Shown piece by piece: positions 1 through 64,000 of a DNA stretch of 64,000 bases. The translations under genes and the position numbers were made by a program. Within the stretch, counting starts at the first letter, position 1. Every line of letters begins with the position of its first letter. The DNA comes from Porphyromonas cangingivalis (GTDB lineage: Bacteria; Bacteroidota; Bacteroidia; Bacteroidales; Porphyromonadaceae): NCBI RefSeq assembly GCF_900638305.1, contig NZ_LR134506.1:1364001-1428000 (forward strand). The letters run 5' to 3'. A model generated the notes under the pieces. That model saw nothing but the letters and a program-made list of their open reading frames with translations, was not told the origin of the DNA and did not search any database.

Positions 1-2
1 TA

Positions 3-362
3 CTTCTTCTGATACTAGTTCTCTCTCTGTCATCTTGCAAAAAAGGCAATAACGCTCCAGAGGTCGATGTATTCAAAAACACCGAATGGAGGGGGAAAGT
101 AAATTTGGAATCTGCGCTTAATAAGAAAACGGCATATTACGTCATAAAGTTTTTTGGAGATAAGACTTTCCGTATATCTGCAGCTGATGCAGGTGGTATG
201 ATCTATAAGGATCTAAAAGCAGGCACTTACAAACTTGTAGATGGACATACACTGAAACTTTACTTGGAAAACGGAGGGTCATTCTCTTTCCTTTACAGAA
301 AGAGAGGTAGTCAAAGTTACATCTATGCCGGCTATTATGGGGTGAATATGTACCGTCAATAA
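3..362 (+). CDS. Small lipoprotein of unknown function, 5' end outside the window
   Basis: The reading frame is open from base 3 to a stop at 360-362 and has no start in the window, so the N-terminus is missing. The first visible residues are a hydrophobic leucine-rich stretch ending in LSLSSC (Cys 12 of the visible part), which is the end of a lipoprotein signal peptide with a lipobox. About 107 residues follow: a short acidic linker, then a beta-rich region with alternating aromatic and polar residues (YVIKFF, TFRIS, FSFLYRK, YIYAGYYG). This suggests a small beta-sandwich or barrel-like surface protein. I do not recognise the family. A TTG at 105 also opens this frame, but starting there would discard the signal peptide. 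A strong terminator follows about 40 bp downstream. Confidence 0.75.
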   Translation, partial: LLLILVLSLSSCKKGNNAPEVDVFKNTEWRGKVNLESALNKKTAYYVIKFFGDKTFRISAADAGGMIYKDLKAGTYKLVDGHTLKLYLENGGSFSFLYRKRGSQSYIYAGYYGVNMYRQ

Positions 363-398
363 AAGCATTCGGCTTTAATCTAAAACAATAATTACGTG

Positions 399-446
399 TA
401 TATCGGAGACACTGCGTCAAACGCAGACTGTCTCCGATATTTTTAT
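399..446 (+). terminator. Terminator hairpin after the lipoprotein gene
   Basis: Bases 400-440 form a hairpin with arms ATATCGGAGACA and TGTCTCCGATAT, extended by an inner CTGCGT/ACGCAG pairing. A T-rich tail follows at 441-446. It fits a rho-independent terminator for the plus-strand lipoprotein gene. Confidence 0.7.
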
Positions 447-458
447 TGCTCGTCGAGC

Positions 459-524
459 GACAGAAAGTGTTCCGTCAGAGAATAAAAATTACTCCTACCC
501 GAAACAGAATACATTCTGCCCCTT
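459..524. repeat. Degenerate 22-bp repeat array, family B (3 units)
   Basis: Units at 459-480 (GACAGAAAGTGTTCCG...), 481-502 (heavily degenerate) and 503-524 (AACAGAATACATTCTG...) keep an exact 22-bp spacing. The third unit holds the palindrome CAGAAT-AC-ATTCTG. The same unit recurs at 34896-34983 and 52722-52787. No protein-coding signal is seen between 363 and 665 apart from the terminator and this array. Confidence 0.55.
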
Positions 525-665
525 GACCAAATAAAAGACCGATTTGAGGATGAAATGATGAGAACAGTATTGGAGTGGTTTCTCCTACTATGTGTTTACG
601 GAGAGAAAGAAAAGAACAAGAACAAAGCGCCCTCTTGTCAAGCAGAGATAATGCAAAGCCTGATT

Positions 666-1622
666 TCAGGTCAGATATAAGACTCTCAACACATCAAGAT
701 ATTTTAAATAACCGAGACGTCGGGCTGATGTATTTGTCAAGGCGTGTTTAAAGTTGGCTTCAATCTGACTGAGGAGTGTGGAGCGTTGCTCAGTACATCT
801 CTTAGCCGTTTTGAGAAAATCACGTTTAAGGTGATAAAAGCTGAGCGCAGAAGTCTTATAGGCATCTTCCGCGTCAGAAAATAAATCAACATGCCTCTCC
901 AAAAAAGAAAGTTTGGCAGCAAGCCCATCATTCCGATCGGCAAAATACCGATATAGATCGGCATCAAAGGATGGGATAAGGGTCGATCCTTGCATATAGT
1001 GATAGGTAGGGATATCCGTGCGGACAATGGTAACACTACGCGCAAAGAGGTGACAAGTAACAAAAATATCCTCACAATATCGCCCAACAGGAAACTGCAC
1101 CTCGTCAAAAAGGGAGCGATGATAAAGTTTGCCCGAAAACTGATCACGAAGGAACTTCCCCCGATACAAAGCGGTGAGAGCAGTACTCCTTTCGTAGACG
1201 GTGATTCGTCCTTCGGTGAGAGCGAAGTCGAGGGTGGGCAAGTCTTCTTTCGTGCATTCAACAACAGAGATTTCGGCATGATACCTCGTGACCAAGCCAT
1301 ACAAAATAGCAAAGTGCTCAGTATCAATCCAAGCATAAGAGTCGACCACTGTGATATAGCGACCTCGTGCTACCCGGATCCCGGCATTGTATGCGGCAGA
1401 TCGTCCTTGGCAAGATTGGGAAATGACGCGGAGACGTGAATCCACCTCGGCGTAACGTTCGCAAATATCTAAGGCTCTGTCGGTCGATCCATCATTGACA
1501 ACAATGATTTCAAAATCACGAAAAGACTGACCAAAGATGGACTGCAGACACTTGTCAAGACGGGACTCAGCATTGTGTACCGAGAGGATGACCGATATCT
1601 GTGGAGAGGCTGACTGCATCAT
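666..1622 (-). CDS. Family 2 glycosyltransferase with altered DXD motif
   Basis: 318-residue GT-A fold glycosyltransferase (family GT2), expected to transfer a nucleotide-sugar residue onto a surface glycan at the inner face of the cytoplasmic membrane. The N-terminal nucleotide-binding region is typical (SVILSVHNAE, then VVNDGSTD at about 41-48). The metal-binding motif is unusual: residues 94-98 read DSYAW where the neighbouring paralogue has DSDDW, so the second Asp of DXD is replaced by Tyr. The downstream catalytic-base motif is kept (E184-D185 in GRYCED). The start has two adjacent ATG codons. It lies 23 bp downstream of the paralogous gene and is probably its operon partner. Substrate unknown; activity may be lost or metal-independent. 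Confidence 0.85.
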   Translation of the reverse strand: MMQSASPQISVILSVHNAESRLDKCLQSIFGQSFRDFEIIVVNDGSTDRALDICERYAEVDSRLRVISQSCQGRSAAYNAGIRVARGRYITVVDSYAWIDTEHFAILYGLVTRYHAEISVVECTKEDLPTLDFALTEGRITVYERSTALTALYRGKFLRDQFSGKLYHRSLFDEVQFPVGRYCEDIFVTCHLFARSVTIVRTDIPTYHYMQGSTLIPSFDADLYRYFADRNDGLAAKLSFLERHVDLFSDAEDAYKTSALSFYHLKRDFLKTAKRCTEQRSTLLSQIEANFKHALTNTSARRLGYLKYLDVLRVLYLT

Positions 1623-1645
1623 ACATCAAAGGGAATGAGATGAAT

Positions 1646-2605
1646 CTATGACCAATATCTCAGATAAGCATAGAGTTTATTGAGGTTGACGGCCAAACGT
1701 GTACGACGCTTCCAAAAAGAAGGTTTACGACAAACGGAGAAGGTATTTCGGACAAATGTTGTCATCTCCTCCTTGAGATCAAGGGCTTCGTCAGGCTTGG
1801 TGATCTCGTCAAGCACCTTGATGGAAGAAATAGTACGCTGAGCACCTTTGATCCGAAAGAGAGCCATCTCTCGTGGAGAAAAGAACGGGTGCTCAAGGAA
1901 AAAGACCCTGCGCTCGAGAATGGCCTGAAAGTAATCGGCTTCCTTGAGCACACTTGAACTCATCGTGAAACTTCCGCCATGACGGATATAGTGGTAGAGC
2001 GGAGTCTCAATGTAAGCAATACGCTCGGCGTTGAAGTAGAGTTTATATGTCGTGGCATGATCCTCCATCCATCGTCCTTTGGGATAAATGACTCCGTCAA
2101 AGAGTGAGCGGCGATATAGTTTGTTCCAACTATAACAGTCCAACCCCTTCTCCATCATCAGACGAAAAAGAGCCTCAGCTTTGGGGTATAATCCACTCGG
2201 CTTATGGTGCATAAGTTCGGTAGTCCCTTCTTCGACAAAGTCCATGTGAAAATTACACACGACAAGATCGGCATCATACCGAAGATGGGCTTCATACAAA
2301 CGCTGATACATATCGGGCTCGATCCAGTCGTCACTATCGACAAAGCCGACAAACGGTGCGGTAGCGAGTGCAACCCCTCTGTTGCGGGTCTCCGCAAGAC
2401 CGACATTGGACTGATGGACAACCCGGATGCGTTCATCTTTCTGCGCCCATTCATCACAGAGACGAGGTGTATCATCCGTGGAACCATCGTCGATCAATAT
2501 GATCTCAATATCCCTCAATGTCTGAGAGACAACAGAGTCCAAACACTTATTGAGATGTTTGGCAACGTTATAGGCTGGGATAATAACACTGATAATAGGG
2601 CTCAT
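1646..2605 (-). CDS. Family 2 glycosyltransferase
   Basis: 319-residue GT2 enzyme with all expected landmarks: SVIIPAYN near the N-terminus, LIDDGSTDD at about 37-45, the metal-binding DSDDW at 90-94, and the acceptor-side ED pair at 181-182 (KGRWMED). It starts directly without signal peptide or membrane segment, as cytoplasmic GT2 enzymes do. It probably builds a surface polysaccharide or lipooligosaccharide; donor and acceptor cannot be read from sequence. It is first in a two-gene operon with the GT2 gene at 666-1622. A TATCTTTG promoter element lies about 30 bp upstream. Confidence 0.9.
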   Translation of the reverse strand: MSPIISVIIPAYNVAKHLNKCLDSVVSQTLRDIEIILIDDGSTDDTPRLCDEWAQKDERIRVVHQSNVGLAETRNRGVALATAPFVGFVDSDDWIEPDMYQRLYEAHLRYDADLVVCNFHMDFVEEGTTELMHHKPSGLYPKAEALFRLMMEKGLDCYSWNKLYRRSLFDGVIYPKGRWMEDHATTYKLYFNAERIAYIETPLYHYIRHGGSFTMSSSVLKEADYFQAILERRVFFLEHPFFSPREMALFRIKGAQRTISSIKVLDEITKPDEALDLKEEMTTFVRNTFSVCRKPSFWKRRTRLAVNLNKLYAYLRYWS

Positions 2606-2635
2606 AACTCTTTCTTACACTATAATTATTTGACG

Positions 2636-2643
2636 CAAAGATA
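2636..2643 (-). promoter_or_regulatory. -7 element of the glycosyltransferase operon
   Basis: On the minus strand this reads TATCTTTG, a perfect match to the Bacteroidetes -7 consensus TAnnTTTG, 30 bp before the glycosyltransferase start. No clear -33 TTG is seen at the usual spacing. The rest of the 330-bp gap to the next gene shows nothing convincing. Confidence 0.5.
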
Positions 2644-2935
2644 ATGATTTTAGAGGGATCTTATCTTTCGTGATACAATACGCTTCGCCCTTTTTACTGA
2701 TGCCACATGGACGCTCAAATCGGATAAATATGGGATTTTTGAAAATCTTACCGTATTTTTGTACGAAGTAAAACAAATCACAGTCATCACGAGCAGAAAT
2801 GCCCCGAAAGGCATCAATCACTGACAAGAATACAGGTAGACTTACACTTACGACATCTATGTGACTCAAGTCATTGGAAAGAAAACAAAGCAGCAATATT
2901 ATAAACCTTGATTATTCGACAAGACATCAAAAAGG

Positions 2936-4018
2936 ATGAGAAAGCTATTAAATAAATTTGTGTACAAAGAAAAGAAAAGGCGAAGAGACCGTGCTCTGAA
3001 GGCTTACATGAGTTCTCAGGAGTCAATCGCCCCTCTCACAAAAGAGGAGGAAGCAAAAGTCAAGGCCATGTGGGGCGTCTTCGGACTTCCGTTCAATACA
3101 GGATGGCACAGATATTTCAAACACATGAGTGGCTCCTTCGATGAACGATGCATACCACAAGATATCTGGAATCTCTTTGAGATAAGTCTCAACACACCTG
3201 CATATAGGGATGCACTACAGCACAAAGTACTGTGTTACAAGATACTCCCCAGCGAAGTCTTCCCAACCCCTCTTGGTGCAATCGTACATGGTGTCGCCTT
3301 GGGCAATGACCTTCGTCCATGCTCTCACGATGATCTCGAGAGCAACCTGGCAAATGAGGGGAAAGTCGTCATGAAGGTTGCCGGCTTCACAGGAGGTGGC
3401 AAGGGGGTTCGTCTCATCGACTTCAGCAAGATGACAAAAGAAGAGCTTAAAGCATTCGTGCAGAAAGCCATCGCTGACAATAATGACTACATCTTCCAAA
3501 AAGTACTGAAGATATCGGAGGAGCTCAAGCGTTTCAATCCCCCTTCGACGAATACCGTGCGCGTAGTGACACTCAACATAAATGGACGAGCGACACTCGC
3601 ATCGTCATTCTTACGTATGGCAACAGACGACAGGCTCAATGACAATGCAGGGGCAGGAGGGACGATGGTTGCCGTACATCCCGATGGACAGCTCCATCAC
3701 TTCGGGGTAGACAACCCTATGGCTGAGCGTCGTCTCTGCTCACCCACGGGATTGGTCTTTGCAGAGACTCGACTGGAAAGCTATCAACGCTTGGTCGATC
3801 GCCTCCTCTCACTACACGAACAGATCCCTTACATGGGCTTCATTGCATGGGATGGGACCATAGACGAGGAGGGCGAGATAAGGGTCATAGAGCTCAATCT
3901 GGACTCCCAAGAAATGGAGTGCCATCAGGCTTTCAACGGACCACTCTTCGGAGATCGTACACAAGAGGTCATAGACCATGTGCTAAAGCAAAAGATCAAG
4001 CGTGTAAAAGTCTTCTGA
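2936..4018 (+). CDS. ATP-grasp protein of the sugar-transfer-associated type
   Basis: 360 residues. The N-terminal 60 are basic and probably helical (KEKKRRRDRALKAY). The central and C-terminal parts match the sugar-transfer-associated ATP-grasp family (PF14397 type): a nucleotide-loop-like KVAGFTGGGKGVRL at about 147-160, FQKVLKISEELKRFNP, and the metal-binding strand IRVIELNLDSQEMECHQ near 330. Such enzymes ligate carboxylates to amines or hydroxyls using ATP and are usually encoded beside polysaccharide genes, which fits the divergent GT2 pair. The exact substrate is unknown. It stands alone, with about 220 bp before ddl. Confidence 0.75.
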   Translation: MRKLLNKFVYKEKKRRRDRALKAYMSSQESIAPLTKEEEAKVKAMWGVFGLPFNTGWHRYFKHMSGSFDERCIPQDIWNLFEISLNTPAYRDALQHKVLCYKILPSEVFPTPLGAIVHGVALGNDLRPCSHDDLESNLANEGKVVMKVAGFTGGGKGVRLIDFSKMTKEELKAFVQKAIADNNDYIFQKVLKISEELKRFNPPSTNTVRVVTLNINGRATLASSFLRMATDDRLNDNAGAGGTMVAVHPDGQLHHFGVDNPMAERRLCSPTGLVFAETRLESYQRLVDRLLSLHEQIPYMGFIAWDGTIDEEGEIRVIELNLDSQEMECHQAFNGPLFGDRTQEVIDHVLKQKIKRVKVF

Positions 4019-4157
4019 TCAGTAGAAAGACGGGCATCCACCTGTAACTTGAATCATCATGGAGGCTCGTCTCCACCTCTTCTCTTGTATTCGACACATA
4101 CACCTACCTTTGGATTCATTTGGGCTTTATGTGATCTGTTATGTAACAAGGAAAATG

Positions 4158-4165
4158 TACCTTTG
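4158..4165 (+). promoter_or_regulatory. -7 element of the ddl operon
   Basis: TACCTTTG matches TAnnTTTG and would give a transcript starting near 4171, about 66 nt before the ddl ATG. The -33 region (TGTTA at the expected distance) is a poor match. Confidence 0.5.
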
Positions 4166-4237
4166 TATGAGAGATAAATACTTGAGTGAAACAAAAGGTA
4201 AATCAATCCTTTTGTGAATTAAGGAAATCCACTATCT

Positions 4238-5251
4238 ATGAATACAGGTCTCCCCAATATAGCCCTCATCGCCGGAGGTTATTCGGGCGAAATGGAGGTA
4301 TCACTGAAGAGTCAAAAGGGCATCCTATCTTTTTTGGAGGGTGCTCCGTTCAATGTCATCCCTGTCCTCATCACGAGGGACGAATGGGTCGTTTTGCTCG
4401 AAGAAGGGACCGAACGTCTCCAAATCGACAAAAACAACTTCACTTTCACGACCGTGGCAGGCCAGCGCATCAAGTTCGACTACGCATACATCACCATCCA
4501 TGGCACGCCGGGTGAGGATGGCAAACTCACAGGCTACTTCGACATGCTCGACATCCCCTACTCTTGTTGTCCGACATTGACGGGAGCTTTGACTGCAAAC
4601 AAGTACGTGTGTAATCGATACCTGAGTAGTTTTGGCATACGTATTGCACCATCGGTAAGGCTCCAACCTACTGACCATGTGCGACCTATCGTCCTTGCGG
4701 TAGATCCGGGATTGCCTGCGTTCGTGAAGCCAAACGATGGAGGATCGAGTGTGGCAACGACAAAGGTTACGGAAATCGAGGGACTTGCTCCTGCCATTGC
4801 GCTGGCATTCAAAGAAGGGGCAGAAGTGATGGTCGAACATCTGATCCAAGGTACAGAAGTCACCTGTGGCTGTTATGCCGATGCGGAGGGGATCCACGTG
4901 CTCCCGGTGACAGAGGTCGTGAGCCATAATGAGTTCTTCGACTTCGATGCGAAGTATAACGGCCAGGTCGAAGAGATTACCCCCGCACGTATATCTTCCG
5001 AAATGACGACCCGGATACAGGATCTCACAAGAGAGATCTATGGACATCTCAATGCTTCGGGCATCATCCGTGTGGACTTCATCATCGAGAATGACATACC
5101 TGTCCTACTTGAAGTAAACACCACACCGGGAATGACGGCAACGAGCTTCATTCCGCAGCAGATAGCGGCTGCAGGACTCAATATCGGAGAAGTCCTCACC
5201 TCCATCATCCGACATCAGATGGAGCTCCACAAGAAGAAAAGACAATCCTAA
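4238..5251 (+). CDS. ddl: D-alanine--D-alanine ligase
   Basis: 337-residue ATP-grasp ligase that joins two D-alanines for the peptidoglycan stem peptide. Visible landmarks are the N-terminal IALIAGGYSGE, the HGTPGEDG loop at about 89-95 that starts the active site, KPNDGGSSVATTK at about 164-176 in the ATP-binding part, and the C-terminal EVNTTPGMT metal/phosphate-binding motif. Length is normal for the family. It opens an operon with the acyltransferase (17 bp gap), nicotinamidase, DUF4494 and YggS genes, all in the same direction to about 8157. The promoter candidate is TACCTTTG at 4158. Confidence 0.95.
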   Translation: MNTGLPNIALIAGGYSGEMEVSLKSQKGILSFLEGAPFNVIPVLITRDEWVVLLEEGTERLQIDKNNFTFTTVAGQRIKFDYAYITIHGTPGEDGKLTGYFDMLDIPYSCCPTLTGALTANKYVCNRYLSSFGIRIAPSVRLQPTDHVRPIVLAVDPGLPAFVKPNDGGSSVATTKVTEIEGLAPAIALAFKEGAEVMVEHLIQGTEVTCGCYADAEGIHVLPVTEVVSHNEFFDFDAKYNGQVEEITPARISSEMTTRIQDLTREIYGHLNASGIIRVDFIIENDIPVLLEVNTTPGMTATSFIPQQIAAAGLNIGEVLTSIIRHQMELHKKKRQS

Positions 5252-5268
5252 TACGTACATACAGAGAC

Positions 5269-6444
5269 ATGAGTACAGACAAACAGACTTTGCCTGCGGA
5301 ATTTGACGACATACGTCCACATCTTGATCATGAGGTGAGAGAGGTCTTGGCAGGACTGAGACAAGATCCGGAGTTCATCCCATTCCTCAATCAGATCCTT
5401 GCCGATGTTCCTCAAGACAGGCAGGAGGAAGTGATGTCGAACATACACTCCATCCGAGACTTCAAAGCGATGGTGGTCTACCACGTGATGAACAAGCTCG
5501 CAGCAAAGACGACATTCTCCGTCACTTCATCCGGTAAGAGCGGTCTCGATCAGAGCCACAAGCACACATTCATCTCGAATCACAGGGACATCATCCTCGA
5601 CTCTGCATTTCTCAATGTCATCTGTTATGAGGCATTCGAAGGTCTGCCTCGCATCGCCATCGGAGACAACCTCCTCATCCGTCCTTGGATACGCTCCGTC
5701 GTTCGTCTCTGTGATGCCTTCATCGTCAAACGTTCGCCATCGGTGCGAGAGATGCTCAAAGAGTCTCTGACACTGTCGAAATACATCCGTCGCTCGATCA
5801 CCAATGACGAAGAGTCGGTATGGATAGCACAACGTGAGGGGAGGGCAAAGGACTCGGATGACCGTACTCAGCCGGCATTGCTGAAGATGCTTGCGATGAG
5901 CGGAGGCACGGATGTCCCTTCGGCTCTTGAGGAACTGCACATCGTACCCTTAGCCATATCTTACGAATACGATCCTTGTGACTACCTGAAAGCAAAAGAA
6001 ATGCTTCAAAAGCGTCTGGATCCGGACTACAAGAAGACACAGATGGACGACTTCGTCAACATGCAACAGGGACTTGCGGGAGAAAAGGGTCGAGTGCACT
6101 ATTGTTTCGGCAAAGAGTTGAAAGGCCTCGCGGATATAGTGGAGGGTTGTGACGGCAAGCAGGAGCAGTTCGTTCGCATCGCCGAAGCCATAGATCGGGA
6201 GATACATCGCAATTATCGTCTCTATCCGGGCAATTACGTAGCTTATGACCTCTTGTACGGAGGTAAGAAATTCAGAGAAATGTACAGCGACAAGGAGCGC
6301 GCGAAGTTTGAGAGCTATCTCCAAGGACAGCTTGACAAGATCGACATGGAACACAAGGATATAGACTTCCTCACTCAACGCATCCTCGAAATGTACGCCA
6401 ACCCTCTTATCAACCAGCTCAAAGCGAAAGGAGAATTGAGATGA
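5269..6444 (+). CDS. Glycerophospholipid acyltransferase (PlsC-like)
   Basis: 391 residues with acyltransferase signatures of the PlsC/GPAT superfamily (PF01553). FISNHRDIILDSAF at 101-114 aligns with the catalytic block, and QREGRAKDSDDRTQ at 188-201 is the glycerol-phosphate-binding EG(T)R block. H105 to D111 is HX5D, one residue longer than the classical HX4D; D107 is an alternative partner. No membrane segment is evident. It probably acylates glycerol phosphate or lysophosphatidate at the inner membrane. The last codon overlaps the nicotinamidase start (ATGA), implying translational coupling. Confidence 0.75.
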   Translation: MSTDKQTLPAEFDDIRPHLDHEVREVLAGLRQDPEFIPFLNQILADVPQDRQEEVMSNIHSIRDFKAMVVYHVMNKLAAKTTFSVTSSGKSGLDQSHKHTFISNHRDIILDSAFLNVICYEAFEGLPRIAIGDNLLIRPWIRSVVRLCDAFIVKRSPSVREMLKESLTLSKYIRRSITNDEESVWIAQREGRAKDSDDRTQPALLKMLAMSGGTDVPSALEELHIVPLAISYEYDPCDYLKAKEMLQKRLDPDYKKTQMDDFVNMQQGLAGEKGRVHYCFGKELKGLADIVEGCDGKQEQFVRIAEAIDREIHRNYRLYPGNYVAYDLLYGGKKFREMYSDKERAKFESYLQGQLDKIDMEHKDIDFLTQRILEMYANPLINQLKAKGELR

Positions 6445-7013
6445 ACATTCTGCTTATCGTAGACCCTCAGTACGACTTCATAGACGGCACACTGCCCGTA
6501 CCCGGAGCAAGGGAAGGGATGGATAGACTTGCCAAGGCATTACCGGACATGAGCATCGACCACATCATCATCACGATGGATGCCCATACGATAGCCCATT
6601 GCAGCTTCAAGGCTCAAGGAGGTCTGTGGCCCGCCCACTGTGTAAAATATTCGCCCGGTGCAGCCATCGACAGCAACCTCTTTGAAGCTGTTGCGACACG
6701 AGTATCCAAACATCACACCCCCATCACGTATATCGAGAAGGCGACTTCGCAAGATCGTGATGAGTACAGCGCTTTCACAACCTCCTATCCGAGGATCATG
6801 GACAATGCCGACATCATCTATGTCGCCGGCATTGCAGGAGATGTCTGCGTACATACGTCTGTAGGCGACTTGGTGCGCCAAGGGCTGGGCGAAAAGATGT
6901 GCGTCGTCACCGATGCCTGCCCGAGTCTCGATGGAGGAGAGAAACTCTCAGCCCTCATCTCGGAATCAGGGTTACAACAAACCACTACGACATCACTGCC
7001 ACTCAATCATTAA
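6441..7013 (+). CDS. pncA: Nicotinamidase / isochorismatase-family hydrolase
   Basis: 190-residue cysteine hydrolase. The catalytic triad is visible: D8 in IVDPQYDF, K100 in YIEKATSQDRDEYSAF, and C136 in GIAGDVCVHTS. The metal site is D47, H49 and H53 (MDAHTIAHCSF), typical of PncA, which converts nicotinamide to nicotinate for NAD salvage. The cis-peptide-like AGIAGD before the cysteine is also conserved. It is translationally coupled to the acyltransferase and 23 bp from the DUF4494 gene. Another isochorismatase substrate is possible, but the metal triad favours nicotinamidase. Confidence 0.85.
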   Translation: MNILLIVDPQYDFIDGTLPVPGAREGMDRLAKALPDMSIDHIIITMDAHTIAHCSFKAQGGLWPAHCVKYSPGAAIDSNLFEAVATRVSKHHTPITYIEKATSQDRDEYSAFTTSYPRIMDNADIIYVAGIAGDVCVHTSVGDLVRQGLGEKMCVVTDACPSLDGGEKLSALISESGLQQTTTTSLPLNH

Positions 7014-7036
7014 CTATTAAGAATACAAACACGACA

Positions 7037-7465
7037 ATGAACAACTGGTTTGAAGCAAAAATCACATACGAGAAAGAAGTCAATCAAGAAGGTATGATGA
7101 AGAAGGTCAGCGAGTCTTACCTCTTGGATGCCGTCAGTTTCACAGAGGCTGAAGTACGCATTGCCGAGCAAATAGAGAGCCGAGGATCCTTCGTCCTCAA
7201 CAACCTTCGCAAGGTGCGCTATGCCGAAGTCTTCCTCAATGACAAGGGCGACAGGTTTTACAAAGCCAAGGTAGGCTTCATCACACTCGACGAAAAAGCA
7301 GGTGTCGAGAAGAAGAAGTATGTCCAGATGCTCGTCCAAGCCAATGACATACAAGATGCCCTCGATGGCATCAACAAAGGGATGCACGGCACACTGGCAG
7401 ACTATGAGATAGCCTCGATCCAAGAGACAACCCTCATGGATGTCTTCCCTTACGAAGTGAAGTAA
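7037..7465 (+). CDS. DUF4494 family protein
   Basis: 142-residue cytoplasmic protein matching the Bacteroidetes DUF4494 family: it opens with NNWFEAKITYEKE, has SYLLDAVSFTEAE early and ends with an ETTLMDVF-type tail. No catalytic motif is recognisable. I chose the ATG at 7037 because the frame upstream overlaps pncA and the family begins with this N-terminus. It sits between pncA and the YggS gene in a tightly packed operon (23 and 17 bp gaps). Function unknown. Confidence 0.85.
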   Translation: MNNWFEAKITYEKEVNQEGMMKKVSESYLLDAVSFTEAEVRIAEQIESRGSFVLNNLRKVRYAEVFLNDKGDRFYKAKVGFITLDEKAGVEKKKYVQMLVQANDIQDALDGINKGMHGTLADYEIASIQETTLMDVFPYEVK

Positions 7466-7482
7466 GAAAAACGGCATCCCAC

Positions 7483-8157
7483 ATGTCACAGATAGCATCT
7501 CGGATACAATCAATCAAGGCTGAGCTTCCTGCTCATGTCGACCTAATCGCAGTATCAAAGTTTCACCCCGTGCCTGCCATCCTCGACGCGTACGATGCCG
7601 GGCAACGCCTCTTCGGCGAAAACAGAGTACAAGAGCTTGTCGACAAAGCTCCTCAACTCCCTGAGGATATAAAATGGCATCTCATCGGCACGCTCCAGCG
7701 GAACAAGGTCAAGTACATCGTCCCCTTCGTGCATACGATACAAAGTGTCGACAGCCCAAAACTCCTCGACGAGATCGAACGCCAATGCGAACGCCTCGGC
7801 AGAGCCACCATCGATGTCCTCCTACAGATACACATATCCGGCGAAGAGAGTAAGCACGGCTTCGGCATCGAGGAACTCAAAGACTATCTATCTTCCGGAG
7901 CACACAAGCACCTGTCTCATATCCGTATCACCGGACTTATGGCGATGGCCTCACTCACCGAAGATGAGGAGCAGATACGCCGAGAGTTTGCCCGGATGCA
8001 AGCCCTCTTCACCGAGATCAAAGCAGCACACTTCGCAGAATCCGAGACCTTTCGTCACCTCTCCATAGGGATGAGCGATGACTACCCCATCGCAATAGAA
8101 TACGGTGCTACTTATGTACGTGTCGGCACAAAGATATTTGGACAGCGCGAGTACTGA
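7483..8157 (+). CDS. YggS-family PLP-binding protein
   Basis: 224-residue PLP homeostasis protein (YggS/PROSC family), a fold-type III protein that carries pyridoxal phosphate and influences amino-acid pools. K26 in IAVSKFHP is the PLP lysine. FGENRVQEL and WHLIGTLQRNK are family hallmarks, and the C-terminal SIGMSDDYPIAIEYGATYVRVGTKIFG is complete in outline. It is the last gene of the ddl operon, followed by a bidirectional terminator at 8272. Confidence 0.93.
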   Translation: MSQIASRIQSIKAELPAHVDLIAVSKFHPVPAILDAYDAGQRLFGENRVQELVDKAPQLPEDIKWHLIGTLQRNKVKYIVPFVHTIQSVDSPKLLDEIERQCERLGRATIDVLLQIHISGEESKHGFGIEELKDYLSSGAHKHLSHIRITGLMAMASLTEDEEQIRREFARMQALFTEIKAAHFAESETFRHLSIGMSDDYPIAIEYGATYVRVGTKIFGQREY

Positions 8158-8271
8158 TCATCACCCAACGGCACGAACACAAAGATAACACAAGAGACAT
8201 CCGTCTGAGTCAGATACAGTAGGTTATCGTCGGTTAGGCATCAACTTTCGTGTCTCCTCATCGGAAGACAA

Positions 8272-8321
8272 AATGGCAAAGGCCGTGTCATAGAGAAATT
8301 TATGACACGGCCTTTGCCATT
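8272..8321. terminator. Bidirectional terminator between the YggS and MutS-like genes
   Basis: A 20-bp-arm hairpin, AATGGCAAAGGCCGTGTCAT paired with its complement around a 10-nt loop, sits between convergent genes. It carries the GGCCGTGTC core shared with other terminators of this window. Confidence 0.75.
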
Positions 8322-8342
8322 AAGTATATCCATCGAAAATGA

Positions 8343-9674
8343 TCAGGAAGCAAGTCCCTTGATACGCTCCACGATACGTTCGTTGCGGATGATCATCATA
8401 CCGTGGCGATCGGCGGTGATACCCTCGGTGAGGCGATAGGTATATCGTGGGAGCCCTCCGACAAGTTCGGTAGGGAAGTAATGGTAGCGGATGTTGGGAC
8501 AGTCCTTGAGGGCATCCGCAGCTTCGAGGATGTGTGTAGACACAATGAAGAAGCAGTTGCGGTGTACCGAGAAGGCCTTGAGGACGGCAGAAGTGGCATC
8601 GAGGGCATCCTTGACATTCGTCCCCTTGAACAGTTCATCAAGGATGACAAAAAGGTTATGCCCCTCAGCGACATACTGTGCCACGTGCTTGACACGCATC
8701 ACCTCAGCGTAGTAATGACTGTGCCCGAGATCCATGTCATCGGAGACATTGATGGATGTGAAGAGCCCATCCCTGACGGTGAACTCCATCTCTGCCGCAG
8801 GCACCGGGAATCCCATGTGTGCGAGATAGATCGCTATCCCGACAGACTTCATGAAGGTGGACTTGCCCGCCATGTTGGCACCGGTGAGAAAGATCATATT
8901 TCGCTCCCCATCGATGGTGACATCATTGCCCTTGGCACCCTGCACGGTGGGATGGAAGAGGGTCACAGCCCTGAAGATGTTTTGCCCCTCACGTACGGGA
9001 TGTGCCACGGCTCTGGTGAAGCCATGTTCGTTCGCCACCCGAGCGACAGTGATCTGAAGGTCGAGGTGATAGATGATCTCCATGAGTCGGCTCACTTGGG
9101 AGTGACAAGAGATACGAAGCACTCTGTGGGCATGCATTGTCTGAGCAAAAGTGAGTCGACCTGCATCCTTATATTTCATGATTCCGGCAAGCCCCTTTGT
9201 GGCAAGGAGACTCTTCACCTCTTCGTCCACAGATCGGTATGCCTCGACCTCTTCGGCATGATGAGAGGTGAAGGAGGACAAGTGATCGAATAGATTCAGT
9301 GTCTTGATGATATTTTCACCCATTGTCTCGATCATCCTGTCTCCGGCAATGTAGAGCATACTCTTCATCTTCACAAACTTGATGAGGTGCATCCCCCTAT
9401 TGCTGTTTGCAGGCATACTCATATAATACTCCACAGCATCGAGGTGTTCGTCATCAAAGGGGAAGTCACAAGGGTGATCCATGAATGACTGAAAGAGCGC
9501 ACTACGAGCATTGATGGCCTCACTGTCGGTGAGAGGATTATGGAACATCTGCTCGATGAGCTGTCGCCCACCTCGGGTACGTGTACGGTCGTAGACGTGA
9601 TAGATAGACTTGCTGTCGTACTTGCCGAGCAGGTTGAGATCCCGGACGGTCTGTTTGTCTATTATAAAGCTCAT
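8343..9674 (-). CDS. MutS-like ATPase lacking the mismatch-binding domain (copy 2)
   Basis: 443 residues, about half the length of MutS. It has a helical lever/clamp-like region (about 30-220) and a C-terminal MutS ATPase: Walker A GANMAGKST at 265-273, the GHSHYYAEVMRV segment corresponding to the MutS SxxxxE region, Walker B LFVILDE with the KGTN signature, and STHI. The N-terminal mismatch-recognition domain is absent, so canonical mismatch repair is unlikely; recombination or other branched-DNA roles are possible. It starts inside the stop of its tandem paralogue (ATGA overlap at 9671-9674). Both end in TYRLTEGITADRHGMMI plus a short tail. Confidence 0.85.
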   Translation of the reverse strand: MSFIIDKQTVRDLNLLGKYDSKSIYHVYDRTRTRGGRQLIEQMFHNPLTDSEAINARSALFQSFMDHPCDFPFDDEHLDAVEYYMSMPANSNRGMHLIKFVKMKSMLYIAGDRMIETMGENIIKTLNLFDHLSSFTSHHAEEVEAYRSVDEEVKSLLATKGLAGIMKYKDAGRLTFAQTMHAHRVLRISCHSQVSRLMEIIYHLDLQITVARVANEHGFTRAVAHPVREGQNIFRAVTLFHPTVQGAKGNDVTIDGERNMIFLTGANMAGKSTFMKSVGIAIYLAHMGFPVPAAEMEFTVRDGLFTSINVSDDMDLGHSHYYAEVMRVKHVAQYVAEGHNLFVILDELFKGTNVKDALDATSAVLKAFSVHRNCFFIVSTHILEAADALKDCPNIRYHYFPTELVGGLPRYTYRLTEGITADRHGMMIIRNERIVERIKGLAS

Positions 9675-10993
9675 ACTTTGGGTTTAAGTATCTCTATTAT
9701 TCTTTCATTATTCACGATCATCATACCATGACGGTCGGCGGTGATACCCTCGGTGAGTCGGTAGGTATACTTGGGTCTACCGTCAGAGCCGATGATGGTG
9801 GGGAAGTAGACGAACTTGATACTCTCCGAATGGTCCCTGAGATCCTCTCCGGCCTCAATGATGTGTGTCGAGATCATGAAGATACAATCATTGCGTTCGG
9901 CAAATGCTCTCATGACTTCGACAGTAGCCTCATGGGCATCTTTGACATTCGTCCCCCTGAAGAGCTCGTCAAAGATGATGACAAGCCGTCCTACCCGATT
10001 GACCTGATCCGCCACCTTTCTGAGACGGCGCACCTCGGCATAGAAGTGACTGAAGCCCATGTGCATATTGTCGGGCAAGTTGATCGTGGTGTACATCCCG
10101 GCATGGACACTGAACTTCATCTCCTCTGCAGGCACGGGAAATCCCATGTGTGCCAAGAATATGATCGTGCCGAATGACTTCATGAAAGTGGACTTCCCCG
10201 CCATGTTTGCTCCGGTGAGGAAGATGACCTTCTGCCCCTTTGTCATGGAGACATCGTTGGCTACGGCATTTTTGAGGAGTGGGTGTCTGAGCCCCTTGAT
10301 GTACAAGTCGTCCTGCTCGTCAGGCAAGACCTCGGGCAAGACAAAACCTTGATCCATGCCGACCTTGGCCACCGTACCGTAGACATCTATGCGATAAAGA
10401 ATCTCCAAAAAGCGTCGGAAGTCATCGATGCCCCGATAACGGAGGAAGTCATCGTACATCGCCACCTTGGCATATGTCAGATGTGTCGTCTCTGAGGTCG
10501 TCCACGCAAAGGTCTCTGTGTCGAGAAGGCTTCCGAGTGTCCGGACATCGTGACGGAGAGCGGCAGGTGCTTCTTCAAGAGTACGCATGAGCACTCTTAC
10601 CTCTCGACAAAGCTCCACCGTAGATGCCACAGCCTTGTGGATCATCGCATAGGAGACATCGGCACCGATGAGTCTATTGATGCGTTGACGCATGGTATCG
10701 TTGTGGGCCTTGAGGCGGGCACGCTCATCGGTGTCGCTGAGGTAATGTTCTATGGCGTCGAACCATTCGCTGTTGAAACCGAGTTCGATCTTTCGATCCA
10801 TGAAGAAGCGAAAGATCTCTATCCTCTCACGGATCTTGACGGGCTCGGAGAGGGGATACCTGAACATATCTTCAAGTATCCTCGCACTGCCTCGTGTCCG
10901 TACCTTATTGAAGATCCCAAAGATCGAGTCGCTCTGAGGCTTATTGAAGATCTTGAGATCCGTAAGGGTCTGTTTGTCTATGATAAATGCCAT
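9671..10993 (-). CDS. MutS-like ATPase lacking the mismatch-binding domain (copy 1)
   Basis: 440-residue paralogue of the following gene with the same two-part architecture: helical core and MutS-type ATPase (GANMAGKSTFMKS, LVIIFDELFRGTNVKDAHEA, ISTHII). The order of motifs and the C-terminus are the same, but the middle region is clearly diverged, so the duplication is old. It lies 42 bp after the GldF-GldG fusion gene and is translationally coupled to copy 2, which suggests the two proteins may form a heterodimer. Function unknown beyond DNA- and ATP-binding inference. Confidence 0.85.
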   Translation of the reverse strand: MAFIIDKQTLTDLKIFNKPQSDSIFGIFNKVRTRGSARILEDMFRYPLSEPVKIRERIEIFRFFMDRKIELGFNSEWFDAIEHYLSDTDERARLKAHNDTMRQRINRLIGADVSYAMIHKAVASTVELCREVRVLMRTLEEAPAALRHDVRTLGSLLDTETFAWTTSETTHLTYAKVAMYDDFLRYRGIDDFRRFLEILYRIDVYGTVAKVGMDQGFVLPEVLPDEQDDLYIKGLRHPLLKNAVANDVSMTKGQKVIFLTGANMAGKSTFMKSFGTIIFLAHMGFPVPAEEMKFSVHAGMYTTINLPDNMHMGFSHFYAEVRRLRKVADQVNRVGRLVIIFDELFRGTNVKDAHEATVEVMRAFAERNDCIFMISTHIIEAGEDLRDHSESIKFVYFPTIIGSDGRPKYTYRLTEGITADRHGMMIVNNERIIEILKPKV

Positions 10994-11035
10994 CGCTATC
11001 GTCTTACATTATGGATATTGGATACAAATCATGAC

Positions 11036-13330
11036 TTAGCGACCTCTTCGGCGCAACCAAATGAGGATGGCAGTGAGCAACATAAGTCCGGGGAGCAACC
11101 ATACGAAGATGACCTTGACCCCGGTGACGGTCTGCTCTGAGATCTCCATATGATCATCGGGAGAGTCGGGTCGACGTGTATCGATGGGGACTTCTCCATC
11201 GGAGAACCAGTCAAACGCACCCAAGATCATGTAGTAGTTGAACGCATTGACTCCCGGACGTTCACGCACGACTTCTCCATTGCTGATACAGTCGGCATCA
11301 CTGATGATGATGATCTTCTGGGTACGATCGCCGACTTTGCGAGAGAGCCCCAAGGCAAGGTCATAAGCCTGCTCGACCTCTCCTACTGCGGGGTTATGAT
11401 GCACGGAGTCATTGAGCAAGTCGGTGGTCTCGATCTCATTCCACACTCCGACAGAATCGGTGCGCATGAGCGATGTCACCTCAAAACCCTTATCGGTCTC
11501 ATACACCATGGGAGTAGCCCCTGTCATGGCTATACCATACTGATAAGAGCGCAGTGTCCCAAACCAATAGGAAAGCTCCTCACTCTCTACCGTAGGATAG
11601 CCTACGACAAGGTCGGCCGGATGCTCTGTGGTAGGATGTACGACACACCCTTGTTCGAAGCGCACGCCGAGAGGGCTTACGATGGGGTTCATGATCTCCT
11701 GGCGACCGAGGTCGGAGGTGATGAGGAGATTCCCCCCTCTGTCGATGTATCTCTTGATACGGCCAAGCTCATCATCGGAGAGAGGCTCACGGAGCTCTGC
11801 CACGACAAGGATGTTGATGTCCTCGGGGATGTCCTTATCAAGGGTGACATCGGAGTAAGCAAAGCCCTGATTGATGAGTGCTTGACGGAAGGTCTTGGTC
11901 TGTGCAAACATACTGTACGATCGCTCACCGTGGTGATCCGTCGGACGAGCTCCATGCCCTGCAACGAATCCGACCATGGGCAGATCCATCACAAGACGCT
12001 TGAAGGCCGCAGTGGTCTCTCCCTCCGAAGGGAAGATCATATTGTCCTCGAAGATGCGTAGGAAGGTCTTGCGACCGTTGTACTCGATCTCTCTGACAAA
12101 CCTATAACCTTCGCCCGAAAGGTCTACATCCAGCTTTGCGAACTCGTCCGGAGTCAAAAACATCTTTGGATTATAGTCGTTGATCTCGATGATCTTATCG
12201 AACTTCTCTTGGGTCGTAAGGTCAGGGAAACGCTCATCGAATGCGGGATTGTTCGCCTCATGATAGTAGTACACATACTTCATCTTCATATCAGGTTTGA
12301 AGCGCAGGTACTGCTCGAAGAGTTTACGATCCTCGTTGATCCGCTCAGGCATACCGATCCAAAAGTATGGATCAAGGAGATTGACATAAGTGGTGATCGT
12401 CACCTTGCCATCAAGACGATTGATGATGTCCTGACTGTGAGGTGTGATCGTGTTGCTCTTTGTGAGGGTCGCATCGTAGTACTTCTTGACCATAGGCTGA
12501 GATGAGATATAACCGAGCGTGAGGGCAAAGACCCACACACCCACGTACTGAGATACGATCATCCATGTAGGAGTGCTCGTACGTAGCGATCTAAGTCGGA
12601 GGATAGCCATCGATAGGAAGAGTGCGATGACAAGGATGAAGTAAAGCACATTTTCCGTACTGATCATCCCCTGAACAAACGTCATCGAACGCCCGGGCAT
12701 CGACAACCAATAGGTCAGATCACGCACGAAAGCGATGCTCTGTCCCCAAGAGGAGATCATCGACAACACGGTGAGGATCGTCAGTGTCCCGATGGCTGCC
12801 ACCACTTGGTACGATGTCAGTGTGGACATGAAGAGACCGATGACAGCATACGCACAAGTCAATAGGAATATCCCGAGCAATCCACTGAAAATAAGCCCAT
12901 AGTTGAAGTGCTCGATCTTCATCGCCCCCCATACGGCATAGCTCGCCAGCACGAGGATGAGGATAAAGATATAGATCACCACGGAGAGGTACTTCCCGAG
13001 GATGATCTGAGTATTGCTCACAGGAGACGAGTAAAGGAGCTTGATGGATCCGGTGCTGAACTCTCGGCTCATCAGGTTCATCGTCAACAAAGGGATGTAT
13101 AGGTAGAGATTGCTCTGTACCGCCGAATAGATTCCCTCCCAACTTGAGAAGAGGGTCCCTGTAAGGTTGTACAGTGGGAATCCCATGGCGACATTCTGAA
13201 CCAACTGCTTGAGGATCCCCACCAAGTCGGTACTCGCCGTAAATGTAAACAAGATCAAGATGAGCCAGGCAATGGGCGAAAAAAACAATACCTGCAACTC
13301 TGCTTTGGCGATTTTGAATATAATCTTCAT
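11036..13330 (-). CDS. GldF-GldG fusion: ABC-2 permease plus GldG-type extracytoplasmic domain
   Basis: 764 residues. Residues 1-250 are an ABC-2 permease with about six membrane segments (FFSPIAWLILILFTF; NLMSREFSTGSIKLLYSSPVS is the conserved cytoplasmic loop), as in GldF. A further segment near 265-280 leads into a long soluble region of the GldG type (about 290-730: ITPHSQDIINRLDG, VGFVAGHGARPTD, LITSDLGRQE), closed by a C-terminal membrane helix (IFVWLLPGLMLLTAILIWLR). In gliding Flavobacteria these are two proteins working with the GldA ATPase, whose homologue is encoded 280 bp upstream. Export function is inferred; the substrate is unknown. Confidence 0.88.
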   Translation of the reverse strand: MKIIFKIAKAELQVLFFSPIAWLILILFTFTASTDLVGILKQLVQNVAMGFPLYNLTGTLFSSWEGIYSAVQSNLYLYIPLLTMNLMSREFSTGSIKLLYSSPVSNTQIILGKYLSVVIYIFILILVLASYAVWGAMKIEHFNYGLIFSGLLGIFLLTCAYAVIGLFMSTLTSYQVVAAIGTLTILTVLSMISSWGQSIAFVRDLTYWLSMPGRSMTFVQGMISTENVLYFILVIALFLSMAILRLRSLRTSTPTWMIVSQYVGVWVFALTLGYISSQPMVKKYYDATLTKSNTITPHSQDIINRLDGKVTITTYVNLLDPYFWIGMPERINEDRKLFEQYLRFKPDMKMKYVYYYHEANNPAFDERFPDLTTQEKFDKIIEINDYNPKMFLTPDEFAKLDVDLSGEGYRFVREIEYNGRKTFLRIFEDNMIFPSEGETTAAFKRLVMDLPMVGFVAGHGARPTDHHGERSYSMFAQTKTFRQALINQGFAYSDVTLDKDIPEDINILVVAELREPLSDDELGRIKRYIDRGGNLLITSDLGRQEIMNPIVSPLGVRFEQGCVVHPTTEHPADLVVGYPTVESEELSYWFGTLRSYQYGIAMTGATPMVYETDKGFEVTSLMRTDSVGVWNEIETTDLLNDSVHHNPAVGEVEQAYDLALGLSRKVGDRTQKIIIISDADCISNGEVVRERPGVNAFNYYMILGAFDWFSDGEVPIDTRRPDSPDDHMEISEQTVTGVKVIFVWLLPGLMLLTAILIWLRRRGR

Positions 13331-13416
13331 ATGATAATAATAGACTTCGTCATAGATTATTGATGATGTATGCTCCCACCTCCTCTTGCTCCTCCGACCA
13401 CGACGAAGACGTCAAA

Positions 13417-13482
13417 AAAGTCGTTAGACTTAATTTCGAAGGTCGTTAGACTTGAGATCGAAAGTCGTTAAGCTTGAATTCG
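13417..13482. repeat. 22-bp direct repeat array, family A (3 units)
   Basis: Three contiguous 22-bp units start at 13417, 13439 and 13461, with consensus AA(A/G)GTCGTTA(G/A)(A/G)CTT followed by a variable stretch and TCG. Units contain the inverted repeat AAGTC-GTTA-GACTT. They lie between the GldA-like and GldF-GldG genes, where no gene is seen for 278 bp. A four-unit array of the same family is at 22332-22419. Confidence 0.75.
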
Positions 13483-13608
13483 AGTCTTCCTGGACCTTTT
13501 TTCAAGGCTGGCGATGAGCAGAAAGATCGGCCAAACGACAGCCGGCACTCCTCAGAGCCGAGATAGGCACTCGAAGCATACAGATATGATAGACCAACCC
13601 TCGTAGGA

Positions 13609-14535
13609 TCACGAACGCTTCTTGGAGAGCTCCGCAAAGACAGCGTTCATCGAGCTCTTCTCCAGTGTCATCTCAGTGAGATACCAGTTGTGCTCGACAC
13701 TCTTCTCCACAAGATGCTGTGTGACCTCCTGATAGTCGTTGAACTTTATCCTGTAAGTGTATCCACCCATCTCCTCGACGTCAAGGACACCGGGCACACG
13801 AGAAAGATCTTCGACCGGAGGCATCGCCATGAGGGAAACGATCAACGAGTCCGGTACGATATAGCTGTCAAACTCTCGCACAGAGCCCGAAAACACGAGC
13901 TGCCCCTGCTCGATCATATAGATATGATCACAGATCGCCTGCACCTCGGAGAGGATATGAGTGGAGAGGAGCACCGTGCGCTCCTCTGCAATGTCCTTGA
14001 TCAGACGGCGCACGTCGAGGATCTGATTAGGGTCGAGACCGTTGGTGGGCTCATCGAGGATCACGAATTCGGGATTGTGTATGATCGCCTGAGCAATCCC
14101 CACACGCTGCTGGTACCCTCCCGAGAGATTACGGATCAGACGGTGACGGAAATGAGTCAGACGACAACGCTCAAGAGCGACATCGACAGCCTTGGGGATC
14201 TCCCTATCGGGGACAAACCTCAAAGCGGCACTATAGGAGAGGAACTCACTCACCGTAAGATCCTTCTGCAACGGAGGCACCTGAGGTAGGAAGCCTATGC
14301 GACGCTTTGCTTCGATGGGCTCCTTACTTATACTGTGCCCCTTGATGTATATATCCCCCTCGGTCTGCTTGAGCGCACCACACATGATGTTCATGGTGGT
14401 AGACTTCCCGGCTCCATTGGAGCCAAGAAGTCCGTATATACCATGCCCGGGGATCTCGAAGTTGATATCCCTCACAGCCCACTGCACACTGTATCGGTGC
14501 GACAAGTGTTCGACTTTTACGATTGGTTCTTTCAT
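13609..14535 (-). CDS. GldA-like ABC transporter ATP-binding protein
   Basis: 308-residue ABC ATPase: Walker A GSNGAGKST at 38-46, Q-loop in GFLPQ, signature LSGGYQQR at 137-144, Walker B FVILDEP at 157-163, and switch STHILSE. The C-terminal 90 residues form the accessory domain of the gliding/Na-export type ATPases (VPGVLDVEEMGGYTYRIKF). It would power the GldF-GldG fusion encoded next, although 278 bp with a repeat array separate the two genes. It begins 36 bp after the PKD-like lipoprotein gene, with no terminator between, so read-through from the SusCD operon is possible. Confidence 0.9.
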   Translation of the reverse strand: MKEPIVKVEHLSHRYSVQWAVRDINFEIPGHGIYGLLGSNGAGKSTTMNIMCGALKQTEGDIYIKGHSISKEPIEAKRRIGFLPQVPPLQKDLTVSEFLSYSAALRFVPDREIPKAVDVALERCRLTHFRHRLIRNLSGGYQQRVGIAQAIIHNPEFVILDEPTNGLDPNQILDVRRLIKDIAEERTVLLSTHILSEVQAICDHIYMIEQGQLVFSGSVREFDSYIVPDSLIVSLMAMPPVEDLSRVPGVLDVEEMGGYTYRIKFNDYQEVTQHLVEKSVEHNWYLTEMTLEKSSMNAVFAELSKKRS

Positions 14536-14571
14536 TTAGTAGTATAGTTGTTTTATATACAAGTCATATCA

Positions 14572-16233
14572 TTATCGGTCATGGGAAGAAGTTCGGAACC
14601 CCAGTCCCCTAAAGGACAAGACCTTACCTCCGACATTACCCTTGTAGAGAAGCACAGGTTGAGAAACAACGGTAATATCATAGAGCATGATATCTCCATT
14701 TTCACATCCGATCATAAGCCATGCACAGTCAGAATAGTCATACGAAATCGCTGTAATCTTAGACTCTATGGGGACATCAAATTTTTTCCACGAGACTGAC
14801 GAATCCATAGCATTCATACTATGGGTATAGTACCAGATAGAGTTATCTCTTGAACGAGTAATGAAAACCCTATGGCGTGCATTTCCCTCGGTAATGCCAT
14901 AACGCAAGTTTCCTGTTGTCAAGATGAGATCATCCTTGGTCATATGAGGTAATTTGATCTTACTCTTGTTGGGTAAGTCTCTGACGTACATCTTCTGGTT
15001 ATTTACAGCAATGTCCGCAGTATAAGTAAATTGAGGATCATCCTTCTTGTTATAAAAGATCGTAAACATAGACTCCAACGACCTGACAATAAAATTGTAC
15101 CAACGACCTGGATAGTGAGAAGTAGCTCTGATCGCAACAATGTCTATATTATCCCCGAGGTCTGCCAAGGGGAACCCGGGAGTACTTGCAAGAGGAGTCA
15201 GACGTGTTCTGTAGACAGGGATACTATTCATAGTACCATCATTAGCACTGAGACGCTCGATGAATTGGCTGGCATAGAGAATACGCTTATTCTTCTCATC
15301 ATAGCAAAGGATGTTGGAAGTGAAACGACTGCTGCCAAAAAGAGAGATATCATAACCCTTATCGTCAAGTTTGTACGGTTCACTCAGGAACTTACCACCG
15401 AGGTAGTTTGCTCCCATAACCCTTGTATAGACTAGTCCATCCTCTGAAGCAACAAATGTTACGGGACGACCATCAGGACCCAAAACATCAATATCCGCAC
15501 GTGCGATAGGCTTAAAGTTTGCTGGCTTACCATCTAAAAATTCATCATCAAGAGACCCGATATACTCAAGGTTATCAGCAGAGATAATATAGCTACCCTG
15601 ATCCGTGAGAACCGTATATGCACCGGAGACCCCTATATGCTTAGCATAAGACCAGCTCATTTCAATAGGTTTACCTTCTATCGACTTGTTATTGTTGTGC
15701 TCCTCAAATGCATCATTCTTCAGGAGGAATTCTCTTTTTTGATCAGACGTCCATCTCTTCCTCAACGTAGAGATCTGCGCCTTGCCATTCTTATCACTGA
15801 AGATAGCCCAGTCACCATTAGCGTAATATGGATAAAGCCATAAGTTAAAAATTTTCTGGAATGAAATCTCAGAGTCCTTCTCTATGATCTTAAAGACCCC
15901 ATGATAAGATTTATCTAAGTTGTAGTCCTTGATACCGACCTTCTGCATCAGCTCCTCCACCGGCATCTCAAAATCAAGCTTGTCTGATACCACTTTGCCA
16001 TTGACTACCCACTCGTATCTCACACTCTCTGCACGGAGAGCAGAGTCTTTTGGCCAAACAAAGAGTTTGGAGCCTTCAATATGAATATTAGTACCTCCAT
16101 AGGCTGCATAGACCCCACGCTGTTCGGAAAGCCAGCGAGGTGGATTGAGCTCCAAGTAATCATAATTCCCGGTATCCTTAAAGCACGAGGTAATCAGCAT
16201 TAAGAAAAATATGAAATATAGTATCCGTTTCAT
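14572..16233 (-). CDS. PKD-like family lipoprotein of a SusCD locus
   Basis: 553-residue outer-membrane lipoprotein. The signal peptide ends in the lipobox ITSC (C17), followed by the FKDTGNYDY motif typical of PKD-like SusCD-associated lipoproteins (PF16407 type). The rest alternates beta strands with blade-like sections (WAIFSDKNGKAQI, YTVLTDQGSYIIS, VTFVASEDGLVYTRV, NSIWYYTHSMNA), consistent with a propeller. It is fourth in the SusC-SusD-DUF4843-PKD operon (30 bp gap). From knowledge of a Bacteroides SusCD with the same two accessory lipoproteins, it may sit on the transporter as a peptide-binding subunit; this is inference. Confidence 0.8.
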   Translation of the reverse strand: MKRILYFIFFLMLITSCFKDTGNYDYLELNPPRWLSEQRGVYAAYGGTNIHIEGSKLFVWPKDSALRAESVRYEWVVNGKVVSDKLDFEMPVEELMQKVGIKDYNLDKSYHGVFKIIEKDSEISFQKIFNLWLYPYYANGDWAIFSDKNGKAQISTLRKRWTSDQKREFLLKNDAFEEHNNNKSIEGKPIEMSWSYAKHIGVSGAYTVLTDQGSYIISADNLEYIGSLDDEFLDGKPANFKPIARADIDVLGPDGRPVTFVASEDGLVYTRVMGANYLGGKFLSEPYKLDDKGYDISLFGSSRFTSNILCYDEKNKRILYASQFIERLSANDGTMNSIPVYRTRLTPLASTPGFPLADLGDNIDIVAIRATSHYPGRWYNFIVRSLESMFTIFYNKKDDPQFTYTADIAVNNQKMYVRDLPNKSKIKLPHMTKDDLILTTGNLRYGITEGNARHRVFITRSRDNSIWYYTHSMNAMDSSVSWKKFDVPIESKITAISYDYSDCAWLMIGCENGDIMLYDITVVSQPVLLYKGNVGGKVLSFRGLGFRTSSHDR

Positions 16234-16263
16234 TTTTATCGTATCAAATTAGATGATTAACAA

Positions 16264-17016
16264 TTATACTTTAACTGTCATCGGAGTGCCATCCTCTTCA
16301 GTCTGAGGATTAGAGATAAGCCAAGCTTTGAAAGCAAGAGCCATCTTACGCATTTTATCGGGACTGTCCACAATAAAGTTGGTACTGAGGTTATCTGCAC
16401 CAGGGATATTTTGCAAGAATAGTCGATACTTCTTTGTGGAATAGGTACCCAAAAGCCCTTCTTCGATCTCACGAGTCCACCACAATGGGCGTACAGGATC
16501 CTTCGTGATATGAAGGATGGCTATAGAGCGTTCTGTCTGTCCGATCTTCACTTGTCCTTCCTGTTGGATGGCAAGAGCCAACCTATATCCCTCCTTGAGA
16601 GTATCAAGGCGATCACTTCTATTGATCTGTATCTGAATCGTGTCTTGGATCATCTTTTCACGCTTAGCAACGGGCTTTGCTCTGAAAGTGTACGACTCCG
16701 CAATAGTGTATTCAGAAGGGAGGGCTGTTGTCAGCTCATCCACGACTTTAAGCTTGAACTTCAAATCTTGCTCCAAAGGACGTCCGGCTAAGACGACAAT
16801 CACATTTGCGTACACCTTGGTGTCCTCGGGTTTAGCAAAAAAGAATGTCACACTGGTAGAATCCGCCTTCTCCGTGCCCGGAGCCACTGCATCTTTCCAA
16901 AACTTCTCGAAGTAGAGATACTTGTCTTCACCGAATACAAGCAACTCCTGTTCTCGGCACGAATACATACTCAAGAGTATAAAGACAGATAAAAGGATGT
17001 ATATATATTTCTTCAT
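16264..17016 (-). CDS. DUF4843 family lipoprotein
   Basis: 250 residues with a signal peptide and lipobox MYSC (C20), then ELLVFGEDKYLYFEKFW, the characteristic start of DUF4843. The central region is predicted beta (VTFFFAKPED, YANVIVVLAG, FKLKVVDE), and the C-terminal half has a conserved tryptophan pair (RPLWWTREIEEGLLGTYS). It lies 20 bp after SusD and 30 bp before the PKD-like lipoprotein. The family is a constant companion of one SusCD class and is thought to be an accessory surface subunit of the importer. No enzymatic motif. Confidence 0.85.
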   Translation of the reverse strand: MKKYIYILLSVFILLSMYSCREQELLVFGEDKYLYFEKFWKDAVAPGTEKADSTSVTFFFAKPEDTKVYANVIVVLAGRPLEQDLKFKLKVVDELTTALPSEYTIAESYTFRAKPVAKREKMIQDTIQIQINRSDRLDTLKEGYRLALAIQQEGQVKIGQTERSIAILHITKDPVRPLWWTREIEEGLLGTYSTKKYRLFLQNIPGADNLSTNFIVDSPDKMRKMALAFKAWLISNPQTEEDGTPMTVKV

Positions 17017-17036
17017 AGATCTATTCCGTTGTGTTG

Positions 17037-18671
17037 TTAGAAGTTTTGATTGACAGGGATAGGAGGCATATACTCCGACTTATTCATCGGACGCTTATTC
17101 CCTTGAGTCCCTACACATGGATATTGAAGCCTCTTATAGAGATAGAATAGCTGTCCCTCTGAAATCCATTCTCTCTGAGCATCGTTGACAAAGTCTCTGA
17201 AGAATGTATCAAGATCTCCGGCAACGGGGAGTACTGTCCCTCTAAGTCCTCTATTCTCTCTTATCATATTGAGTATCTCGTAAGCCTGAGCAAACTCTCC
17301 CTTACGTGCATGACACTCTGCAAGGATGTACTGCATCTCAGAGACTCTGATAATGGGACTTTTATTCAAAGTCTTTTTTCTCTCGGTCTCGTTTGCACTT
17401 GGAAACAGCTTGAGCGAATACACGTGTAGAGACTCACTACCATAGATGCCTTGAGAGTTTGGAGAGAAGGTCATCGCGTGTCCTCTGTAATCCTGTTCGA
17501 ACTCATCCGAATTGTCAGACTTGTTGGTAAAAATACCTTGAGCATTGAGAGCCAACAAGAACCAGCGTCCGGGCGACTGGCGATCAGCAACCTTCTTAAA
17601 ATAAGACTCGATTTTGTAGTCGTTATAGGCATTGTCATTATTTAGAGCAAAGATGATATTCCAAGGCAGACGAAGACTTTTCTTTTGCTCGGCATCGTTG
17701 GTTCCAGCAACATTGTACCACTCTTCATCCTTGTACATATCTCTTACAACTCCTGAGCCCTTGATACCTTCAGCCTTCGCATCCCAGACAGCCTTCGCGC
17801 ATGCCATAGCCTTGTCATAGTTTCCCATATAGAGATACACTCTTGCAAGAAGAGCCTTGATGGCATAATGAGAAAGACGGAAGCCCCTGTTCTTCAAGAA
17901 AGATTCGGGTACTTCACCCGAGGGTACTTTATCCTCAAACCCATTCTCATTTTCATTTTCAAAACGAGCTCTCCAACTGGCATTCGATCCCATACCTAAA
18001 GCTGTAGTATCGTAAGCCAAAGTAAGCTCTGCCGCCTTTTCAAAGTCTGCTACTACATTGTCAAGGTATGCTGATATTTCGATACCTTCAGGTTGAATCT
18101 CAGGATACTTCTTGACGTAAGGAAGCTTGATACTATTGTCATTCTCGACCGGAGCCGGAGCGAAAAGTCGACAGAGATCGAAGTGCATCAATGCACGACA
18201 AGCATAAGCCTCACCGAGAATCATCGATCGCTCTATCTCCTTATACTCAAAAAGACTTGGAGATTCAAGCTCTGCTTGTTGAATGAGGTTGTTGGCATTA
18301 GCAATGGCATTATAACCGGTCTTCCAGATGGCATCTGTCATATTCAAGACTTCCTCATTCCGGAACTCAAACGACGATATTCTTTGATATACTGAGGCAT
18401 TACTTTGCCCGCCAAAATCACTACGGCTCCAAGTCCAATCATATTGCTGAGAGAGACAGTCAATATAACCAAACTGCAACTCTACACCGTAGAGTTTTTC
18501 ATTGGCCATCTGGCTATACACACCTGCTAACGCAGTACGGTAACCATCTCCCGTGCCGTACAATTTCTTATCTGTTGCTTCACCCTCAGGTTCGATGTCC
18601 AGCCAAGAACATGCGCTGAGACTTAGACAGAAGAGGAAGGTAAAGGTCTTTATATATAATTTCATACTCAT
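17037..18671 (-). CDS. SusD/RagB-family nutrient-binding lipoprotein
   Basis: 544 residues. The signal peptide carries lipobox LSAC (C21). TPR-like helices follow (DGYRTALAGVYSQMANEKLYG; ARVYLYMGNYDKAMACAKAV) and a SusD-type C-terminal region (RVSEMQYILAECHARKGEFAQAYEILNMIR, REWISEGQLFYLYKRL). SusD proteins act as a hinged lid over the SusC barrel, capturing ligand at the cell surface. An in-frame ATG two codons downstream is equally plausible as start. It lies 10 bp after the SusC gene and belongs to that operon. The ligand may be oligopeptides, judged from the accessory lipoproteins rather than from this sequence. Confidence 0.93.
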   Translation of the reverse strand: MSMKLYIKTFTFLFCLSLSACSWLDIEPEGEATDKKLYGTGDGYRTALAGVYSQMANEKLYGVELQFGYIDCLSQQYDWTWSRSDFGGQSNASVYQRISSFEFRNEEVLNMTDAIWKTGYNAIANANNLIQQAELESPSLFEYKEIERSMILGEAYACRALMHFDLCRLFAPAPVENDNSIKLPYVKKYPEIQPEGIEISAYLDNVVADFEKAAELTLAYDTTALGMGSNASWRARFENENENGFEDKVPSGEVPESFLKNRGFRLSHYAIKALLARVYLYMGNYDKAMACAKAVWDAKAEGIKGSGVVRDMYKDEEWYNVAGTNDAEQKKSLRLPWNIIFALNNDNAYNDYKIESYFKKVADRQSPGRWFLLALNAQGIFTNKSDNSDEFEQDYRGHAMTFSPNSQGIYGSESLHVYSLKLFPSANETERKKTLNKSPIIRVSEMQYILAECHARKGEFAQAYEILNMIRENRGLRGTVLPVAGDLDTFFRDFVNDAQREWISEGQLFYLYKRLQYPCVGTQGNKRPMNKSEYMPPIPVNQNF

Positions 18672-18681
18672 TACTTGTTTG

Positions 18682-21600
18682 TTATATTCCTAATGTAAGC
18701 GTAAAGCTGTAATTCTTCGCATAAGGATAGCTTGTACCACGCTCCTGTCTGATGGTTGACCAACGAGTGATCTCATTCGCATTGAATCGAATACCGAGAG
18801 AAGTCAGGTGTAGCTTCTGTGTAACTTCCGAACCGAAATCATACCCCGCAGAGAAACCGCTGAATGCTAAATAGTTATTGTTCTGCACGTAACGAGAAGT
18901 AGGCTGGGTCTTTATCTGAAGTGCAATATCATAGAATGGCACTACATCTCCGGGCTTTTTCCATCTATCAAGAAGGACACGACGGTCAACATTACCAACT
19001 CTGATCTCCGCATGTTCGACCTTCTGTAAGAGCGTTTCATTATACTGCTGACCACCGAATTGATAAAGGAAGTTGGCATTGACATAAAATCTCTTCCAGC
19101 CGACATTGATACTAAACGCTCCTTGTGCCTTAGGACTGGTGTCGCCCACGACAAGTTGATCTACTGCATCCCAGATATAAGTGGGAGTACCGTCTCTCTT
19201 GAGGAAGAGCTCACGACCGGATGATGGATCGATACCTAAAGATCTGACAGCATAGATAGCAGTAGTAGACGCTCCCACATAGTACTGAGTCAATGGGATG
19301 AACATCAGCTTCTCGTAGTCGTTTTTGGCTTTTTCACTGCCCTTGGAGTCGATCTTCAACTTTCCGTTGTGGAAGTCTTGGATATTTTTGTTGTACTGCT
19401 CCGCTTCCTGACCAAGTGATGTCACCCTATTCTTGTTAGCAGCCATAGTTGCATTGATAGCGACGCGCCAGTCTCTATCCTGATATGGCACAGCATTGAG
19501 TCTGAACTCATACCCGGTATTGAGGATACTGCCGGCATTGGTATGATAAGTCTCAAATCCCGAAGAAGTGCGAATATTGAGTTGAGAGATCTGATCATTG
19601 GTTTCCTTACGGTAGTAGTTCGCTTCAAGCGTGAGTCTATCCTTGAAGAGACCTATAGAGATTCCCAAGTCAAGAGTATTGGTCTTTTCCCAAGTCATGC
19701 CGGGGTTACCCAAAGCGATCAAAGTGTTCGCAGGGATACCGGCATACCAATAAGGCGCGGTACGATAGGTAGATATGGCTGCATAGGGAGGGAAGTTGAC
19801 ATTACCGACTTGACCGTATGTTGATCTGATCCTGAGGAGAGAAACATAAGGATTATCCTTCAAGAAGTCATACTTGTGGAAGTTGACCCCCACCCCCACA
19901 GACCAGAAGGGCGCAAAACGCTTGTTTCGACCGAAACGTGAGGATCCATCGAAACGGAATGATGCATCAGCAATGTAGATGTCCTTATAAGAATAGTTCA
20001 ACGCTCCAAGAAGACCGAGAAGACGAGTCTGAGCAAATGTCTGTGGAGTCTTGGTGTCGATCTGTTTAGCGGCATAGGCAGGAGAGTTGAGGTTACTCAA
20101 CTGGAAGCCTGAGTAAGACACACTAAGGTTACGGTTGTTGGTCTCTTGGATGTTCGTACCGAACGTAGCATTGACGAAATGCTCGCCAAACTTCTTGTTG
20201 TAGTACAACATCGCGTTGAGGTTCCAGTTCAATGTCGAAGCAAATGAAGTACTCAAGAAACCTTTCTTTGTACTTTCTGTCTCTCCACTGTAATCAGGAT
20301 CCTTGGGATCCAAGAAGCTTTCGGTATTGTGTTTCGTCTGAGTGATAGAGAACTGTCCCTTGAAGTAGAACGAGTCAGAGAAATACACGTTGACACTGGT
20401 GTTGTTGGTAAAATCCTGAAGATTCCCTCTGCCGGAATAGTTTCCCAAAAACCTCTCACTATACAGAGGATTGGGTTTGCCATTAATCTTCTTCACAAGA
20501 TTGTGATTGTTGTCGTACGGAGTCCAATAAGGCTTAAACTTAGCATACGCGTCAAAAGAGCCGAACGGAGAATCTTCGTTCTTAGTTAACCCGTAAGATA
20601 TCTGATTCATAATCTGCACCTTAGACCCTAATCTATAATCAAGAGTAAGGGCAGCAGCGTAGTTATCACGATAAGATCCCTTCATAGCACCATTGTGCGT
20701 ATTGTAAGTCAGATCGAGACCATAACGGATGCTTTCCACACCTCCAGAAATATTCACACTGTGCGTTTGATTGAAAGCATTGCGAAGCGGCTGAGCCAAC
20801 CAATCTGTACGTACACCACGACGCACCTCATTGACCAAATTGTTCCACTTGAGGTCACGAATCAACTGTTCCAAAGGGTCGCCGTCAAAAGACGTGTACT
20901 CTCCAGACAACTTTTCGATCTCAAGCATCTCCTCTGCATTGGCGAGGTTATAGTCCGAGAGATCAGGCAGCTCGATACCCCCGGTGAGGTTGTAGTTGAC
21001 ACGGATCTCACCAGGTTGTGGAGGCACTGTGGTCACGACAACGACACCATTGGCAGCTCTCGAACCATAAAGTGCAGTAGCAGCGGCATCCTTAAGGATC
21101 GTCATACTCTCGATACGGTTCATATCCATATCATAGATTTTCTGCACGCTCACCTCAAAACCATCAAGGATAAAGATAGGCAAGTTAGGATTATCCTTGA
21201 GACCTGTACGCTGGTTACGCCTCGCATTTTCTGCATCGATACCACGGCTGGTGCTCAAGCTACTCTCTCCACGGATGGTGAAGTCCGGAAGACGGTTAGG
21301 GTCAGAACCCCATGTGTTTGCCTCCTTAATACGGAACGATGGTTCGAACGTCTGAAGCGCGGCAATGGCATTCTTATTATTAGTCTTCAAGAGTTGATCC
21401 TTGGTCACGATCGTTGCATTACCCGTAAACGAATTTTTCTTCAACTTCTGGTACCCTGTGATGACGACCTCACTAAGCTCGTTCTTCTCCTCCTTGAGGA
21501 CGATCACGAAAGGCTCTTGTCCGGTGTACTTGACCGAACGCTTCTCCATACCTATGTAAGAGACTTCGACGATGACCTCCTTGAGCCCTTGTGGTATCGC

Positions 21601-21909
21601 GATCGTAAATGATCCGTCGACCTTGGCAGAAGCACCTCCCTTGACACCTTTGATACGGATGGCAGCTCCTGGAAGAGGAGCCTTGGTTTCATCGAGCACC
21701 TTACCCACGAGGGCACGCCCTTTGGGTTGTTGGGGCTGCTGGCTCTCAGAGATCAACCTCTCATGAGAGGTAGAGACCTCCCTGATGAGACCTGAAGGAC
21801 TACCCTCGGGATAGTCGGCCGCACGTGCTTGCAACAGCCCAATTGCAGAGACCATTGCGACGGACACAACGAAGGTGACTTGTCCTAAAACATTGTGATT
21901 TACTCTCAT
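18682..21909 (-). CDS. SusC/RagA-family TonB-linked outer-membrane transporter
   Basis: 1075 residues. Signal peptide (to about residue 31), a carboxypeptidase-regulatory-like domain (about 66-145: ALVGKVLDETKAPLPGAAIRIKG), a TonB-box region ELSEVVITGY at about 153, a plug (about 165-300: DFTIRGESSL, IFILDGFEV, MTILKDAAATALYGSRAANG) and a 22-strand-type barrel ending in YSFTLTLGI, with aromatic-ended terminal strands. It imports oligomeric nutrient across the outer membrane using TonB energy. It is the first gene of the four-gene operon 21909-14572. No clean TAnnTTTG promoter is seen upstream; a 22-bp repeat array lies about 420 bp away. Confidence 0.95.
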   Translation of the reverse strand: MRVNHNVLGQVTFVVSVAMVSAIGLLQARAADYPEGSPSGLIREVSTSHERLISESQQPQQPKGRALVGKVLDETKAPLPGAAIRIKGVKGGASAKVDGSFTIAIPQGLKEVIVEVSYIGMEKRSVKYTGQEPFVIVLKEEKNELSEVVITGYQKLKKNSFTGNATIVTKDQLLKTNNKNAIAALQTFEPSFRIKEANTWGSDPNRLPDFTIRGESSLSTSRGIDAENARRNQRTGLKDNPNLPIFILDGFEVSVQKIYDMDMNRIESMTILKDAAATALYGSRAANGVVVVTTVPPQPGEIRVNYNLTGGIELPDLSDYNLANAEEMLEIEKLSGEYTSFDGDPLEQLIRDLKWNNLVNEVRRGVRTDWLAQPLRNAFNQTHSVNISGGVESIRYGLDLTYNTHNGAMKGSYRDNYAAALTLDYRLGSKVQIMNQISYGLTKNEDSPFGSFDAYAKFKPYWTPYDNNHNLVKKINGKPNPLYSERFLGNYSGRGNLQDFTNNTSVNVYFSDSFYFKGQFSITQTKHNTESFLDPKDPDYSGETESTKKGFLSTSFASTLNWNLNAMLYYNKKFGEHFVNATFGTNIQETNNRNLSVSYSGFQLSNLNSPAYAAKQIDTKTPQTFAQTRLLGLLGALNYSYKDIYIADASFRFDGSSRFGRNKRFAPFWSVGVGVNFHKYDFLKDNPYVSLLRIRSTYGQVGNVNFPPYAAISTYRTAPYWYAGIPANTLIALGNPGMTWEKTNTLDLGISIGLFKDRLTLEANYYRKETNDQISQLNIRTSSGFETYHTNAGSILNTGYEFRLNAVPYQDRDWRVAINATMAANKNRVTSLGQEAEQYNKNIQDFHNGKLKIDSKGSEKAKNDYEKLMFIPLTQYYVGASTTAIYAVRSLGIDPSSGRELFLKRDGTPTYIWDAVDQLVVGDTSPKAQGAFSINVGWKRFYVNANFLYQFGGQQYNETLLQKVEHAEIRVGNVDRRVLLDRWKKPGDVVPFYDIALQIKTQPTSRYVQNNNYLAFSGFSAGYDFGSEVTQKLHLTSLGIRFNANEITRWSTIRQERGTSYPYAKNYSFTLTLGI

Positions 21910-22331
21910 AGTAAGTCCGTTTTATTGATTGGTAATTATTTATTTTTCTTCTGTCGTAGCCGTATGGTAATACCATAATGTATCCGAGAGGATAAACACC
22001 AATTTCATTATTTCTCAAAAAGTGTTCGACCGATGGATCTTTTTACAGACCAACACCCGGATATTTTGCTCCGATAGAGTATCTCAATGAGTGGAGAACA
22101 AATACCCCACTCGGAGACTTTAGGTTAATTTCACAATATATTATTAAACAACTGCCGTAAATATAGACATATTTTCACTATTACAGGCTATTCAAGACCG
22201 ATCATTTCACTTTACTCACATATATTTTTCGTAAGAACTAGGGTACAAGTGTCGAAATATCGAGCAGAATTGGAGAAAATACACTTTCATACGCCAAGGA
22301 GACTTCAATCCTGACATACAAGCGGCCAGAA

Positions 22332-22419
22332 AAAGTCGTTAAAATCGATAATGAAAGTCGTTAGACTCGATGACAAAAGTCGTTAAACTTGATGATGAAG
22401 GTCGTTAAAGACGAATTTT
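22332..22419. repeat. 22-bp direct repeat array, family A (4 units)
   Basis: Contiguous units start at 22332, 22354, 22376 and 22398. All share AA(A/G)GTCGTTA followed by a diverging second half. Unit 2 keeps AGTC-GTTA-GACT. The 930-bp divergent gap 21910-22839 otherwise holds AT-rich sequence, a promoter element at 22736 and no convincing gene. Confidence 0.75.
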
Positions 22420-22735
22420 GTCTCAGAAAAATGCAGATTTATAAATTATTGGCTCCGTTATCAAACAACATATCAAACAGATATCATCAGAGCACAGTAT
22501 CCAACAAAAAATCGAGTAATAAGCAGTCTTTCAAAACGCAAGAAAACATAAAAGATGTGTCTAAAATAAACAGAACCATCATAATATCAAAGCTGAATAT
22601 ATAAACAAAACAATGATAATCAAGACACTAAACAACAACAGAAACACTCCCTGCCCCTCTTTCAAATAATTCACCGAATATTATCACTTTTAGACTTTTT
22701 CACAAAGGTTATACCCTTCCTTAATCTACAATCAG

Positions 22736-22743
22736 TAAATTTG
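22736..22743 (+). promoter_or_regulatory. -7 element of the collagen-like/OmpA locus
   Basis: TAAATTTG matches TAnnTTTG. Transcription would begin near 22750, about 90 nt before the ATG at 22840. The -33 position has no TTTG. Confidence 0.5.
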
Positions 22744-22839
22744 CAACGAAATTAAGGCTTGAACATATCGTGATGGTATGTTTTTTGAACAAAGTATTCA
22801 GACAATTAACAAGATAAGTAACTATTAGGCAAGAGCTTT

Positions 22840-24858
22840 ATGAAAATGAAAAGCGTATTGTATTGGGTGACACTGTGCCTCATCGCAGTGTCTTGTACCA
22901 ATCTTCAGGTGATCACACCTAAAGGACAAGAGGGAGAAAAAGGGGACACGGGCATGAGTTCGTACGATCTCTGGTTAACTTTATTGGACAAAGGTCAGTA
23001 CCCCGACTGGAAAGGAGGAAGAGGAGAGGCTGACTTTCTGATTTTCCTTTCAGGCAAGGATGGTAAGAACGGCATGACTGCTTACGAAGAGTGGAAAAAG
23101 ATGATCGCCACAAACACTGTCGAAGATCCTCACAATCCTGGAGTCATCTGGACTTCTTCAAAAAACACGGAGAGGGATTTTTTCTGGTTCCTCACCGGGG
23201 CTAAAGGAGACAAAGGCGAAAAGGGCGACACCGGAGCCAAGGGTGAAAAGGGTGATAAAGGTGATAAAGGTGATAAAGGCGATAAAGGTGATAAAGGTGA
23301 CACCGGAGCCAAGGGTGATAAAGGAGATAAAGGCGAAAAGGGCGACAAAGGTGAGCCCGGCGACAATGGCAACGCAGGAAATGCGGGCAATCCCGGAGAA
23401 AAGGGAGATAAGGGTCAACCGGGACTTGATGCCTATACTATTTGGGTAAATGAAGCCAAGAAGGGGACTCTCAAAAATCCTCATCCGGATATGCCAGGAT
23501 ATGAAGGTGAGTTTTGGCCTGTTGACAAGACGTCTTTGGATGATTTTTGGGTCTATCTAAGAGGTCAAAATGGCAAGAACACTAAGGAAATAATCGCAGA
23601 CTATAATCTTTCTTTCCATGCCACTCAGATCAAAGATGGTGGGGCTGGCTACAATGTGCATACTGGTGATGCAGTATTGCGTATTACAGACCGTGATACA
23701 AAGCCCGTACCTGCAGGTACTCCTATCATCTTTGGCACAGAATTCGGTCTCCCAATGCAAAAGCAATATACTGTGAGGGCTGATGGTACCATCACTATAC
23801 CCCGTGCAGATCTTCTTCCTAATGGTACTGCTATTGATAAGCGTGTGGCTCGAGCAAAGTTGACTATCAATGGCAAGGAAGAACAGACAAATATCTTTGT
23901 ATTTCCAACTCAGGTCAAGTTTAAGGATGGAGGTTGGAATATTAGAAACGATTGGGCACCAGGTCTTGTCCGTGCGACAACAGGGGCTACATACATCTTT
24001 GACCCTGCTGGTTCATTAGCGGTTGTAGAGCTCGATCACCGTATTAAGGAACTCTCTTACAATGATGTTTATAAGGAGTGGTTCGGAGCTCAAGGTGGAG
24101 ATAAAAAGATCATCTTTGAAATCACAGACATCAATGGTACCGTACTCAATAGTGCTACTGATGCTCGTGTTAATGATGAATGGTATGCGCGTAGTGAAGG
24201 GGATCCTGTAGCTCGTCGTCCATTATACTTTAAAACTCCCACAGATACCCACAAGTGGGGGCATAACTTTGCTCATGATGCAGGGCGTGTTTTTAGCAAT
24301 GAGTCTTACTACGTACGTACAAAGGCTGTGCCTAAGTACTTTGGCATTCCTGGAGATATTCAGAGCCCGATCGTCGAGATCCCACCAATGCCACGTGTCC
24401 CATTGCTTAAGAATATTAAACTTTCTGGAGGTAAGGCTCTAGGTGAATTTGAGGTTCTTGATCCTATGTACATGGATAAGATTTACACAGGCTATAAGGA
24501 GTCTCCGACAAACCCAAAGCTTTGGATTCCGGCTTATACTTCATTCAATAATATGGTGCTCAATATTCTGGTGACGAAGGTGAACACAGCTTATACCGGT
24601 GCGGCCAAGGTGGGAGAGTATGGTTTTGACTTCCCCATCACCTCTACAGCTCAAGACCTAGTGGGTTGTAGGGTCTATTTGTCAAGTCCATCTGGATTTA
24701 CAGCTGTTACGCCAACTAGTGAAGCTATTCCTTTGAACCAACAGCCTCACTTCAGACCTGTACTTCTCGGCACTATAGAGTTGGTTGATAATGAGCCACG
24801 CATCAAGTACTCTACCGACCTTGGTATGACTGAAACACATGTGCCTCTCAAGATGTAA
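22840..24858 (+). CDS. Collagen-like outer-membrane lipoprotein 1
   Basis: 672 residues. Signal peptide with lipobox AVSC (C19). Three copies of a short YxxW module (about 41-71, 80-119 and 198-242; each starts S/TxYxxW and ends in an FxxxLxG-like motif) surround an uninterrupted Gly-X-Y stretch of 25 triplets (120-194), mostly GDK, GEK and GAK. The last 430 residues are beta-rich with no recognised domain. Charged GDK/GEK triplets can form a hydroxyproline-free triple helix, so a trimeric surface stalk with a distal C-terminal domain is likely. It is first of a cassette with an OmpA-type protein (51 bp gap) and a second collagen-like lipoprotein. The C-terminal part uses more T-ending codons than its neighbours. 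Confidence 0.85.
   Translation: MKMKSVLYWVTLCLIAVSCTNLQVITPKGQEGEKGDTGMSSYDLWLTLLDKGQYPDWKGGRGEADFLIFLSGKDGKNGMTAYEEWKKMIATNTVEDPHNPGVIWTSSKNTERDFFWFLTGAKGDKGEKGDTGAKGEKGDKGDKGDKGDKGDKGDTGAKGDKGDKGEKGDKGEPGDNGNAGNAGNPGEKGDKGQPGLDAYTIWVNEAKKGTLKNPHPDMPGYEGEFWPVDKTSLDDFWVYLRGQNGKNTKEIIADYNLSFHATQIKDGGAGYNVHTGDAVLRITDRDTKPVPAGTPIIFGTEFGLPMQKQYTVRADGTITIPRADLLPNGTAIDKRVARAKLTINGKEEQTNIFVFPTQVKFKDGGWNIRNDWAPGLVRATTGATYIFDPAGSLAVVELDHRIKELSYNDVYKEWFGAQGGDKKIIFEITDINGTVLNSATDARVNDEWYARSEGDPVARRPLYFKTPTDTHKWGHNFAHDAGRVFSNESYYVRTKAVPKYFGIPGDIQSPIVEIPPMPRVPLLKNIKLSGGKALGEFEVLDPMYMDKIYTGYKESPTNPKLWIPAYTSFNNMVLNILVTKVNTAYTGAAKVGEYGFDFPITSTAQDLVGCRVYLSSPSGFTAVTPTSEAIPLNQQPHFRPVLLGTIELVDNEPRIKYSTDLGMTETHVPLKM
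23251..23298 (+). repeat. 9-bp tandem repeat inside the collagen-like gene
   Basis: GGTGATAAA (or GGCGATAAA) is repeated about five times in tandem, encoding Gly-Asp-Lys. Slippage would change the collagen stalk by whole triplets without breaking the frame. Confidence 0.8.
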
Positions 24859-24909
24859 GTATAGAAGGCGATTGGTGTAATTTCAAAAAATAAAGAACGA
24901 ATAAAGACT

Positions 24910-26070
24910 ATGAATATAAATATAAAAAAGATGTTATGTAGTGTAGCCTTAATGGGGGCTTCTATTATTTCAGTGTCAGCTCAAGACATCACCATTGCCG
25001 AGGACACTCATAACAATAAAAGAGCTTGGGAGATAGGTCTGGGAGGATCAGTCTTTCACATGCCTCGCGTGGGGCTCAAGAGTGTGATGACTGACAGCAA
25101 AGGACATCTCATAGATATCAGCAAGAGAGACTTGGTCTTCGGAGGACAGATATATGTCGCTCGTGAGCTATCCGATCACTTTGCCTTGGATCTTCAAGGT
25201 ACATTCGGTTATGCCAAAGACCCAGTACGTACAGTATTGAAAGACCATTATATAGGTCTTGGGACACTCGGGCTACAGTGGAGACTGGGAGGCTATTTTG
25301 GATCTAAGATCATTGACCCATTCGTCCGCATAGGAGCGGGATATATGTACAAGAACTTCCGCATCAACTATATGGATGTCCTTGACGGCACTTCGCTAAA
25401 CAATACGACTGAATCCGGCATGGTGGACAACGACCGTACTCATCTCCTACCCATCACGGCGGGACTTGGCCTCAATATGTGGCTCAATGATCGTTTCGGT
25501 ATCGGTATGCAAGCAGACTATATCCATCTACCCTACAAAGGGATCGCTGATCCTCTTCAGGGCTCGCTCCGTCTCATGTGGCGCATCGGAGGAAAGTCAA
25601 AGAAGACCTTCGTGAAAGTTCCGGTCGAAAAGATTGTCGAACGCGAGGTGATCAGAGAGGTCGAGAAGATCGTATCTCAACCATCTACTGAGACCAAAAC
25701 CATGTACAAGCTCTTTTCAGGCATCTACTTTGAGTTTGCGAGTGCAGACTTCACGACAGACACTTATAGACTCCTTGATGAGATCGCAGAGACACTCAAG
25801 AGCACTCCTTCATCAAGATTGTGTATCATCGGTTGCACAGATGCCATAGGCACTGCCGAGTATAACAAAAAGCTCTCCGAACGAAGAGCCAAGGCGGTGG
25901 TCGATGCCCTCATTGAGAGAGGAGTATCCTCTCAAATGCTCAAGTGGCGTGGTGTCGGCAGTGAGATCGCACATGCCCCTAAGGCAGAGTCGGATGGTGT
26001 ACGTAGAGGGGACCGTAAGGTAATCGTCGAAGTAATCGAAAATGAGGCTTATTGGGAAAGCCTGAAATAA
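24910..26070 (+). CDS. OmpA-family outer-membrane protein
   Basis: 386 residues. Signal peptide ends at VSAQ (about 25). Residues 30-230 form a small beta-barrel (WEIGLGGSVF, LQGTFGYA, PFVRIGAGYMY, GIGMQADYIHL). A charged heptad-like linker follows (VEKIVEREVIREVEKIV, about 240-260), then a C-terminal peptidoglycan-binding domain (IYFEFASADFTTDTYRLLDE; GCTDAIGTAEYNKKLSERRA, with the conserved Asp and Arg). It anchors the outer membrane to the cell wall. The linker suggests oligomerisation, as in the Porphyromonas OmpA heterotrimer. Sitting between two collagen-like lipoproteins, it may be their membrane anchor or partner; this is inference. Confidence 0.88.
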   Translation: MNINIKKMLCSVALMGASIISVSAQDITIAEDTHNNKRAWEIGLGGSVFHMPRVGLKSVMTDSKGHLIDISKRDLVFGGQIYVARELSDHFALDLQGTFGYAKDPVRTVLKDHYIGLGTLGLQWRLGGYFGSKIIDPFVRIGAGYMYKNFRINYMDVLDGTSLNNTTESGMVDNDRTHLLPITAGLGLNMWLNDRFGIGMQADYIHLPYKGIADPLQGSLRLMWRIGGKSKKTFVKVPVEKIVEREVIREVEKIVSQPSTETKTMYKLFSGIYFEFASADFTTDTYRLLDEIAETLKSTPSSRLCIIGCTDAIGTAEYNKKLSERRAKAVVDALIERGVSSQMLKWRGVGSEIAHAPKAESDGVRRGDRKVIVEVIENEAYWESLK

Positions 26071-26080
26071 TGGGCACGGT

Positions 26081-26125
26081 GGAGGGCTAACATTTCATGG
26101 TGCATTGACATCATGAAAGCCTCCC
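26081..26125 (+). terminator. Hairpin between the OmpA-family and second collagen-like genes
   Basis: GAGGGCT...TTTCATG pairs imperfectly with CATGAAAGCCTCC and has no T tail, so it may attenuate or stabilise the transcript rather than end it. Confidence 0.35.
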
Positions 26126-26167
26126 TGCAACCAATAACTTCGTCATAAATTAAATCAGTATCGAACG

Positions 26168-28015
26168 ATGACAAAACGTTTATTCACATACACAATCATA
26201 GCACTGCTCTTGGTCTCTTGTACGGACTTCAAGGTTCTGGCTCCGTTGGGACCACGAGGTGACAAAGGCCAGACGGGCACCAGTGCTTATCAAGAGTGGC
26301 TCTCACTCTTGGACAGAGGACTTTATCCGGACTGGAAGGGCGGTCGAAGCGAAGCAGACTACATGATATTCTTATCCGGAAAAGATGGAAAAGACGGTAT
26401 CAGTGCCTACGAAAAGTGGAAAGCTATGATCGCTGCAGGTGATGTGCGAGATCCACATGCTCCGGACAGGCTATGGTCACCTGACAAAAACACTCTCAGA
26501 GACTTCTTTTGGTTTCTCTCCGGGTCGAAAGGCTCCAAGGGTGACAAAGGAGACAAAGGCGATCAGGGACAAAAAGGAGACCAAGGAGACAAGGGCTCAC
26601 AGGGAGATAAAGGAGATAAAGGAGAACACGGAGACAAAGGTCAGACCGGTGATCGAGGCGACAAAGGCGATCGAGGCGACAAGGGCGAACCCGGTCAAGG
26701 AGGAGGCTCAGGCTCTGACGGCCCAAAAGGACCTGAAGGGGATCCGGGAGACAATGGTCTTACAGCTTATGACATTTGGAAAAAAGAGGCAGAAAAAGGG
26801 ACCTTGCCCAACCCTCATCCAAACCTTCCCGGATATGAAGGAGAGTTCTGGCCCAAGGATAAGGTATCCCAAGAGGACTTTAGGGTATACCTCAATGGGA
26901 TAGATGCAGACAAGTTGCCACAAAAAACTTCGATCAGTGTCTCAGGTACAAATACGACAACGGACAAAAAACTGAATCCGGGCTCTATGTTCATCTCTGA
27001 GGAAAGAGCAGACTCAGCGATCATCAAAATCATCTCTCCGGCAGGTGCTCCCGTGATAAGCATAGAGAGTGCCGAAAATCTACCGGGAGGGTACATCATC
27101 GTCCCTCTCGGAGAGAGCCAAGAGGATGGTGTCAGTGTGCATACCTTCAAACTAAAAACAGCTCACAACATAGGCCCTGACAGGGACTTCAGACTTGTTG
27201 TGAACAATGTCTTCGAAGACAATAATCCGCATCTGATCACTGTCAAGCAGAAGGGTTATTTCACTCCGATGGAATACATGTCTGAATACAACATGAACAA
27301 AACAGGAACGGGCTTTGCGACGAACCATGCCAATGATCAAAGCGGTCTCTTCCCACAAAATCAAGCCATCGAGACATGGGGCTGGAAAGCAAATTTCGCG
27401 ATAGGTGGCACACGCTATTACCTCCCGGACATACGTACTTGGAGAAGTGTCATGCCGGGAGAGGTCTTGCACTACTATAATGGACACGTGCTGACGATGG
27501 ATAATGTAAGCGAAGAAATCAGACTGAATACCCATCAGATCAAAGATGTCTTCACCTCAGACTATAGAGGAAGCGGAAATCATATCATATACGGACTCCG
27601 TCTCAAGAGCGCAGATAATCGACTTAGGACTGCATTCAAATACGAATACATCGACAATCCTGAGGGCGGGACAGGGGAATTTGTCAAAGCCCTCAAGATT
27701 ACTTCTCGCTACTTGGGGCCAGATGTCCCCGGCAGTCCCATCACGGTTGATCAGGTGAAGGACGAATCCTTCTGGAGCTCCAATAATCAGAATGATGTGG
27801 TAAGGATACTACCGGCAAGTGGTGCGTTGGATGCGCAAGGGACACCGATCCCCGGCAAGTTTGGCGAAAGTGGTTACTACTGGGCAAGCGAAACAAGTGC
27901 AGCTAAAGCCCTGGGGCTAAGGATGCTATTCCATCGCTTTGCGTTGGATGCTGACAGACGAATAGCCAACCCATCGGGTAACCACGAAGCCGTCCGACTC
28001 TTCTTCAAGAGGTAA
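26168..28015 (+). CDS. Collagen-like outer-membrane lipoprotein 2
   Basis: 615 residues, paralogous to the first in its N-terminal 245: lipobox LVSC (C18), YxxW modules at about 39-71, 79-118 and 199-244, and 26 Gly-X-Y triplets at 119-196 (GDK, GDQ, GDR; one GGS). The C-terminal 370 residues are unrelated to copy 1. They include a strand-rich region and an ending (ESGYYWASETSAAKALGLRM ... NHEAVRLFF) resembling the FISUMP/DUF1566-like fold at the tips of Bacteroidetes surface proteins. So the two stalks carry different heads. It is last of the cassette and is followed by two strong hairpins. Confidence 0.85.
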   Translation: MTKRLFTYTIIALLLVSCTDFKVLAPLGPRGDKGQTGTSAYQEWLSLLDRGLYPDWKGGRSEADYMIFLSGKDGKDGISAYEKWKAMIAAGDVRDPHAPDRLWSPDKNTLRDFFWFLSGSKGSKGDKGDKGDQGQKGDQGDKGSQGDKGDKGEHGDKGQTGDRGDKGDRGDKGEPGQGGGSGSDGPKGPEGDPGDNGLTAYDIWKKEAEKGTLPNPHPNLPGYEGEFWPKDKVSQEDFRVYLNGIDADKLPQKTSISVSGTNTTTDKKLNPGSMFISEERADSAIIKIISPAGAPVISIESAENLPGGYIIVPLGESQEDGVSVHTFKLKTAHNIGPDRDFRLVVNNVFEDNNPHLITVKQKGYFTPMEYMSEYNMNKTGTGFATNHANDQSGLFPQNQAIETWGWKANFAIGGTRYYLPDIRTWRSVMPGEVLHYYNGHVLTMDNVSEEIRLNTHQIKDVFTSDYRGSGNHIIYGLRLKSADNRLRTAFKYEYIDNPEGGTGEFVKALKITSRYLGPDVPGSPITVDQVKDESFWSSNNQNDVVRILPASGALDAQGTPIPGKFGESGYYWASETSAAKALGLRMLFHRFALDADRRIANPSGNHEAVRLFFKR

Positions 28016-28057
28016 AAAGAGCTACGAGAGGATTTTTCCTATCAGGCATCAGAAAAG

Positions 28058-28099
28058 ATTCTTTTGTGGGACAGAACATATTCTGTCCCACAAAAGAAT
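28058..28099. terminator. Near-perfect 19-bp-arm hairpin containing a GACAGAA/TTCTGTC palindrome
   Basis: ATTCTTTTGTGGGACAGAA is followed by a short loop and its complement. It probably terminates the collagen-like cassette. Its centre equals one unit of the family B 22-bp repeat. Confidence 0.6.
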
Positions 28100-28187
28100 A
28101 AACTCTTTCTTCGGGCAGACGATAAGAGAGCCCAAGACTTTCGGATATGGAGCGACTACTTCGCTCAAGAGTTCTTCGGATCACAAA

Positions 28188-28229
28188 AGAATGTGGTGTC
28201 AAAACTAATCGTTTTGACACCACATTTCT
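28188..28229. terminator. Second long hairpin downstream of the collagen-like cassette
   Basis: AGAATGTGGTGTCAAAAC pairs with GTTTTGACACCACATTTCT around a 5-nt loop. It lies between convergent genes. The remaining sequence to 28644 shows further short inverted repeats (GAGCCGG/CCGGCTC near 28360 and 28415) but no clear gene. Confidence 0.6.
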
Positions 28230-28644
28230 TCTCCCCCCTTGTAGAGTTTCGGAGTCTATCCAACACCATCATCTCGATGGGAACTCTACGATACCGAAAT
28301 GTCCCCTGAAACGTCTGAGTAGTCTACTCTGAGCTTACAGTCTTTCGGTATGTGAGCCGGCGTGCCTTCATTAACCACAGATACAAAAAACACTTTTGTG
28401 ACGACCGGCTCGTTTCTCCTCCACCTCGCAAGGCTTTCCATTCTATAAAAAACAGATGTACAAAAGCGAGACTGAAAATCAATGCTTCGCTCTTGTGCTG
28501 CAAACTTAAACCTTAACGATTTCTTTGTAAAGGACAAATACCGCAAATGTCAGTATTTTTCACGCAAAAAACATGAAAAAGTGTGGAGAAAACATGCAGA
28601 AAATTTCGATAACACACTTATAACCAAAAGATTAAAAATCCCTA

Positions 28645-31500
28645 TCAGACCCCTCCTGAGATCCGAGTATAGTCACTGGGGGTGACGCCAAATTCTTTCT
28701 TGAACAGTCTTCTGAAGTATCCCGAGTCGTTGAATCCACACATATCCGCGACCTCATTCACATTGTATTTTCCCGACGAAAGGAATTGTTTTGCCTTCGA
28801 GAGACGTATTCGGGTAATGTACGCAATGGTTGATACTCCTACCATGGTATTTAGCTTTCGTGTGAGTTGAGAAGCACTCACACACATACGTTCGGCCAAG
28901 AAAGTAACATTGAGATCGGGGTTGGACAGCTCCGAATGAATGATATTTGTAACCTTTCGGACAAATTCGAGACTCTCAGCATCTTCGGCCTTAAGTCCGA
29001 TGCCTTCGTCCTTCTCCAACGCTTTTAGGTACTTCTCACGAAGGAGGTATCGACTTTCAAGAAGTTTTTCGACACGAATGAGAAGTTCGTCGGGATCAAA
29101 AGGCTTTGCCAAGTATGCGTCAGCCCCCATACGAAAGCCCTCCTTACGATCCTCATCATCACTCTTGGCGGTGAGCATGATGATGGGAATGTGATCGGTG
29201 AGTGTATTTGCACGGATAGCCTTGACCAGCTCATTACCATCCATGACCGGCATCATCAGGTCAGTGATGATGAGGTCAGGCACAGTTCTCTCGGCCTTAT
29301 CCACACCCATCTTGCCATCTTGAGCCGTTATCACCGCATAACGGGGCGAAAGGATAGAACGCAGATAGAGCGTCACATCGGCGTTGTCCTCAACGACCAG
29401 GATCATCGGACGCTCTCCGGGGACATCATCGGGCTCAATGATAGCTTGGGATGCCGATGGAGAGACGGAGGGCAAGAAGACCTCCGGGCTTTCTGCCGGT
29501 GTGCCGGGTGCACTAACGACATGGCCGTCAGGTGCAAAGACGGGAAGGGTGACGGTAAATATCGAGCCTTTGCCCAAAGTGCTCTCGACACCAATATCCC
29601 CTGCCATCTGTTCGACAAGGTTCTTCGTCAAAGCGAGTCCGACACCCGACCCCATCGGCTTAAACGGACTGTCCGAACGATAAAAAATATCAAAGATATG
29701 AGGTAAATCCTTCTCATCTATCCCCCGCCCCTTGTCCATGACTCGGAGCAATACATGGGAGCCATTTCCCGGGCGTTGAAGGAGGATCTGTACGACCGAT
29801 CCGGGATCGGAATACTTGATGGCATTGGAGAGAAGATTATTGATGATCTTGTTGGCATATTCAGGGATAAAGTCCATGTAGATCTCCGCTTCATCGGTAC
29901 GAAAAATAAGGTCGATATCGTTCTTCTGTCCATAATGTCTGAAGCCCTCGACAATCGCCCTAAGGTAAGCTACGATATCATCATGACGATAAGGAGGGAC
30001 GGACATGTTGTTCCCATGAAGTTTGGAGATATCCAAAAGCTGATCGACAAGGGTCAAGAGACTGCCACACTGACGGTCAATGGTCTCGACATATTCTGTA
30101 CGCTCACGGGAGGTAGACTTCGACTCGGGAGACAGATATTTATTGAGCCCCTGAATGACCGTGAGAGGCGTCCTGAACTCGTGAGTGATATTGGCAAAGA
30201 AGAGTGTACGAGCACGCTCATACTGCTTGAGGGCTGCGTTACTCCTGAGACGTTGGCGATAGGCATAGTATGCCGCACCTGCCAAGAAGAAGCCTATAAG
30301 TCCAAGGGTCCACGAGATGTACATGGTACGCTGAGTCTCCGCTCTCTCAATGGCATTAAACAATTCTATCTCTTTAAGTCGGTGAGCATTACGATCGCGT
30401 TCGTAATTCATCCTGACATCCATGTAAAGATCGCTCTTCTTCGCACCGAGTATACTGTCTCTTATGGCAGTACTCTTTTTGAAGTAATTCAAAGCTGAGG
30501 CATAGTTATGCCTTTTGTTTTCTGCATCGTATTTGAGATCATATATGGTGGCACGGTGTTCGGGCGAACTGATCTCTGCCTCCACTCGCTCGGCATTGTC
30601 GATATACATCTCATATCCGGCAAAATCATTCTCGAAGAGACTGATCTCCGCCAGACCGATACAAGACTCCAGCCAATGCCATTTGTCGGGACTATCCTTC
30701 ATCAGCTCGTATGCTTTGAGGTACATGTCACCGGCTTTCGTGTATTCACCTTCGACCTTGAAAAGTCGACCAAGATGGTTATAACAAAGAGCTATGCCGA
30801 GATTTGATTTCGCCAACTGATTGCATTCGAGCGATTTTTGATAATAAAGATGAGCTGAATCATACACTGCCTTTGCCTCATAGACGGCACCGATGTTGGC
30901 ATAGTTGATCGCCTGACCGATAAGACTTTCCTGTTTCTTCTCACCCTCCAAAGCTCTTCGAAAAAAACGATCTGCATCTTCGTAGTACCCCATCGTCAGA
31001 CTGATATTACCTATACCATTGAGAGACACGACGATGTTTTTGGCTCCGTCTTTTGACAAACTATCCGAGTACTTCTCAGCATATTCCAAAGCTCTGTAAT
31101 GATGATCAAGAGCCTCCGAAAATGCACTGATGCGACGATAATCCGTGCCGAGATCATTGTACGCCATCACAATCTGCACGGTATCGACATTGTGGAGAGA
31201 CAATGCAAGGGATTTCCTATGCGCACCGATGGCTTCCGAGAAGCGAGCACTCTCCCTATATATTCGACCCAACTGTCGGTAGCAGTAAAAGAGCAACACA
31301 GAGTCGCCCTGAGCTTGGTATTCGGTGATGAGCCGCAGCAAAGGTCCATCCGACTTGAGTCTGGTTATTTCTTTGATCTGGGGATTGATATCGGTTGATT
31401 CGACCTTTCTGTGCGATAGCTCTTTACAGGCGAAACCGAGAAAGAGTACCCCCAAGACTGACAAGATACGAGCCAGGTATAAATTCATAGAATGGAGCAA
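28645..31500 (-). CDS. TPR-type hybrid two-component sensor/regulator with AraC output
   Basis: 951 residues in one chain. N-terminal hydrophobic segment (8-25) ending in a Cys; periplasmic TPR array (about 70-350); membrane helix 393-413; DHp domain with H440 in FFANITHEFRTPL; HATPase with NLLSNAIKYSD and GSGVGLAL; receiver domain (about 698-815) with phospho-acceptor D747 in IITDLMMPVMDG; AraC HTH (about 845-948, FNDSGYFRRLFKKEFGVTP). It would sense a periplasmic signal and control transcription directly. It is transcribed towards the collagen-like cassette. Promoter candidate TACTTTTG lies 37 bp upstream. Its target regulon cannot be read from sequence. Confidence 0.92.
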   Translation of the reverse strand: MLHSMNLYLARILSVLGVLFLGFACKELSHRKVESTDINPQIKEITRLKSDGPLLRLITEYQAQGDSVLLFYCYRQLGRIYRESARFSEAIGAHRKSLALSLHNVDTVQIVMAYNDLGTDYRRISAFSEALDHHYRALEYAEKYSDSLSKDGAKNIVVSLNGIGNISLTMGYYEDADRFFRRALEGEKKQESLIGQAINYANIGAVYEAKAVYDSAHLYYQKSLECNQLAKSNLGIALCYNHLGRLFKVEGEYTKAGDMYLKAYELMKDSPDKWHWLESCIGLAEISLFENDFAGYEMYIDNAERVEAEISSPEHRATIYDLKYDAENKRHNYASALNYFKKSTAIRDSILGAKKSDLYMDVRMNYERDRNAHRLKEIELFNAIERAETQRTMYISWTLGLIGFFLAGAAYYAYRQRLRSNAALKQYERARTLFFANITHEFRTPLTVIQGLNKYLSPESKSTSRERTEYVETIDRQCGSLLTLVDQLLDISKLHGNNMSVPPYRHDDIVAYLRAIVEGFRHYGQKNDIDLIFRTDEAEIYMDFIPEYANKIINNLLSNAIKYSDPGSVVQILLQRPGNGSHVLLRVMDKGRGIDEKDLPHIFDIFYRSDSPFKPMGSGVGLALTKNLVEQMAGDIGVESTLGKGSIFTVTLPVFAPDGHVVSAPGTPAESPEVFLPSVSPSASQAIIEPDDVPGERPMILVVEDNADVTLYLRSILSPRYAVITAQDGKMGVDKAERTVPDLIITDLMMPVMDGNELVKAIRANTLTDHIPIIMLTAKSDDEDRKEGFRMGADAYLAKPFDPDELLIRVEKLLESRYLLREKYLKALEKDEGIGLKAEDAESLEFVRKVTNIIHSELSNPDLNVTFLAERMCVSASQLTRKLNTMVGVSTIAYITRIRLSKAKQFLSSGKYNVNEVADMCGFNDSGYFRRLFKKEFGVTPSDYTRISGGV

Positions 31501-31536
31501 GGTTGATCTTTATATAAAGTCATTGAAAACTTGACA

Positions 31537-31544
31537 CAAAAGTA
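31537..31544 (-). promoter_or_regulatory. -7 element of the hybrid sensor gene
   Basis: Minus strand TACTTTTG matches TAnnTTTG and predicts a leader of about 30 nt. The -33 element is unclear. Confidence 0.5.
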
Positions 31545-31621
31545 GCAGTATTTTTTAATATAAACCACTACGAATGAAGATTAAGGCAAATATCAAGAAA
31601 TGAAGAAAAGGTACGGACTCC

Positions 31622-32113
31622 TCACTTATTACGCTCATGCAATCGGATGATGCGTTGATTTCGGCTACCTCGGAATGAAAGAGTTGGGTCAAACTCCTCC
31701 TGCACAAAGCGGCCATCGACAAGGACATCAACATACTCCAAGACGGCCGAAAGGGAAGGCGAAGCCTCTATCTCCTCCAAGGTGTATCCGGTATAACACC
31801 AGATATTGAGCCCGGTCTCCTCTTTGAGCCGACGACAGAGGGCGAGGGCACCCTCGGGATTGAAAAGAGGGTCACCACCACTGAGGGTGATACCGTCAAG
31901 GAGGGGATTCGTTTTTATTTCGTTGATGATATCACTGAGGATGGGCTCGGTCAAGAGGACACCTGCCGTGGGATCCCAACTTGCGGGGTTCTGACATCCC
32001 GGGCAATGATGGGTACAACCAGACAGATACAAAGAGTACCTGATCCCTTCGCCATCGGATATGGTCTCCTTGTATCTGTTCAGTAAGTGTATATTGTATT
32101 GTTCTATCGACAC
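31622..32113 (-). CDS. nrdG: Anaerobic ribonucleotide reductase activating protein
   Basis: 163-residue radical SAM enzyme that installs the glycyl radical on NrdD. The [4Fe-4S] cysteines are C33, C37 and C40 in CTHHCPGC. SGGDPLFNPEG is the SAM-binding GGE-like motif, and LYLSGC precedes the cluster as in NrdG. Length is typical. It lies 28 bp after nrdD on the same strand. The segment VLVDGRFVQEEFDPTLSFRG is characteristic of the family. Confidence 0.95.
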   Translation of the reverse strand: MSIEQYNIHLLNRYKETISDGEGIRYSLYLSGCTHHCPGCQNPASWDPTAGVLLTEPILSDIINEIKTNPLLDGITLSGGDPLFNPEGALALCRRLKEETGLNIWCYTGYTLEEIEASPSLSAVLEYVDVLVDGRFVQEEFDPTLSFRGSRNQRIIRLHERNK

Positions 32114-32141
32114 TCCACTCTTATGGCTATGTCAGAGGTGT

Positions 32142-34529
32142 TCAGCAGTGTTTGATACGGTCTTTTTCTTCGGACTTCTTGGCCGAGTTCCAGCTGTCGA
32201 GCGATCCTGTCAGATAGCCCGTGATGCGTCTTAGTCGGGCTATATCCTCTCCTGCACAGACCGGACACTTGGCATAGATGACCCCTCTGTACCCACACTT
32301 GTTACAAGTGTCCACGGGGTGGTTGATCGAACCATAACCGATCTCAGCATCGTGCATAGCCTTGACGATCTTGAGGATACCCGATATATTTTTCTTTGCC
32401 TCTCCATCAAGCTCGACATAAGTGATGTGTCCACCTCGTGTAATGGCATGGAATGGAGCTTCGAGCTGGATCTTCTCAAAGATCGTTACAGGCTCTTTGA
32501 CATCTATGTGGAACGAGTTGACGTAATAGTCACGATCCGTCACACCGGGGATGATACCGTATTTCTTGCGGTCCATGCGTGTAAATCGTCCCGACAATCC
32601 CTCTGCAGGAGTGGCGAGGACGGAGTAGTTGAGATTATACTTACGCTTGTACTCATCCACGACATTATTCATGACCATGATGGCATCGTAGAGTGTCTGG
32701 TAGGCCTCTTTGTTGTGTGCATGCCCCTCACCATAGATCGCGACCATGGCGTTGTGTCCTCCGATAAATCCGATACCGAGAGTCCCCGAAGCGATCACAT
32801 CACCGACTTCCTCATTAGGATCGAGCGAAGCACCACCTTTCCATACATCGTTGCACATCATGAACGGATATTGGCACGCAAGAGCCGTGCGCTGATACTT
32901 GTACCGATCATAAAGCTGCTCGGCTATCATCTCCGCCATACGTCGTACCGAAGACAAGAAGATGGACTTTGCTTCATTTCGGATGGTATGCTTGTCACAT
33001 CCGGGATTGAGTTCCTCTGCCTCTCTCATCGCTTCGATGGCCAGACGAGGGAAGTTCATTGAGGTGAAAGAGAGATTGCCACGACCGACAGAACTCTTCT
33101 CTCCGCGCAAGTTTTCGAACACTCTCGTGCGACAACCCATCGTTGCGAGTTCGTAAAGATACCTCTTGGGATCCTCAGCGTTCCACTTTTCGTTCTTGTT
33201 GTACTTCGTGTCAAGGAAAAGGAAGTTGGGGAAGAGGGCCTTGGAGGTCGTGCGACAAGCCTCGATGAGCAGGTCAAAATTGGGAGCCTCGAAAGTCATC
33301 TCACCACGAAGAGCGGCAGGGAAGTCTTTCATAGCCTTCTCGTAATCGGCCACTGAGAAGGACACACCATCCTTAACCTTGAATATCTGTATGGGGAATA
33401 TGGGGACTTCTCCGTGCCCTAATCCGTCCGTAGTGGCAGAGAGGAGTTCACGCATCAAGAGACGAGCTTCGGGCGAAGTGTCAGTACCATAGTTAATGGA
33501 GCTGAACACGACTTGATTCCCACCACGAGAGTGCATGGTGTTGAGATTGTGGATAAAACCCTCCATCGCCTGATGAGTCTCACGTGTGGTCTTGTCCATG
33601 GCGTGATTCCACGCGCGTTCTATATCCTTTCTGTCCACACCGGGGCAGAGACCCTCTATTTTCTTGTACGCCTCAGCTATAAGATCCGGTTTCTCCTGCA
33701 CCGACACCCCTTCGCTGACCAATCCATCGATGAGCACCTTGCGATCTATGGTGACATCTCTCATCCCTGCGATGAAGACAAGAGCCTCTGCCAAGTGACG
33801 GCGGAAGGTCTTGAGGACTCCCTTGGCCATGAAGAAGTCAAACGCAGGTATGGACTGTCCCCCATGTTGCTCGTTTTGGTTCGTCTGGAAGATGATCGTC
33901 GCCAAGGTCGCATAGCTTTGTATCGACTGAGGTGTGCGGATGCTGCCGTTTTTCGTCCTGAAACCACGCTCATAGAGATCCTCCAAGTCGTATTGGATAC
34001 AAGTCGTTGTCTTGGTGGGGTAGTAGTCCAAGTCATGGATGTGTATATCTCCATTACGGTGTGCACGAGCGTACTTGACCCCGAGAAGATACTTGTTGGT
34101 ATAGTCCTTGGTCACCTCCGAAGCAAATGTCATCATCTGCCCCGCAGGCGTATGCGCCGACATATTGGCATTGCTCAGGTTGACATCGTTCTTCTCTATG
34201 CGCACGATGCCATCCATGATCTGCTTCATCCCGGTACGTTTGTCACGTTCGACATTTCGCCACTCACGGTAGATGATGTACTTCTTGGCAACGAAAGGAT
34301 CGCACACCATCAGCTCATGCTCCACGAGATCCTGTATCTCCTCGACCGTGGGGTTCGTCTCGGTGGAGAGTTGAGTAGACACCTTTTGGACGATGTTCTG
34401 AATTATACTTTTATTCTCTTGGATGCCTGAAGCACGATAAGCTTTGATGATGGCATTTTCGATCTTTTCGGGAGAGAAAGGCTCCTGCTTACCATCCCTC
34501 TTGATGATGAATAATGTCGGTGTATCCAT
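32142..34529 (-). CDS. nrdD: Anaerobic ribonucleoside-triphosphate reductase
   Basis: 795-residue class III ribonucleotide reductase making dNTPs under anoxia. An N-terminal ATP-cone (about 1-95, IIKRDGKQEPFSPEKIENAI) gives allosteric control. The large barrel contains the HIHDLDYYPTKTTTC region. Near the C-terminus a zinc site (CNKCGYRG ... CPVC) precedes the glycyl-radical motif RRITGY (G771). A 23-residue tail follows the radical loop. It is followed by nrdG. A weak promoter (TATATTTG) is visible 129 bp upstream. No class I reductase is in the window. Confidence 0.96.
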   Translation of the reverse strand: MDTPTLFIIKRDGKQEPFSPEKIENAIIKAYRASGIQENKSIIQNIVQKVSTQLSTETNPTVEEIQDLVEHELMVCDPFVAKKYIIYREWRNVERDKRTGMKQIMDGIVRIEKNDVNLSNANMSAHTPAGQMMTFASEVTKDYTNKYLLGVKYARAHRNGDIHIHDLDYYPTKTTTCIQYDLEDLYERGFRTKNGSIRTPQSIQSYATLATIIFQTNQNEQHGGQSIPAFDFFMAKGVLKTFRRHLAEALVFIAGMRDVTIDRKVLIDGLVSEGVSVQEKPDLIAEAYKKIEGLCPGVDRKDIERAWNHAMDKTTRETHQAMEGFIHNLNTMHSRGGNQVVFSSINYGTDTSPEARLLMRELLSATTDGLGHGEVPIFPIQIFKVKDGVSFSVADYEKAMKDFPAALRGEMTFEAPNFDLLIEACRTTSKALFPNFLFLDTKYNKNEKWNAEDPKRYLYELATMGCRTRVFENLRGEKSSVGRGNLSFTSMNFPRLAIEAMREAEELNPGCDKHTIRNEAKSIFLSSVRRMAEMIAEQLYDRYKYQRTALACQYPFMMCNDVWKGGASLDPNEEVGDVIASGTLGIGFIGGHNAMVAIYGEGHAHNKEAYQTLYDAIMVMNNVVDEYKRKYNLNYSVLATPAEGLSGRFTRMDRKKYGIIPGVTDRDYYVNSFHIDVKEPVTIFEKIQLEAPFHAITRGGHITYVELDGEAKKNISGILKIVKAMHDAEIGYGSINHPVDTCNKCGYRGVIYAKCPVCAGEDIARLRRITGYLTGSLDSWNSAKKSEEKDRIKHC

Positions 34530-34657
34530 AGACTCAGTTTGATTAGTATTGGTAATAAGATAGTTTGTATCGAAGTCTCACCTCTCGGAGACCCTTCGTC
34601 GTGCACTCAGACATCAGATTGAAAACACAAACCACCTTTCATTCAGACAATTACACC

Positions 34658-34665
34658 CAAATATA
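34658..34665 (-). promoter_or_regulatory. Possible -7 element upstream of nrdD
   Basis: Minus strand TATATTTG fits the consensus, 129 bp before the start. A second match, TAACTTTG, lies at 34721-34728. Neither has a good -33 box. Confidence 0.35.
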
Positions 34666-34895
34666 GAGATAGTCAAGATAGGATTTCCATATCACTGATC
34701 CCATGATGCGAGCTACAATCCAAAGTTACGGAAATTATCCATGTTTCCTACCCTTGAAAGACAAAAAGAGCCCTCAAAAAATCCTTTTTCATCTCATTTG
34801 AGTACCCGACTCAATTCCTCACAGAGAAAAATAACCACTTATAGGTAGCACTCTGCGAAGATTGCTACCGAAAGTCCGTTTTGTACAAAAAGAAC

Positions 34896-34983
34896 GACAG
34901 AGAATATTCCATTAGACGACAGAAAACATTCTGTCCCATACCGGAAAACCCTCTGTCGCATGACGGAAAGTGCCCAATCCAAT
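34896..34983. repeat. 22-bp repeat array, family B (4 units)
   Basis: Units start at 34896, 34918, 34940 and 34962. The second, GACAGAAAACATTCTGTCCC plus two bases, is a near-perfect palindrome; the others are decayed versions (GACAGAGAATATTCC, ACCGGAAAACCCTCTGTC, GACGGAAAGTGCCC). The divergent gap 34530-35252 otherwise contains only promoters. Confidence 0.65.
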
Positions 34984-35159
34984 TGGATCAACAACCTCCT
35001 ATCCGATGATGTATCAGGAGGACACAATAATATATGTTCAATACTCAGAGACGAGCAAAAATCAATACATCAACGTCCGGCATAGACATCCTTCAGCCTA
35101 TTGCCGTAAGTTTGCACTTGACACTTGAATCTGCAACTGCAACCTTAGGATGGCGAAGT

Positions 35160-35190
35160 TTTGCTATGTGACACAAAAAGTGTAATTTTG
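35160..35190 (+). promoter_or_regulatory. Promoter of the trigger factor gene
   Basis: TTTG at 35160-35163, exactly 19 bp, then TAATTTTG at 35183-35190: a full Bacteroidetes-type promoter. The predicted leader is about 56 nt to the ATG at 35253. Confidence 0.8.
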
Positions 35191-35252
35191 TCTGCTTGAA
35201 ATATTTAGATAATAGATCAGAAACAATATAATCCATACAATAATATACTCTT

Positions 35253-36650
35253 ATGAACATCTCATTTGTAGAGAAGAACGACAATTTCGCTCGTATCGAG
35301 CTCAAGCTCACAAAACAAGACTATCAAGAAGCAGTCGAAAAAGGACTCAAGAAGATACGCCGCAATGCCAGCATCCCCGGCTTCCGTAAGGGCGCTGTAC
35401 CTGCGGGCATGGTTAAGAAAATGTATGGCGATAGCGTGAAGATCGAGGAGGTGCAAAACCTTGTTTCTGAGAAGCTGTACAACTTCATCGTTGAAGAGAA
35501 GCTCAAGACCATCGGACAGACCATCGCCACTCCCGGCACTGAAACGGTAGACATCGTGAAGGCTGAGGACATGACCTTCACATTCGATCAGGCCCTCATC
35601 CCTGAGATCACAGACATCCTCGGCAAGGGCGACCACTTCACTTACTACAAGGCTACAGCAAGCGAGCAGATGATCGAAGACTCACTCCAACAGTCTCTCG
35701 AAAATGCAGGCGAACGCGTCGAAGCGGATGTTGTATCTGCCGAAGATGTCGTACGTGGTTCGATCGCCGAACTCGATGGCGACCTACCTAAGGAAGGTGG
35801 TATCCGTAGAGAAAATGGAGCGTTCATTCTTCCGGCTTACATCAAGAACGAAGAAGAGCGTGCCAAGTTTGTCGGGGCTCCTCGCAACAGCGTGGTCATC
35901 TTCTCTCCATTCAAGGCTTACGAAGGTCAAGAATCTGAGATCGCCTCTCTCCTCGGCATCGAGAAAAACCAAGTAGCTGCCCTCGAAGGTGTAGACTTCA
36001 GCTTCGAGATCAATACCATCAACCACCACCAGAAGGCTGAGATGAACCAAGAATTCTTCGACAAGGTCTTTGGCGAAGGTGAAGTGAAGAGCGAAACAGA
36101 AGCTCGTGCCAAGATCAAGGAATTCCTCGAAACACGCACCGAAGCTGACTCCAACTTCAAGCTCCTCAGCGATGTCAAGGAATACATCAGAGCAAACAAG
36201 ATCGCAAACATCAACCTCCACGAAGATACCATCAAGGCTTGGTGGACAAGTACCGATGCCGTCAAGGAGCAGTCCGAGGAGCAAATCAATGAGATCTTCC
36301 CACGCCTCATCGAAGATCTTAAGGTGGATCTATACATGGAAGCCCTTGTGGAGAAGTACGAAGTGAAGGTCGAAGCTCATGAGGTAGAAGAGTTCGCAAA
36401 GGAAATGACACGTATGCAGTTCCGCCAATACGGCATGAGCAATATGCCTGAAGACCTCATCGACCAGTACACCAAGAATATGCTCAAGGATGCGAACACT
36501 TACACTCGCATCAGAGAGTCTATCAAGGAGCAAAAGGTAGTTGTGAAGCTCAAGGATGATGTTACTCTTGATGAACAGACAATGACATTCGAGGAGTTCA
36601 ACTCAATGCTTAATCCCATACCCGAAGCGGAAACAGAAGCTGCAGAGTAA
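35253..36650 (+). CDS. tig: Trigger factor (ribosome-associated chaperone)
   Basis: 465 residues, close to the usual trigger factor length. The N-terminal ribosome-binding domain carries the signature SIPGFRKGAVPAGMVKKMYG at about 41-60 (GFRKG loop), followed by the divergent Bacteroidetes peptidyl-prolyl-isomerase-like middle region (about 150-250) and a long helical C-terminal chaperone domain (about 260-445) rich in Glu and Lys. It helps nascent chains fold at the ribosome exit. It is monocistronic: full promoter at 35160 and strong terminator at 36704. Confidence 0.93.
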   Translation: MNISFVEKNDNFARIELKLTKQDYQEAVEKGLKKIRRNASIPGFRKGAVPAGMVKKMYGDSVKIEEVQNLVSEKLYNFIVEEKLKTIGQTIATPGTETVDIVKAEDMTFTFDQALIPEITDILGKGDHFTYYKATASEQMIEDSLQQSLENAGERVEADVVSAEDVVRGSIAELDGDLPKEGGIRRENGAFILPAYIKNEEERAKFVGAPRNSVVIFSPFKAYEGQESEIASLLGIEKNQVAALEGVDFSFEINTINHHQKAEMNQEFFDKVFGEGEVKSETEARAKIKEFLETRTEADSNFKLLSDVKEYIRANKIANINLHEDTIKAWWTSTDAVKEQSEEQINEIFPRLIEDLKVDLYMEALVEKYEVKVEAHEVEEFAKEMTRMQFRQYGMSNMPEDLIDQYTKNMLKDANTYTRIRESIKEQKVVVKLKDDVTLDEQTMTFEEFNSMLNPIPEAETEAAE

Positions 36651-36703
36651 GAACCACACAGCATAGGGACGCATAGAGCACCCCATGACTGAAGAAAACG
36701 ATA

Positions 36704-36747
36704 GAGAGGCTGTGTCGAAGAGTTGTTTTTCGACACAGCCTCTTTTT
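36704..36747 (+). terminator. Rho-independent terminator of tig
   Basis: AGAGGCTGTGTCGAA pairs with TTCGACACAGCCTCT and runs into TTTTT. It has the GGCTGTGTC core seen in other terminators here. Confidence 0.85.
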
Positions 36748-36895
36748 ATGTCTTGAAAAAAGAAAAAGGAGACTCAAAACCAAAACACTTCACCTCCAGC
36801 CCTTCATCTCAATCGCCGTCAAGCAAAGGAAAGGCTTTGAAAATTTTGTCGTAAATTGCGGTGTATTTATGCACCCATTCAGGCCCCAATATATT

Positions 36896-37474
36896 ATGAT
36901 GATAAGACTACTCACACTGTTTTTGTCACTCTTTTGCTCAGCCGCATTGTATGGGCAGACACCGGCACAGAAGAAGCTGATCGAAGAGGTCAACAAGCAT
37001 TATGAAGCGACAAGGCGGCTCGTCACAGAGATCGACAAGGAGAGAGAACACCCAGAGCCGATCGACATCGATGGCAGACGATATGATGTCTTCATCCTTG
37101 ACGACATAAGTCTATCACACCTCCATGGACCTTATCCCAAACTCAATGTGCGCCTTTACTTCGAGCTCTTGGGAGAGGAGAGCAAATCCCCCTACAAGTT
37201 TCTCATGGCCACGGTATCGAAAAAGGACGTACCCATGCATTCTCTATACCAAGAGTATCTTTTCGTGAACGGAGAGCTCTGTTTTGCTTATGATCACGAG
37301 GATTGTTGTGGAGAGACCTTGAAATACTATAAGAGCAAGGAGGACGAATATATCTATTCCGAAGATCCCGACGAAGAAATCAGTCCGGAAAGCATAGACT
37401 CCTTCAACCAAAATGCACGAAAACTCTCCAAGCTATTCGGAGCCATGGTGGGTATGTCAGAATTTGGAATCTAA
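36896..37474 (+). CDS. Secreted protein of unknown function
   Basis: 192 residues from the ATG at 36896. A signal peptide is clear (MIRLLTLFLSLFCSAALYGQ). The nine residues available upstream (from 36869) would spoil the signal peptide, so the later start is preferred. The mature part begins with a helical segment (EEVNKHYEATRRLVTEIDKE), then strands (YDVFILDD, LNVRLYFELLG), a short CC pair (HEDCCGETLKYYKSKED) and an acidic tail. I do not recognise the family. It lies 12 bp before the leucine-rich-repeat lipoprotein gene, probably cotranscribed. Confidence 0.75.
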   Translation: MMIRLLTLFLSLFCSAALYGQTPAQKKLIEEVNKHYEATRRLVTEIDKEREHPEPIDIDGRRYDVFILDDISLSHLHGPYPKLNVRLYFELLGEESKSPYKFLMATVSKKDVPMHSLYQEYLFVNGELCFAYDHEDCCGETLKYYKSKEDEYIYSEDPDEEISPESIDSFNQNARKLSKLFGAMVGMSEFGI

Positions 37475-37486
37475 CGACAGACAGAC

Positions 37487-38491
37487 ATGAAGAAGTACTT
37501 ATCGGCCCTCGGTGCTTTTGTCCTTACAAGCATCACGGCATGCACTCAGAAACCTCACGAAAGTATCACCATCCAGACTTCCAGATCCGATGGCTCTGTG
37601 CTCTTCTTGGGCATAGACTCAGAAGACCGAAATCAGATATGGATCGACCTCAACGCGAACGACACGAAGGATGAGGGTGAAGAGTTGATAACGTTCTACA
37701 ACGGTACTACCAACGCTGCAGAAGGCAAAGAGAATGAGAAGGCCTTAGGCAAATATGTCGTGGCGGCACAGAAAATCACCATCCACGGTCCGGTGACAAC
37801 ATTTGTATGCACAAGTGCAGGGATTACGGAGGTCGATCTCTCTAAGGCACTCTCGTTACGGTCTCTCGTCTGCCAGTACAACCAGATCAAGAGTCTTGAT
37901 CTGAGTGCGAACACTCGACTGGACACACTTGACTGCGAAGGGAACTGGCTCTCCGACATCGATCTCACCCCTATCCATGGCCTAACGTTCCTCAATATCT
38001 CCTACAACAAGTTCAAAAACCTTGATCTCACCTACAACACCAAACTATTGACCCTGCAATGTAGCGAAACCGGCCTGACAGAATTAGATCTGAGCAAAAA
38101 CAAGGCACTCACTACCCTCACCGTAATAGGCAACGAATTGACCCGACTTGATCTCAGCCACAATCCGGCTCTCACAAAGCTCATCTGTATGAGAGAAAAG
38201 ATACAGTCTCTGGATCTGAGGGCCAATAAAACTCTGAACTATCTTCGCTGTGATGGCTGTCCGCTAACGAGTCTCGAGTTTTCTCCTGAAGCACCCATTT
38301 CATACCTATTCATCCCCGACAATACCTTGGGACAGGAAGCCTTGAATAAACTCTTCGGCTTACTGTCCTATAACCCCGGTATCCTTTGCATCGAAGGTAA
38401 TCCCGGAGCAAACACGGCAGACCGCACCATCATCATCTCCAAAGGTTGGGCAGAACTCACCAAGGAGGAATTTGCGTTCTCAGAGCTCTGA
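37487..38491 (+). CDS. Leucine-rich-repeat surface lipoprotein
   Basis: 334 residues. Signal peptide and lipobox ITAC (C19). After a beta-rich region (about 25-105) come seven and a half leucine-rich repeats of exactly 21 residues (about 110-270), each like LTELDLSKNKALTTLTVIGN, with a Cys or Asn at the end of many units. The pattern resembles internalin-like LRR proteins known from Porphyromonas, which take part in adhesion or biofilm. The C-terminus (about 280-334) is a capping segment with no sorting domain, so lipid anchoring is the expected attachment. It pairs with the upstream secreted protein gene. Confidence 0.85.
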   Translation: MKKYLSALGAFVLTSITACTQKPHESITIQTSRSDGSVLFLGIDSEDRNQIWIDLNANDTKDEGEELITFYNGTTNAAEGKENEKALGKYVVAAQKITIHGPVTTFVCTSAGITEVDLSKALSLRSLVCQYNQIKSLDLSANTRLDTLDCEGNWLSDIDLTPIHGLTFLNISYNKFKNLDLTYNTKLLTLQCSETGLTELDLSKNKALTTLTVIGNELTRLDLSHNPALTKLICMREKIQSLDLRANKTLNYLRCDGCPLTSLEFSPEAPISYLFIPDNTLGQEALNKLFGLLSYNPGILCIEGNPGANTADRTIIISKGWAELTKEEFAFSEL

Positions 38492-38536
38492 TATCCGGGT
38501 TCATCAAAAAAACAGATTGATCTCATAACGCAAAAA

Positions 38537-38571
38537 AGAGGGCAGCACCCCAAACCGGGATACTGCCCTCT
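38537..38571. terminator. Terminator between the LRR lipoprotein gene and ridA
   Basis: AGAGGGCAG pairs with CTGCCCTCT around a 17-nt loop. An A-run at 38532-38537 gives a T tail on the minus strand, so it serves ridA and probably the convergent gene. Confidence 0.6.
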
Positions 38572-38592
38572 CTCGTGATTTAATCCTGAAGA

Positions 38593-38973
38593 TTACTTGC
38601 AAGCGATCACTTCGATCTCCACAAGACCATTCTTTGGGAGGGTCTTCACTGCCACTGCACTGCGGGCAGGAAATGGAGCTGTGAAGTACTTGCCATAGAT
38701 CTCATTTACCTTGGCGAAGTCGCCCATGTCTGCAAGGAAAACGGTAGCCTTGATGACATCACCGAAGTCGAGCCCTGCTTCTGTAAGAAGAGCCTTGATG
38801 TTTGCAAATACTTGTTCGCACTGTGCTTCAACACAAGTATCCGAAACGAAGTTACCGGTTTTAGGGTCGATCCCGAGCTGTCCTGAGAAGAAGTACATGT
38901 TACCGGCCTTGACGCCTTGTGAGTATGGGCCGATCGCTGCAGGAGCATTTGAAGTGTTGATGATTTCTTTCAT
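38593..38973 (-). CDS. ridA: RidA-family reactive intermediate deaminase
   Basis: 126-residue RidA/YjgF protein, the usual length, which hydrolyses reactive enamine/imine intermediates made by PLP enzymes. Typical signatures are APAAIGPYSQGVKAG at the N-terminus, FFSGQLGIDPKTG, and PARSAVAVKTLPKNGLVEIE with the substrate-binding Arg. It is the last gene of the minus-strand block that begins with dnaN, 63 bp after rlmB, and is followed by a terminator. Confidence 0.95.
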   Translation of the reverse strand: MKEIINTSNAPAAIGPYSQGVKAGNMYFFSGQLGIDPKTGNFVSDTCVEAQCEQVFANIKALLTEAGLDFGDVIKATVFLADMGDFAKVNEIYGKYFTAPFPARSAVAVKTLPKNGLVEIEVIACK

Positions 38974-39036
38974 AATGATGATTGTTTTTATTTGGGATGA
39001 AAAACTATTGTTGGTTGTTGTGAACTTCAGGGAAGA

Positions 39037-39774
39037 TTAATCTCTGCGTTGCTTGACCGCCTCATAAATGAGGACTCCGGCCGCAACAGAGACATTGAGT
39101 GAGCCTATATCACCGAACAAAGGGATACGTACGAGTTCGTCACATTTGGTGAGCGAAGCTGGCGAAAGCCCTGTGTCTTCGGCCCCAAGGACAAGAGCCA
39201 AAGGCCCTTTGTAATTGCCGTCATAGTGAAGCCCCGATGCTTTCTCTGTCGCCCCGACGAGACGCACGCCCGAATCCTTGAGATACCCTATGGCACCTTC
39301 GATGGAGCGTTCGCGACAGACTGCGATACGAGAGAGTGCTCCGGCAGAAGTCTTGATGGCATCACCCGTAACTGAAACCGAATTTTGCTCAAATACGACG
39401 ATGGCATCTACACCTGTACACTCACAAGTTCGGGCTATGGCTCCGAAGTTACGCACATCCGTGATGCCATCAAGGATTACGATGAAAGGATCTCTCCCCG
39501 CTTCGTAGAGCGCAGGGATGACCTGATCAAGGTGATAATAAGTCGTAGCAGCCTTGTAGGCTATGACTCCTTGATGATTTTTACGAGTGAGTCTGTTGAG
39601 CTTTTCGACCGGCACACGACGGATAGGGACGCGACGAGTACCGAGGGCTGTCGTCAGTTCGTTCATCAGTGCGCTGTTGGACTCACGTTTGAGGAAGATC
39701 TTATCGATCTCTTCGCCGGCTTCGAGAGCTTCGATGACTGCTCGTATGCCGAATATCATTTCGTTATCTTTCAT
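39037..39774 (-). CDS. rlmB: 23S rRNA 2'-O-ribose methyltransferase, RlmB-like (SpoU family)
   Basis: 245-residue SPOUT methyltransferase. An N-terminal RNA-binding L30e-like domain (FGIRAVIEALEAGEEIDKIFL) is followed by the knotted catalytic domain with motif 1 LDGITDVRNFGAIARTCECTG, motif 2 LVLGAEDTGLSP and motif 3 IPLFGDIGSLNVSVAAGVLIYE. These match RlmB/TrmH enzymes that methylate ribose in rRNA using SAM. It lies 12 bp downstream of recN, consistent with cotranscription. Confidence 0.9.
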   Translation of the reverse strand: MKDNEMIFGIRAVIEALEAGEEIDKIFLKRESNSALMNELTTALGTRRVPIRRVPVEKLNRLTRKNHQGVIAYKAATTYYHLDQVIPALYEAGRDPFIVILDGITDVRNFGAIARTCECTGVDAIVVFEQNSVSVTGDAIKTSAGALSRIAVCRERSIEGAIGYLKDSGVRLVGATEKASGLHYDGNYKGPLALVLGAEDTGLSPASLTKCDELVRIPLFGDIGSLNVSVAAGVLIYEAVKQRRD

Positions 39775-39786
39775 ATCTTTTGATCT

Positions 39787-41457
39787 TTATCTTTTGTTGT
39801 TGAGGAGTAGCGCACGTGCATTTTGTATCGCAGCCTCAGTGACATGGGCTCCGGAGAGCATCCCGGCAAGTTCGGTCACTCGATCTTCTCCCACGCACTC
39901 CTCAATCGTTGTCACAAAGGTAGTATCTTCTTCTCGTTTGGACACTACGTATTGGTGATCGGCAAGTGCTGCGATCTGCGGAAGATGAGTGATGGTAATG
40001 ACTTGAAGGTTACGGCTCAGCGTCTGCATCACCTTACCGAGCTTCCCGGCGACTTCTCCGCTGACACCGGTATCTATCTCATCAAAGATCACCGTGGGCA
40101 GGACAGCACGGGCAGCAAGTATGGTCTTCAAGGCCAGCATGAAGCGAGAGATCTCTCCCCCCGAAGCAATCTCCCTTATCGGGCGAAGTGATGTCTGTTT
40201 GTTGGTGGCAAAGAGGAAAGAGATTTTGTCTGCACCGTTATAGGAGAGAGACTCCGCGGGTGTCAGTTCGATGGCAAATGTAGCTCCGGAGATACCCAGT
40301 TCCTTGATGAGGTGCTCGAGTTCAGGCAAAAGAGTCTCTGAGACACTCAGCCTTTTTTGAGTTAATTTATCAGCAAGAGTCTTTGCTTTCTTGAAGGCCA
40401 AGGAGACTTCTTTTTCAAGACGAAGGATATGATCATCCGCATCGTCTATGCCTTGGAGCTGTGTCTCGTAGTCGTCACGAAGAGTGATGAGTTCGGAAGT
40501 GGATTTGAGATTGTGCTTGAAGAGCAACGACTGGAGCAGATCCGCTCTTTGTTCGAGCAACTCTACCTCACTGTGATCTATCGAAAGACTCTCGACGGCA
40601 TCCGCTCCCAAAGCGGTAAGGTCGGAAAGTTCGATACGGATGGCTTCCAGGCGTTCGGCCATCTCTGCCGCTTGAGTATAACTGTCTGTGATCTTGCCGA
40701 GCTTCTTAGCCACCATCGCAATCTCATCGAGAGGGGCCTCCATGCTGCCACGGTCGGCAAGTCCGACGAGAGTAGAAAGTGCCTCCGTGATGTCTTGAGC
40801 ATTGTGCACCAGAGCCAGACGCTCCTCGATCTCTTCGATCTCATTGGGGTGGATCTTGGCTTCGTCCAACTGCTGATACTGAAACTGAATATAGTCTATG
40901 TCTTTGCGTTGTTTCTCAATACGTTCACGCTCCTCTTCGAGCTTCCTCTGTGCACTTTTATACTCCGAGTAAGCCCCCTTATACTCTTCCAAAAGTCCGG
41001 CCGTACCCGCCAATGTGTCGACGACACCCATTTGATAGGCAGGCTCTCCGATGAGCATATTGTGATGTTGCGAATGGATATCGATAAGATGTCCTCCCAC
41101 CTCTTTCATTAAGTTGGTGGTGACGGGGGTATCATTGATGAATGCACGACTCTTCCCTCCTGATGTGATCTCTCTACGGAGGGTACATACTTCACCGAAG
41201 TCCAGATCATTGTCATCAAAGAGCACCTTTAGAGCCTCCTTATTTTCGACCGAGCACACAACCTCTATAATCGCTTTGGCTGCGCCCTCACGCACAGCAC
41301 GACTATCTGCACGATTACCTGAGACAAGCCCGATGGCACCAATGAGGATGGACTTACCGGCCCCGGTCTCACCCGTAATGGACGAAAATCCAGGGCGGAG
41401 ATCGAGAGATAATTCATCAATGAGCACAAAATCCTTTATATGTATATGCTGTATCAT
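39787..41457 (-). CDS. recN: DNA repair protein RecN
   Basis: 556-residue SMC-like repair ATPase acting in double-strand-break repair. Walker A GETGAGKSIL is at 29-38. Long coiled coils flank the centre (KSAQRKLEEERERIEKQRKD; ILRLEKEVSLAFKKAKTLAD). The C-terminal ABC signature IASGGEISRFMLALKTIL and Walker B TVIFDEIDTGVSG are intact. The length is standard. It overlaps the DUF4835 gene by 4 bp (ATGA), implying translational coupling. Confidence 0.96.
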   Translation of the reverse strand: MIQHIHIKDFVLIDELSLDLRPGFSSITGETGAGKSILIGAIGLVSGNRADSRAVREGAAKAIIEVVCSVENKEALKVLFDDNDLDFGEVCTLRREITSGGKSRAFINDTPVTTNLMKEVGGHLIDIHSQHHNMLIGEPAYQMGVVDTLAGTAGLLEEYKGAYSEYKSAQRKLEEERERIEKQRKDIDYIQFQYQQLDEAKIHPNEIEEIEERLALVHNAQDITEALSTLVGLADRGSMEAPLDEIAMVAKKLGKITDSYTQAAEMAERLEAIRIELSDLTALGADAVESLSIDHSEVELLEQRADLLQSLLFKHNLKSTSELITLRDDYETQLQGIDDADDHILRLEKEVSLAFKKAKTLADKLTQKRLSVSETLLPELEHLIKELGISGATFAIELTPAESLSYNGADKISFLFATNKQTSLRPIREIASGGEISRFMLALKTILAARAVLPTVIFDEIDTGVSGEVAGKLGKVMQTLSRNLQVITITHLPQIAALADHQYVVSKREEDTTFVTTIEECVGEDRVTELAGMLSGAHVTEAAIQNARALLLNNKR

Positions 41458-42362
41458 CTGTTTGTGAGTTGATGAGAAGGGAAAAGCTCTGATAGCCGCA
41501 AAGTCAATGCCCTATTTTGGGGTGAAGGCTTGCTGTCCAAAAGAGAATGGATCTCCGACAACTTTGTATCCGCGAAGAGGGTCAGAAGTGGATGAGCAGG
41601 CTCCTCACTCTTGATCTCCTCAAACAAATCCAAAGTAGACGACAAAGCATCCGAAAAAGCCTCCGAAGACTTATACTGTCGATCCAGCCCAAGCCTATGA
41701 TAGATATAATACCCTTCGCGAAAAAGGGCTACAGACTTCTCCCTCAAACGAGGCAACAACACTTCCGGCACTATGCCTCTGTCTGCGATCTCGTTGGAGG
41801 TCCCGAAGTCATAGAAGTCCGAAGTATGCGCTGACAAGTAAGAAACAAAAGGTGTGCCACCTTCATCTCCAAAACTATCATAGTACAGCCACGATCCGAC
41901 AAGAAGATAATAGTAGATCCGTCTGAAAAAAGCATCTTCAGGGACGCCGACCCTCTGCCCGAGAGAAGGCTCATAGGGAGAGAAGTCAAATGTCAGCCCT
42001 CTTTCACCCACTTGCATCACGATACTTCGTGCTTGTTGCCCATACACCGGGCGAAGGATACGCACCCTCAAGTCTCCGGTGTATCTGTCACCACTTACGG
42101 CACTGATGAGGAGAGAGAGCTCGCAGTCTATCGGAAGTTTGGGTGCGGCACATGACACCTCCGGAGCGAAAGCAAATACCAGATCCGTCAGCCGTTGCTC
42201 GATCTTATCAAAATATCTCGATGATTGTTCGTCGACGGTAGACGAACTTACTCGGACACGGGGCGAAAAAAACTGCGCAAGGCACTCTCCTTGTTGCCAA
42301 CAAAGGAAAAGCACAAGGAGCAATACCCGACACCCTATACGTTTATCACCCCAAGAGATCAT
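41454..42362 (-). CDS. DUF4835 family protein (PorD-like)
   Basis: 302 residues from the ATG at 42362. This start gives a good signal peptide (CRVLLLVLFLCWQQGECLAQ) and overlaps coaBC by only 17 bp; the longer frame from 42485 would put 41 basic residues in front and overlap coaBC by 140 bp. The body is soluble and periplasmic, with family motifs GERGLTFDFSPYEPSLGQRV and YYYLLVGSWLYYDSFGDEGG. Members have been linked to the type IX secretion system under the name PorD; I hold that as tentative. The order coaBC-DUF4835-recN is usual in Bacteroidales. Confidence 0.85.
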   Translation of the reverse strand: MISWGDKRIGCRVLLLVLFLCWQQGECLAQFFSPRVRVSSSTVDEQSSRYFDKIEQRLTDLVFAFAPEVSCAAPKLPIDCELSLLISAVSGDRYTGDLRVRILRPVYGQQARSIVMQVGERGLTFDFSPYEPSLGQRVGVPEDAFFRRIYYYLLVGSWLYYDSFGDEGGTPFVSYLSAHTSDFYDFGTSNEIADRGIVPEVLLPRLREKSVALFREGYYIYHRLGLDRQYKSSEAFSDALSSTLDLFEEIKSEEPAHPLLTLFADTKLSEIHSLLDSKPSPQNRALTLRLSELFPSHQLTNR

Positions 42363-43557
42363 GAGCAAGGACTGAAGCAAGGATATCCTGTGCCACCTCA
42401 CGCTTCGACTTGAGAGGGAAGTCCTCCACCCCACCTTTGGCAGAGAAGATAGAGACTTTATTCGTCTCTGTACCGAAGCCGGCACCTTTGTCTGCGAGAC
42501 TGTTGAGGACGATCATGTCAAGCCCCTTGCGATTCATTTTTGCCTGCACCTGCTCGGGAGTCGTCCCCGTCTCCAAGGCAAAGCCCACGAGACGCTGGTG
42601 CGACTGTTTTACTTGCCCCAATGATGCCGCAATGTCGGGATTAGGTTCAAGAGCCAACGTCATTGCCCCCACCTCTTCACGCTTTATCTTTGAGTCCTCC
42701 ATCTTGACAGGGCGATAATCTGCCACGGCTGCACAAAGGATACCTAGATCATAATCATCCTTACGACTGAGACACGCCTCGTACATTTCCAAAGCACTCT
42801 CCACACGAATGATATCTATACCTTTGCCTTTGGGTAAGTCGTGCACCGGTCCGGTGATGAAGACCACTTGGGCACCCGCCTCTGCACACACCTCGGCAAG
42901 AGCCAACCCCATCTTACCTGTCGAATAGTTACCGACAAAACGCACAGGATCGATCTTCTCATACGTAGGTCCTGAGGTCATGAGCACCTTCTTGCCCGAG
43001 AGAGGTTTCTGTTCACTAAAGAATGCCTCCAGTGCCGCCACAATCTCTTCCGGCTCTGCCATACGCCCCTTACCGACAAGATGCGAAGCCAGTTCGCCCT
43101 CGCCGGGCTCGATGACACGTACCCCATGACGCTGAAGCACAGCCAACGACTCGTGGGTCGAAGGGTGAGCAAACATATCCAAATCCATTGCAGGAGCCAC
43201 AAAGACCTGTGCACGGCTGGAGAGGTAGGTTGTGATGAGCATATTGTCCGCTATGCCGTGAGCCATCTTGCCCAATGTCGCTGCCGTAGCAGGAGCGATG
43301 AGCATGGCATCCGCCCACAGACCGAGATCGACATGACTGTTCCATGATCCCGAACGCTCATTGAAAAATTCGCTGATGACATCCTTCCCCGTGAGTGTAG
43401 AAAGGGTCAGAGGGGCGATGAACTCCTTCGCTGCCGGCGTCATCACCACCTGCACACGCGCCCCACCCTTGATGAGGAGGCGAGCAAGTACCGCAGCCTT
43501 GTACGCCGCAATACTACCGGAGATGCCGAGTACTATATTTTTATCCTTTAGAGACAT
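42346..43557 (-). CDS. coaBC: Bifunctional phosphopantothenoylcysteine decarboxylase / phosphopantothenate-cysteine ligase
   Basis: 403 residues catalysing two steps of coenzyme A synthesis. The N-terminal FMN-dependent decarboxylase (about 1-185) begins with the GISGSIAAYKA flavin loop, has the active-site H75 in NSHVDL and the PAMDLDM substrate motif. The C-terminal CTP-dependent ligase (about 190-403) shows TSGPTYEKIDPVRFVGNYSTGKMG, LCAAVADYRP and a KIKRE motif. Length is normal. It sits between the exonuclease gene and the DUF4835 gene. Confidence 0.96.
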   Translation of the reverse strand: MSLKDKNIVLGISGSIAAYKAAVLARLLIKGGARVQVVMTPAAKEFIAPLTLSTLTGKDVISEFFNERSGSWNSHVDLGLWADAMLIAPATAATLGKMAHGIADNMLITTYLSSRAQVFVAPAMDLDMFAHPSTHESLAVLQRHGVRVIEPGEGELASHLVGKGRMAEPEEIVAALEAFFSEQKPLSGKKVLMTSGPTYEKIDPVRFVGNYSTGKMGLALAEVCAEAGAQVVFITGPVHDLPKGKGIDIIRVESALEMYEACLSRKDDYDLGILCAAVADYRPVKMEDSKIKREEVGAMTLALEPNPDIAASLGQVKQSHQRLVGFALETGTTPEQVQAKMNRKGLDMIVLNSLADKGAGFGTETNKVSIFSAKGGVEDFPLKSKREVAQDILASVLAHDLLG

Positions 43558-43605
43558 AATGTTTTGTTAGAAGTCTTAAGAGAATCACACGCACCGAAAT
43601 CCGTA

Positions 43606-44412
43606 TCAACGTCTCTTCTGATCCATGCGGATCTTGATCTTCATGAACTCCCTCTGAGTATCACGAGCGAAGTCGCTCCTCATGATCCAATCGTAATAAG
43701 TAGGCTCCATGCGAAGTACCTCCTCCGCGAGCTTACCCTTATGCTTACCGAAGTTGATCACCTCTCTCCCCTGCTCGTCATAGATCAATCGCCCTGCGAA
43801 GTCCACAATCTTGTGGTACGAGGTGTACTCATCAAGGGCGGTAACGTCATTGGGCAGATCTTCATAACGTCCGAGTTGTCCCCGAAGGACCTCGTAGGTC
43901 GCACGGGTATCGGCCGCAGCAGTATGAGCATTCGTCAGATCCTTGTCGCAGTAGAACTTATACGCTGCCGACAGGGTGCGTTGCTCTCTCTTGTGGAAGA
44001 TGACCTGCACATCGATGATCTTACGACTCTTGAAGTCCACAGGCACATCGGCACGTAAAAACTCCTCCACAAGCATGGGGACATCAAACTTATTGCAATT
44101 GTATCCCCCGATGTCACACCCCTCCATGAAGCCGGCTATCTCTCTTGCCACCTCTGCAAACTTGGGAGCATCTGCCACCTTCTCATCCGTGATGCCATGG
44201 ACCTCACTGCTCGACTCGGGGATATGCATCTCCGGATGGATAAGTGAGTAGAATTCCTCCTCACTCCCATCGGGTAGGACCTTAAGCATCGAGATCTCCA
44301 CAATCCTATCCTTGACAGCATCGACACCTGTTGTCTCCAGGTCAAAGAATACGATCGGACGTTGGAGGTTCAATAACGGTCCTCCACTACCATTCATACT
44401 ACTTTCCATCAC
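43606..44412 (-). CDS. DnaQ-like 3'-5' exonuclease
   Basis: 268-residue DEDDh exonuclease. ExoI motif FFDLETTG at about 23-30, ExoII GYNCNKFDVPMLV, and ExoIII HTAAADTRATYEVL holding the catalytic His and Asp. After the nuclease (about 20-190) a C-terminal segment INFGKHKGKLAEEVLRMEPTYYDWIMRSDF resembles the DUF3820/exonuclease X tail. It could act as a proofreading or repair exonuclease. It lies 9 bp after dnaN, suggesting joint expression with the clamp. Confidence 0.92.
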   Translation of the reverse strand: MMESSMNGSGGPLLNLQRPIVFFDLETTGVDAVKDRIVEISMLKVLPDGSEEEFYSLIHPEMHIPESSSEVHGITDEKVADAPKFAEVAREIAGFMEGCDIGGYNCNKFDVPMLVEEFLRADVPVDFKSRKIIDVQVIFHKREQRTLSAAYKFYCDKDLTNAHTAAADTRATYEVLRGQLGRYEDLPNDVTALDEYTSYHKIVDFAGRLIYDEQGREVINFGKHKGKLAEEVLRMEPTYYDWIMRSDFARDTQREFMKIKIRMDQKRR

Positions 44413-44421
44413 CCACGAAGT

Positions 44422-45546
44422 TTAGCTCATCAATGGCATCACAAGTGAGGTGATCTCTTCACCATCTTCGACCTCAAACGGAGAGAGAAGCCCCGGAGTG
44501 GCCTTATCTCCAAGCTTGAAAGATATCTTCTCGCTGTTGAGGTAGCCCAAGATTTCCATCAACTGTGTCGAGCGAAACGACACCGACTGAGGTGTCCCTG
44601 TGTATGAGATAGGCAATTGCTCTTCGGCTGCTGTGGAGAAGTCCATATCGTTACCCTTGAGATGGAGGCGTTCGGCAGAGATGTCGAAGCTAATGAGGTT
44701 AAACGCTTGGTTCGTAAACATAGACACCCTCCTGAGTGCAGACAAGAACTGTACACGATCTGCGATGATCTCGTTTTGATTGAACTTAGGGATGACCGCC
44801 AAATAGTTGGGATACTTACCCTCAATGAGACGACACACCATGTCGACATTTTCGGTCTTGATCACAGCATGAGTACCATAGATCTTCAAGTCGAGCGGAG
44901 CAGTCTCATCCTTTGCGAGCAAGCCTCTGAGGAGGAGAGCAGGCTTCTTTTGGAAGGTGAACGTAGTATCCAAGCCCAACTTCACATTGGTATTCTTGTA
45001 GAGCGAAAGCAAGAAGCCGTCCGTCCCCACAAATGTAATATGCTCCGGTTTCACATCGAAATGAATTCCGGTCGTGATGGGACGAGCATCCTCAGGGCTT
45101 GTTGCATTGATCGTATAACCGATACCTGCGAGGAAGACATTCTGAGGTATGGAGATTGTCACGGGCTCCTCTTTGAGCTCCGCCACAGCAGGATAGGTCT
45201 CACCACTCTGAGCCTTGAAGCTGAACGTACCATTCTGATAGTCCACCTTCACCAGCATGGTCTCCTCATCTACCGTCATAGAGATCGTCTGTCCGGGGAT
45301 CTCCTTGAGTGGATCGAGCAGCATCTTGTTCTTTATCGCCAAGCTCATCTGTCCGCCATCGGTATCCTCCACATCGAGGCGTGTGACGAGACGCGTCTCA
45401 CCATCCGAAGCAGTGAGTACAAGCTGTTCGCCCTTGAGTTCGAAGAGGACACTGTCCAAGATGGGCACAGAGTTCTTTTGGACTATCACCTTACTGATCT
45501 GCAATAGATGTGCGTACAGACTGTCGCTGGAAATTCTAAACTTCAT
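44422..45546 (-). CDS. dnaN: DNA polymerase III sliding clamp (beta subunit)
   Basis: 374 residues, the normal clamp length, with three repeated clamp domains of about 120 residues. Landmarks are the N-terminal KFRISSDSLYAHLLQISKVI, the middle FVGTDGFLLSLY, RLIEGKYPNYLAVIP, and the C-terminal MPLMS in place of the classical MPMR tail. It tethers the replicative polymerase to DNA. It is first in a seven-gene block running to ridA. No perfect promoter is seen; TATTTTTTG at 45621-45629 on the minus strand is a near match. Confidence 0.97.
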   Translation of the reverse strand: MKFRISSDSLYAHLLQISKVIVQKNSVPILDSVLFELKGEQLVLTASDGETRLVTRLDVEDTDGGQMSLAIKNKMLLDPLKEIPGQTISMTVDEETMLVKVDYQNGTFSFKAQSGETYPAVAELKEEPVTISIPQNVFLAGIGYTINATSPEDARPITTGIHFDVKPEHITFVGTDGFLLSLYKNTNVKLGLDTTFTFQKKPALLLRGLLAKDETAPLDLKIYGTHAVIKTENVDMVCRLIEGKYPNYLAVIPKFNQNEIIADRVQFLSALRRVSMFTNQAFNLISFDISAERLHLKGNDMDFSTAAEEQLPISYTGTPQSVSFRSTQLMEILGYLNSEKISFKLGDKATPGLLSPFEVEDGEEITSLVMPLMS

Positions 45547-45658
45547 AATATATCGGTCTTAATGTTATTTTTTCTAAGTGCACCCTCCCTCCCGAGGGGA
45601 TATATTTCCTTGTAAAAGTACAAAAAATATGCCATTTCCTCAGAAAAGACATCAAAAA

Positions 45659-45694
45659 AGAGAGGGTCTTGCACTATTATGCAAGACCCTCTCT
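45659..45694 (-). terminator. Terminator of the tRNA-Asn pair
   Basis: AGAGAGGGTCTTGCA pairs with TGCAAGACCCTCTCT around a 6-nt loop. The A-run at 45654-45659 gives a T tail on the minus strand. Confidence 0.85.
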
Positions 45695-45702
45695 GCGAGA
45701 TG

Positions 45703-45776
45703 CTCTTCCTCTTGGACTTGAACCAAGGACCCTCTGATTAACAGTCAGATGCTCTAACCGACTGAGCTAAGGAAGA
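45703..45776 (-). tRNA. tRNA-Asn (GTT), second copy
   Basis: 74-nt cloverleaf. The acceptor stem TCTTCCT/AGGAAGA is perfect, the D arm is GCTC/GAGC, the anticodon stem-loop CTGACTGTTAATCAG has anticodon GTT, the T arm is CTTGG/CCAAG, and the discriminator is G. CCA is not encoded. It is identical to the copy 59 bp upstream. Confidence 0.97.
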
Positions 45777-45835
45777 ATATACATCTGAATATATGTTGTT
45801 TGTGCTCTTGGCTGAGGTGGCACGAAACCCCATTG

Positions 45836-45909
45836 CTCTTCCTCTTGGACTTGAACCAAGGACCCTCTGATTAACAGTCAGATGCTCTAACCGACTGAGC
45901 TAAGGAAGA
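45836..45909 (-). tRNA. tRNA-Asn (GTT), first copy
   Basis: Identical 74-nt sequence and structure to the other copy: anticodon GTT, perfect seven-pair acceptor stem, G discriminator, no encoded CCA. It is nearest the promoter at 45946. Confidence 0.97.
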
Positions 45910-45945
45910 ATAGTCAACCCAGATCCACCGAACCGAATTGCTCTG

Positions 45946-45976
45946 CAAATTTAGGATATTCTTTTCAATTACACAA
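45946..45976 (-). promoter_or_regulatory. Promoter of the tRNA-Asn operon
   Basis: On the minus strand TTG (45976-45974), 20 bp, then TAAATTTG (45953-45946). The start would be about 30 nt before the first tRNA. Beyond it, 45977-46370 is AT-rich with no convincing gene. Confidence 0.75.
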
Positions 45977-46370
45977 CACCCTTCTTCGGAAAATCTTATT
46001 TATACGTTGAGCTTTTCTGAAATCAACAACAGATATTTTCACATTCCCAAACGCACAAAAAAACAACTATTTGACATGAAGCAGGAATACAAGATTTATT
46101 TTTTGATGTCAGTTATACCTAAGAAAACACACAAGACAACAGATAAACAAATGTAAATCAATACGTTTTACACACTATACATAATAAGATAATCGCAAAG
46201 AAAAACCAACATCTAACTCATTGGGACTCATGCACAAGTAAAAAGACATCTAAAAGGAATATAAGCTCCTAAAAATCTTGCGTGGAAAGAACAAACGTTA
46301 TAATAACCAACACACTACATCTCTTCCTTATATCGAACTGATGTGTGGAAGTATCCTAATGAAAACTGAA

Positions 46371-46405
46371 GGGGCTGTGTCAGACCATTTGTCCGACACA
46401 GCCCC
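46371..46405 (-). terminator. Terminator of the 4-hydroxybutyrate operon
   Basis: GGGGCTGTGTC pairs with GACACAGCCCC, 43 bp beyond the sucD stop. It shares the GGCTGTGTC core with the tig terminator. Confidence 0.75.
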
Positions 46406-46447
46406 ATTCTACTTATTTATCTTAAAACGCTTAACCGCGGATCGATA

Positions 46448-47800
46448 TTACTTCCAGATTTCTTCGTCTGAAGGGATCTCGATACGTGGGTTAAGTGGAG
46501 CGATACGTGTGATGTTGAGCATGTGCTTGTAGGTGAAGTTCTCAGAGATTGAGTTGTTACCCCAAGTACCGCAACCAAGTGTATTAGTCACTGCAAGTCC
46601 GTTTTGGATGTGACCACCTGCTGTAGTTGCAGATACTGCGTTGACAACGACACGTGATACACTCATGACAGCACCGGTCTTGATGATATTGCCTTGGTCG
46701 TTAGAGTGAACCGCTGCAGTGTGACCGCTGCCTTCCATGTCGAGGTTCGCCTTGATCATCTGAAGACCTTCTTCGAAGTGATCGTAGCCGAAGCAACCCA
46801 TGACAGGACACATCTTTTCTCTACAGATCATATCTTCGTGAGCAATGCCCTTAGCTTCGACAACGAGGATACGTGTGCCTGCAGGTACTGTGATGCCTGC
46901 TTTCTTAGCGATGAACTCTGCGCTCTGACCTACTGAATCACGGTCGATCTTACCATCGCTGAAGATAGCGTTGATGACCTTCTCGCGATCATTTTCAGGT
47001 ACGATGTATGCACCGTGGCGAGAGAATGCGCCGAGCACTTCTTCGCGGTTTTCCTTTGGATAAACGAAGAATTGTTCGCCTGAACAGATGATACCATTGT
47101 CGAACGCACGACCTGTGATAACCTTGTCAGCTGCTTCGTCGTAGTTGATGTTTCTATCGAGGATGACCTGAACGTTACCCGCACCTACACCGAATGATGG
47201 CTTACCTGATGAGTAAGCTGAGTGTACCATAGGCATACCACCTGTAGCGACGATGACGTCGACAGCCTTCATGAGCTCTTGAGTCTTTTCGATAGATGGT
47301 TCCTCAATCACTTGGATAAGGTCTGCAGGTACACCAAGGGGAGCAATGGCTTCCTTGATCATGTTGACTGCCTTAGAAGAACATTCCTTTGCCTTTGGGT
47401 GTGGAGCGATGATGATAGCGTTCTTTGTCTTGAGTGCAAAAGCAATCTTAGACATCGGAGTAACGATAGGATTGGTCATAGGAGTGATACCTGCGAGGAC
47501 ACCGATAGGCTTAGCCACTTCGATCATGCCGGTGCGTTCGTCGATATTAAGGATACCCATTGACTTCTTGTCGCGAAGGTTGTACCACACACCCTTAGAC
47601 TTACCGAGATTCTTTGCGACCTTGTGCTCATAGACACCCATCTGAGTCTCATCCACAGCGATACGTGCAAGCATCTCTGCGTTCTTGTTGATGGTCATAA
47701 GAGCAATCTTTACAGCTTGGTCAGCTCTTTCTTGGTTGAATCTCTCTTCGTACTCTTTCTGTGCCACGCGAGCGCGTGCCACCATTTCTTTTATCTCCAT
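46448..47800 (-). CDS. sucD: CoA-acylating succinate-semialdehyde dehydrogenase
   Basis: 450-residue acylating aldehyde dehydrogenase reducing succinyl-CoA to succinate semialdehyde with NAD(P)H. The catalytic cysteine is C239 in DNGIICSGEQ. The cofactor-binding region PIGVLAGITPMTNPIVTPM and the GAGNVQVILD segment are typical of SucD and related acylating dehydrogenases. The length equals the characterised Porphyromonas SucD. It is last in the abfD-abfT-4hbD-sucD operon (73 bp gap) and is followed by a terminator. Confidence 0.93.
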   Translation of the reverse strand: MEIKEMVARARVAQKEYEERFNQERADQAVKIALMTINKNAEMLARIAVDETQMGVYEHKVAKNLGKSKGVWYNLRDKKSMGILNIDERTGMIEVAKPIGVLAGITPMTNPIVTPMSKIAFALKTKNAIIIAPHPKAKECSSKAVNMIKEAIAPLGVPADLIQVIEEPSIEKTQELMKAVDVIVATGGMPMVHSAYSSGKPSFGVGAGNVQVILDRNINYDEAADKVITGRAFDNGIICSGEQFFVYPKENREEVLGAFSRHGAYIVPENDREKVINAIFSDGKIDRDSVGQSAEFIAKKAGITVPAGTRILVVEAKGIAHEDMICREKMCPVMGCFGYDHFEEGLQMIKANLDMEGSGHTAAVHSNDQGNIIKTGAVMSVSRVVVNAVSATTAGGHIQNGLAVTNTLGCGTWGNNSISENFTYKHMLNITRIAPLNPRIEIPSDEEIWK

Positions 47801-47873
47801 GATAGTTTAAAAATGAAATTTATTTGGTTTCTTCCTTTACGATATTAGAGAAAACTTACTACGGTGTGGGGGA

Positions 47874-48989
47874 TCAATACAGACGACGATAGATACCTTC
47901 GATGTCGTCTACAGTGAGCTCTGTGTAGTTGTTGGCAAGGAGACGCTGCTGAGTCACCATGACATTCTCTGCAAATCCACGTACTTCTTCGTCCTTCATA
48001 CCATATTCCTTTAGAGGCTTCTTGTCGAGAAGGTGGCTGAGGAGCTCATCGATCTTACGGAACACAAGCTCCGGAGTTGTATCCATGATGCGAGCAAGCT
48101 TCCAGCTGAGTTCAACGATACAGCCGAATGGATTCTTCTGCTGATAAACCTTGAAGACTTCGGTGAAGAACTGATAGTTTGCTTCTCCGTGTGGCACGTG
48201 ATAGTTGCCTCCAAGTGGGTAAGAGAGTGCGTGAACAGCACCTACACCGGCATTACCGAAGGCGATACCTGCGAAGTTACTTGCCATGATCATCTCACCC
48301 ATCTTCTCAAAGCGATACTCAGGGCCATGCTCTGCAATCTTCTTGAAGACGTCGAGGATGATCTGCCATGCTGCCTCGCTGAACATACGACTATATGGGC
48401 TTGCCTTGGGCGACACATAAGCCTCGATAGCATGGATAAGGGCATCGATGGCACTCGCTGCATAGAACCTGAATGGCAATCCCTTGAGGAGCTCAGGGAT
48501 GATGATCGCATCATCTGCAGCGATGGTATCGTCGGCAAGACCCATCTTGGTATGGCGGCTCTTGATCTCAGCGATAGAGATGTTGGTCACTTCGCTACCT
48601 GTACCGCAAGTGGTGGGGACGATGACAAGTTTCTTTTCCTTGATGAGAGGGATCTTGCGATCGAAGGCATCAAGTACATTTTCCAACCCTTTAAGGACAA
48701 AGAGTTTGGAGATGTCAATGACTGTACCACCACCGACAGCGATGATACGATCGTAGTTGATACCCTTGATGTCGGCAAGGATGTTGTTCATCATTTCGTC
48801 CGAAGGTTCGCCTGCGCCATACTTCTCTTGGAACACGAAGTGACAAGCGAGGTTGGAAGCCTTCATATACGGCTCATAGATAAACTCGTTGGTGATGACG
48901 AGGTCACGCTCACCAAGTTCGAACGCCTTCGCAAACTCAGCAAAGGTGTCAAAGCCGTGCATTACGCTTTTTAGCTTGAACAGTTGCAT
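47874..48989 (-). CDS. 4hbD: 4-hydroxybutyrate dehydrogenase (iron-dependent alcohol dehydrogenase family)
   Basis: 371 residues. The NAD-binding GGGTVIDISK is at about 86-95, PTTCGTGSEVTN at 125-136, and the metal ligands D182, H186, H253 and H267 lie in IDALIHAIEAY and GVGAVHALSYPLGGNYHVPHG. It reduces succinate semialdehyde to 4-hydroxybutyrate, linking SucD to the CoA-transferase encoded just upstream (33 bp gap). The family also contains other alcohol dehydrogenases, but the operon fixes the assignment. Confidence 0.92.
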   Translation of the reverse strand: MQLFKLKSVMHGFDTFAEFAKAFELGERDLVITNEFIYEPYMKASNLACHFVFQEKYGAGEPSDEMMNNILADIKGINYDRIIAVGGGTVIDISKLFVLKGLENVLDAFDRKIPLIKEKKLVIVPTTCGTGSEVTNISIAEIKSRHTKMGLADDTIAADDAIIIPELLKGLPFRFYAASAIDALIHAIEAYVSPKASPYSRMFSEAAWQIILDVFKKIAEHGPEYRFEKMGEMIMASNFAGIAFGNAGVGAVHALSYPLGGNYHVPHGEANYQFFTEVFKVYQQKNPFGCIVELSWKLARIMDTTPELVFRKIDELLSHLLDKKPLKEYGMKDEEVRGFAENVMVTQQRLLANNYTELTVDDIEGIYRRLY

Positions 48990-49022
48990 AATGATTTGTT
49001 ATTATGATGTTATTATATGATT

Positions 49023-50624
49023 TTATTCAAATCTTTCGCGGTATACCTTCATGAGCTCTTCGCGGAAGTCCGGATGAGCGATGGAGATGAGAGCTTCGGC
49101 TCTCTGTCTCAAACTGCGCCCCTTGAGACGAGCGATACCATACTCGGTGACGACATAGTCCACATCATTGCGGAGGGTAGTCACCGAAGCCCCTTCAGCT
49201 ATCATAGGCACGATGCGTGATGCAGCGCCCTTGCGTGCTGTCGAAGGCATGGCCATGATGCTCTTTCCGTTCTTGGACCAAGTAGCTCCTCGGACATAGT
49301 CCACCTGACCTCCGGTACCGCTGAACTGCTTGGGGCCGATGGTCTCCGATACGACTTGTCCCATAAGGTCGACTTCGATACAGCTGTTGATGCTGACCAT
49401 GTTGTCATTCATCGCCACGGTACGAGGGTCATTGACATAGTCCACGGGATAAAGTTCCACATCAGGATTGTTGTGTGCAAACTTGTATACCTCTTCGGTA
49501 CCCATCAAGAAGGTGGCGACCATCTTACCCGGATGGAGACTCTTCTTCTTACCGGTGATGACTCCGGCACGGACGAGCTCAATGACTCCGTCGGCAAACA
49601 TCTCGGTGTGGATACCGAGATCTTTCTTGTCCTTGAGGAAAAGAAGGGCAGCGTCGGGTATAGCTCCGATACCAAGTTGAAGAGTAGAGCCATCCTCGAC
49701 AAGCTCTGCACAGTTGCGACCGATGGCCTCTTCGACAGGACCGATAGGAGCTTTGGGGATAGTGTACAGAGGATAGTCTGCAAGGACGATATAGTCGAGC
49801 TTAGAGATATGGATCTTATTGTCACCATGGACATAAGGAGTCTGCGCGTTGATCTCACCGATCACGACACGAGCGACCTCTGTCGATGGCTTGGTGTAGT
49901 CCGAAGACACACCGAACGAGCAATACCCCTCTGCATCCGGCATGGAGAGCTGTACGATGGCGACGTCGATAGGGAGGATCCCCTTGCGGAAAAGTGTAGG
50001 CACTTCGTAGAAGAATGCCGGGATAAAGTCGGCTCTATTCTCTGCCACAGCTTGTCTGGAGTTTCCCCCGACAAAATTGGTGACATGTCTGAAGTGTGGA
50101 GCCATCTCCGGAAGCATATACTTACCCTCACCAAGGCAGAGCATGTGATAGATCTCCACCCCTTGGAAGTGTTCGGCATTTCTTACGAGTGCATCGACAC
50201 AGACCTGTGGCACGCCGGCAGCGTGAGACAGGGATACGCGTTCTCCATTTTTGATCACTTTGACGGCATCATCTGCCGATACGATCTTAGATTTGTATTG
50301 AGCCAGTATCTCGTTCATTATTTTTTTAGATTTTTGAAGTATCTGCTTTGCTTGGTTGATCAAGTCTTCGCTCACTCCGTTGTCGAGGACGGCATCGATG
50401 TCCTCATCTCCGAAGTGTTCTCTGAGGACGGCCTGCACCGTCCGCTCTGCTGTCTCCAATGCAGCAGGGCAACCCCGACATGCACCCGTAAAACGGATGT
50501 ATATCGACTTGCCCCGAATGTGAGACAGGACGAGGTCGCCCCCGTGTCCACGCAGGATAGGACTCACCTTTTCCCGCAGTACGAGCGCGACCTCCTCCGG
50601 ATTCAGTACGTCTGAAGTACTCAT
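49023..50624 (-). CDS. abfT: NifU-like domain fused in frame to 4-hydroxybutyrate CoA-transferase
   Basis: 533 residues. Residues 1-102 are a NifU C-terminal-type Fe-S scaffold (FTGACRGCPAA, C49 and C52). From M103 (base 50318) the chain is a complete 431-residue 4-hydroxybutyrate CoA-transferase, with active-site glutamate E341 (239 counted from M103) in IHTEMFADG; it moves CoA from acetyl-CoA to 4-hydroxybutyrate. The junction is TCT-AAA-AAA-ATA-ATG. One base fewer in the A7 run would end the NifU part at a TAA overlapping the transferase ATG. So this may be a true fusion, a slippage site, or a sequencing indel; independent initiation at M103 is likely. Confidence 0.85.
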   Translation of the reverse strand: MSTSDVLNPEEVALVLREKVSPILRGHGGDLVLSHIRGKSIYIRFTGACRGCPAALETAERTVQAVLREHFGDEDIDAVLDNGVSEDLINQAKQILQKSKKIMNEILAQYKSKIVSADDAVKVIKNGERVSLSHAAGVPQVCVDALVRNAEHFQGVEIYHMLCLGEGKYMLPEMAPHFRHVTNFVGGNSRQAVAENRADFIPAFFYEVPTLFRKGILPIDVAIVQLSMPDAEGYCSFGVSSDYTKPSTEVARVVIGEINAQTPYVHGDNKIHISKLDYIVLADYPLYTIPKAPIGPVEEAIGRNCAELVEDGSTLQLGIGAIPDAALLFLKDKKDLGIHTEMFADGVIELVRAGVITGKKKSLHPGKMVATFLMGTEEVYKFAHNNPDVELYPVDYVNDPRTVAMNDNMVSINSCIEVDLMGQVVSETIGPKQFSGTGGQVDYVRGATWSKNGKSIMAMPSTARKGAASRIVPMIAEGASVTTLRNDVDYVVTEYGIARLKGRSLRQRAEALISIAHPDFREELMKVYRERFE

Positions 50625-50675
50625 ATATACTTTTAGGCGTGTGTTATCTCAATATCTTTTCAGGATAATGGTTCC

Positions 50676-52136
50676 TTACTTATCGAGAGACACGTCGATG
50701 CGAGCGATTTCGCGAGCGAGTGCCTTCTTGCCTTCGAGATCACCTTGGCGAGCGATCATGATACGCTGAGCCTGTGGCGAACCCGCACCGTGCATAGACT
50801 CTGTACGGTAGCCCACAGCTGCTGTACCGAGAGTGATGTTTTCGATGAGGCGAAGGATGCGCATACGATTTTCGACATTCTTACCCTTCGCACCGACAAG
50901 GTACTTCTTCACGATAGGACCTGTGACAGGGTGACGAAGATCTTGCTCTGAAGGCATGGTTACCATAAGACCACCTGCGATATCTTCGGCAAGGCGAGCG
51001 ATCTCGTAAGGCAGACGTGTGATGTTTTGCTTACAAACGTTGGCAAGAAGGAGGTCGATGAGGTAGTTACCCGCAGGAAGCTTGTGACCTTCGGACGAAC
51101 AAGCGATACCGCAAGAGTAAAGAGTCTCGTTGAGATGGATCATCTCGATGAGCTTATCCTTGATGTGAGAAGCCTTAGGCACACCGTTGTAGTCCGCTGC
51201 AAGTGCCGCTGCCCCGATGAGGACGTCACCCACACCTACCTTACAACCACCGTATGACTGTCTGTGATAACCTGCGAAACGTTCTACCATAAGGCCTGCG
51301 AACTGATACTCACGGCACATGAAGACACGCTCCATAGGCACGAATACGTTGTCGAACACGACAAGAGCTTCGTGACCACCGAACTGAGAGTTACCGACAT
51401 CGATATCAGCACCTTCCTCCATCTTGCGAGTGTCACAGCTCTGACGACCATAGATCATGATGATACCTTCAGCATCGCTTGGCACTGCGAAAGACACTGC
51501 ATAGTCTGCATCCTCTTCCTTCATGGCGATGGTAGGCATGATGAGGTGCTCGTGAGAGTTGACAGCACCGGTCTGGTGAGCTTTTGCTCCGGAGACCACG
51601 ATACCGTCTTCGCGCACTTCTACAATACGGAGATACAAGTCAGGATCTTCTTGTTGAGAAGGCGAGAGACCACGGTCACCCTTAGGGTCGGTCATCGCAC
51701 CATCCACGACAAGGTCGTTTTCCTGCACGAATTCCATATATTTTTTGAAACGCTCGTGGTACTCTGTACCGAGGGCCTTGTCCATGTCGTAAGTAGTAGA
51801 GTAGATCGCATTGAAAGCATCCATACCCACACAGCGTTGGAAACAAGAAGCCGTTTTCTGACCGAGAAGACGTTGCATCTTCACCTTGTTTTTAAGGTCT
51901 TCTGTACTCTGGTGAAGGTGGCAGAATCTATTGACAGTCTTGCCTGTGAGGTTAGAAGTTGCAGTCATCAACTCTTTGTACTCATCCATCTCTGCGAGCT
52001 TGTAAGTCATTGCCACAGAGTTCATAGAAGGACGAATCATTGGGTGATCGACGGGATTATCGATCTTTTCGCCCATGAAGTAAACTTGGAGATTTAGTTT
52101 TCTCAAGCTCTCAACATACTGTTCGCTCGTCATCAT
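50676..52136 (-). CDS. abfD: 4-hydroxybutyryl-CoA dehydratase / vinylacetyl-CoA isomerase
   Basis: 486-residue FAD and [4Fe-4S] enzyme converting 4-hydroxybutyryl-CoA to crotonyl-CoA by a ketyl-radical route. The cluster ligands known from the Clostridium enzyme are all present with an offset of one: C98 and C102 in SCFQRCVGMD, and H291 and C298 in YHRQSYGGC. The segments MTDPKGDRGLSPSQQ and VSGAKAHQTGAVNSHE are family-typical. It is the first gene of the operon, with a long leader from the promoter at 52520. The crotonyl-CoA made would feed butyrate formation. Confidence 0.96.
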   Translation of the reverse strand: MMTSEQYVESLRKLNLQVYFMGEKIDNPVDHPMIRPSMNSVAMTYKLAEMDEYKELMTATSNLTGKTVNRFCHLHQSTEDLKNKVKMQRLLGQKTASCFQRCVGMDAFNAIYSTTYDMDKALGTEYHERFKKYMEFVQENDLVVDGAMTDPKGDRGLSPSQQEDPDLYLRIVEVREDGIVVSGAKAHQTGAVNSHEHLIMPTIAMKEEDADYAVSFAVPSDAEGIIMIYGRQSCDTRKMEEGADIDVGNSQFGGHEALVVFDNVFVPMERVFMCREYQFAGLMVERFAGYHRQSYGGCKVGVGDVLIGAAALAADYNGVPKASHIKDKLIEMIHLNETLYSCGIACSSEGHKLPAGNYLIDLLLANVCKQNITRLPYEIARLAEDIAGGLMVTMPSEQDLRHPVTGPIVKKYLVGAKGKNVENRMRILRLIENITLGTAAVGYRTESMHGAGSPQAQRIMIARQGDLEGKKALAREIARIDVSLDK

Positions 52137-52519
52137 AATGTTATACGTTTTAAGTTTTAAAAATAAGTGGCATATTCAAAAAAACTCAGATGCGACACAC
52201 AGCTTCACCGCCGTATAAGACACAAAGTACGACAAAAGATCCATCACCTTCGTCGCAAGCTCCATCTCCGATACCCATATATGCATACCATGGGAGGCTC
52301 ACATATAATGCATGTATCACATCCTGCACCTACTGTCGATACCCACGACTCTGTGCTATTTTCATCCTTGTCAGAGATCATCCTCCCAAGTCACGGCAAT
52401 GACATCGTCAGTCACTCAAGGAGAAGGTATCATCCGGTCGCTGCCGGTCGATCTCATCGCCTCAAAGACCGACTTAACTATTATTTGCAAATCATCAGTC
52501 TTTTCAACGATTGACACCA

Positions 52520-52550
52520 CAAAGATATATATTATAATCACATCACCCAA
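52520..52550 (-). promoter_or_regulatory. Promoter of the 4-hydroxybutyrate operon
   Basis: Minus strand TTG (52550-52548), 20 bp, TATCTTTG (52527-52520), the same spacing as the tRNA-Asn and metal-operon promoters. It implies an untranslated leader of about 375 nt before abfD. I see no gene between 52137 and 52520. Confidence 0.6.
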
Positions 52551-52721
52551 CAAATTGAAGAAAAAAATACCGAATATCATTTTAACCCTTAAAACACTAC
52601 GATTTCCGACACAAAAAGACAAAAAAAACACCCACCTTTCGTTCACAGACTCAGCACCTCGAACGACAAGAACAAGAAAATCAGCATTCTTTATTTTTTA
52701 ACCAAAAACACGCCCTCCTGC

Positions 52722-52787
52722 GACAGAATACATTCCGGCACGAGACAGAATGTATTCCGGCACGGGACAGAAAGCATTCTGTCGGGG
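52722..52787. repeat. 22-bp repeat array, family B (3 clear units)
   Basis: Units start at 52722, 52744 and 52766: GACAGAATACATTCCGGCAC, GACAGAATGTATTCCGGCAC and GACAGAAAGCATTCTGTCGG (plus two bases each). The third is the palindrome GACAGAA-AGCA-TTCTGTC. A decayed fourth unit begins at 52788. Confidence 0.75.
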
Positions 52788-52838
52788 CACAGAAAAAGCG
52801 GAGACGAGCCCTCAACACAGCCGATCGAGCACAAAAAA

Positions 52839-52880
52839 AGCCGTGTCATCGGCTCGGACTCTCCGAGTGATGACACGGCT
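52839..52880 (-). terminator. Terminator of the metal-uptake operon
   Basis: AGCCGTGTCATC pairs with GATGACACGGCT; an inner CTCGG/CCGAG pairing closes the loop. An A7 run at 52832-52838 forms the T tail on the minus strand, 37 bp after the last stop. Confidence 0.8.
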
Positions 52881-52916
52881 GTGATTGTACGCTTGGCAAG
52901 TTCTTACTTCATGTTT

Positions 52917-53939
52917 TTAGAAGTAGAGGGTGCTGCTGTCTTTGGCATACTCATTGAGGCGTTTATACACCTCCTTGAATGCTTGTTCACGGGTGAAGTT
53001 GAGAGTCTTGGCGATATGGTCCACAAGAGCCTTCCCTTCTTCAGAGAGATTATCATAGTTATCAACATCATAGTCGTCAGGATCGGTTGCCAAGTGGAAC
53101 TTATCCAGATCTCCCCTCGACATGAAGACTACCACAGGAAGGGTAAAGCTCACCACCTCTTTAGCACCAGCCTTGGGAGCGTGAAATGCACGAGGCTTGC
53201 CGTTGTCCATCTTATCTTCAGGCATATTCAGTAGTTTCACATTGAGATCAAACTTGACGCGAGTCATCTTAAAATTGAAGAAGCCCTTGAGCCCAAGAGG
53301 ATTGAGGGGTTCCAAGACAGGTCTTCCGCCTGTTTCATCCTCGCTGATCAATGTACTACCAACACGTTTTGCTCCTTTCTTGATCTGCTGATTCCAAGGG
53401 TCGGAGTCCATGTAGACATAGTCAAAGAGACCGGTAACCTGAGTCGCATCACCGGCAATCTGCTTATCGTCAAGGTCAGTAAGGTTTGAGACACTGAAGA
53501 AGTGTTGGTATCGATCGATCATACCGCCCTCAGAAAATGTCCCGGTAATCTCTTTCCCTTCCTTGTCGAAGTAGCTTATCCACAGACCGTAGGGGTTGAG
53601 TGAGGCCAAGCCCATGATTGCGGACTCGACGAACATCGCCTTGGGGCTATCTTCTGAGAGGATCCATGCACCATCTTTTTTCTCAAAGGAGAAGACCTCT
53701 TCGGTTTTTGCGTGTGTAACCCCTTCGGGGAACGAACTCTGATGGAATGCCGCCCCGGGATGGAAGTGCCCCATGGCAAACTTCAGCACAATCTTCTGAG
53801 GGCCGTCGGTGCTATCTTCGACCTTAGGTTCGTCTTGCGTCTTCACATTGGGAATATTGTCATTGCCGCAGGCAGAGAAGCCGACAGCAATCATGGCACA
53901 GAGCGTGAGTGCCGATAGAATTCTAAAAGTTTTCTTCAT
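52917..53939 (-). CDS. Lipoprotein of a TonB-receptor (probable metal-uptake) operon, longer copy
   Basis: 340 residues from the ATG at 53939, chosen because MKKTFRILSAL gives a normal signal peptide with lipobox FSAC (C24); the frame also opens at 53978, overlapping the previous gene. The mature protein has a His-rich patch (MGHFHPGAAFHQ) near the start, the segment DRYQHFFSVSNLTD, and GLKGFFNFKMTRVKFDLNVKLL. It shares layout and short motifs with the lipoprotein encoded upstream, so the two are probably paralogues. It is last in the operon. No known domain recognised; a surface metal- or ligand-binding role is inferred from histidines and context. Confidence 0.75.
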   Translation of the reverse strand: MKKTFRILSALTLCAMIAVGFSACGNDNIPNVKTQDEPKVEDSTDGPQKIVLKFAMGHFHPGAAFHQSSFPEGVTHAKTEEVFSFEKKDGAWILSEDSPKAMFVESAIMGLASLNPYGLWISYFDKEGKEITGTFSEGGMIDRYQHFFSVSNLTDLDDKQIAGDATQVTGLFDYVYMDSDPWNQQIKKGAKRVGSTLISEDETGGRPVLEPLNPLGLKGFFNFKMTRVKFDLNVKLLNMPEDKMDNGKPRAFHAPKAGAKEVVSFTLPVVVFMSRGDLDKFHLATDPDDYDVDNYDNLSEEGKALVDHIAKTLNFTREQAFKEVYKRLNEYAKDSSTLYF

Positions 53940-53974
53940 AAGAAATAAATAGTTGTTGTTTGATGTTTGGTTTA

Positions 53975-54712
53975 TCACTTCACTATCACAGGTATTTGCG
54001 TATCGACATCCCAGTGTGCAGTGGCGACATGATACTTGTTGGGGGCATAGTAGCTCGAAGCTCCGGGATCGTTCTTTCCCACGATGGAGTGCATAAGACG
54101 GATACGGAGGTTGTACTTACGATCAGCCGCAACGAAGCGAAAGACGCCCTTGAAGCCAAGGTAGTTGTCTTCCTTGTTGATCGAGACACCGGGCTCACCC
54201 ACCTCCTTATTCCACGGAGTGGTATCGAGATAGTCGTAGGAAAAGAGTTGAGGGGTCTTGGTATCTTCTTTGGAAAGCTCAAGGCCTGCACCATTGGTGA
54301 AGGGCTTGTATGCACTGAAGAAGTGGCGATGGATATTGGACTGACCGTTTTCAATAAACTGGTCATTCATCAGTGCTCCCGATGGACTATAATACTTCAC
54401 GTCGAGATAATATCCTTTTGCTCCATCCTTCGACATGGCATCGACGACGAAAGCCTTGTCACTGCCCTCAATGATTTTCCATCCTTCGCCGGGGATAATC
54501 TCGAAAGTCACCTTCTGCACAGCAGAGGCATCGGCATCCGGCACGAACTTCAGATCGGATTGCAATGTACCCTTGGTAAGGGTAAATACGGCTTTCTTGG
54601 GGTCTTCGTGCAACTTGTTGATGGTCTCATCGACAGGTTTCACAGGATCGCAGGCTATGACGAAAAGAGACGCCATGAGTACTGCACTTGTCTTGATCAA
54701 AAAACTTTTCAT
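53975..54712 (-). CDS. Lipoprotein of a TonB-receptor (probable metal-uptake) operon, shorter copy
   Basis: 245 residues with signal peptide and lipobox VIAC (C21). Body motifs are KKAVFTLTKGTL, NIHRHFFSAYKPF, FSYDYLDTTPWNKE, and GFKGVFRFVAADRKYNLRIRLMHS. The last four have counterparts in the next gene (YQHFFSV, FDYVYMDSDPWNQQ, GLKGFFNFKMTRVKFDLNVKL), showing tandem duplication with divergence. It lies 39 bp after the TonB receptor gene. Family not recognised. Confidence 0.75.
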   Translation of the reverse strand: MKSFLIKTSAVLMASLFVIACDPVKPVDETINKLHEDPKKAVFTLTKGTLQSDLKFVPDADASAVQKVTFEIIPGEGWKIIEGSDKAFVVDAMSKDGAKGYYLDVKYYSPSGALMNDQFIENGQSNIHRHFFSAYKPFTNGAGLELSKEDTKTPQLFSYDYLDTTPWNKEVGEPGVSINKEDNYLGFKGVFRFVAADRKYNLRIRLMHSIVGKNDPGASSYYAPNKYHVATAHWDVDTQIPVIVK

Positions 54713-54751
54713 ACGATGTAAATGATTGTTTTGTATTTTGTTACTATATGA

Positions 54752-57073
54752 TTAAAATTCCCAGGTCATCATCAGGCGCACATCACGACCGAGGTCATGA
54801 GCATAATACCTGAAACGATTGGTATATTCTCTATAAGCCTTGTCGAGGAGGTTATCCACCGACAACAGCCACTTGATTTGTTGTCTCTTACTCAGAGGGA
54901 TCGTGACACCGGCTTCGAGCCCCACGAGGTGATAAGCATCGGGGGAGTATGGTATCAAGTCCGTGGCGGGATCGAACCTATGCTGCTTTGCCACATAACG
55001 GTGAGAAGCCTTGAGATAAAGACTTTTGACCTTTCCGAGTGTGGCAAGGCGGTAGGTCAGGTGATGCGAGACTCGCCCGGAGGGGATGTAAGGGAGATAG
55101 TTGCCGGTCTTCCACTCGTTTGCCCAGATCATACTTCCGCCGACTTCATACTCAAAGGCTTCGGAAATGTGCCATCCGGCCTCGGCATCAACACCTCTGA
55201 ACACAGCATCCGTACTCTTGTACTGAAAGATGGGATAAGTACCTGAGATGAGAGTGAAGAACTCACCCGAGGGTTCGTCATAGATATACCCCCTGATCCA
55301 CTGAAAGTAGGCATCCACACCGAGAGACAGCCACTTGCTGCCCCAAGAGAGTGAAGTCACCCACTTTGTGCTCTGCTCGGCACCCAAGGTTGCATCGCCA
55401 CTGGAGTACAGCCCCGAAGCATGCTCCAGCCCCTTGCTGTACAATTCATGCACATGAGGCGCACGCCAAGCCTGACCAAGGTTCGTTTTCAGTTCGAGCC
55501 CCCCGAGCGGACGGTAATGTGCACCTATACTGTAAGACAGATTGACGTACCTGCTTTTACCACCGTAAGGGCGTCTATCGTAGTCGATCCCCTCAGCATT
55601 GAGCATCTGATGGTCTGCACGCAGACCGATCTCGGCACCCCAAAGCTCCTTGTGACGGTACTTCTGTATGGCATAAAGTCCGGTATTGGTCTGAGTATAA
55701 TTGGGGATGATCGGCACGACTCCCGTTCCGGGGGTATTGAAGTTGTTCGTCAATCCGAAGAATGCTCCCGCCTCCGTGTCCCAACCACCGTAGAAATGCT
55801 TCCAACGTGCATCGGCTTGGAGCGAATGGAGGTTGAGGCTGAGCGAAGGGATGTGCGACTTATAGTTGCGACGCTGATGATGCTCATTGCGGAAGTCACT
55901 TTGATAAGCCACCTGCATATTGAGCCTGCTGCTGTTGTCAAACACATAATGACCTTTTGCCCTGAGCACATGATGATGCACCTTCTGGTAGGGATAGTCG
56001 ATCTTTCGGGAAAAGGGCGAAGGGTCCACCGGCCTGCCGATACGGATACGCTCCTTGAGGAGCTCAGCATTGCCCATCTGAGCCGAATATAATACGCCGA
56101 TCTGAGTAGAGAAGAAACTGTAATAGACATCCATACCGTACTTAGGCTTCTCCCAGCCCAGAGCCAAGGAAGCATTCGCCTCCCTCATCCCCGTGTTGTT
56201 CAGCACATACAGAGCAGTCGAGCGATCTCCACCATTGACATAAGTCCCTTGCAGACGCCATGCCGCCTGACCGCCACCGAGGTTGAAGCCCGAATTGAGA
56301 TGCCCGGTGAGGGCAGCCCGATGACCATTCGAACCATAAAGCGTGGCCAGATCACCGGCAAGTGCGGCCTCTCCGTAAGGCAACAAGCGACTGTCCAACT
56401 CTATCACCCCTCCCAGGGCCTCAGAGCCATAACGAACTGCCTCAGCCCCCTTGATGACAGTAATTCCACCGGCTGTATTTGCATCCAGTTCGGGAGCATG
56501 GTCCGCACCCCACTGTTGCCCCTGCTGACGCACACCGTTATTCACGATGAGGAGTCTGTTGCCATACATCCCATGGAGGACAGGCTTGGCAATGGTCGCA
56601 CCTGTCTGTATCATGCTCACCCCTTTGACCTCCTCAAGGGTCGAAGCAAACGAGCTGCCGAGCTTCTTCTGCACCTCCTCGGTCGAAAGTCTCTTACCCA
56701 CGACATTTTGGGAGAAGGTTGCACGAGAGGTCTCTACGGAAAGTTCGTCCAAGGTATTTGCCTCAGCCTTGAGGCGGATACGTGTGGGCTGAGCAGTGTT
56801 CAAAAGCCGACTCGCAGGGATCACCTCCGAGCGATAACCAAGAGCCCTAACCGTGATGGTATCCGAGTTCAAAAGCTCCAGGGAGATAAGCCCCCTGACA
56901 TCCGACATATAACGTACCTTGCCCACGAAAGCAATGGCATGAAGGACAGGCTCACCGGTATCACTATCCGAGACAATGAGCGTATGTCGCCCACCCTCTG
57001 TCTGAGCCGACAGAGGTGTCTCCACACCCACCATCAAGAGCAGGCATAGAGCATAGAGTAAGCGTGTTAGCAT
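54752..57073 (-). CDS. TonB-dependent outer-membrane receptor (metal-type)
   Basis: 773 residues from the ATG at 57073, which gives a signal peptide (LYALCLLLMVGVETPLSAQ); the longer frame from 57223 lacks one. A carboxypeptidase-like N-terminal domain (about 27-110) is followed by a plug (KGVSMIQTGATIAKPVLHGMYG, NNGVRQQGQQWGADHAPELD, GAEAVRYGSEALGGVIEL) and a barrel ending in RLMMTWEF. The plug pattern with QQWGADHAPE resembles ZnuD-like zinc or related metal receptors. A histidine-rich barrel loop (YQKVHHHVLRAKGH, NEHHQRRNYKSH) and the upstream His/Cys-rich gene support metal import. Confidence 0.88.
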   Translation of the reverse strand: MLTRLLYALCLLLMVGVETPLSAQTEGGRHTLIVSDSDTGEPVLHAIAFVGKVRYMSDVRGLISLELLNSDTITVRALGYRSEVIPASRLLNTAQPTRIRLKAEANTLDELSVETSRATFSQNVVGKRLSTEEVQKKLGSSFASTLEEVKGVSMIQTGATIAKPVLHGMYGNRLLIVNNGVRQQGQQWGADHAPELDANTAGGITVIKGAEAVRYGSEALGGVIELDSRLLPYGEAALAGDLATLYGSNGHRAALTGHLNSGFNLGGGQAAWRLQGTYVNGGDRSTALYVLNNTGMREANASLALGWEKPKYGMDVYYSFFSTQIGVLYSAQMGNAELLKERIRIGRPVDPSPFSRKIDYPYQKVHHHVLRAKGHYVFDNSSRLNMQVAYQSDFRNEHHQRRNYKSHIPSLSLNLHSLQADARWKHFYGGWDTEAGAFFGLTNNFNTPGTGVVPIIPNYTQTNTGLYAIQKYRHKELWGAEIGLRADHQMLNAEGIDYDRRPYGGKSRYVNLSYSIGAHYRPLGGLELKTNLGQAWRAPHVHELYSKGLEHASGLYSSGDATLGAEQSTKWVTSLSWGSKWLSLGVDAYFQWIRGYIYDEPSGEFFTLISGTYPIFQYKSTDAVFRGVDAEAGWHISEAFEYEVGGSMIWANEWKTGNYLPYIPSGRVSHHLTYRLATLGKVKSLYLKASHRYVAKQHRFDPATDLIPYSPDAYHLVGLEAGVTIPLSKRQQIKWLLSVDNLLDKAYREYTNRFRYYAHDLGRDVRLMMTWEF

Positions 57074-57267
57074 ACTTTTATTTATGTTTTTGATATGAAA
57101 GTGTATGCGACGACGGCATCGTTCGTCTTGGACAGATGGTTCGACATCATCCGAGAGGAATCTGCATGCCACATCGCCACACTGTCCAAAGTCAAGGACA
57201 GTGTACAGTCGAGAAGTCGACAAGAATCAAAGGGAATGAGAGACGAAAAGACCTTCGCCCTCAAAAA

Positions 57268-57609
57268 TCATACCATCGGAGGGGCACGAAGCGAAGGGTG
57301 CGCAAAGGTCTCATAAGACTGCTCTGCAACAAAGGTCGAATACTCGACCGAAGGGACGTCCGCCAAGAGACAAAGGTGAAAATCCTCAGGCTCTGTGGTG
57401 ACCGAAAGGGCAAAGTCACATATCGCACATGAGTGCCCCTCTTCGTCCGTAGTCGAACGATCCGAATTCTGATCACAGCAACTACCGCAGGTCGGATCAT
57501 CGACACCGTGGTGATGAAGACTCTTCACCACCATCTGAGGCACGAATACCAGCAAAAGCAACCATGCCGATACCGTACGATTGATATGTCTTAGATTGAT
57601 GCCTAACAT
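57268..57609 (-). CDS. Small His/Cys-rich protein, first gene of the metal-uptake operon
   Basis: 113 residues from the ATG at 57609. The promoter at 57633-57663 lies upstream of this codon but inside the longer frame opening at 57666, so the shorter form is right. One hydrophobic segment (AWLLLLVFVPQMVV, 15-28) is followed by HHH at 32-34, CGSCC (C41, C44, C45), H59, and CAIC (C61, C64), a likely metal-binding periplasmic or membrane-anchored face. It precedes the TonB receptor gene by 194 bp. I know no characterised family; a metal chaperone or sensor is inferred. Confidence 0.75.
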   Translation of the reverse strand: MLGINLRHINRTVSAWLLLLVFVPQMVVKSLHHHGVDDPTCGSCCDQNSDRSTTDEEGHSCAICDFALSVTTEPEDFHLCLLADVPSVEYSTFVAEQSYETFAHPSLRAPPMV

Positions 57610-57632
57610 AACCGAAATCTGTGATCTGACGG

Positions 57633-57663
57633 CAAATATATAACTATTTCCAAGAGCCGACAA
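57633..57663 (-). promoter_or_regulatory. Promoter of the metal-uptake operon
   Basis: Minus strand TTG (57663-57661), 20 bp, TATATTTG (57640-57633). The predicted leader to the ATG at 57609 is short, about 17 nt. Confidence 0.75.
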
Positions 57664-57871
57664 CACAAAAAATCAAAAAATAAACCTCTTCCGAAGGTTC
57701 AAAGGGCTCAAAAGATTAAAAGTATTTCATCTCGAATCAAGAAGCTGACCGGGTCGTTTTTGAAAATTGTCTTTTGGAAACATTGAAGACCTTCAAGAGT
57801 CGAACTCATCTTCTGCCGAAAATGACGTATCTTTATACTCAGTCAATCAACCTCTGTAAAAAAGAATCTAT

Positions 57872-58261
57872 ATGCTGAGAACGGAAAATATCAGATCAAG
57901 ATTTGATCACTTCAACTTCAACGTCCTTGACCTTCAAAAGAGCTTGGACTTCTATGAGAAAGCCCTCGGACTGAAGGTGGTTCGTCGCAAAGAAGCATCT
58001 GATGGATCATTCATACTCGTCTATCTGGGAGATGGAGAGACCGGCTTTACCCTCGAACTCACATGGCTGAGAGACCGCAAGGAACCTTACAATCTCGGAG
58101 ACTTGGAGTACCACCTATGTATGCGAGTGCCCGGGGACTACGATGCATGGAGGGCATACCACAAGGAGCTGGGATGTGTCTGTTACGAAAACGAGTCTAT
58201 GGGACTTTACTTCATCAACGACCCTGATGGCTACTGGATAGAGATACTCCCTATCAAGTAA
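57872..58261 (+). CDS. Glyoxalase I-type VOC protein (lactoylglutathione lyase-like)
   Basis: 129 residues, one vicinal-oxygen-chelate domain pair. The four metal ligands of glyoxalase I are in place: H13 (DHFNFNV), E62 (TLELTW), H81 (YHLCMRV) and E124 (YWIEILP). It probably detoxifies methylglyoxal adducts, although Porphyromonas may use another thiol than glutathione. It is monocistronic; TATCTTTA at 57828 is a near-consensus promoter and a terminator follows at 58295. Confidence 0.88.
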   Translation: MLRTENIRSRFDHFNFNVLDLQKSLDFYEKALGLKVVRRKEASDGSFILVYLGDGETGFTLELTWLRDRKEPYNLGDLEYHLCMRVPGDYDAWRAYHKELGCVCYENESMGLYFINDPDGYWIEILPIK

Positions 58262-58294
58262 ACCTGCAACACAGCGAAACGAGCCCCGAACAAA

Positions 58295-58329
58295 AAGGCA
58301 AACCACACGAATGCTTTGTGGTTTGCCTT
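58295..58329. terminator. Bidirectional terminator after the glyoxalase gene
   Basis: AAGGCAAACCACA pairs with TGTGGTTTGCCTT around a 9-nt loop between convergent genes. Confidence 0.8.
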
Positions 58330-58361
58330 CTTATTTGGATTTCGTATGTCATTTACTTTCG

Positions 58362-58673
58362 TCATTCGATGACCTCCATGAGGACCGCAAAGGGCATCAC
58401 TCGCTGTGGATAGGCATCGATGAGTCTACGCAATGTGGGATCGGCCGTATAGTCGAACCCATCCAACTTCGCGAGATCGTCGCACTCGAACTGCAACGCA
58501 TACCCCACCATCTCATCTTCGGGCATACCCGTATGTATGAGCATCAGCTGTGGAGAGTGCCAGTGGACATAGGTGCTCCACTTCGGGATGAGTTCTGTAC
58601 GCAGATATTCGAGGACATCCTCGTGCACCTGACGGGTGCAGTGGATCGTGACATTGTATTTGAATCTTGGCAT
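58362..58673 (-). CDS. DUF4286 family protein
   Basis: 103-residue small protein matching DUF4286: YNVTIHCTRQVHEDVLEYLRTELIPKW near the N-terminus and a ferredoxin-like alternation of strands and helices (QLMLIHTG, MVGYALQFECDDLAKLDGF). It ends in VMPFAVLMEVIE. No catalytic residues recognised. It is the last gene of a minus-strand run starting at the asparaginase or DPP III gene, 36 bp after the MBL-fold gene. Function unknown. Confidence 0.85.
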   Translation of the reverse strand: MPRFKYNVTIHCTRQVHEDVLEYLRTELIPKWSTYVHWHSPQLMLIHTGMPEDEMVGYALQFECDDLAKLDGFDYTADPTLRRLIDAYPQRVMPFAVLMEVIE

Positions 58674-58709
58674 AGGATGAGAGAAGATTTATCTTTTTGA
58701 CTAACTAAA

Positions 58710-59561
58710 TCAGAGAGAAAGTTCGAAGAGCGGAGAGACCGTAGAGCGACCGAGGACATGCAGACTCAGATCCTTACCGACACGTATTCCCTCTTTGAAG
58801 AGACGAGTCTCCATCGTCTTGTAGGCGAGCTCAGGATGATTGTTGTGCTTGCTGAGGTGACAGAGTGCCAGGAACTTCAAGTCCAAGTGGTAATGCTCTG
58901 CCATGAAGTCGGCTGCCATCTTGTTGCTGATGTGACCTTGACCACCCATGATACGCTGCTTGAGGAAGTCGGGATACCCCCCACCGGCAAGCATCTCGGG
59001 GTCATAGTTGGACTCGAAGACGAGAAAATTGGTCCTCCTCACAGCCTTACGGATGGCATCGTTGATATGACCGATGTCGGTGATGAGCGAGAAGACTCCT
59101 GCCGAAGTAGTGATGCTGTATCCGACATTGTGAGAAGAGTCATGAGGGACCTCAAACGAACAAACCTCAAAGTCTCCGAACGACAATGTTTCACCCACCT
59201 CGATGACACGTATATAGGGCGAAAGATCCTCTGAGATATAACGACTGTTGAGCAACACCTCTGCCACCACCGGATCGGCATACACGGGTATATTGTACTT
59301 CGTCGCAAGCAAGCCCACGCTACGAATGTGATCGGCATGGTCATGGGTGATGAAGATCCCTCCTATCTCCCTTATCGGGATGGACAGAGACTTGAGTCGC
59401 TGGACGATCATGCGAGGAGCGACACCGGCATCTATGAGGATGCGCGTATTCCGGGCAGCAAGATAATAACAGTTGCCACTGCTACCGCTACCCAAACTGG
59501 CAAACTTGATGCTATTGCCCTCTTCGGGAAAGAGACTTCGTATAGGATCGGGAGTCGTCAT
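58710..59561 (-). CDS. MBL-fold metallohydrolase (YycJ/WalJ-like)
   Basis: 283-residue metallo-beta-lactamase-fold enzyme. The metal motif THDHADH is at 72-78 (H73, H75, D77, H78), with later ligands in VPHDSSHNVGYS, LITDIGH and the C-terminal ALCHLSKHNNHP. The N-terminal SLGSGSSGNCYYLAA is typical of the YycJ family, thought to be DNA-processing exonucleases or phosphodiesterases. No signal peptide. It starts 12 bp after the asparaginase stop and is likely cotranscribed. Confidence 0.9.
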   Translation of the reverse strand: MTTPDPIRSLFPEEGNSIKFASLGSGSSGNCYYLAARNTRILIDAGVAPRMIVQRLKSLSIPIREIGGIFITHDHADHIRSVGLLATKYNIPVYADPVVAEVLLNSRYISEDLSPYIRVIEVGETLSFGDFEVCSFEVPHDSSHNVGYSITTSAGVFSLITDIGHINDAIRKAVRRTNFLVFESNYDPEMLAGGGYPDFLKQRIMGGQGHISNKMAADFMAEHYHLDLKFLALCHLSKHNNHPELAYKTMETRLFKEGIRVGKDLSLHVLGRSTVSPLFELSL

Positions 59562-59573
59562 CGAGCAGATTTA

Positions 59574-60674
59574 TCAGTCGAAGAGCGACACTGCACAGCT
59601 ACACTCGTCTTGGTTGTGATCGACGGTAAACTCTCCTCTGAGACTGGTCATCATGAGACGCTTGATCTCGTCAAGAGGACGTCCCGTGCCGAGAAGCATC
59701 ATGAGCTTGGCGACGGCACTCTCGGGCGTACTGTCATAGCCACACAAGACCCCTGCGCCGATGAGCTTGATCCCTGTCTCATAACGAGTCATCTCGACAT
59801 TGCCAACCATACACTGGGTCACATTGACGATGACGATACCTCTGTCGGTGGCCTCCTTAAGGGCATTCAAGAACCATGATGAGCACGGAGCATTACCGCT
59901 ACCGAATGTCTCCATCACCACCCCTTTGAGCCCCTTGATGTTGAGGATACTGCTGATGACCGATTCTGAGATACCGGGGAAAAGTTTGAGGAAGACCACA
60001 TTGCTGTCGTATGACATCTTGACCTTGAGAGACTTTCCTTCTGCCGGAGGAGAGAGCCTCATCCTGCGATCGTAGTGGATATTGATCCCGACACGAGCCA
60101 ATGGGGGATAGTTGGGCGAAGCAAATGCGCTGAACTGATCCGCAGAGATCTTGGTACAACGATTACCCCTGAGGAGAAGGCTGTCGAAGAGGACACAGAC
60201 CTCATTGACATAAGGCTTGCCATCGGCATCCTTCGCTGCAGCTATCTCGATGGCCGTGATGAGGTTTTCCTTACCATCGGTACGAAGCTGACCGATAGGA
60301 AGCTGTGAGCCCGTCAAGACGACGGGCTTGGTGAGATTTTCGAGCATGAAGCTCAACCCCGAAGCCGTATAAGCCATCGTGTCTGTACCATGGAGGACGA
60401 CGAAGCCATCATAGTCTTCGTAGTGATCACGGATGATCTCTGCGATCTTGACCCACGAATCGGGTCCCATATCGGAAGAGTCCATGACGGGGTCGAAAGA
60501 GAGGGTGTTGATCTTGAAGTTGAACCTCTTGATCTCGGGCACGTGTTGCTCGATGTACTCGAAGTCAAACGCTTCAAGCGCACCGTTATGGGGATTCTCT
60601 ATCATACCAATGGTACCTCCCGTATAGATGATCAATACTGAGGCCCGGTCGGTGGGTATCATCTTTTTATCCAT
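59574..60674 (-). CDS. ansA: Type I L-asparaginase
   Basis: 366 residues from the ATG at 60674. The frame extends to 60809, but that extension overlaps the promoter element at 60807 and adds unrelated sequence. The catalytic threonines are in IIYTGGTIGM near the N-terminus and VVLHGTDTMAYTAS near 100. GSQLPIGQLRTDG and METFGSGNAP are family motifs. It hydrolyses asparagine to aspartate and ammonia in the cytoplasm, which suits an amino-acid fermenter. The MBL-fold gene follows 12 bp later. Confidence 0.92.
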   Translation of the reverse strand: MDKKMIPTDRASVLIIYTGGTIGMIENPHNGALEAFDFEYIEQHVPEIKRFNFKINTLSFDPVMDSSDMGPDSWVKIAEIIRDHYEDYDGFVVLHGTDTMAYTASGLSFMLENLTKPVVLTGSQLPIGQLRTDGKENLITAIEIAAAKDADGKPYVNEVCVLFDSLLLRGNRCTKISADQFSAFASPNYPPLARVGINIHYDRRMRLSPPAEGKSLKVKMSYDSNVVFLKLFPGISESVISSILNIKGLKGVVMETFGSGNAPCSSWFLNALKEATDRGIVIVNVTQCMVGNVEMTRYETGIKLIGAGVLCGYDSTPESAVAKLMMLLGTGRPLDEIKRLMMTSLRGEFTVDHNQDECSCAVSLFD

Positions 60675-60806
60675 GAGACAAATAGCTTTGCTTCTCTGAT
60701 GAAAAACTCGTGTATTAAGGGAAATTTCCGGTAGGCAAGACTCCCTCATGATCCTCTCCGATCGAAAGGGGAAGTCGTCGGCCAAGCCTACGCACAGATA
60801 TAGGTA

Positions 60807-60814
60807 CAAATTTA
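60807..60814 (-). promoter_or_regulatory. -7 element of the asparaginase operon
   Basis: Minus strand TAAATTTG fits the consensus, about 130 bp before the start at 60674. A further match, TAGATTTG, is at 60874-60881. No good -33 for either. Confidence 0.45.
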
Positions 60815-60964
60815 GTCATTATCCCTGACTATTCGACATCTGACAATCCTAATGAATGTAATTCTACGACAAGCAAATCTAAAAAGATTCATCCCAGTCG
60901 TGCTTATGTCCCATTCTGAAGCCCGACAGAGGATATGGACAAAGTAAATTTGCTTGATACGAAA

Positions 60965-63604
60965 TCAAATCTCGTCCTCACACTCCGCCCTCAAGGCCGA
61001 AATGACAGGAGAAGAGTTACCTGCATGGGTCTTCAAGAAGTCCGTGAGAAGCACCCGACCTCGGTCATCACTTTCTCCGAGTCGTCGAAGAGCGTTGAGC
61101 ATATACATGAGGAGAGAGCCTGCCGGTGCGGTCAGATCCCTCGATGCATATCGGATGAGCTCGCTCCTGAGCTGATAGCCAAGTCCTCTCTGCATCAGCA
61201 TACGCGTCATGAGGATGTATGGGATGATGGCAGCTTGCTCGGTATAGGGAGCCCCTTCTTGCCAAAGTCGTAACGTCAGATGTTCGACAAAAGGTACCTT
61301 CATCAAGAGGTGGAGACATAGTTGTTCGCTCACCTCTATATGTGGCGATTCGTGGCACATACGTAGAGCCTCGTCCATATCCAAGACATCAGGTGGGAAA
61401 ACAAGAGGAGCAAGGAGCTTCATCTCCCTCACATCCTTGCCCCACATCCGGCGAGCGAGGTCGGCATCCGAGGGGAGTGTCTGCGCAAGAGTCTGGAGAC
61501 GTGGGAGGGTGACACCGAAATTGATGCCATAATTGACGCCCTTATCCCTCATGCTCTCTGAGACGACTCCGTCCATGTTACGCCTGAACTGTACCCTCAG
61601 ACCATTAAGTGTATCCTTCCATCTGCCATCGGGATGTGGCTTGGGCGAGTCGGATACGAGGGGCAAGAACGAATACTCCCTTCCGTAGCGAAGCATCTGT
61701 TGCTCAAACGTCTCGTCATAATCCAAGCGAACATCTGCGATGCTGTCACTTCCGCTCTCTCGCACAAGTGTCATGCGAGGATTGAGAAATCCCTTGAACG
61801 GAGCGAGGCCAAGAGCTTTGTATCTTGTCGAAGCACTATGATAGAGACGCCCATCGACAGTGGTACCGTACATCTCCACAAGGGTGCGTGCCGTGTCGAT
61901 GTCTCCCGTACTCTTGATGCGCTGAATGAGACGAAGCATCTCGCCAAATGCTCCTCTCAAACGCTCATAATCCGAGATGACGACATAGAAGTGTCCATCC
62001 TCTTCTCTCAGCGACACGACACTTTCGTCGGTGTGGGCAAGGATGTATCGGGTGATGAGCGAACGGTTTTGCATATGAGCCTGCTTGAGCGGCTCGCCCT
62101 CCTTGAGCCGTGCGAGCTGGACAATAAGGCCATTGGTCATGTATCTGTCGTACTCGGCTTTGTAGGCCTCGGAGCTCGGCAGTATGCCCAAGGCGACCAT
62201 CTCGGGATCGGCTATGAAGTAGAGCGCATTGAGGTCAGCCCTTGCCTCCTCGATGGTGGAGTCGTAAGCCCCCAAGGCATCACCAGACACGCCCTCTTCG
62301 AGACGCCCCGAACCATGCCCCAGACACTCATGCAGATCCGTGTGTACGACACTTGCAATGCTGCCATACTCATACAACCTGTGGCGGACCTCTTCTCCGA
62401 GATAAAAAGCTTCGGTCGCCCCACTCCCCATGCTTGCCTCGTCAAGAGCTTGGGAGATATTGGTCAGAGTGACAGACTTAGAGCCGAAGTCGGCACGGAT
62501 GCGTTCGTCATTGGGAAGATTGATACCAAGTGGTGAAGCAGGATAAGAGTCGCCTGCAAGCATGACGACATTGATCGCCGAAGCAGACACCCCTTGAATA
62601 TCACCTTTCTTATGTACCTCATCAATGGGCGAACGTGCCTCAAATCTCGAAGCATGCTCCGCAATGAGTGCCGTGCGACGACTCCCTTCGGAGTCTACAA
62701 GCTGGACGATTCCTTCCCAGCTACCCTTGAGTCCAAGAGGGTCGGTGTATGTTTCGATGAAACCGTTGATGAAATCTATACCCGAAGGATCATTGTGACC
62801 GACCCATCGGATCGAAAACTCGTAGAAATCATCGAGGTCTCCTGTCTCGTAGTAGCGTACGAGATGGTCGATGACTGCGCGCGCCTCATCGGAGGGAGCC
62901 TTGTCCGCAGCCTTACGGAGGTGTGCGACGACTTCTTGCAGTGCCTGAGCATACATCCCTGTGGTCGAGGCCGTCTCTTCGACAATACTCCCGGAGGCAT
63001 CCTTGATCAGATGACTATTGAGACCGGGAGCGATGTGATACTTATCGGCTATACTTTCGTAATAGTCATTGGCTTCCCGAGTCGTTACCCCTTGGCCGTA
63101 AAAATTGACCGAAGAGCGTTCGATAAGTGTTTCATCATCCCCATGAGCACGACGGACGGCATCAGCTTGGGGGTCAAAGATGAAGTCAATGAGGGCTTCG
63201 AGTGAAAGTCCGGCTTCGGCAAAAACACCACGAGTGTCAGCCGAGAGTCGACCGACAGCATCGGTAAAGTAAGCCTTCGAGCACTCGGGCACAAACTTAT
63301 CTTCCCCATAATGGTGGTGCACACCGGAAGCAAACCAAACCCTGTAAGCATACGTACAGAGGGCAGGATACTCGGGATGATCGGAGCCTTTCTCATTGAT
63401 GACGAGAGCATCCAAGAGATGACGTATGGGGAGGTTGAAGCGGTGATGCTGGGCAAAGATGATGTCTCGCCCTGCGAGGGCTGCTTCTGAGAGATGATAG
63501 AGGAAGAGCTTCGTGTCCAAGGGCAAGCTATCGAAGCCCTCCACACGGTAGCGCAAGACCTCAATATCTGCAAAGCGGAATGAATATGGTGTTGTAGAAG
63601 TCAT
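60965..63604 (-). CDS. Dipeptidyl peptidase III with C-terminal helical-repeat domain
   Basis: 879 residues from the ATG at 63604 (an upstream ATG at 63685 would add 27 residues without a signal peptide). M49 zinc peptidase removing N-terminal dipeptides: the zinc site HECLGH starts at H425 and the third ligand lies in EEARAD near 452. After the peptidase (to about 650) there is an extra helical region of about 220 residues (LARRMWGKDVREMKLLAPLV) resembling the AlkD/armadillo-like repeats known in Porphyromonas DPP III. Probably cytoplasmic; it finishes breakdown of imported peptides. Confidence 0.9.
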   Translation of the reverse strand: MTSTTPYSFRFADIEVLRYRVEGFDSLPLDTKLFLYHLSEAALAGRDIIFAQHHRFNLPIRHLLDALVINEKGSDHPEYPALCTYAYRVWFASGVHHHYGEDKFVPECSKAYFTDAVGRLSADTRGVFAEAGLSLEALIDFIFDPQADAVRRAHGDDETLIERSSVNFYGQGVTTREANDYYESIADKYHIAPGLNSHLIKDASGSIVEETASTTGMYAQALQEVVAHLRKAADKAPSDEARAVIDHLVRYYETGDLDDFYEFSIRWVGHNDPSGIDFINGFIETYTDPLGLKGSWEGIVQLVDSEGSRRTALIAEHASRFEARSPIDEVHKKGDIQGVSASAINVVMLAGDSYPASPLGINLPNDERIRADFGSKSVTLTNISQALDEASMGSGATEAFYLGEEVRHRLYEYGSIASVVHTDLHECLGHGSGRLEEGVSGDALGAYDSTIEEARADLNALYFIADPEMVALGILPSSEAYKAEYDRYMTNGLIVQLARLKEGEPLKQAHMQNRSLITRYILAHTDESVVSLREEDGHFYVVISDYERLRGAFGEMLRLIQRIKSTGDIDTARTLVEMYGTTVDGRLYHSASTRYKALGLAPFKGFLNPRMTLVRESGSDSIADVRLDYDETFEQQMLRYGREYSFLPLVSDSPKPHPDGRWKDTLNGLRVQFRRNMDGVVSESMRDKGVNYGINFGVTLPRLQTLAQTLPSDADLARRMWGKDVREMKLLAPLVFPPDVLDMDEALRMCHESPHIEVSEQLCLHLLMKVPFVEHLTLRLWQEGAPYTEQAAIIPYILMTRMLMQRGLGYQLRSELIRYASRDLTAPAGSLLMYMLNALRRLGESDDRGRVLLTDFLKTHAGNSSPVISALRAECEDEI

Positions 63605-63803
63605 AAAAGTCAGAGATATTGGTATGTCCGACACGGACGATTCTGCTCGAAGACAAGCGTCAGAAGGAGCAAAAGCAAGTGACACAACCTTTTTAGATCA
63701 AGCCAAAACCCTTTCTGAAAGGGATAGATTTTGCCCAAAGAATAGGTTTCCCGAAGTCGAAACAATGTGAGTTTTAGAAAGATAAAAAAGAATGGGCTGA
63801 GAC

Positions 63804-64000
63804 TTACTCGACAGGTATAGTCTCTATACCACGTTCGTAGACTTTGAGCTCGCCCCCTTCGCCGGCATAGACAAAGACCACCTTGAGTTCGGGGTGGGTG
63901 TCAAGCACCCGGAGACTCTCCCGGAGCCCAAGAGCCATGAATGTCGTAGCCCAGGCATCAGCAAGGATACAGGTCGGAGCGATGACTGTGGCACTGAGGA
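63804..64000 (-). CDS. apbE: ApbE-like FAD:protein FMN transferase, C-terminal part
   Basis: Only the last 64 codons are in the window; the gene continues beyond 64000. The visible end contains SATVIAPTCILADAWATTF followed by MALG, the conserved C-terminal ApbE motif with the metal-binding Asp and Thr, and then a strand LKVVFVYAGEGG. ApbE proteins attach FMN to threonines of Nqr/Rnf subunits. The stop is 200 bp upstream of the DPP III start, same strand. Confidence 0.8.
   Translation of the reverse strand, partial: LSATVIAPTCILADAWATTFMALGLRESLRVLDTHPELKVVFVYAGEGGELKVYERGIETIPVE

Follow-up and report, generated by a model that had tools for sequence, protein, structure and literature searches.

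Comparative analysis of a 64-kb stretch of the Porphyromonas cangingivalis genome (the window, positions numbered from its first letter) points to an operon for a surface stalk system of Bacteroidales whose dedicated partner is a barrel protein that binds peptidoglycan, a reading to which we assign a probability of roughly one half. The anatomy of the cassette, the stalk family, its pairing with OmpA-type genes, the conserved peptidoglycan-type residues and the exchange of heads are established; the stalks themselves are probably adhesive and the cassette an adhesin unit.

Organization of the cassette

Three open reading frames lie on one strand in the order stalk lipoprotein (L1), OmpA-family protein and second stalk lipoprotein (L2), separated by 51 bp (L1/OmpA) and 97 bp (OmpA/L2), and the same-direction trio with short gaps given in a preliminary description of this DNA was confirmed at these coordinates, together with a lipobox-like cysteine in both lipoproteins (IAVSC in L1, LLVSC in L2). 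The features are as follows.

22736..22743, + strand: promoter-like box TAAATTTG 5' of L1 (weak evidence)
22840..24858, + strand: L1, stalk lipoprotein, 672 aa, Cys19 after lipobox (ORF, lipobox, Pfam)
22960..23055, + strand: L1 module A, residues 41-72, predicted helix-loop-helix
23080..23199, + strand: L1 module B, residues 81-120, predicted helix-loop-helix
23197..23430, + strand: L1 Gly-X-Y tract, 26 triplets, residues 120-197 (PF01391, triplet count)
23431..23565, + strand: L1 module C, residues 198-242, predicted helix-loop-helix
23566..24855, + strand: L1 head, a divergent form of the head typical of the family
24910..26070, + strand: OmpA-family partner, 386 aa, with signal peptide, putative barrel (about residues 30-230), charged linker and OmpA_C
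25726..25968, + strand: OmpA_C domain (PF00691) with D311 and R326
26168..28015, + strand: L2, stalk lipoprotein, 615 aa, Cys18 after lipobox (ORF, lipobox, Pfam)
26285..26380, + strand: L2 module A, residues 40-71 (alignment, model)
26405..26524, + strand: L2 module B, residues 80-118, into the first glycine (alignment, model)
26522..26764, + strand: L2 Gly-X-Y tract, 27 triplets, residues 119-199 (PF01391, triplet count)
26765..26899, + strand: L2 module C, residues 200-244 (alignment, model)
27248..28012, + strand: L2 head, FISUMP-like domain common to many surface proteins of relatives
28058..28099, no strand: perfect 19-bp inverted repeat 3' of L2, found nowhere else in the genome, potential end of transcription

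Regarding transcription, the single promoter-like element described earlier stands in so far as one TAnnTTTG box, presumably the Bacteroidetes promoter box, lies 5' of L1 while both gaps are free of it. With 46 copies of the motif in the 64 kb against 25 expected, however, the single box is weak evidence. The inverted repeat downstream of L2 may mark the transcription end.

The stalk and its modules

The N-terminal paralogy of about 240 residues claimed for the two lipoproteins holds, with 61% identity across 242 residues in the local alignment, while the remaining L1/L2 local matches, among the matches listed, run via the collagen tract or reach at most 20 bits. Both tracts are collagen-like by PF01391 (54.5 bits in L1, 46.5 bits in L2, cut-off 27.2), and their longest in-phase runs differ by one from the 25 and 26 triplets first counted, the final triplets GLD (L1) and GLT (L2) extending into the following module. 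Between the tracts pS is 0.78 (saturated) and pN is 0.29, so that the Gly-X-Y pattern is not an accident of the DNA; the tract is maintained under selection, which speaks for a stalk system, as do the KGD/KGE pairs (16 and 8 in the two tracts), such pairs having a stabilising role. Saturation of synonymous sites also leads us to reject a recent origin of the L1/L2 pair by duplication or by gene conversion.

It is unlikely that the tract serves only as a flexible charged spacer without a triple helix, which would make the lipoproteins monomeric rods or strings of hairpins. The interchangeability of spacers across the family would suit this, as would the few prolines at X or Y (3 in the L1 tract, 4 in the L2 tract) and a GQGGGS stretch within the L2 tract, but a glycine phase unbroken over both runs despite synonymous saturation, and the high KGD/KGE content, argue against it. 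The tracts have pLDDT below 50 in both AlphaFold monomer models.

The hallmark of the stalk family is a repeated AYxxW...DFxxxLxG module, for which no match was detected in Pfam, NCBIfam or PDB. Both AlphaFold models render the modules as helix-loop-helix (a helical hairpin), which counts in favour of the stalk system; that the models are poor overall (pLDDT 34.9 and 33.9, monomers only) counts against it. A fold search of the L1 model against a viral library returned nothing at E <= 1e-3, a result made uninformative by the poor model, and no credible solved relative was found for the module or for the L2 head. Phage relatives were not detected by tblastn, save one scaffold of bacterial appearance, nor were relatives found on plasmids or in scans of viral contigs.

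Stalk length varies widely, complete family members having 463-1012 aa, and a long Gly-X-Y run (>10 triplets) is present in 4 of the 24 complete members. Collagen is one interchangeable spacer of the stalk family; as its defining element it is supported neither by this proportion nor by the control given below.

Pairing with OmpA-family genes in Bacteroidales

Conservation of the neighbourhood in relatives, on which the preliminary description had staked its reading beforehand, was found: a homologous stalk lipoprotein is encoded directly 5' of 26/26 close OmpA homologues in the fetched loci, many of those in the genus having been fetched via an OmpA hit (ascertainment). Loci retrieved via the lipoprotein alone likewise show the pairing. 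The spacing to the following OmpA gene is -11 to +60 bp in all 26, and the paired loci span 10 Bacteroidales genomes and one scaffold. Five fetched loci are lipoprotein-OmpA-lipoprotein triads, in which the second lipoprotein lies 66-208 bp 3' of the OmpA gene; with this separation it could be driven by its own promoter, which counts against the model. The family is also rare (matches in 7 of 393 genomes of the order, the pair in 5), another point against it.

Of the 41 lipoprotein rows, 26 immediately precede a close OmpA homologue and 5 follow one; contig ends truncate 7, and the other 3 (L175, L176 and L177) have no such homologue. A distant OmpA of 41 bits lies 38 bp 3' of L177. In this locus table, which leaves out rows below 75 aa, a partner is an OmpA hit above 150 bits; the 84-bit OmpA hit of L044 is listed and not counted as a partner, and the OmpA fragments L134 and L135 are absent.

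Other Bacteroidales collagen-like ORFs have an OmpA-domain neighbour in 3 of 52 cases, in a non-random control of ORFs with at least 12 triplets (39 regions at the top of the matches listed and 13 earlier loci). Contig ends truncate some 15 of these ORFs. Compared with 26/26, this ties the OmpA link to the stalk family and not to collagen, which is not supported as its cause. Since the control is non-random and includes few recognised lipoproteins (9 of 52, 2 of them next to a distant OmpA), lipoprotein and OmpA genes may be associated more loosely across the order. Among coiled-coil or collagen lipoproteins, a distant OmpA neighbour was detected for L042, L044 and L177 and none for L041, L045-L048, L214 and L219.

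In the stalk tree L1 and L2 are sisters (98/95), next joined by a Dysgonomonas stalk, and the stalks of the other triads form a separate clade with L173 and L129, so that derivation of the window triad from the other triad type is not supported. The topology suggests either two separate origins of the triads or homogenisation long ago.

The OmpA-family partner

Of the barrel, linker and peptidoglycan-binding domain attributed to the partner, the last is well founded: PF00691 matches at 65.5 bits (cut-off 27.2), and D311 and R326 of OmpA_C, equivalent to the Asp and Arg with which E. coli OmpA binds peptidoglycan, are invariant in 18/18 aligned partners, in keeping with the OmpA family and in favour of the stalk system. 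The N-terminal putative barrel has a weak OMP_b-brl match (19.3 bits, below the cut-off of 28.7), which counts against the model.

Across 20 complete pairs, barrel distances correlate with stalk distances (r 0.45, reached in 0 of 5000 within-genome shuffles), and OmpA_C distances do so more weakly (r 0.28; 35 of 5000 shuffles). This counts in favour of the stalk system, but co-duplication of the gene pair could by itself be sufficient for such a correlation.

It is conceivable, if somewhat doubtful, that the partner is a helper of export or display whose barrel aids the lipoprotein to the surface with no need of lasting binding. The residues that usually mark surface export are missing from L1 and L2, as such a role would lead one to expect, but the conserved D311 and R326 suggest a lasting link to the wall, and many Bacteroidota lipoproteins get to the surface without a dedicated partner.

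Heads and cellular location

The heads had been described as unrelated, and indeed L1 and L2 heads share no relationship with each other, but the L1 head is a diverged family head and that of L2 a domain common in relatives. The latter appears to be an exchanged FISUMP-like domain and is probably ligand-binding. L2 itself gave no match to TIGR02145, PF09603 or PF07603; among four tested relatives of its head, three match TIGR02145 and three match PF09603, all below cut-off. Heads are the least conserved part in 5/5 ortholog comparisons, in favour of the stalk system, and where computable head dN/dS is 0.137 (purifying), which counts against it.

Regarding surface location, surface-exposed Bacteroidota lipoproteins are described as having at least two acidic residues after the lipidated cysteine (PMC12578637). 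At positions +2 to +8 L1 has none and L2 one, fewer than this rule demands, which counts against the stalk system; at least two are present in 13 of the 32 rows of the family, one row (L128) having a wrongly assigned cysteine. In favour of it, complexes of barrels with surface lipoproteins are described as a hallmark of the phylum (PMC12578637). A periplasmic orientation, in which the lipoproteins and OmpA together would set the spacing between outer membrane and wall, is highly improbable: the missing canonical export signal of L1 and a partner that is peptidoglycan-binding by type would agree with it, but the highly variable stalk length, the fastest divergence in the heads and an L2 head common to many different predicted surface proteins would not.

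Proposed mechanism and comparison with known systems

In the surface stalk model, each lipoprotein would be lipidated at its N-terminal cysteine and held by the outer membrane, with a shaft in which helical-hairpin AYxxW modules flank a Gly-X-Y or other spacer on both sides. The shaft most likely trimerises, keeping the C-terminal head distant from the cell. The OmpA barrel would sit in the outer membrane beside the stalk base, its periplasmic domain binding peptidoglycan and so tying the stalk to the wall, and here one OmpA would serve two stalks, one with a family-type head and one with the exchanged FISUMP-like head. We infer the trimer, the surface position, stalk-barrel contact, adhesion and the ligand. 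The outer-membrane system with two heads and an OmpA anchor proposed in the preliminary description is retained as regards its neighbourhood (conserved in 26/26 pairs and 5 triads), but not collagen as its defining element.

Text searches of open-licence papers found no described system of this composition, in agreement with the earlier claim, and a family of stalk proteins encoded adjacent to their own OmpA-type partner is apparently undescribed. More tentatively, at somewhat less than even odds, the whole may be an undescribed system: a lipid-anchored trimeric stalk, with a new hairpin module and exchangeable spacers and heads, on a dedicated OmpA-type barrel tied to peptidoglycan, with up to five loci per genome and two kinds of triad having two heads per wall anchor. 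If so, some of the many OmpA paralogues in these anaerobes would be dedicated to long surface stalks, as their anchors or as partners in display, and would gain a testable function, an adhesin-like class would be added for host-associated Bacteroidales, a repeated protein module absent from Pfam would be defined, and stalk spacers and heads would be seen to be swapped while the barrel partner stays constant.

Among known systems, Legionella Lcl (NF046116) shares with L1 and L2 a membrane-associated N-terminus, Gly-X-Y stalk and C-terminal head, and relatives of the L2 head give weak matches to Lcl_C and FISUMP models. The Lcl protein is trimeric, and its C-type-lectin-like head binds glycosaminoglycan (PMC11162425). 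L1 and L2 differ from Lcl in being lipoproteins, in their AYxxW modules and in having an OmpA partner; they score 50.9 and 45.9 bits against NF046116 (cut-off 500), L2 has no Lcl_C model match, and the L2-head profile retrieves no Lcl structure. The Lcl/Scl adhesin models NF046116, NF038329 and NF038330 give at most 59.9 bits against cut-offs of 325-500.

The gene of the Ata/AtaA trimeric autotransporter, a surface fibre, is linked with that of the OmpA-domain protein TpgA (PMC6363060), similarly to the arrangement here, but the OmpA partner scores 44.1 bits against the TpgA model NF047726 (cut-off 350), and L1 and L2 are lipoproteins in which Pfam at E <= 1 yields PF01391 alone and no autotransporter anchor. 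DUF4988 stalk lipoproteins of Bacteroidales likewise combine a lipid-anchored stalk with an exchangeable head, some with Gly-X-Y tracts (L042) and some with an L2-type head (L181, L182), whereas PF16378 was not found in L1 or L2. Stalk profiles match collagen-like tail fibres of phages (among them PHROGs 13286 and 5073) if Gly-X-Y is included, whereas no PHROG is matched once the modules are stripped of flanking Gly-X-Y; module and phage fibres may be of common descent.

Gene Organization of the Stalk Lipoprotein Locus

The locus consists of three ORFs, the two outer ones (L1 and L2) encoding stalk lipoproteins:

Window: positions 1364001-1428000 of the single-contig 2.40-Mb genome
22840-24858, + strand: L1, 672 aa
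24910-26070, + strand: OmpA-family protein (the OmpA partner), 386 aa
26168-28015, + strand: L2, 615 aa

The arrangement given in the preliminary description, two lipoproteins on either side of an OmpA protein in one direction, was borne out by these plus-strand ORFs, and a lipobox-like cysteine ends the signal peptide in both L1 and L2. The N-terminal regions, described as paralogous over about 240 residues, share 61% identity over 242 residues of stalk, while pairwise comparison of the C-terminal heads, described as unrelated, gave no significant match. As for the single promoter-like element, one TAnnTTTG box is located upstream of L1 and none was detected in either intergenic gap. L2 is followed by a 19-bp perfect inverted repeat that occurs nowhere else in the genome; together with the single box it is consistent with, but no proof of, a single L1-OmpA-L2 transcript.

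A second perfect inverted repeat (window 28190-28226; 16-bp arms, 5-base loop) lies about 90 bp past the first, within the gap ahead of an opposite-strand sensor-kinase-like gene. The 22-bp tandem repeat AAAGTCGTTAAACTCGATGATG is present in 3.5 copies 5' of L1 (window 22332-22409; genome 1386332-1386407 and elsewhere); genome-wide, a 32-base pattern of it had 57 matches with at most three mismatches and its reversed control had 0, and some copies are close to other stalk loci (2091327-2091402, 1318080).

Stalk Module and Gly-X-Y Tract

Outside the collagen tract, the stalk is a repeated AYxxW...W...DFxxxLxG unit (module), of which L1 and L2 have three each, ordered as a short A unit, a DPH-containing B unit, a spacer and a C unit directly before the head. 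Pattern search extracted 90 distinct AYxxW units from lipoproteins, with up to nine modules per protein (locus L038) and with Gly-X-Y, a GNWWIG..DTG repeat or additional modules as spacers. No relative of the module emerged from Pfam or NCBIfam scans or from profile searches against PDB sequences; PHROG tail-fibre profiles match stalks when Gly-X-Y is included, and three module-only pieces had no PHROG match. Both AlphaFold models are poor overall (mean pLDDT 34.9 for L1, 33.9 for L2); in both, all three modules are predicted as two short helices each, module C reaching ten-residue means of 85. In genome G408, FNYQAVVRN-type proteins (L175, 3410-6631; L176, 3681-7691) contain AYxxW-like units too; these proteins are neither lipoproteins nor encoded beside an OmpA.

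The in-phase Gly-X-Y runs comprise 26 triplets in L1 and 27 in L2, agreeing with the long uninterrupted runs (25 and 26 triplets) noted earlier, and contain 16 and 8 KGD/KGE pairs, respectively. Divergence between the two tracts (pS 0.78 vs pN 0.29) argues that the repeat is maintained for its protein sequence, while tandem repeats of 9-bp and 27-bp units in the tract DNA mean that its length could drift. Runs of more than 10 triplets were found in four (L1, L2, L037, L043) of the 24 members that are complete at both ends and had computed runs.

Distribution and Pairing With OmpA

With the first 121 residues of L2 as a lipoprotein-only query, seven lipoproteins at five loci were detected in the window's genome, and 5 of 61 relatives gave matches, a count that includes this genome; of 12 genus members, 4 have close homologues of the OmpA partner (best E 1e-104 or better). 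Across the order, the stalk profile matched 7 of 393 sampled genomes (E <= 1e-6), five of which have the lipoprotein-OmpA pair, one (G146) an adjoining distant OmpA and one (G408) none; in a class-wide sample it matched 2 of 395, both from the same order. The pair is also found on a Dysgonomonas MAG contig, the nearest named relative found, and on a human-gut scaffold filed as phage. This scaffold (L178; MT837658.1, 1-6461), filed as unverified, additionally encodes another OmpA-type protein and a transporter-like ORF and looks like Bacteroidales DNA.

At the fetched loci, a stalk lipoprotein lies directly upstream of all 26 close OmpA homologues (spacing -11 to +60 bp), and at five a second one follows 66-208 bp downstream of OmpA, so the search for this arrangement in other Bacteroidales, proposed in the preliminary description, did recover it.

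Pair loci per genome, with loci having a second lipoprotein in parentheses
G000: 5 (two)
G001: 5 (one)
G009: 5 (one)
G008: 2 (one)
G095: 2
G353: 2
G016, G141, G404, Dysgonomonas MAG, human-gut scaffold: 1 each

Because OmpA was the query by which many of these loci were fetched, loci recovered through the lipoprotein alone give the less biased figure: in this genome all seven lipoproteins, and in four other families all six strong matches, are arranged with OmpA. A further seven lipoproteins run into a contig end, and three weak matches are without a close OmpA partner. An OmpA-domain neighbour was present beside 3 of 52 other collagen-like ORFs (nine recognised as lipoproteins, two of these among the three), and thus the OmpA link tracks the stalk family, not collagen; a looser lipoprotein-OmpA habit in the order is possible. 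Coiled-coil or collagen-bearing lipoproteins beside a more distant OmpA-domain protein (L042, L044, L177; 40-84 bits) are possibly a looser version of the pairing. Genome G010 has several copies of near-identical Gly-X-Y ORFs of 1685 to 1836 aa (C2, C4, C5), perhaps repeated prophages given that the copy examined (L050) is preceded by a 1209-aa tape-measure-like ORF.

Proposed Function and Comparison With Known Systems

In the most likely reading, lipidation would anchor the stalk to the outer membrane, and helical hairpins before and after the Gly-X-Y tract would bring three chains into register as a rod. The OmpA barrel (putative N-terminal part) would adjoin the stalk base in that membrane, with the periplasmic domain of OmpA tying the unit to the wall. 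Within this domain (OmpA_C, PF00691), the Asp and Arg equivalent to the peptidoglycan-binding pair of E. coli OmpA are invariant in all 18 partners. Regarding surface position, L1 has no acidic residue after the lipidated cysteine and L2 has one, below the two or more expected of surface lipoproteins, as in 19 of 32 family rows; the main rival is therefore that OmpA serves export or display of the stalk lipoproteins.

For the proposed stalk-OmpA contact, distances across 20 complete pairs (only four genomes there having more than one) correlate most strongly between barrel and membrane-proximal stalk (r 0.45, reached by 6/2000 free and 0/5000 within-genome shuffles), intermediately between barrel and head (r 0.38; 41/2000, 3/5000) and more weakly between OmpA_C and membrane-proximal stalk (r 0.28; 62/2000, 35/5000). 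Co-duplication can explain the correlations, and barrel-stalk contact would explain their ranking.

L1 and L2 may act as adhesins in the manner of Lcl, whose trimers combine a collagen stalk with a lectin-like head (excerpt of PMC11162425), and with OmpA may resemble Ata with TpgA, a fibre whose partner is encoded by a linked gene (excerpt of PMC6363060), but score far below the curated cut-offs for both. Complexes of barrel and surface lipoprotein are described as a hallmark of the phylum (PMC12578637, in part), and no such stalk appears in the excerpt of the BAM paper PMC12611786. Text searches of a mainly open-licence literature listed no paper that describes a lipoprotein stalk-OmpA system, in line with the preliminary description, which likewise placed the composition in no described system.

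Evolution of the Triad and Its Heads

L1 and L2 come out as sisters in the stalk tree (98/95), joined next by the Dysgonomonas stalk, and stalks of the other lipoprotein-OmpA-lipoprotein triads form a separate clade; this gene order therefore has two origins or underwent homogenisation long ago. In the OmpA tree, the window protein's placement is unresolved among the Dysgonomonas, L173 and other-triad branches.

Heads were the least conserved part in 5/5 ortholog comparisons (62-78% vs 78-92% for whole OmpA), stalks showing 80-89% in the three compared; the one head with computable dN/dS (0.137) is under purifying selection. Such variation would resemble that of surface ligand binders. One group holds 23 of 29 head pieces, and the L1 head is, judged by sequence, a diverged member of it, matching the Dysgonomonas head (BLAST E 2.6e-6, in the small set of 29 pieces) and a 22-head profile (24.9 bits over two collinear segments, in a search of two sequences). 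The L2 head lies outside this group and matched in 23 of 100 genomes, this genome counted, on proteins with many different N-termini, including DUF4988 stalks and Ig-like domains; L2 thus joins a stalk of the family to an exchanged head. Among four relatives of this head scanned, three match TIGR02145 (FISUMP), three PF09603 and two Lcl_C, all below cut-off, and domain scans of L2 itself matched none of these. The L2-type head is strongly multiplied in genome G031, with 16 matches on several contigs, frequently on proteins near 1000 aa in length.
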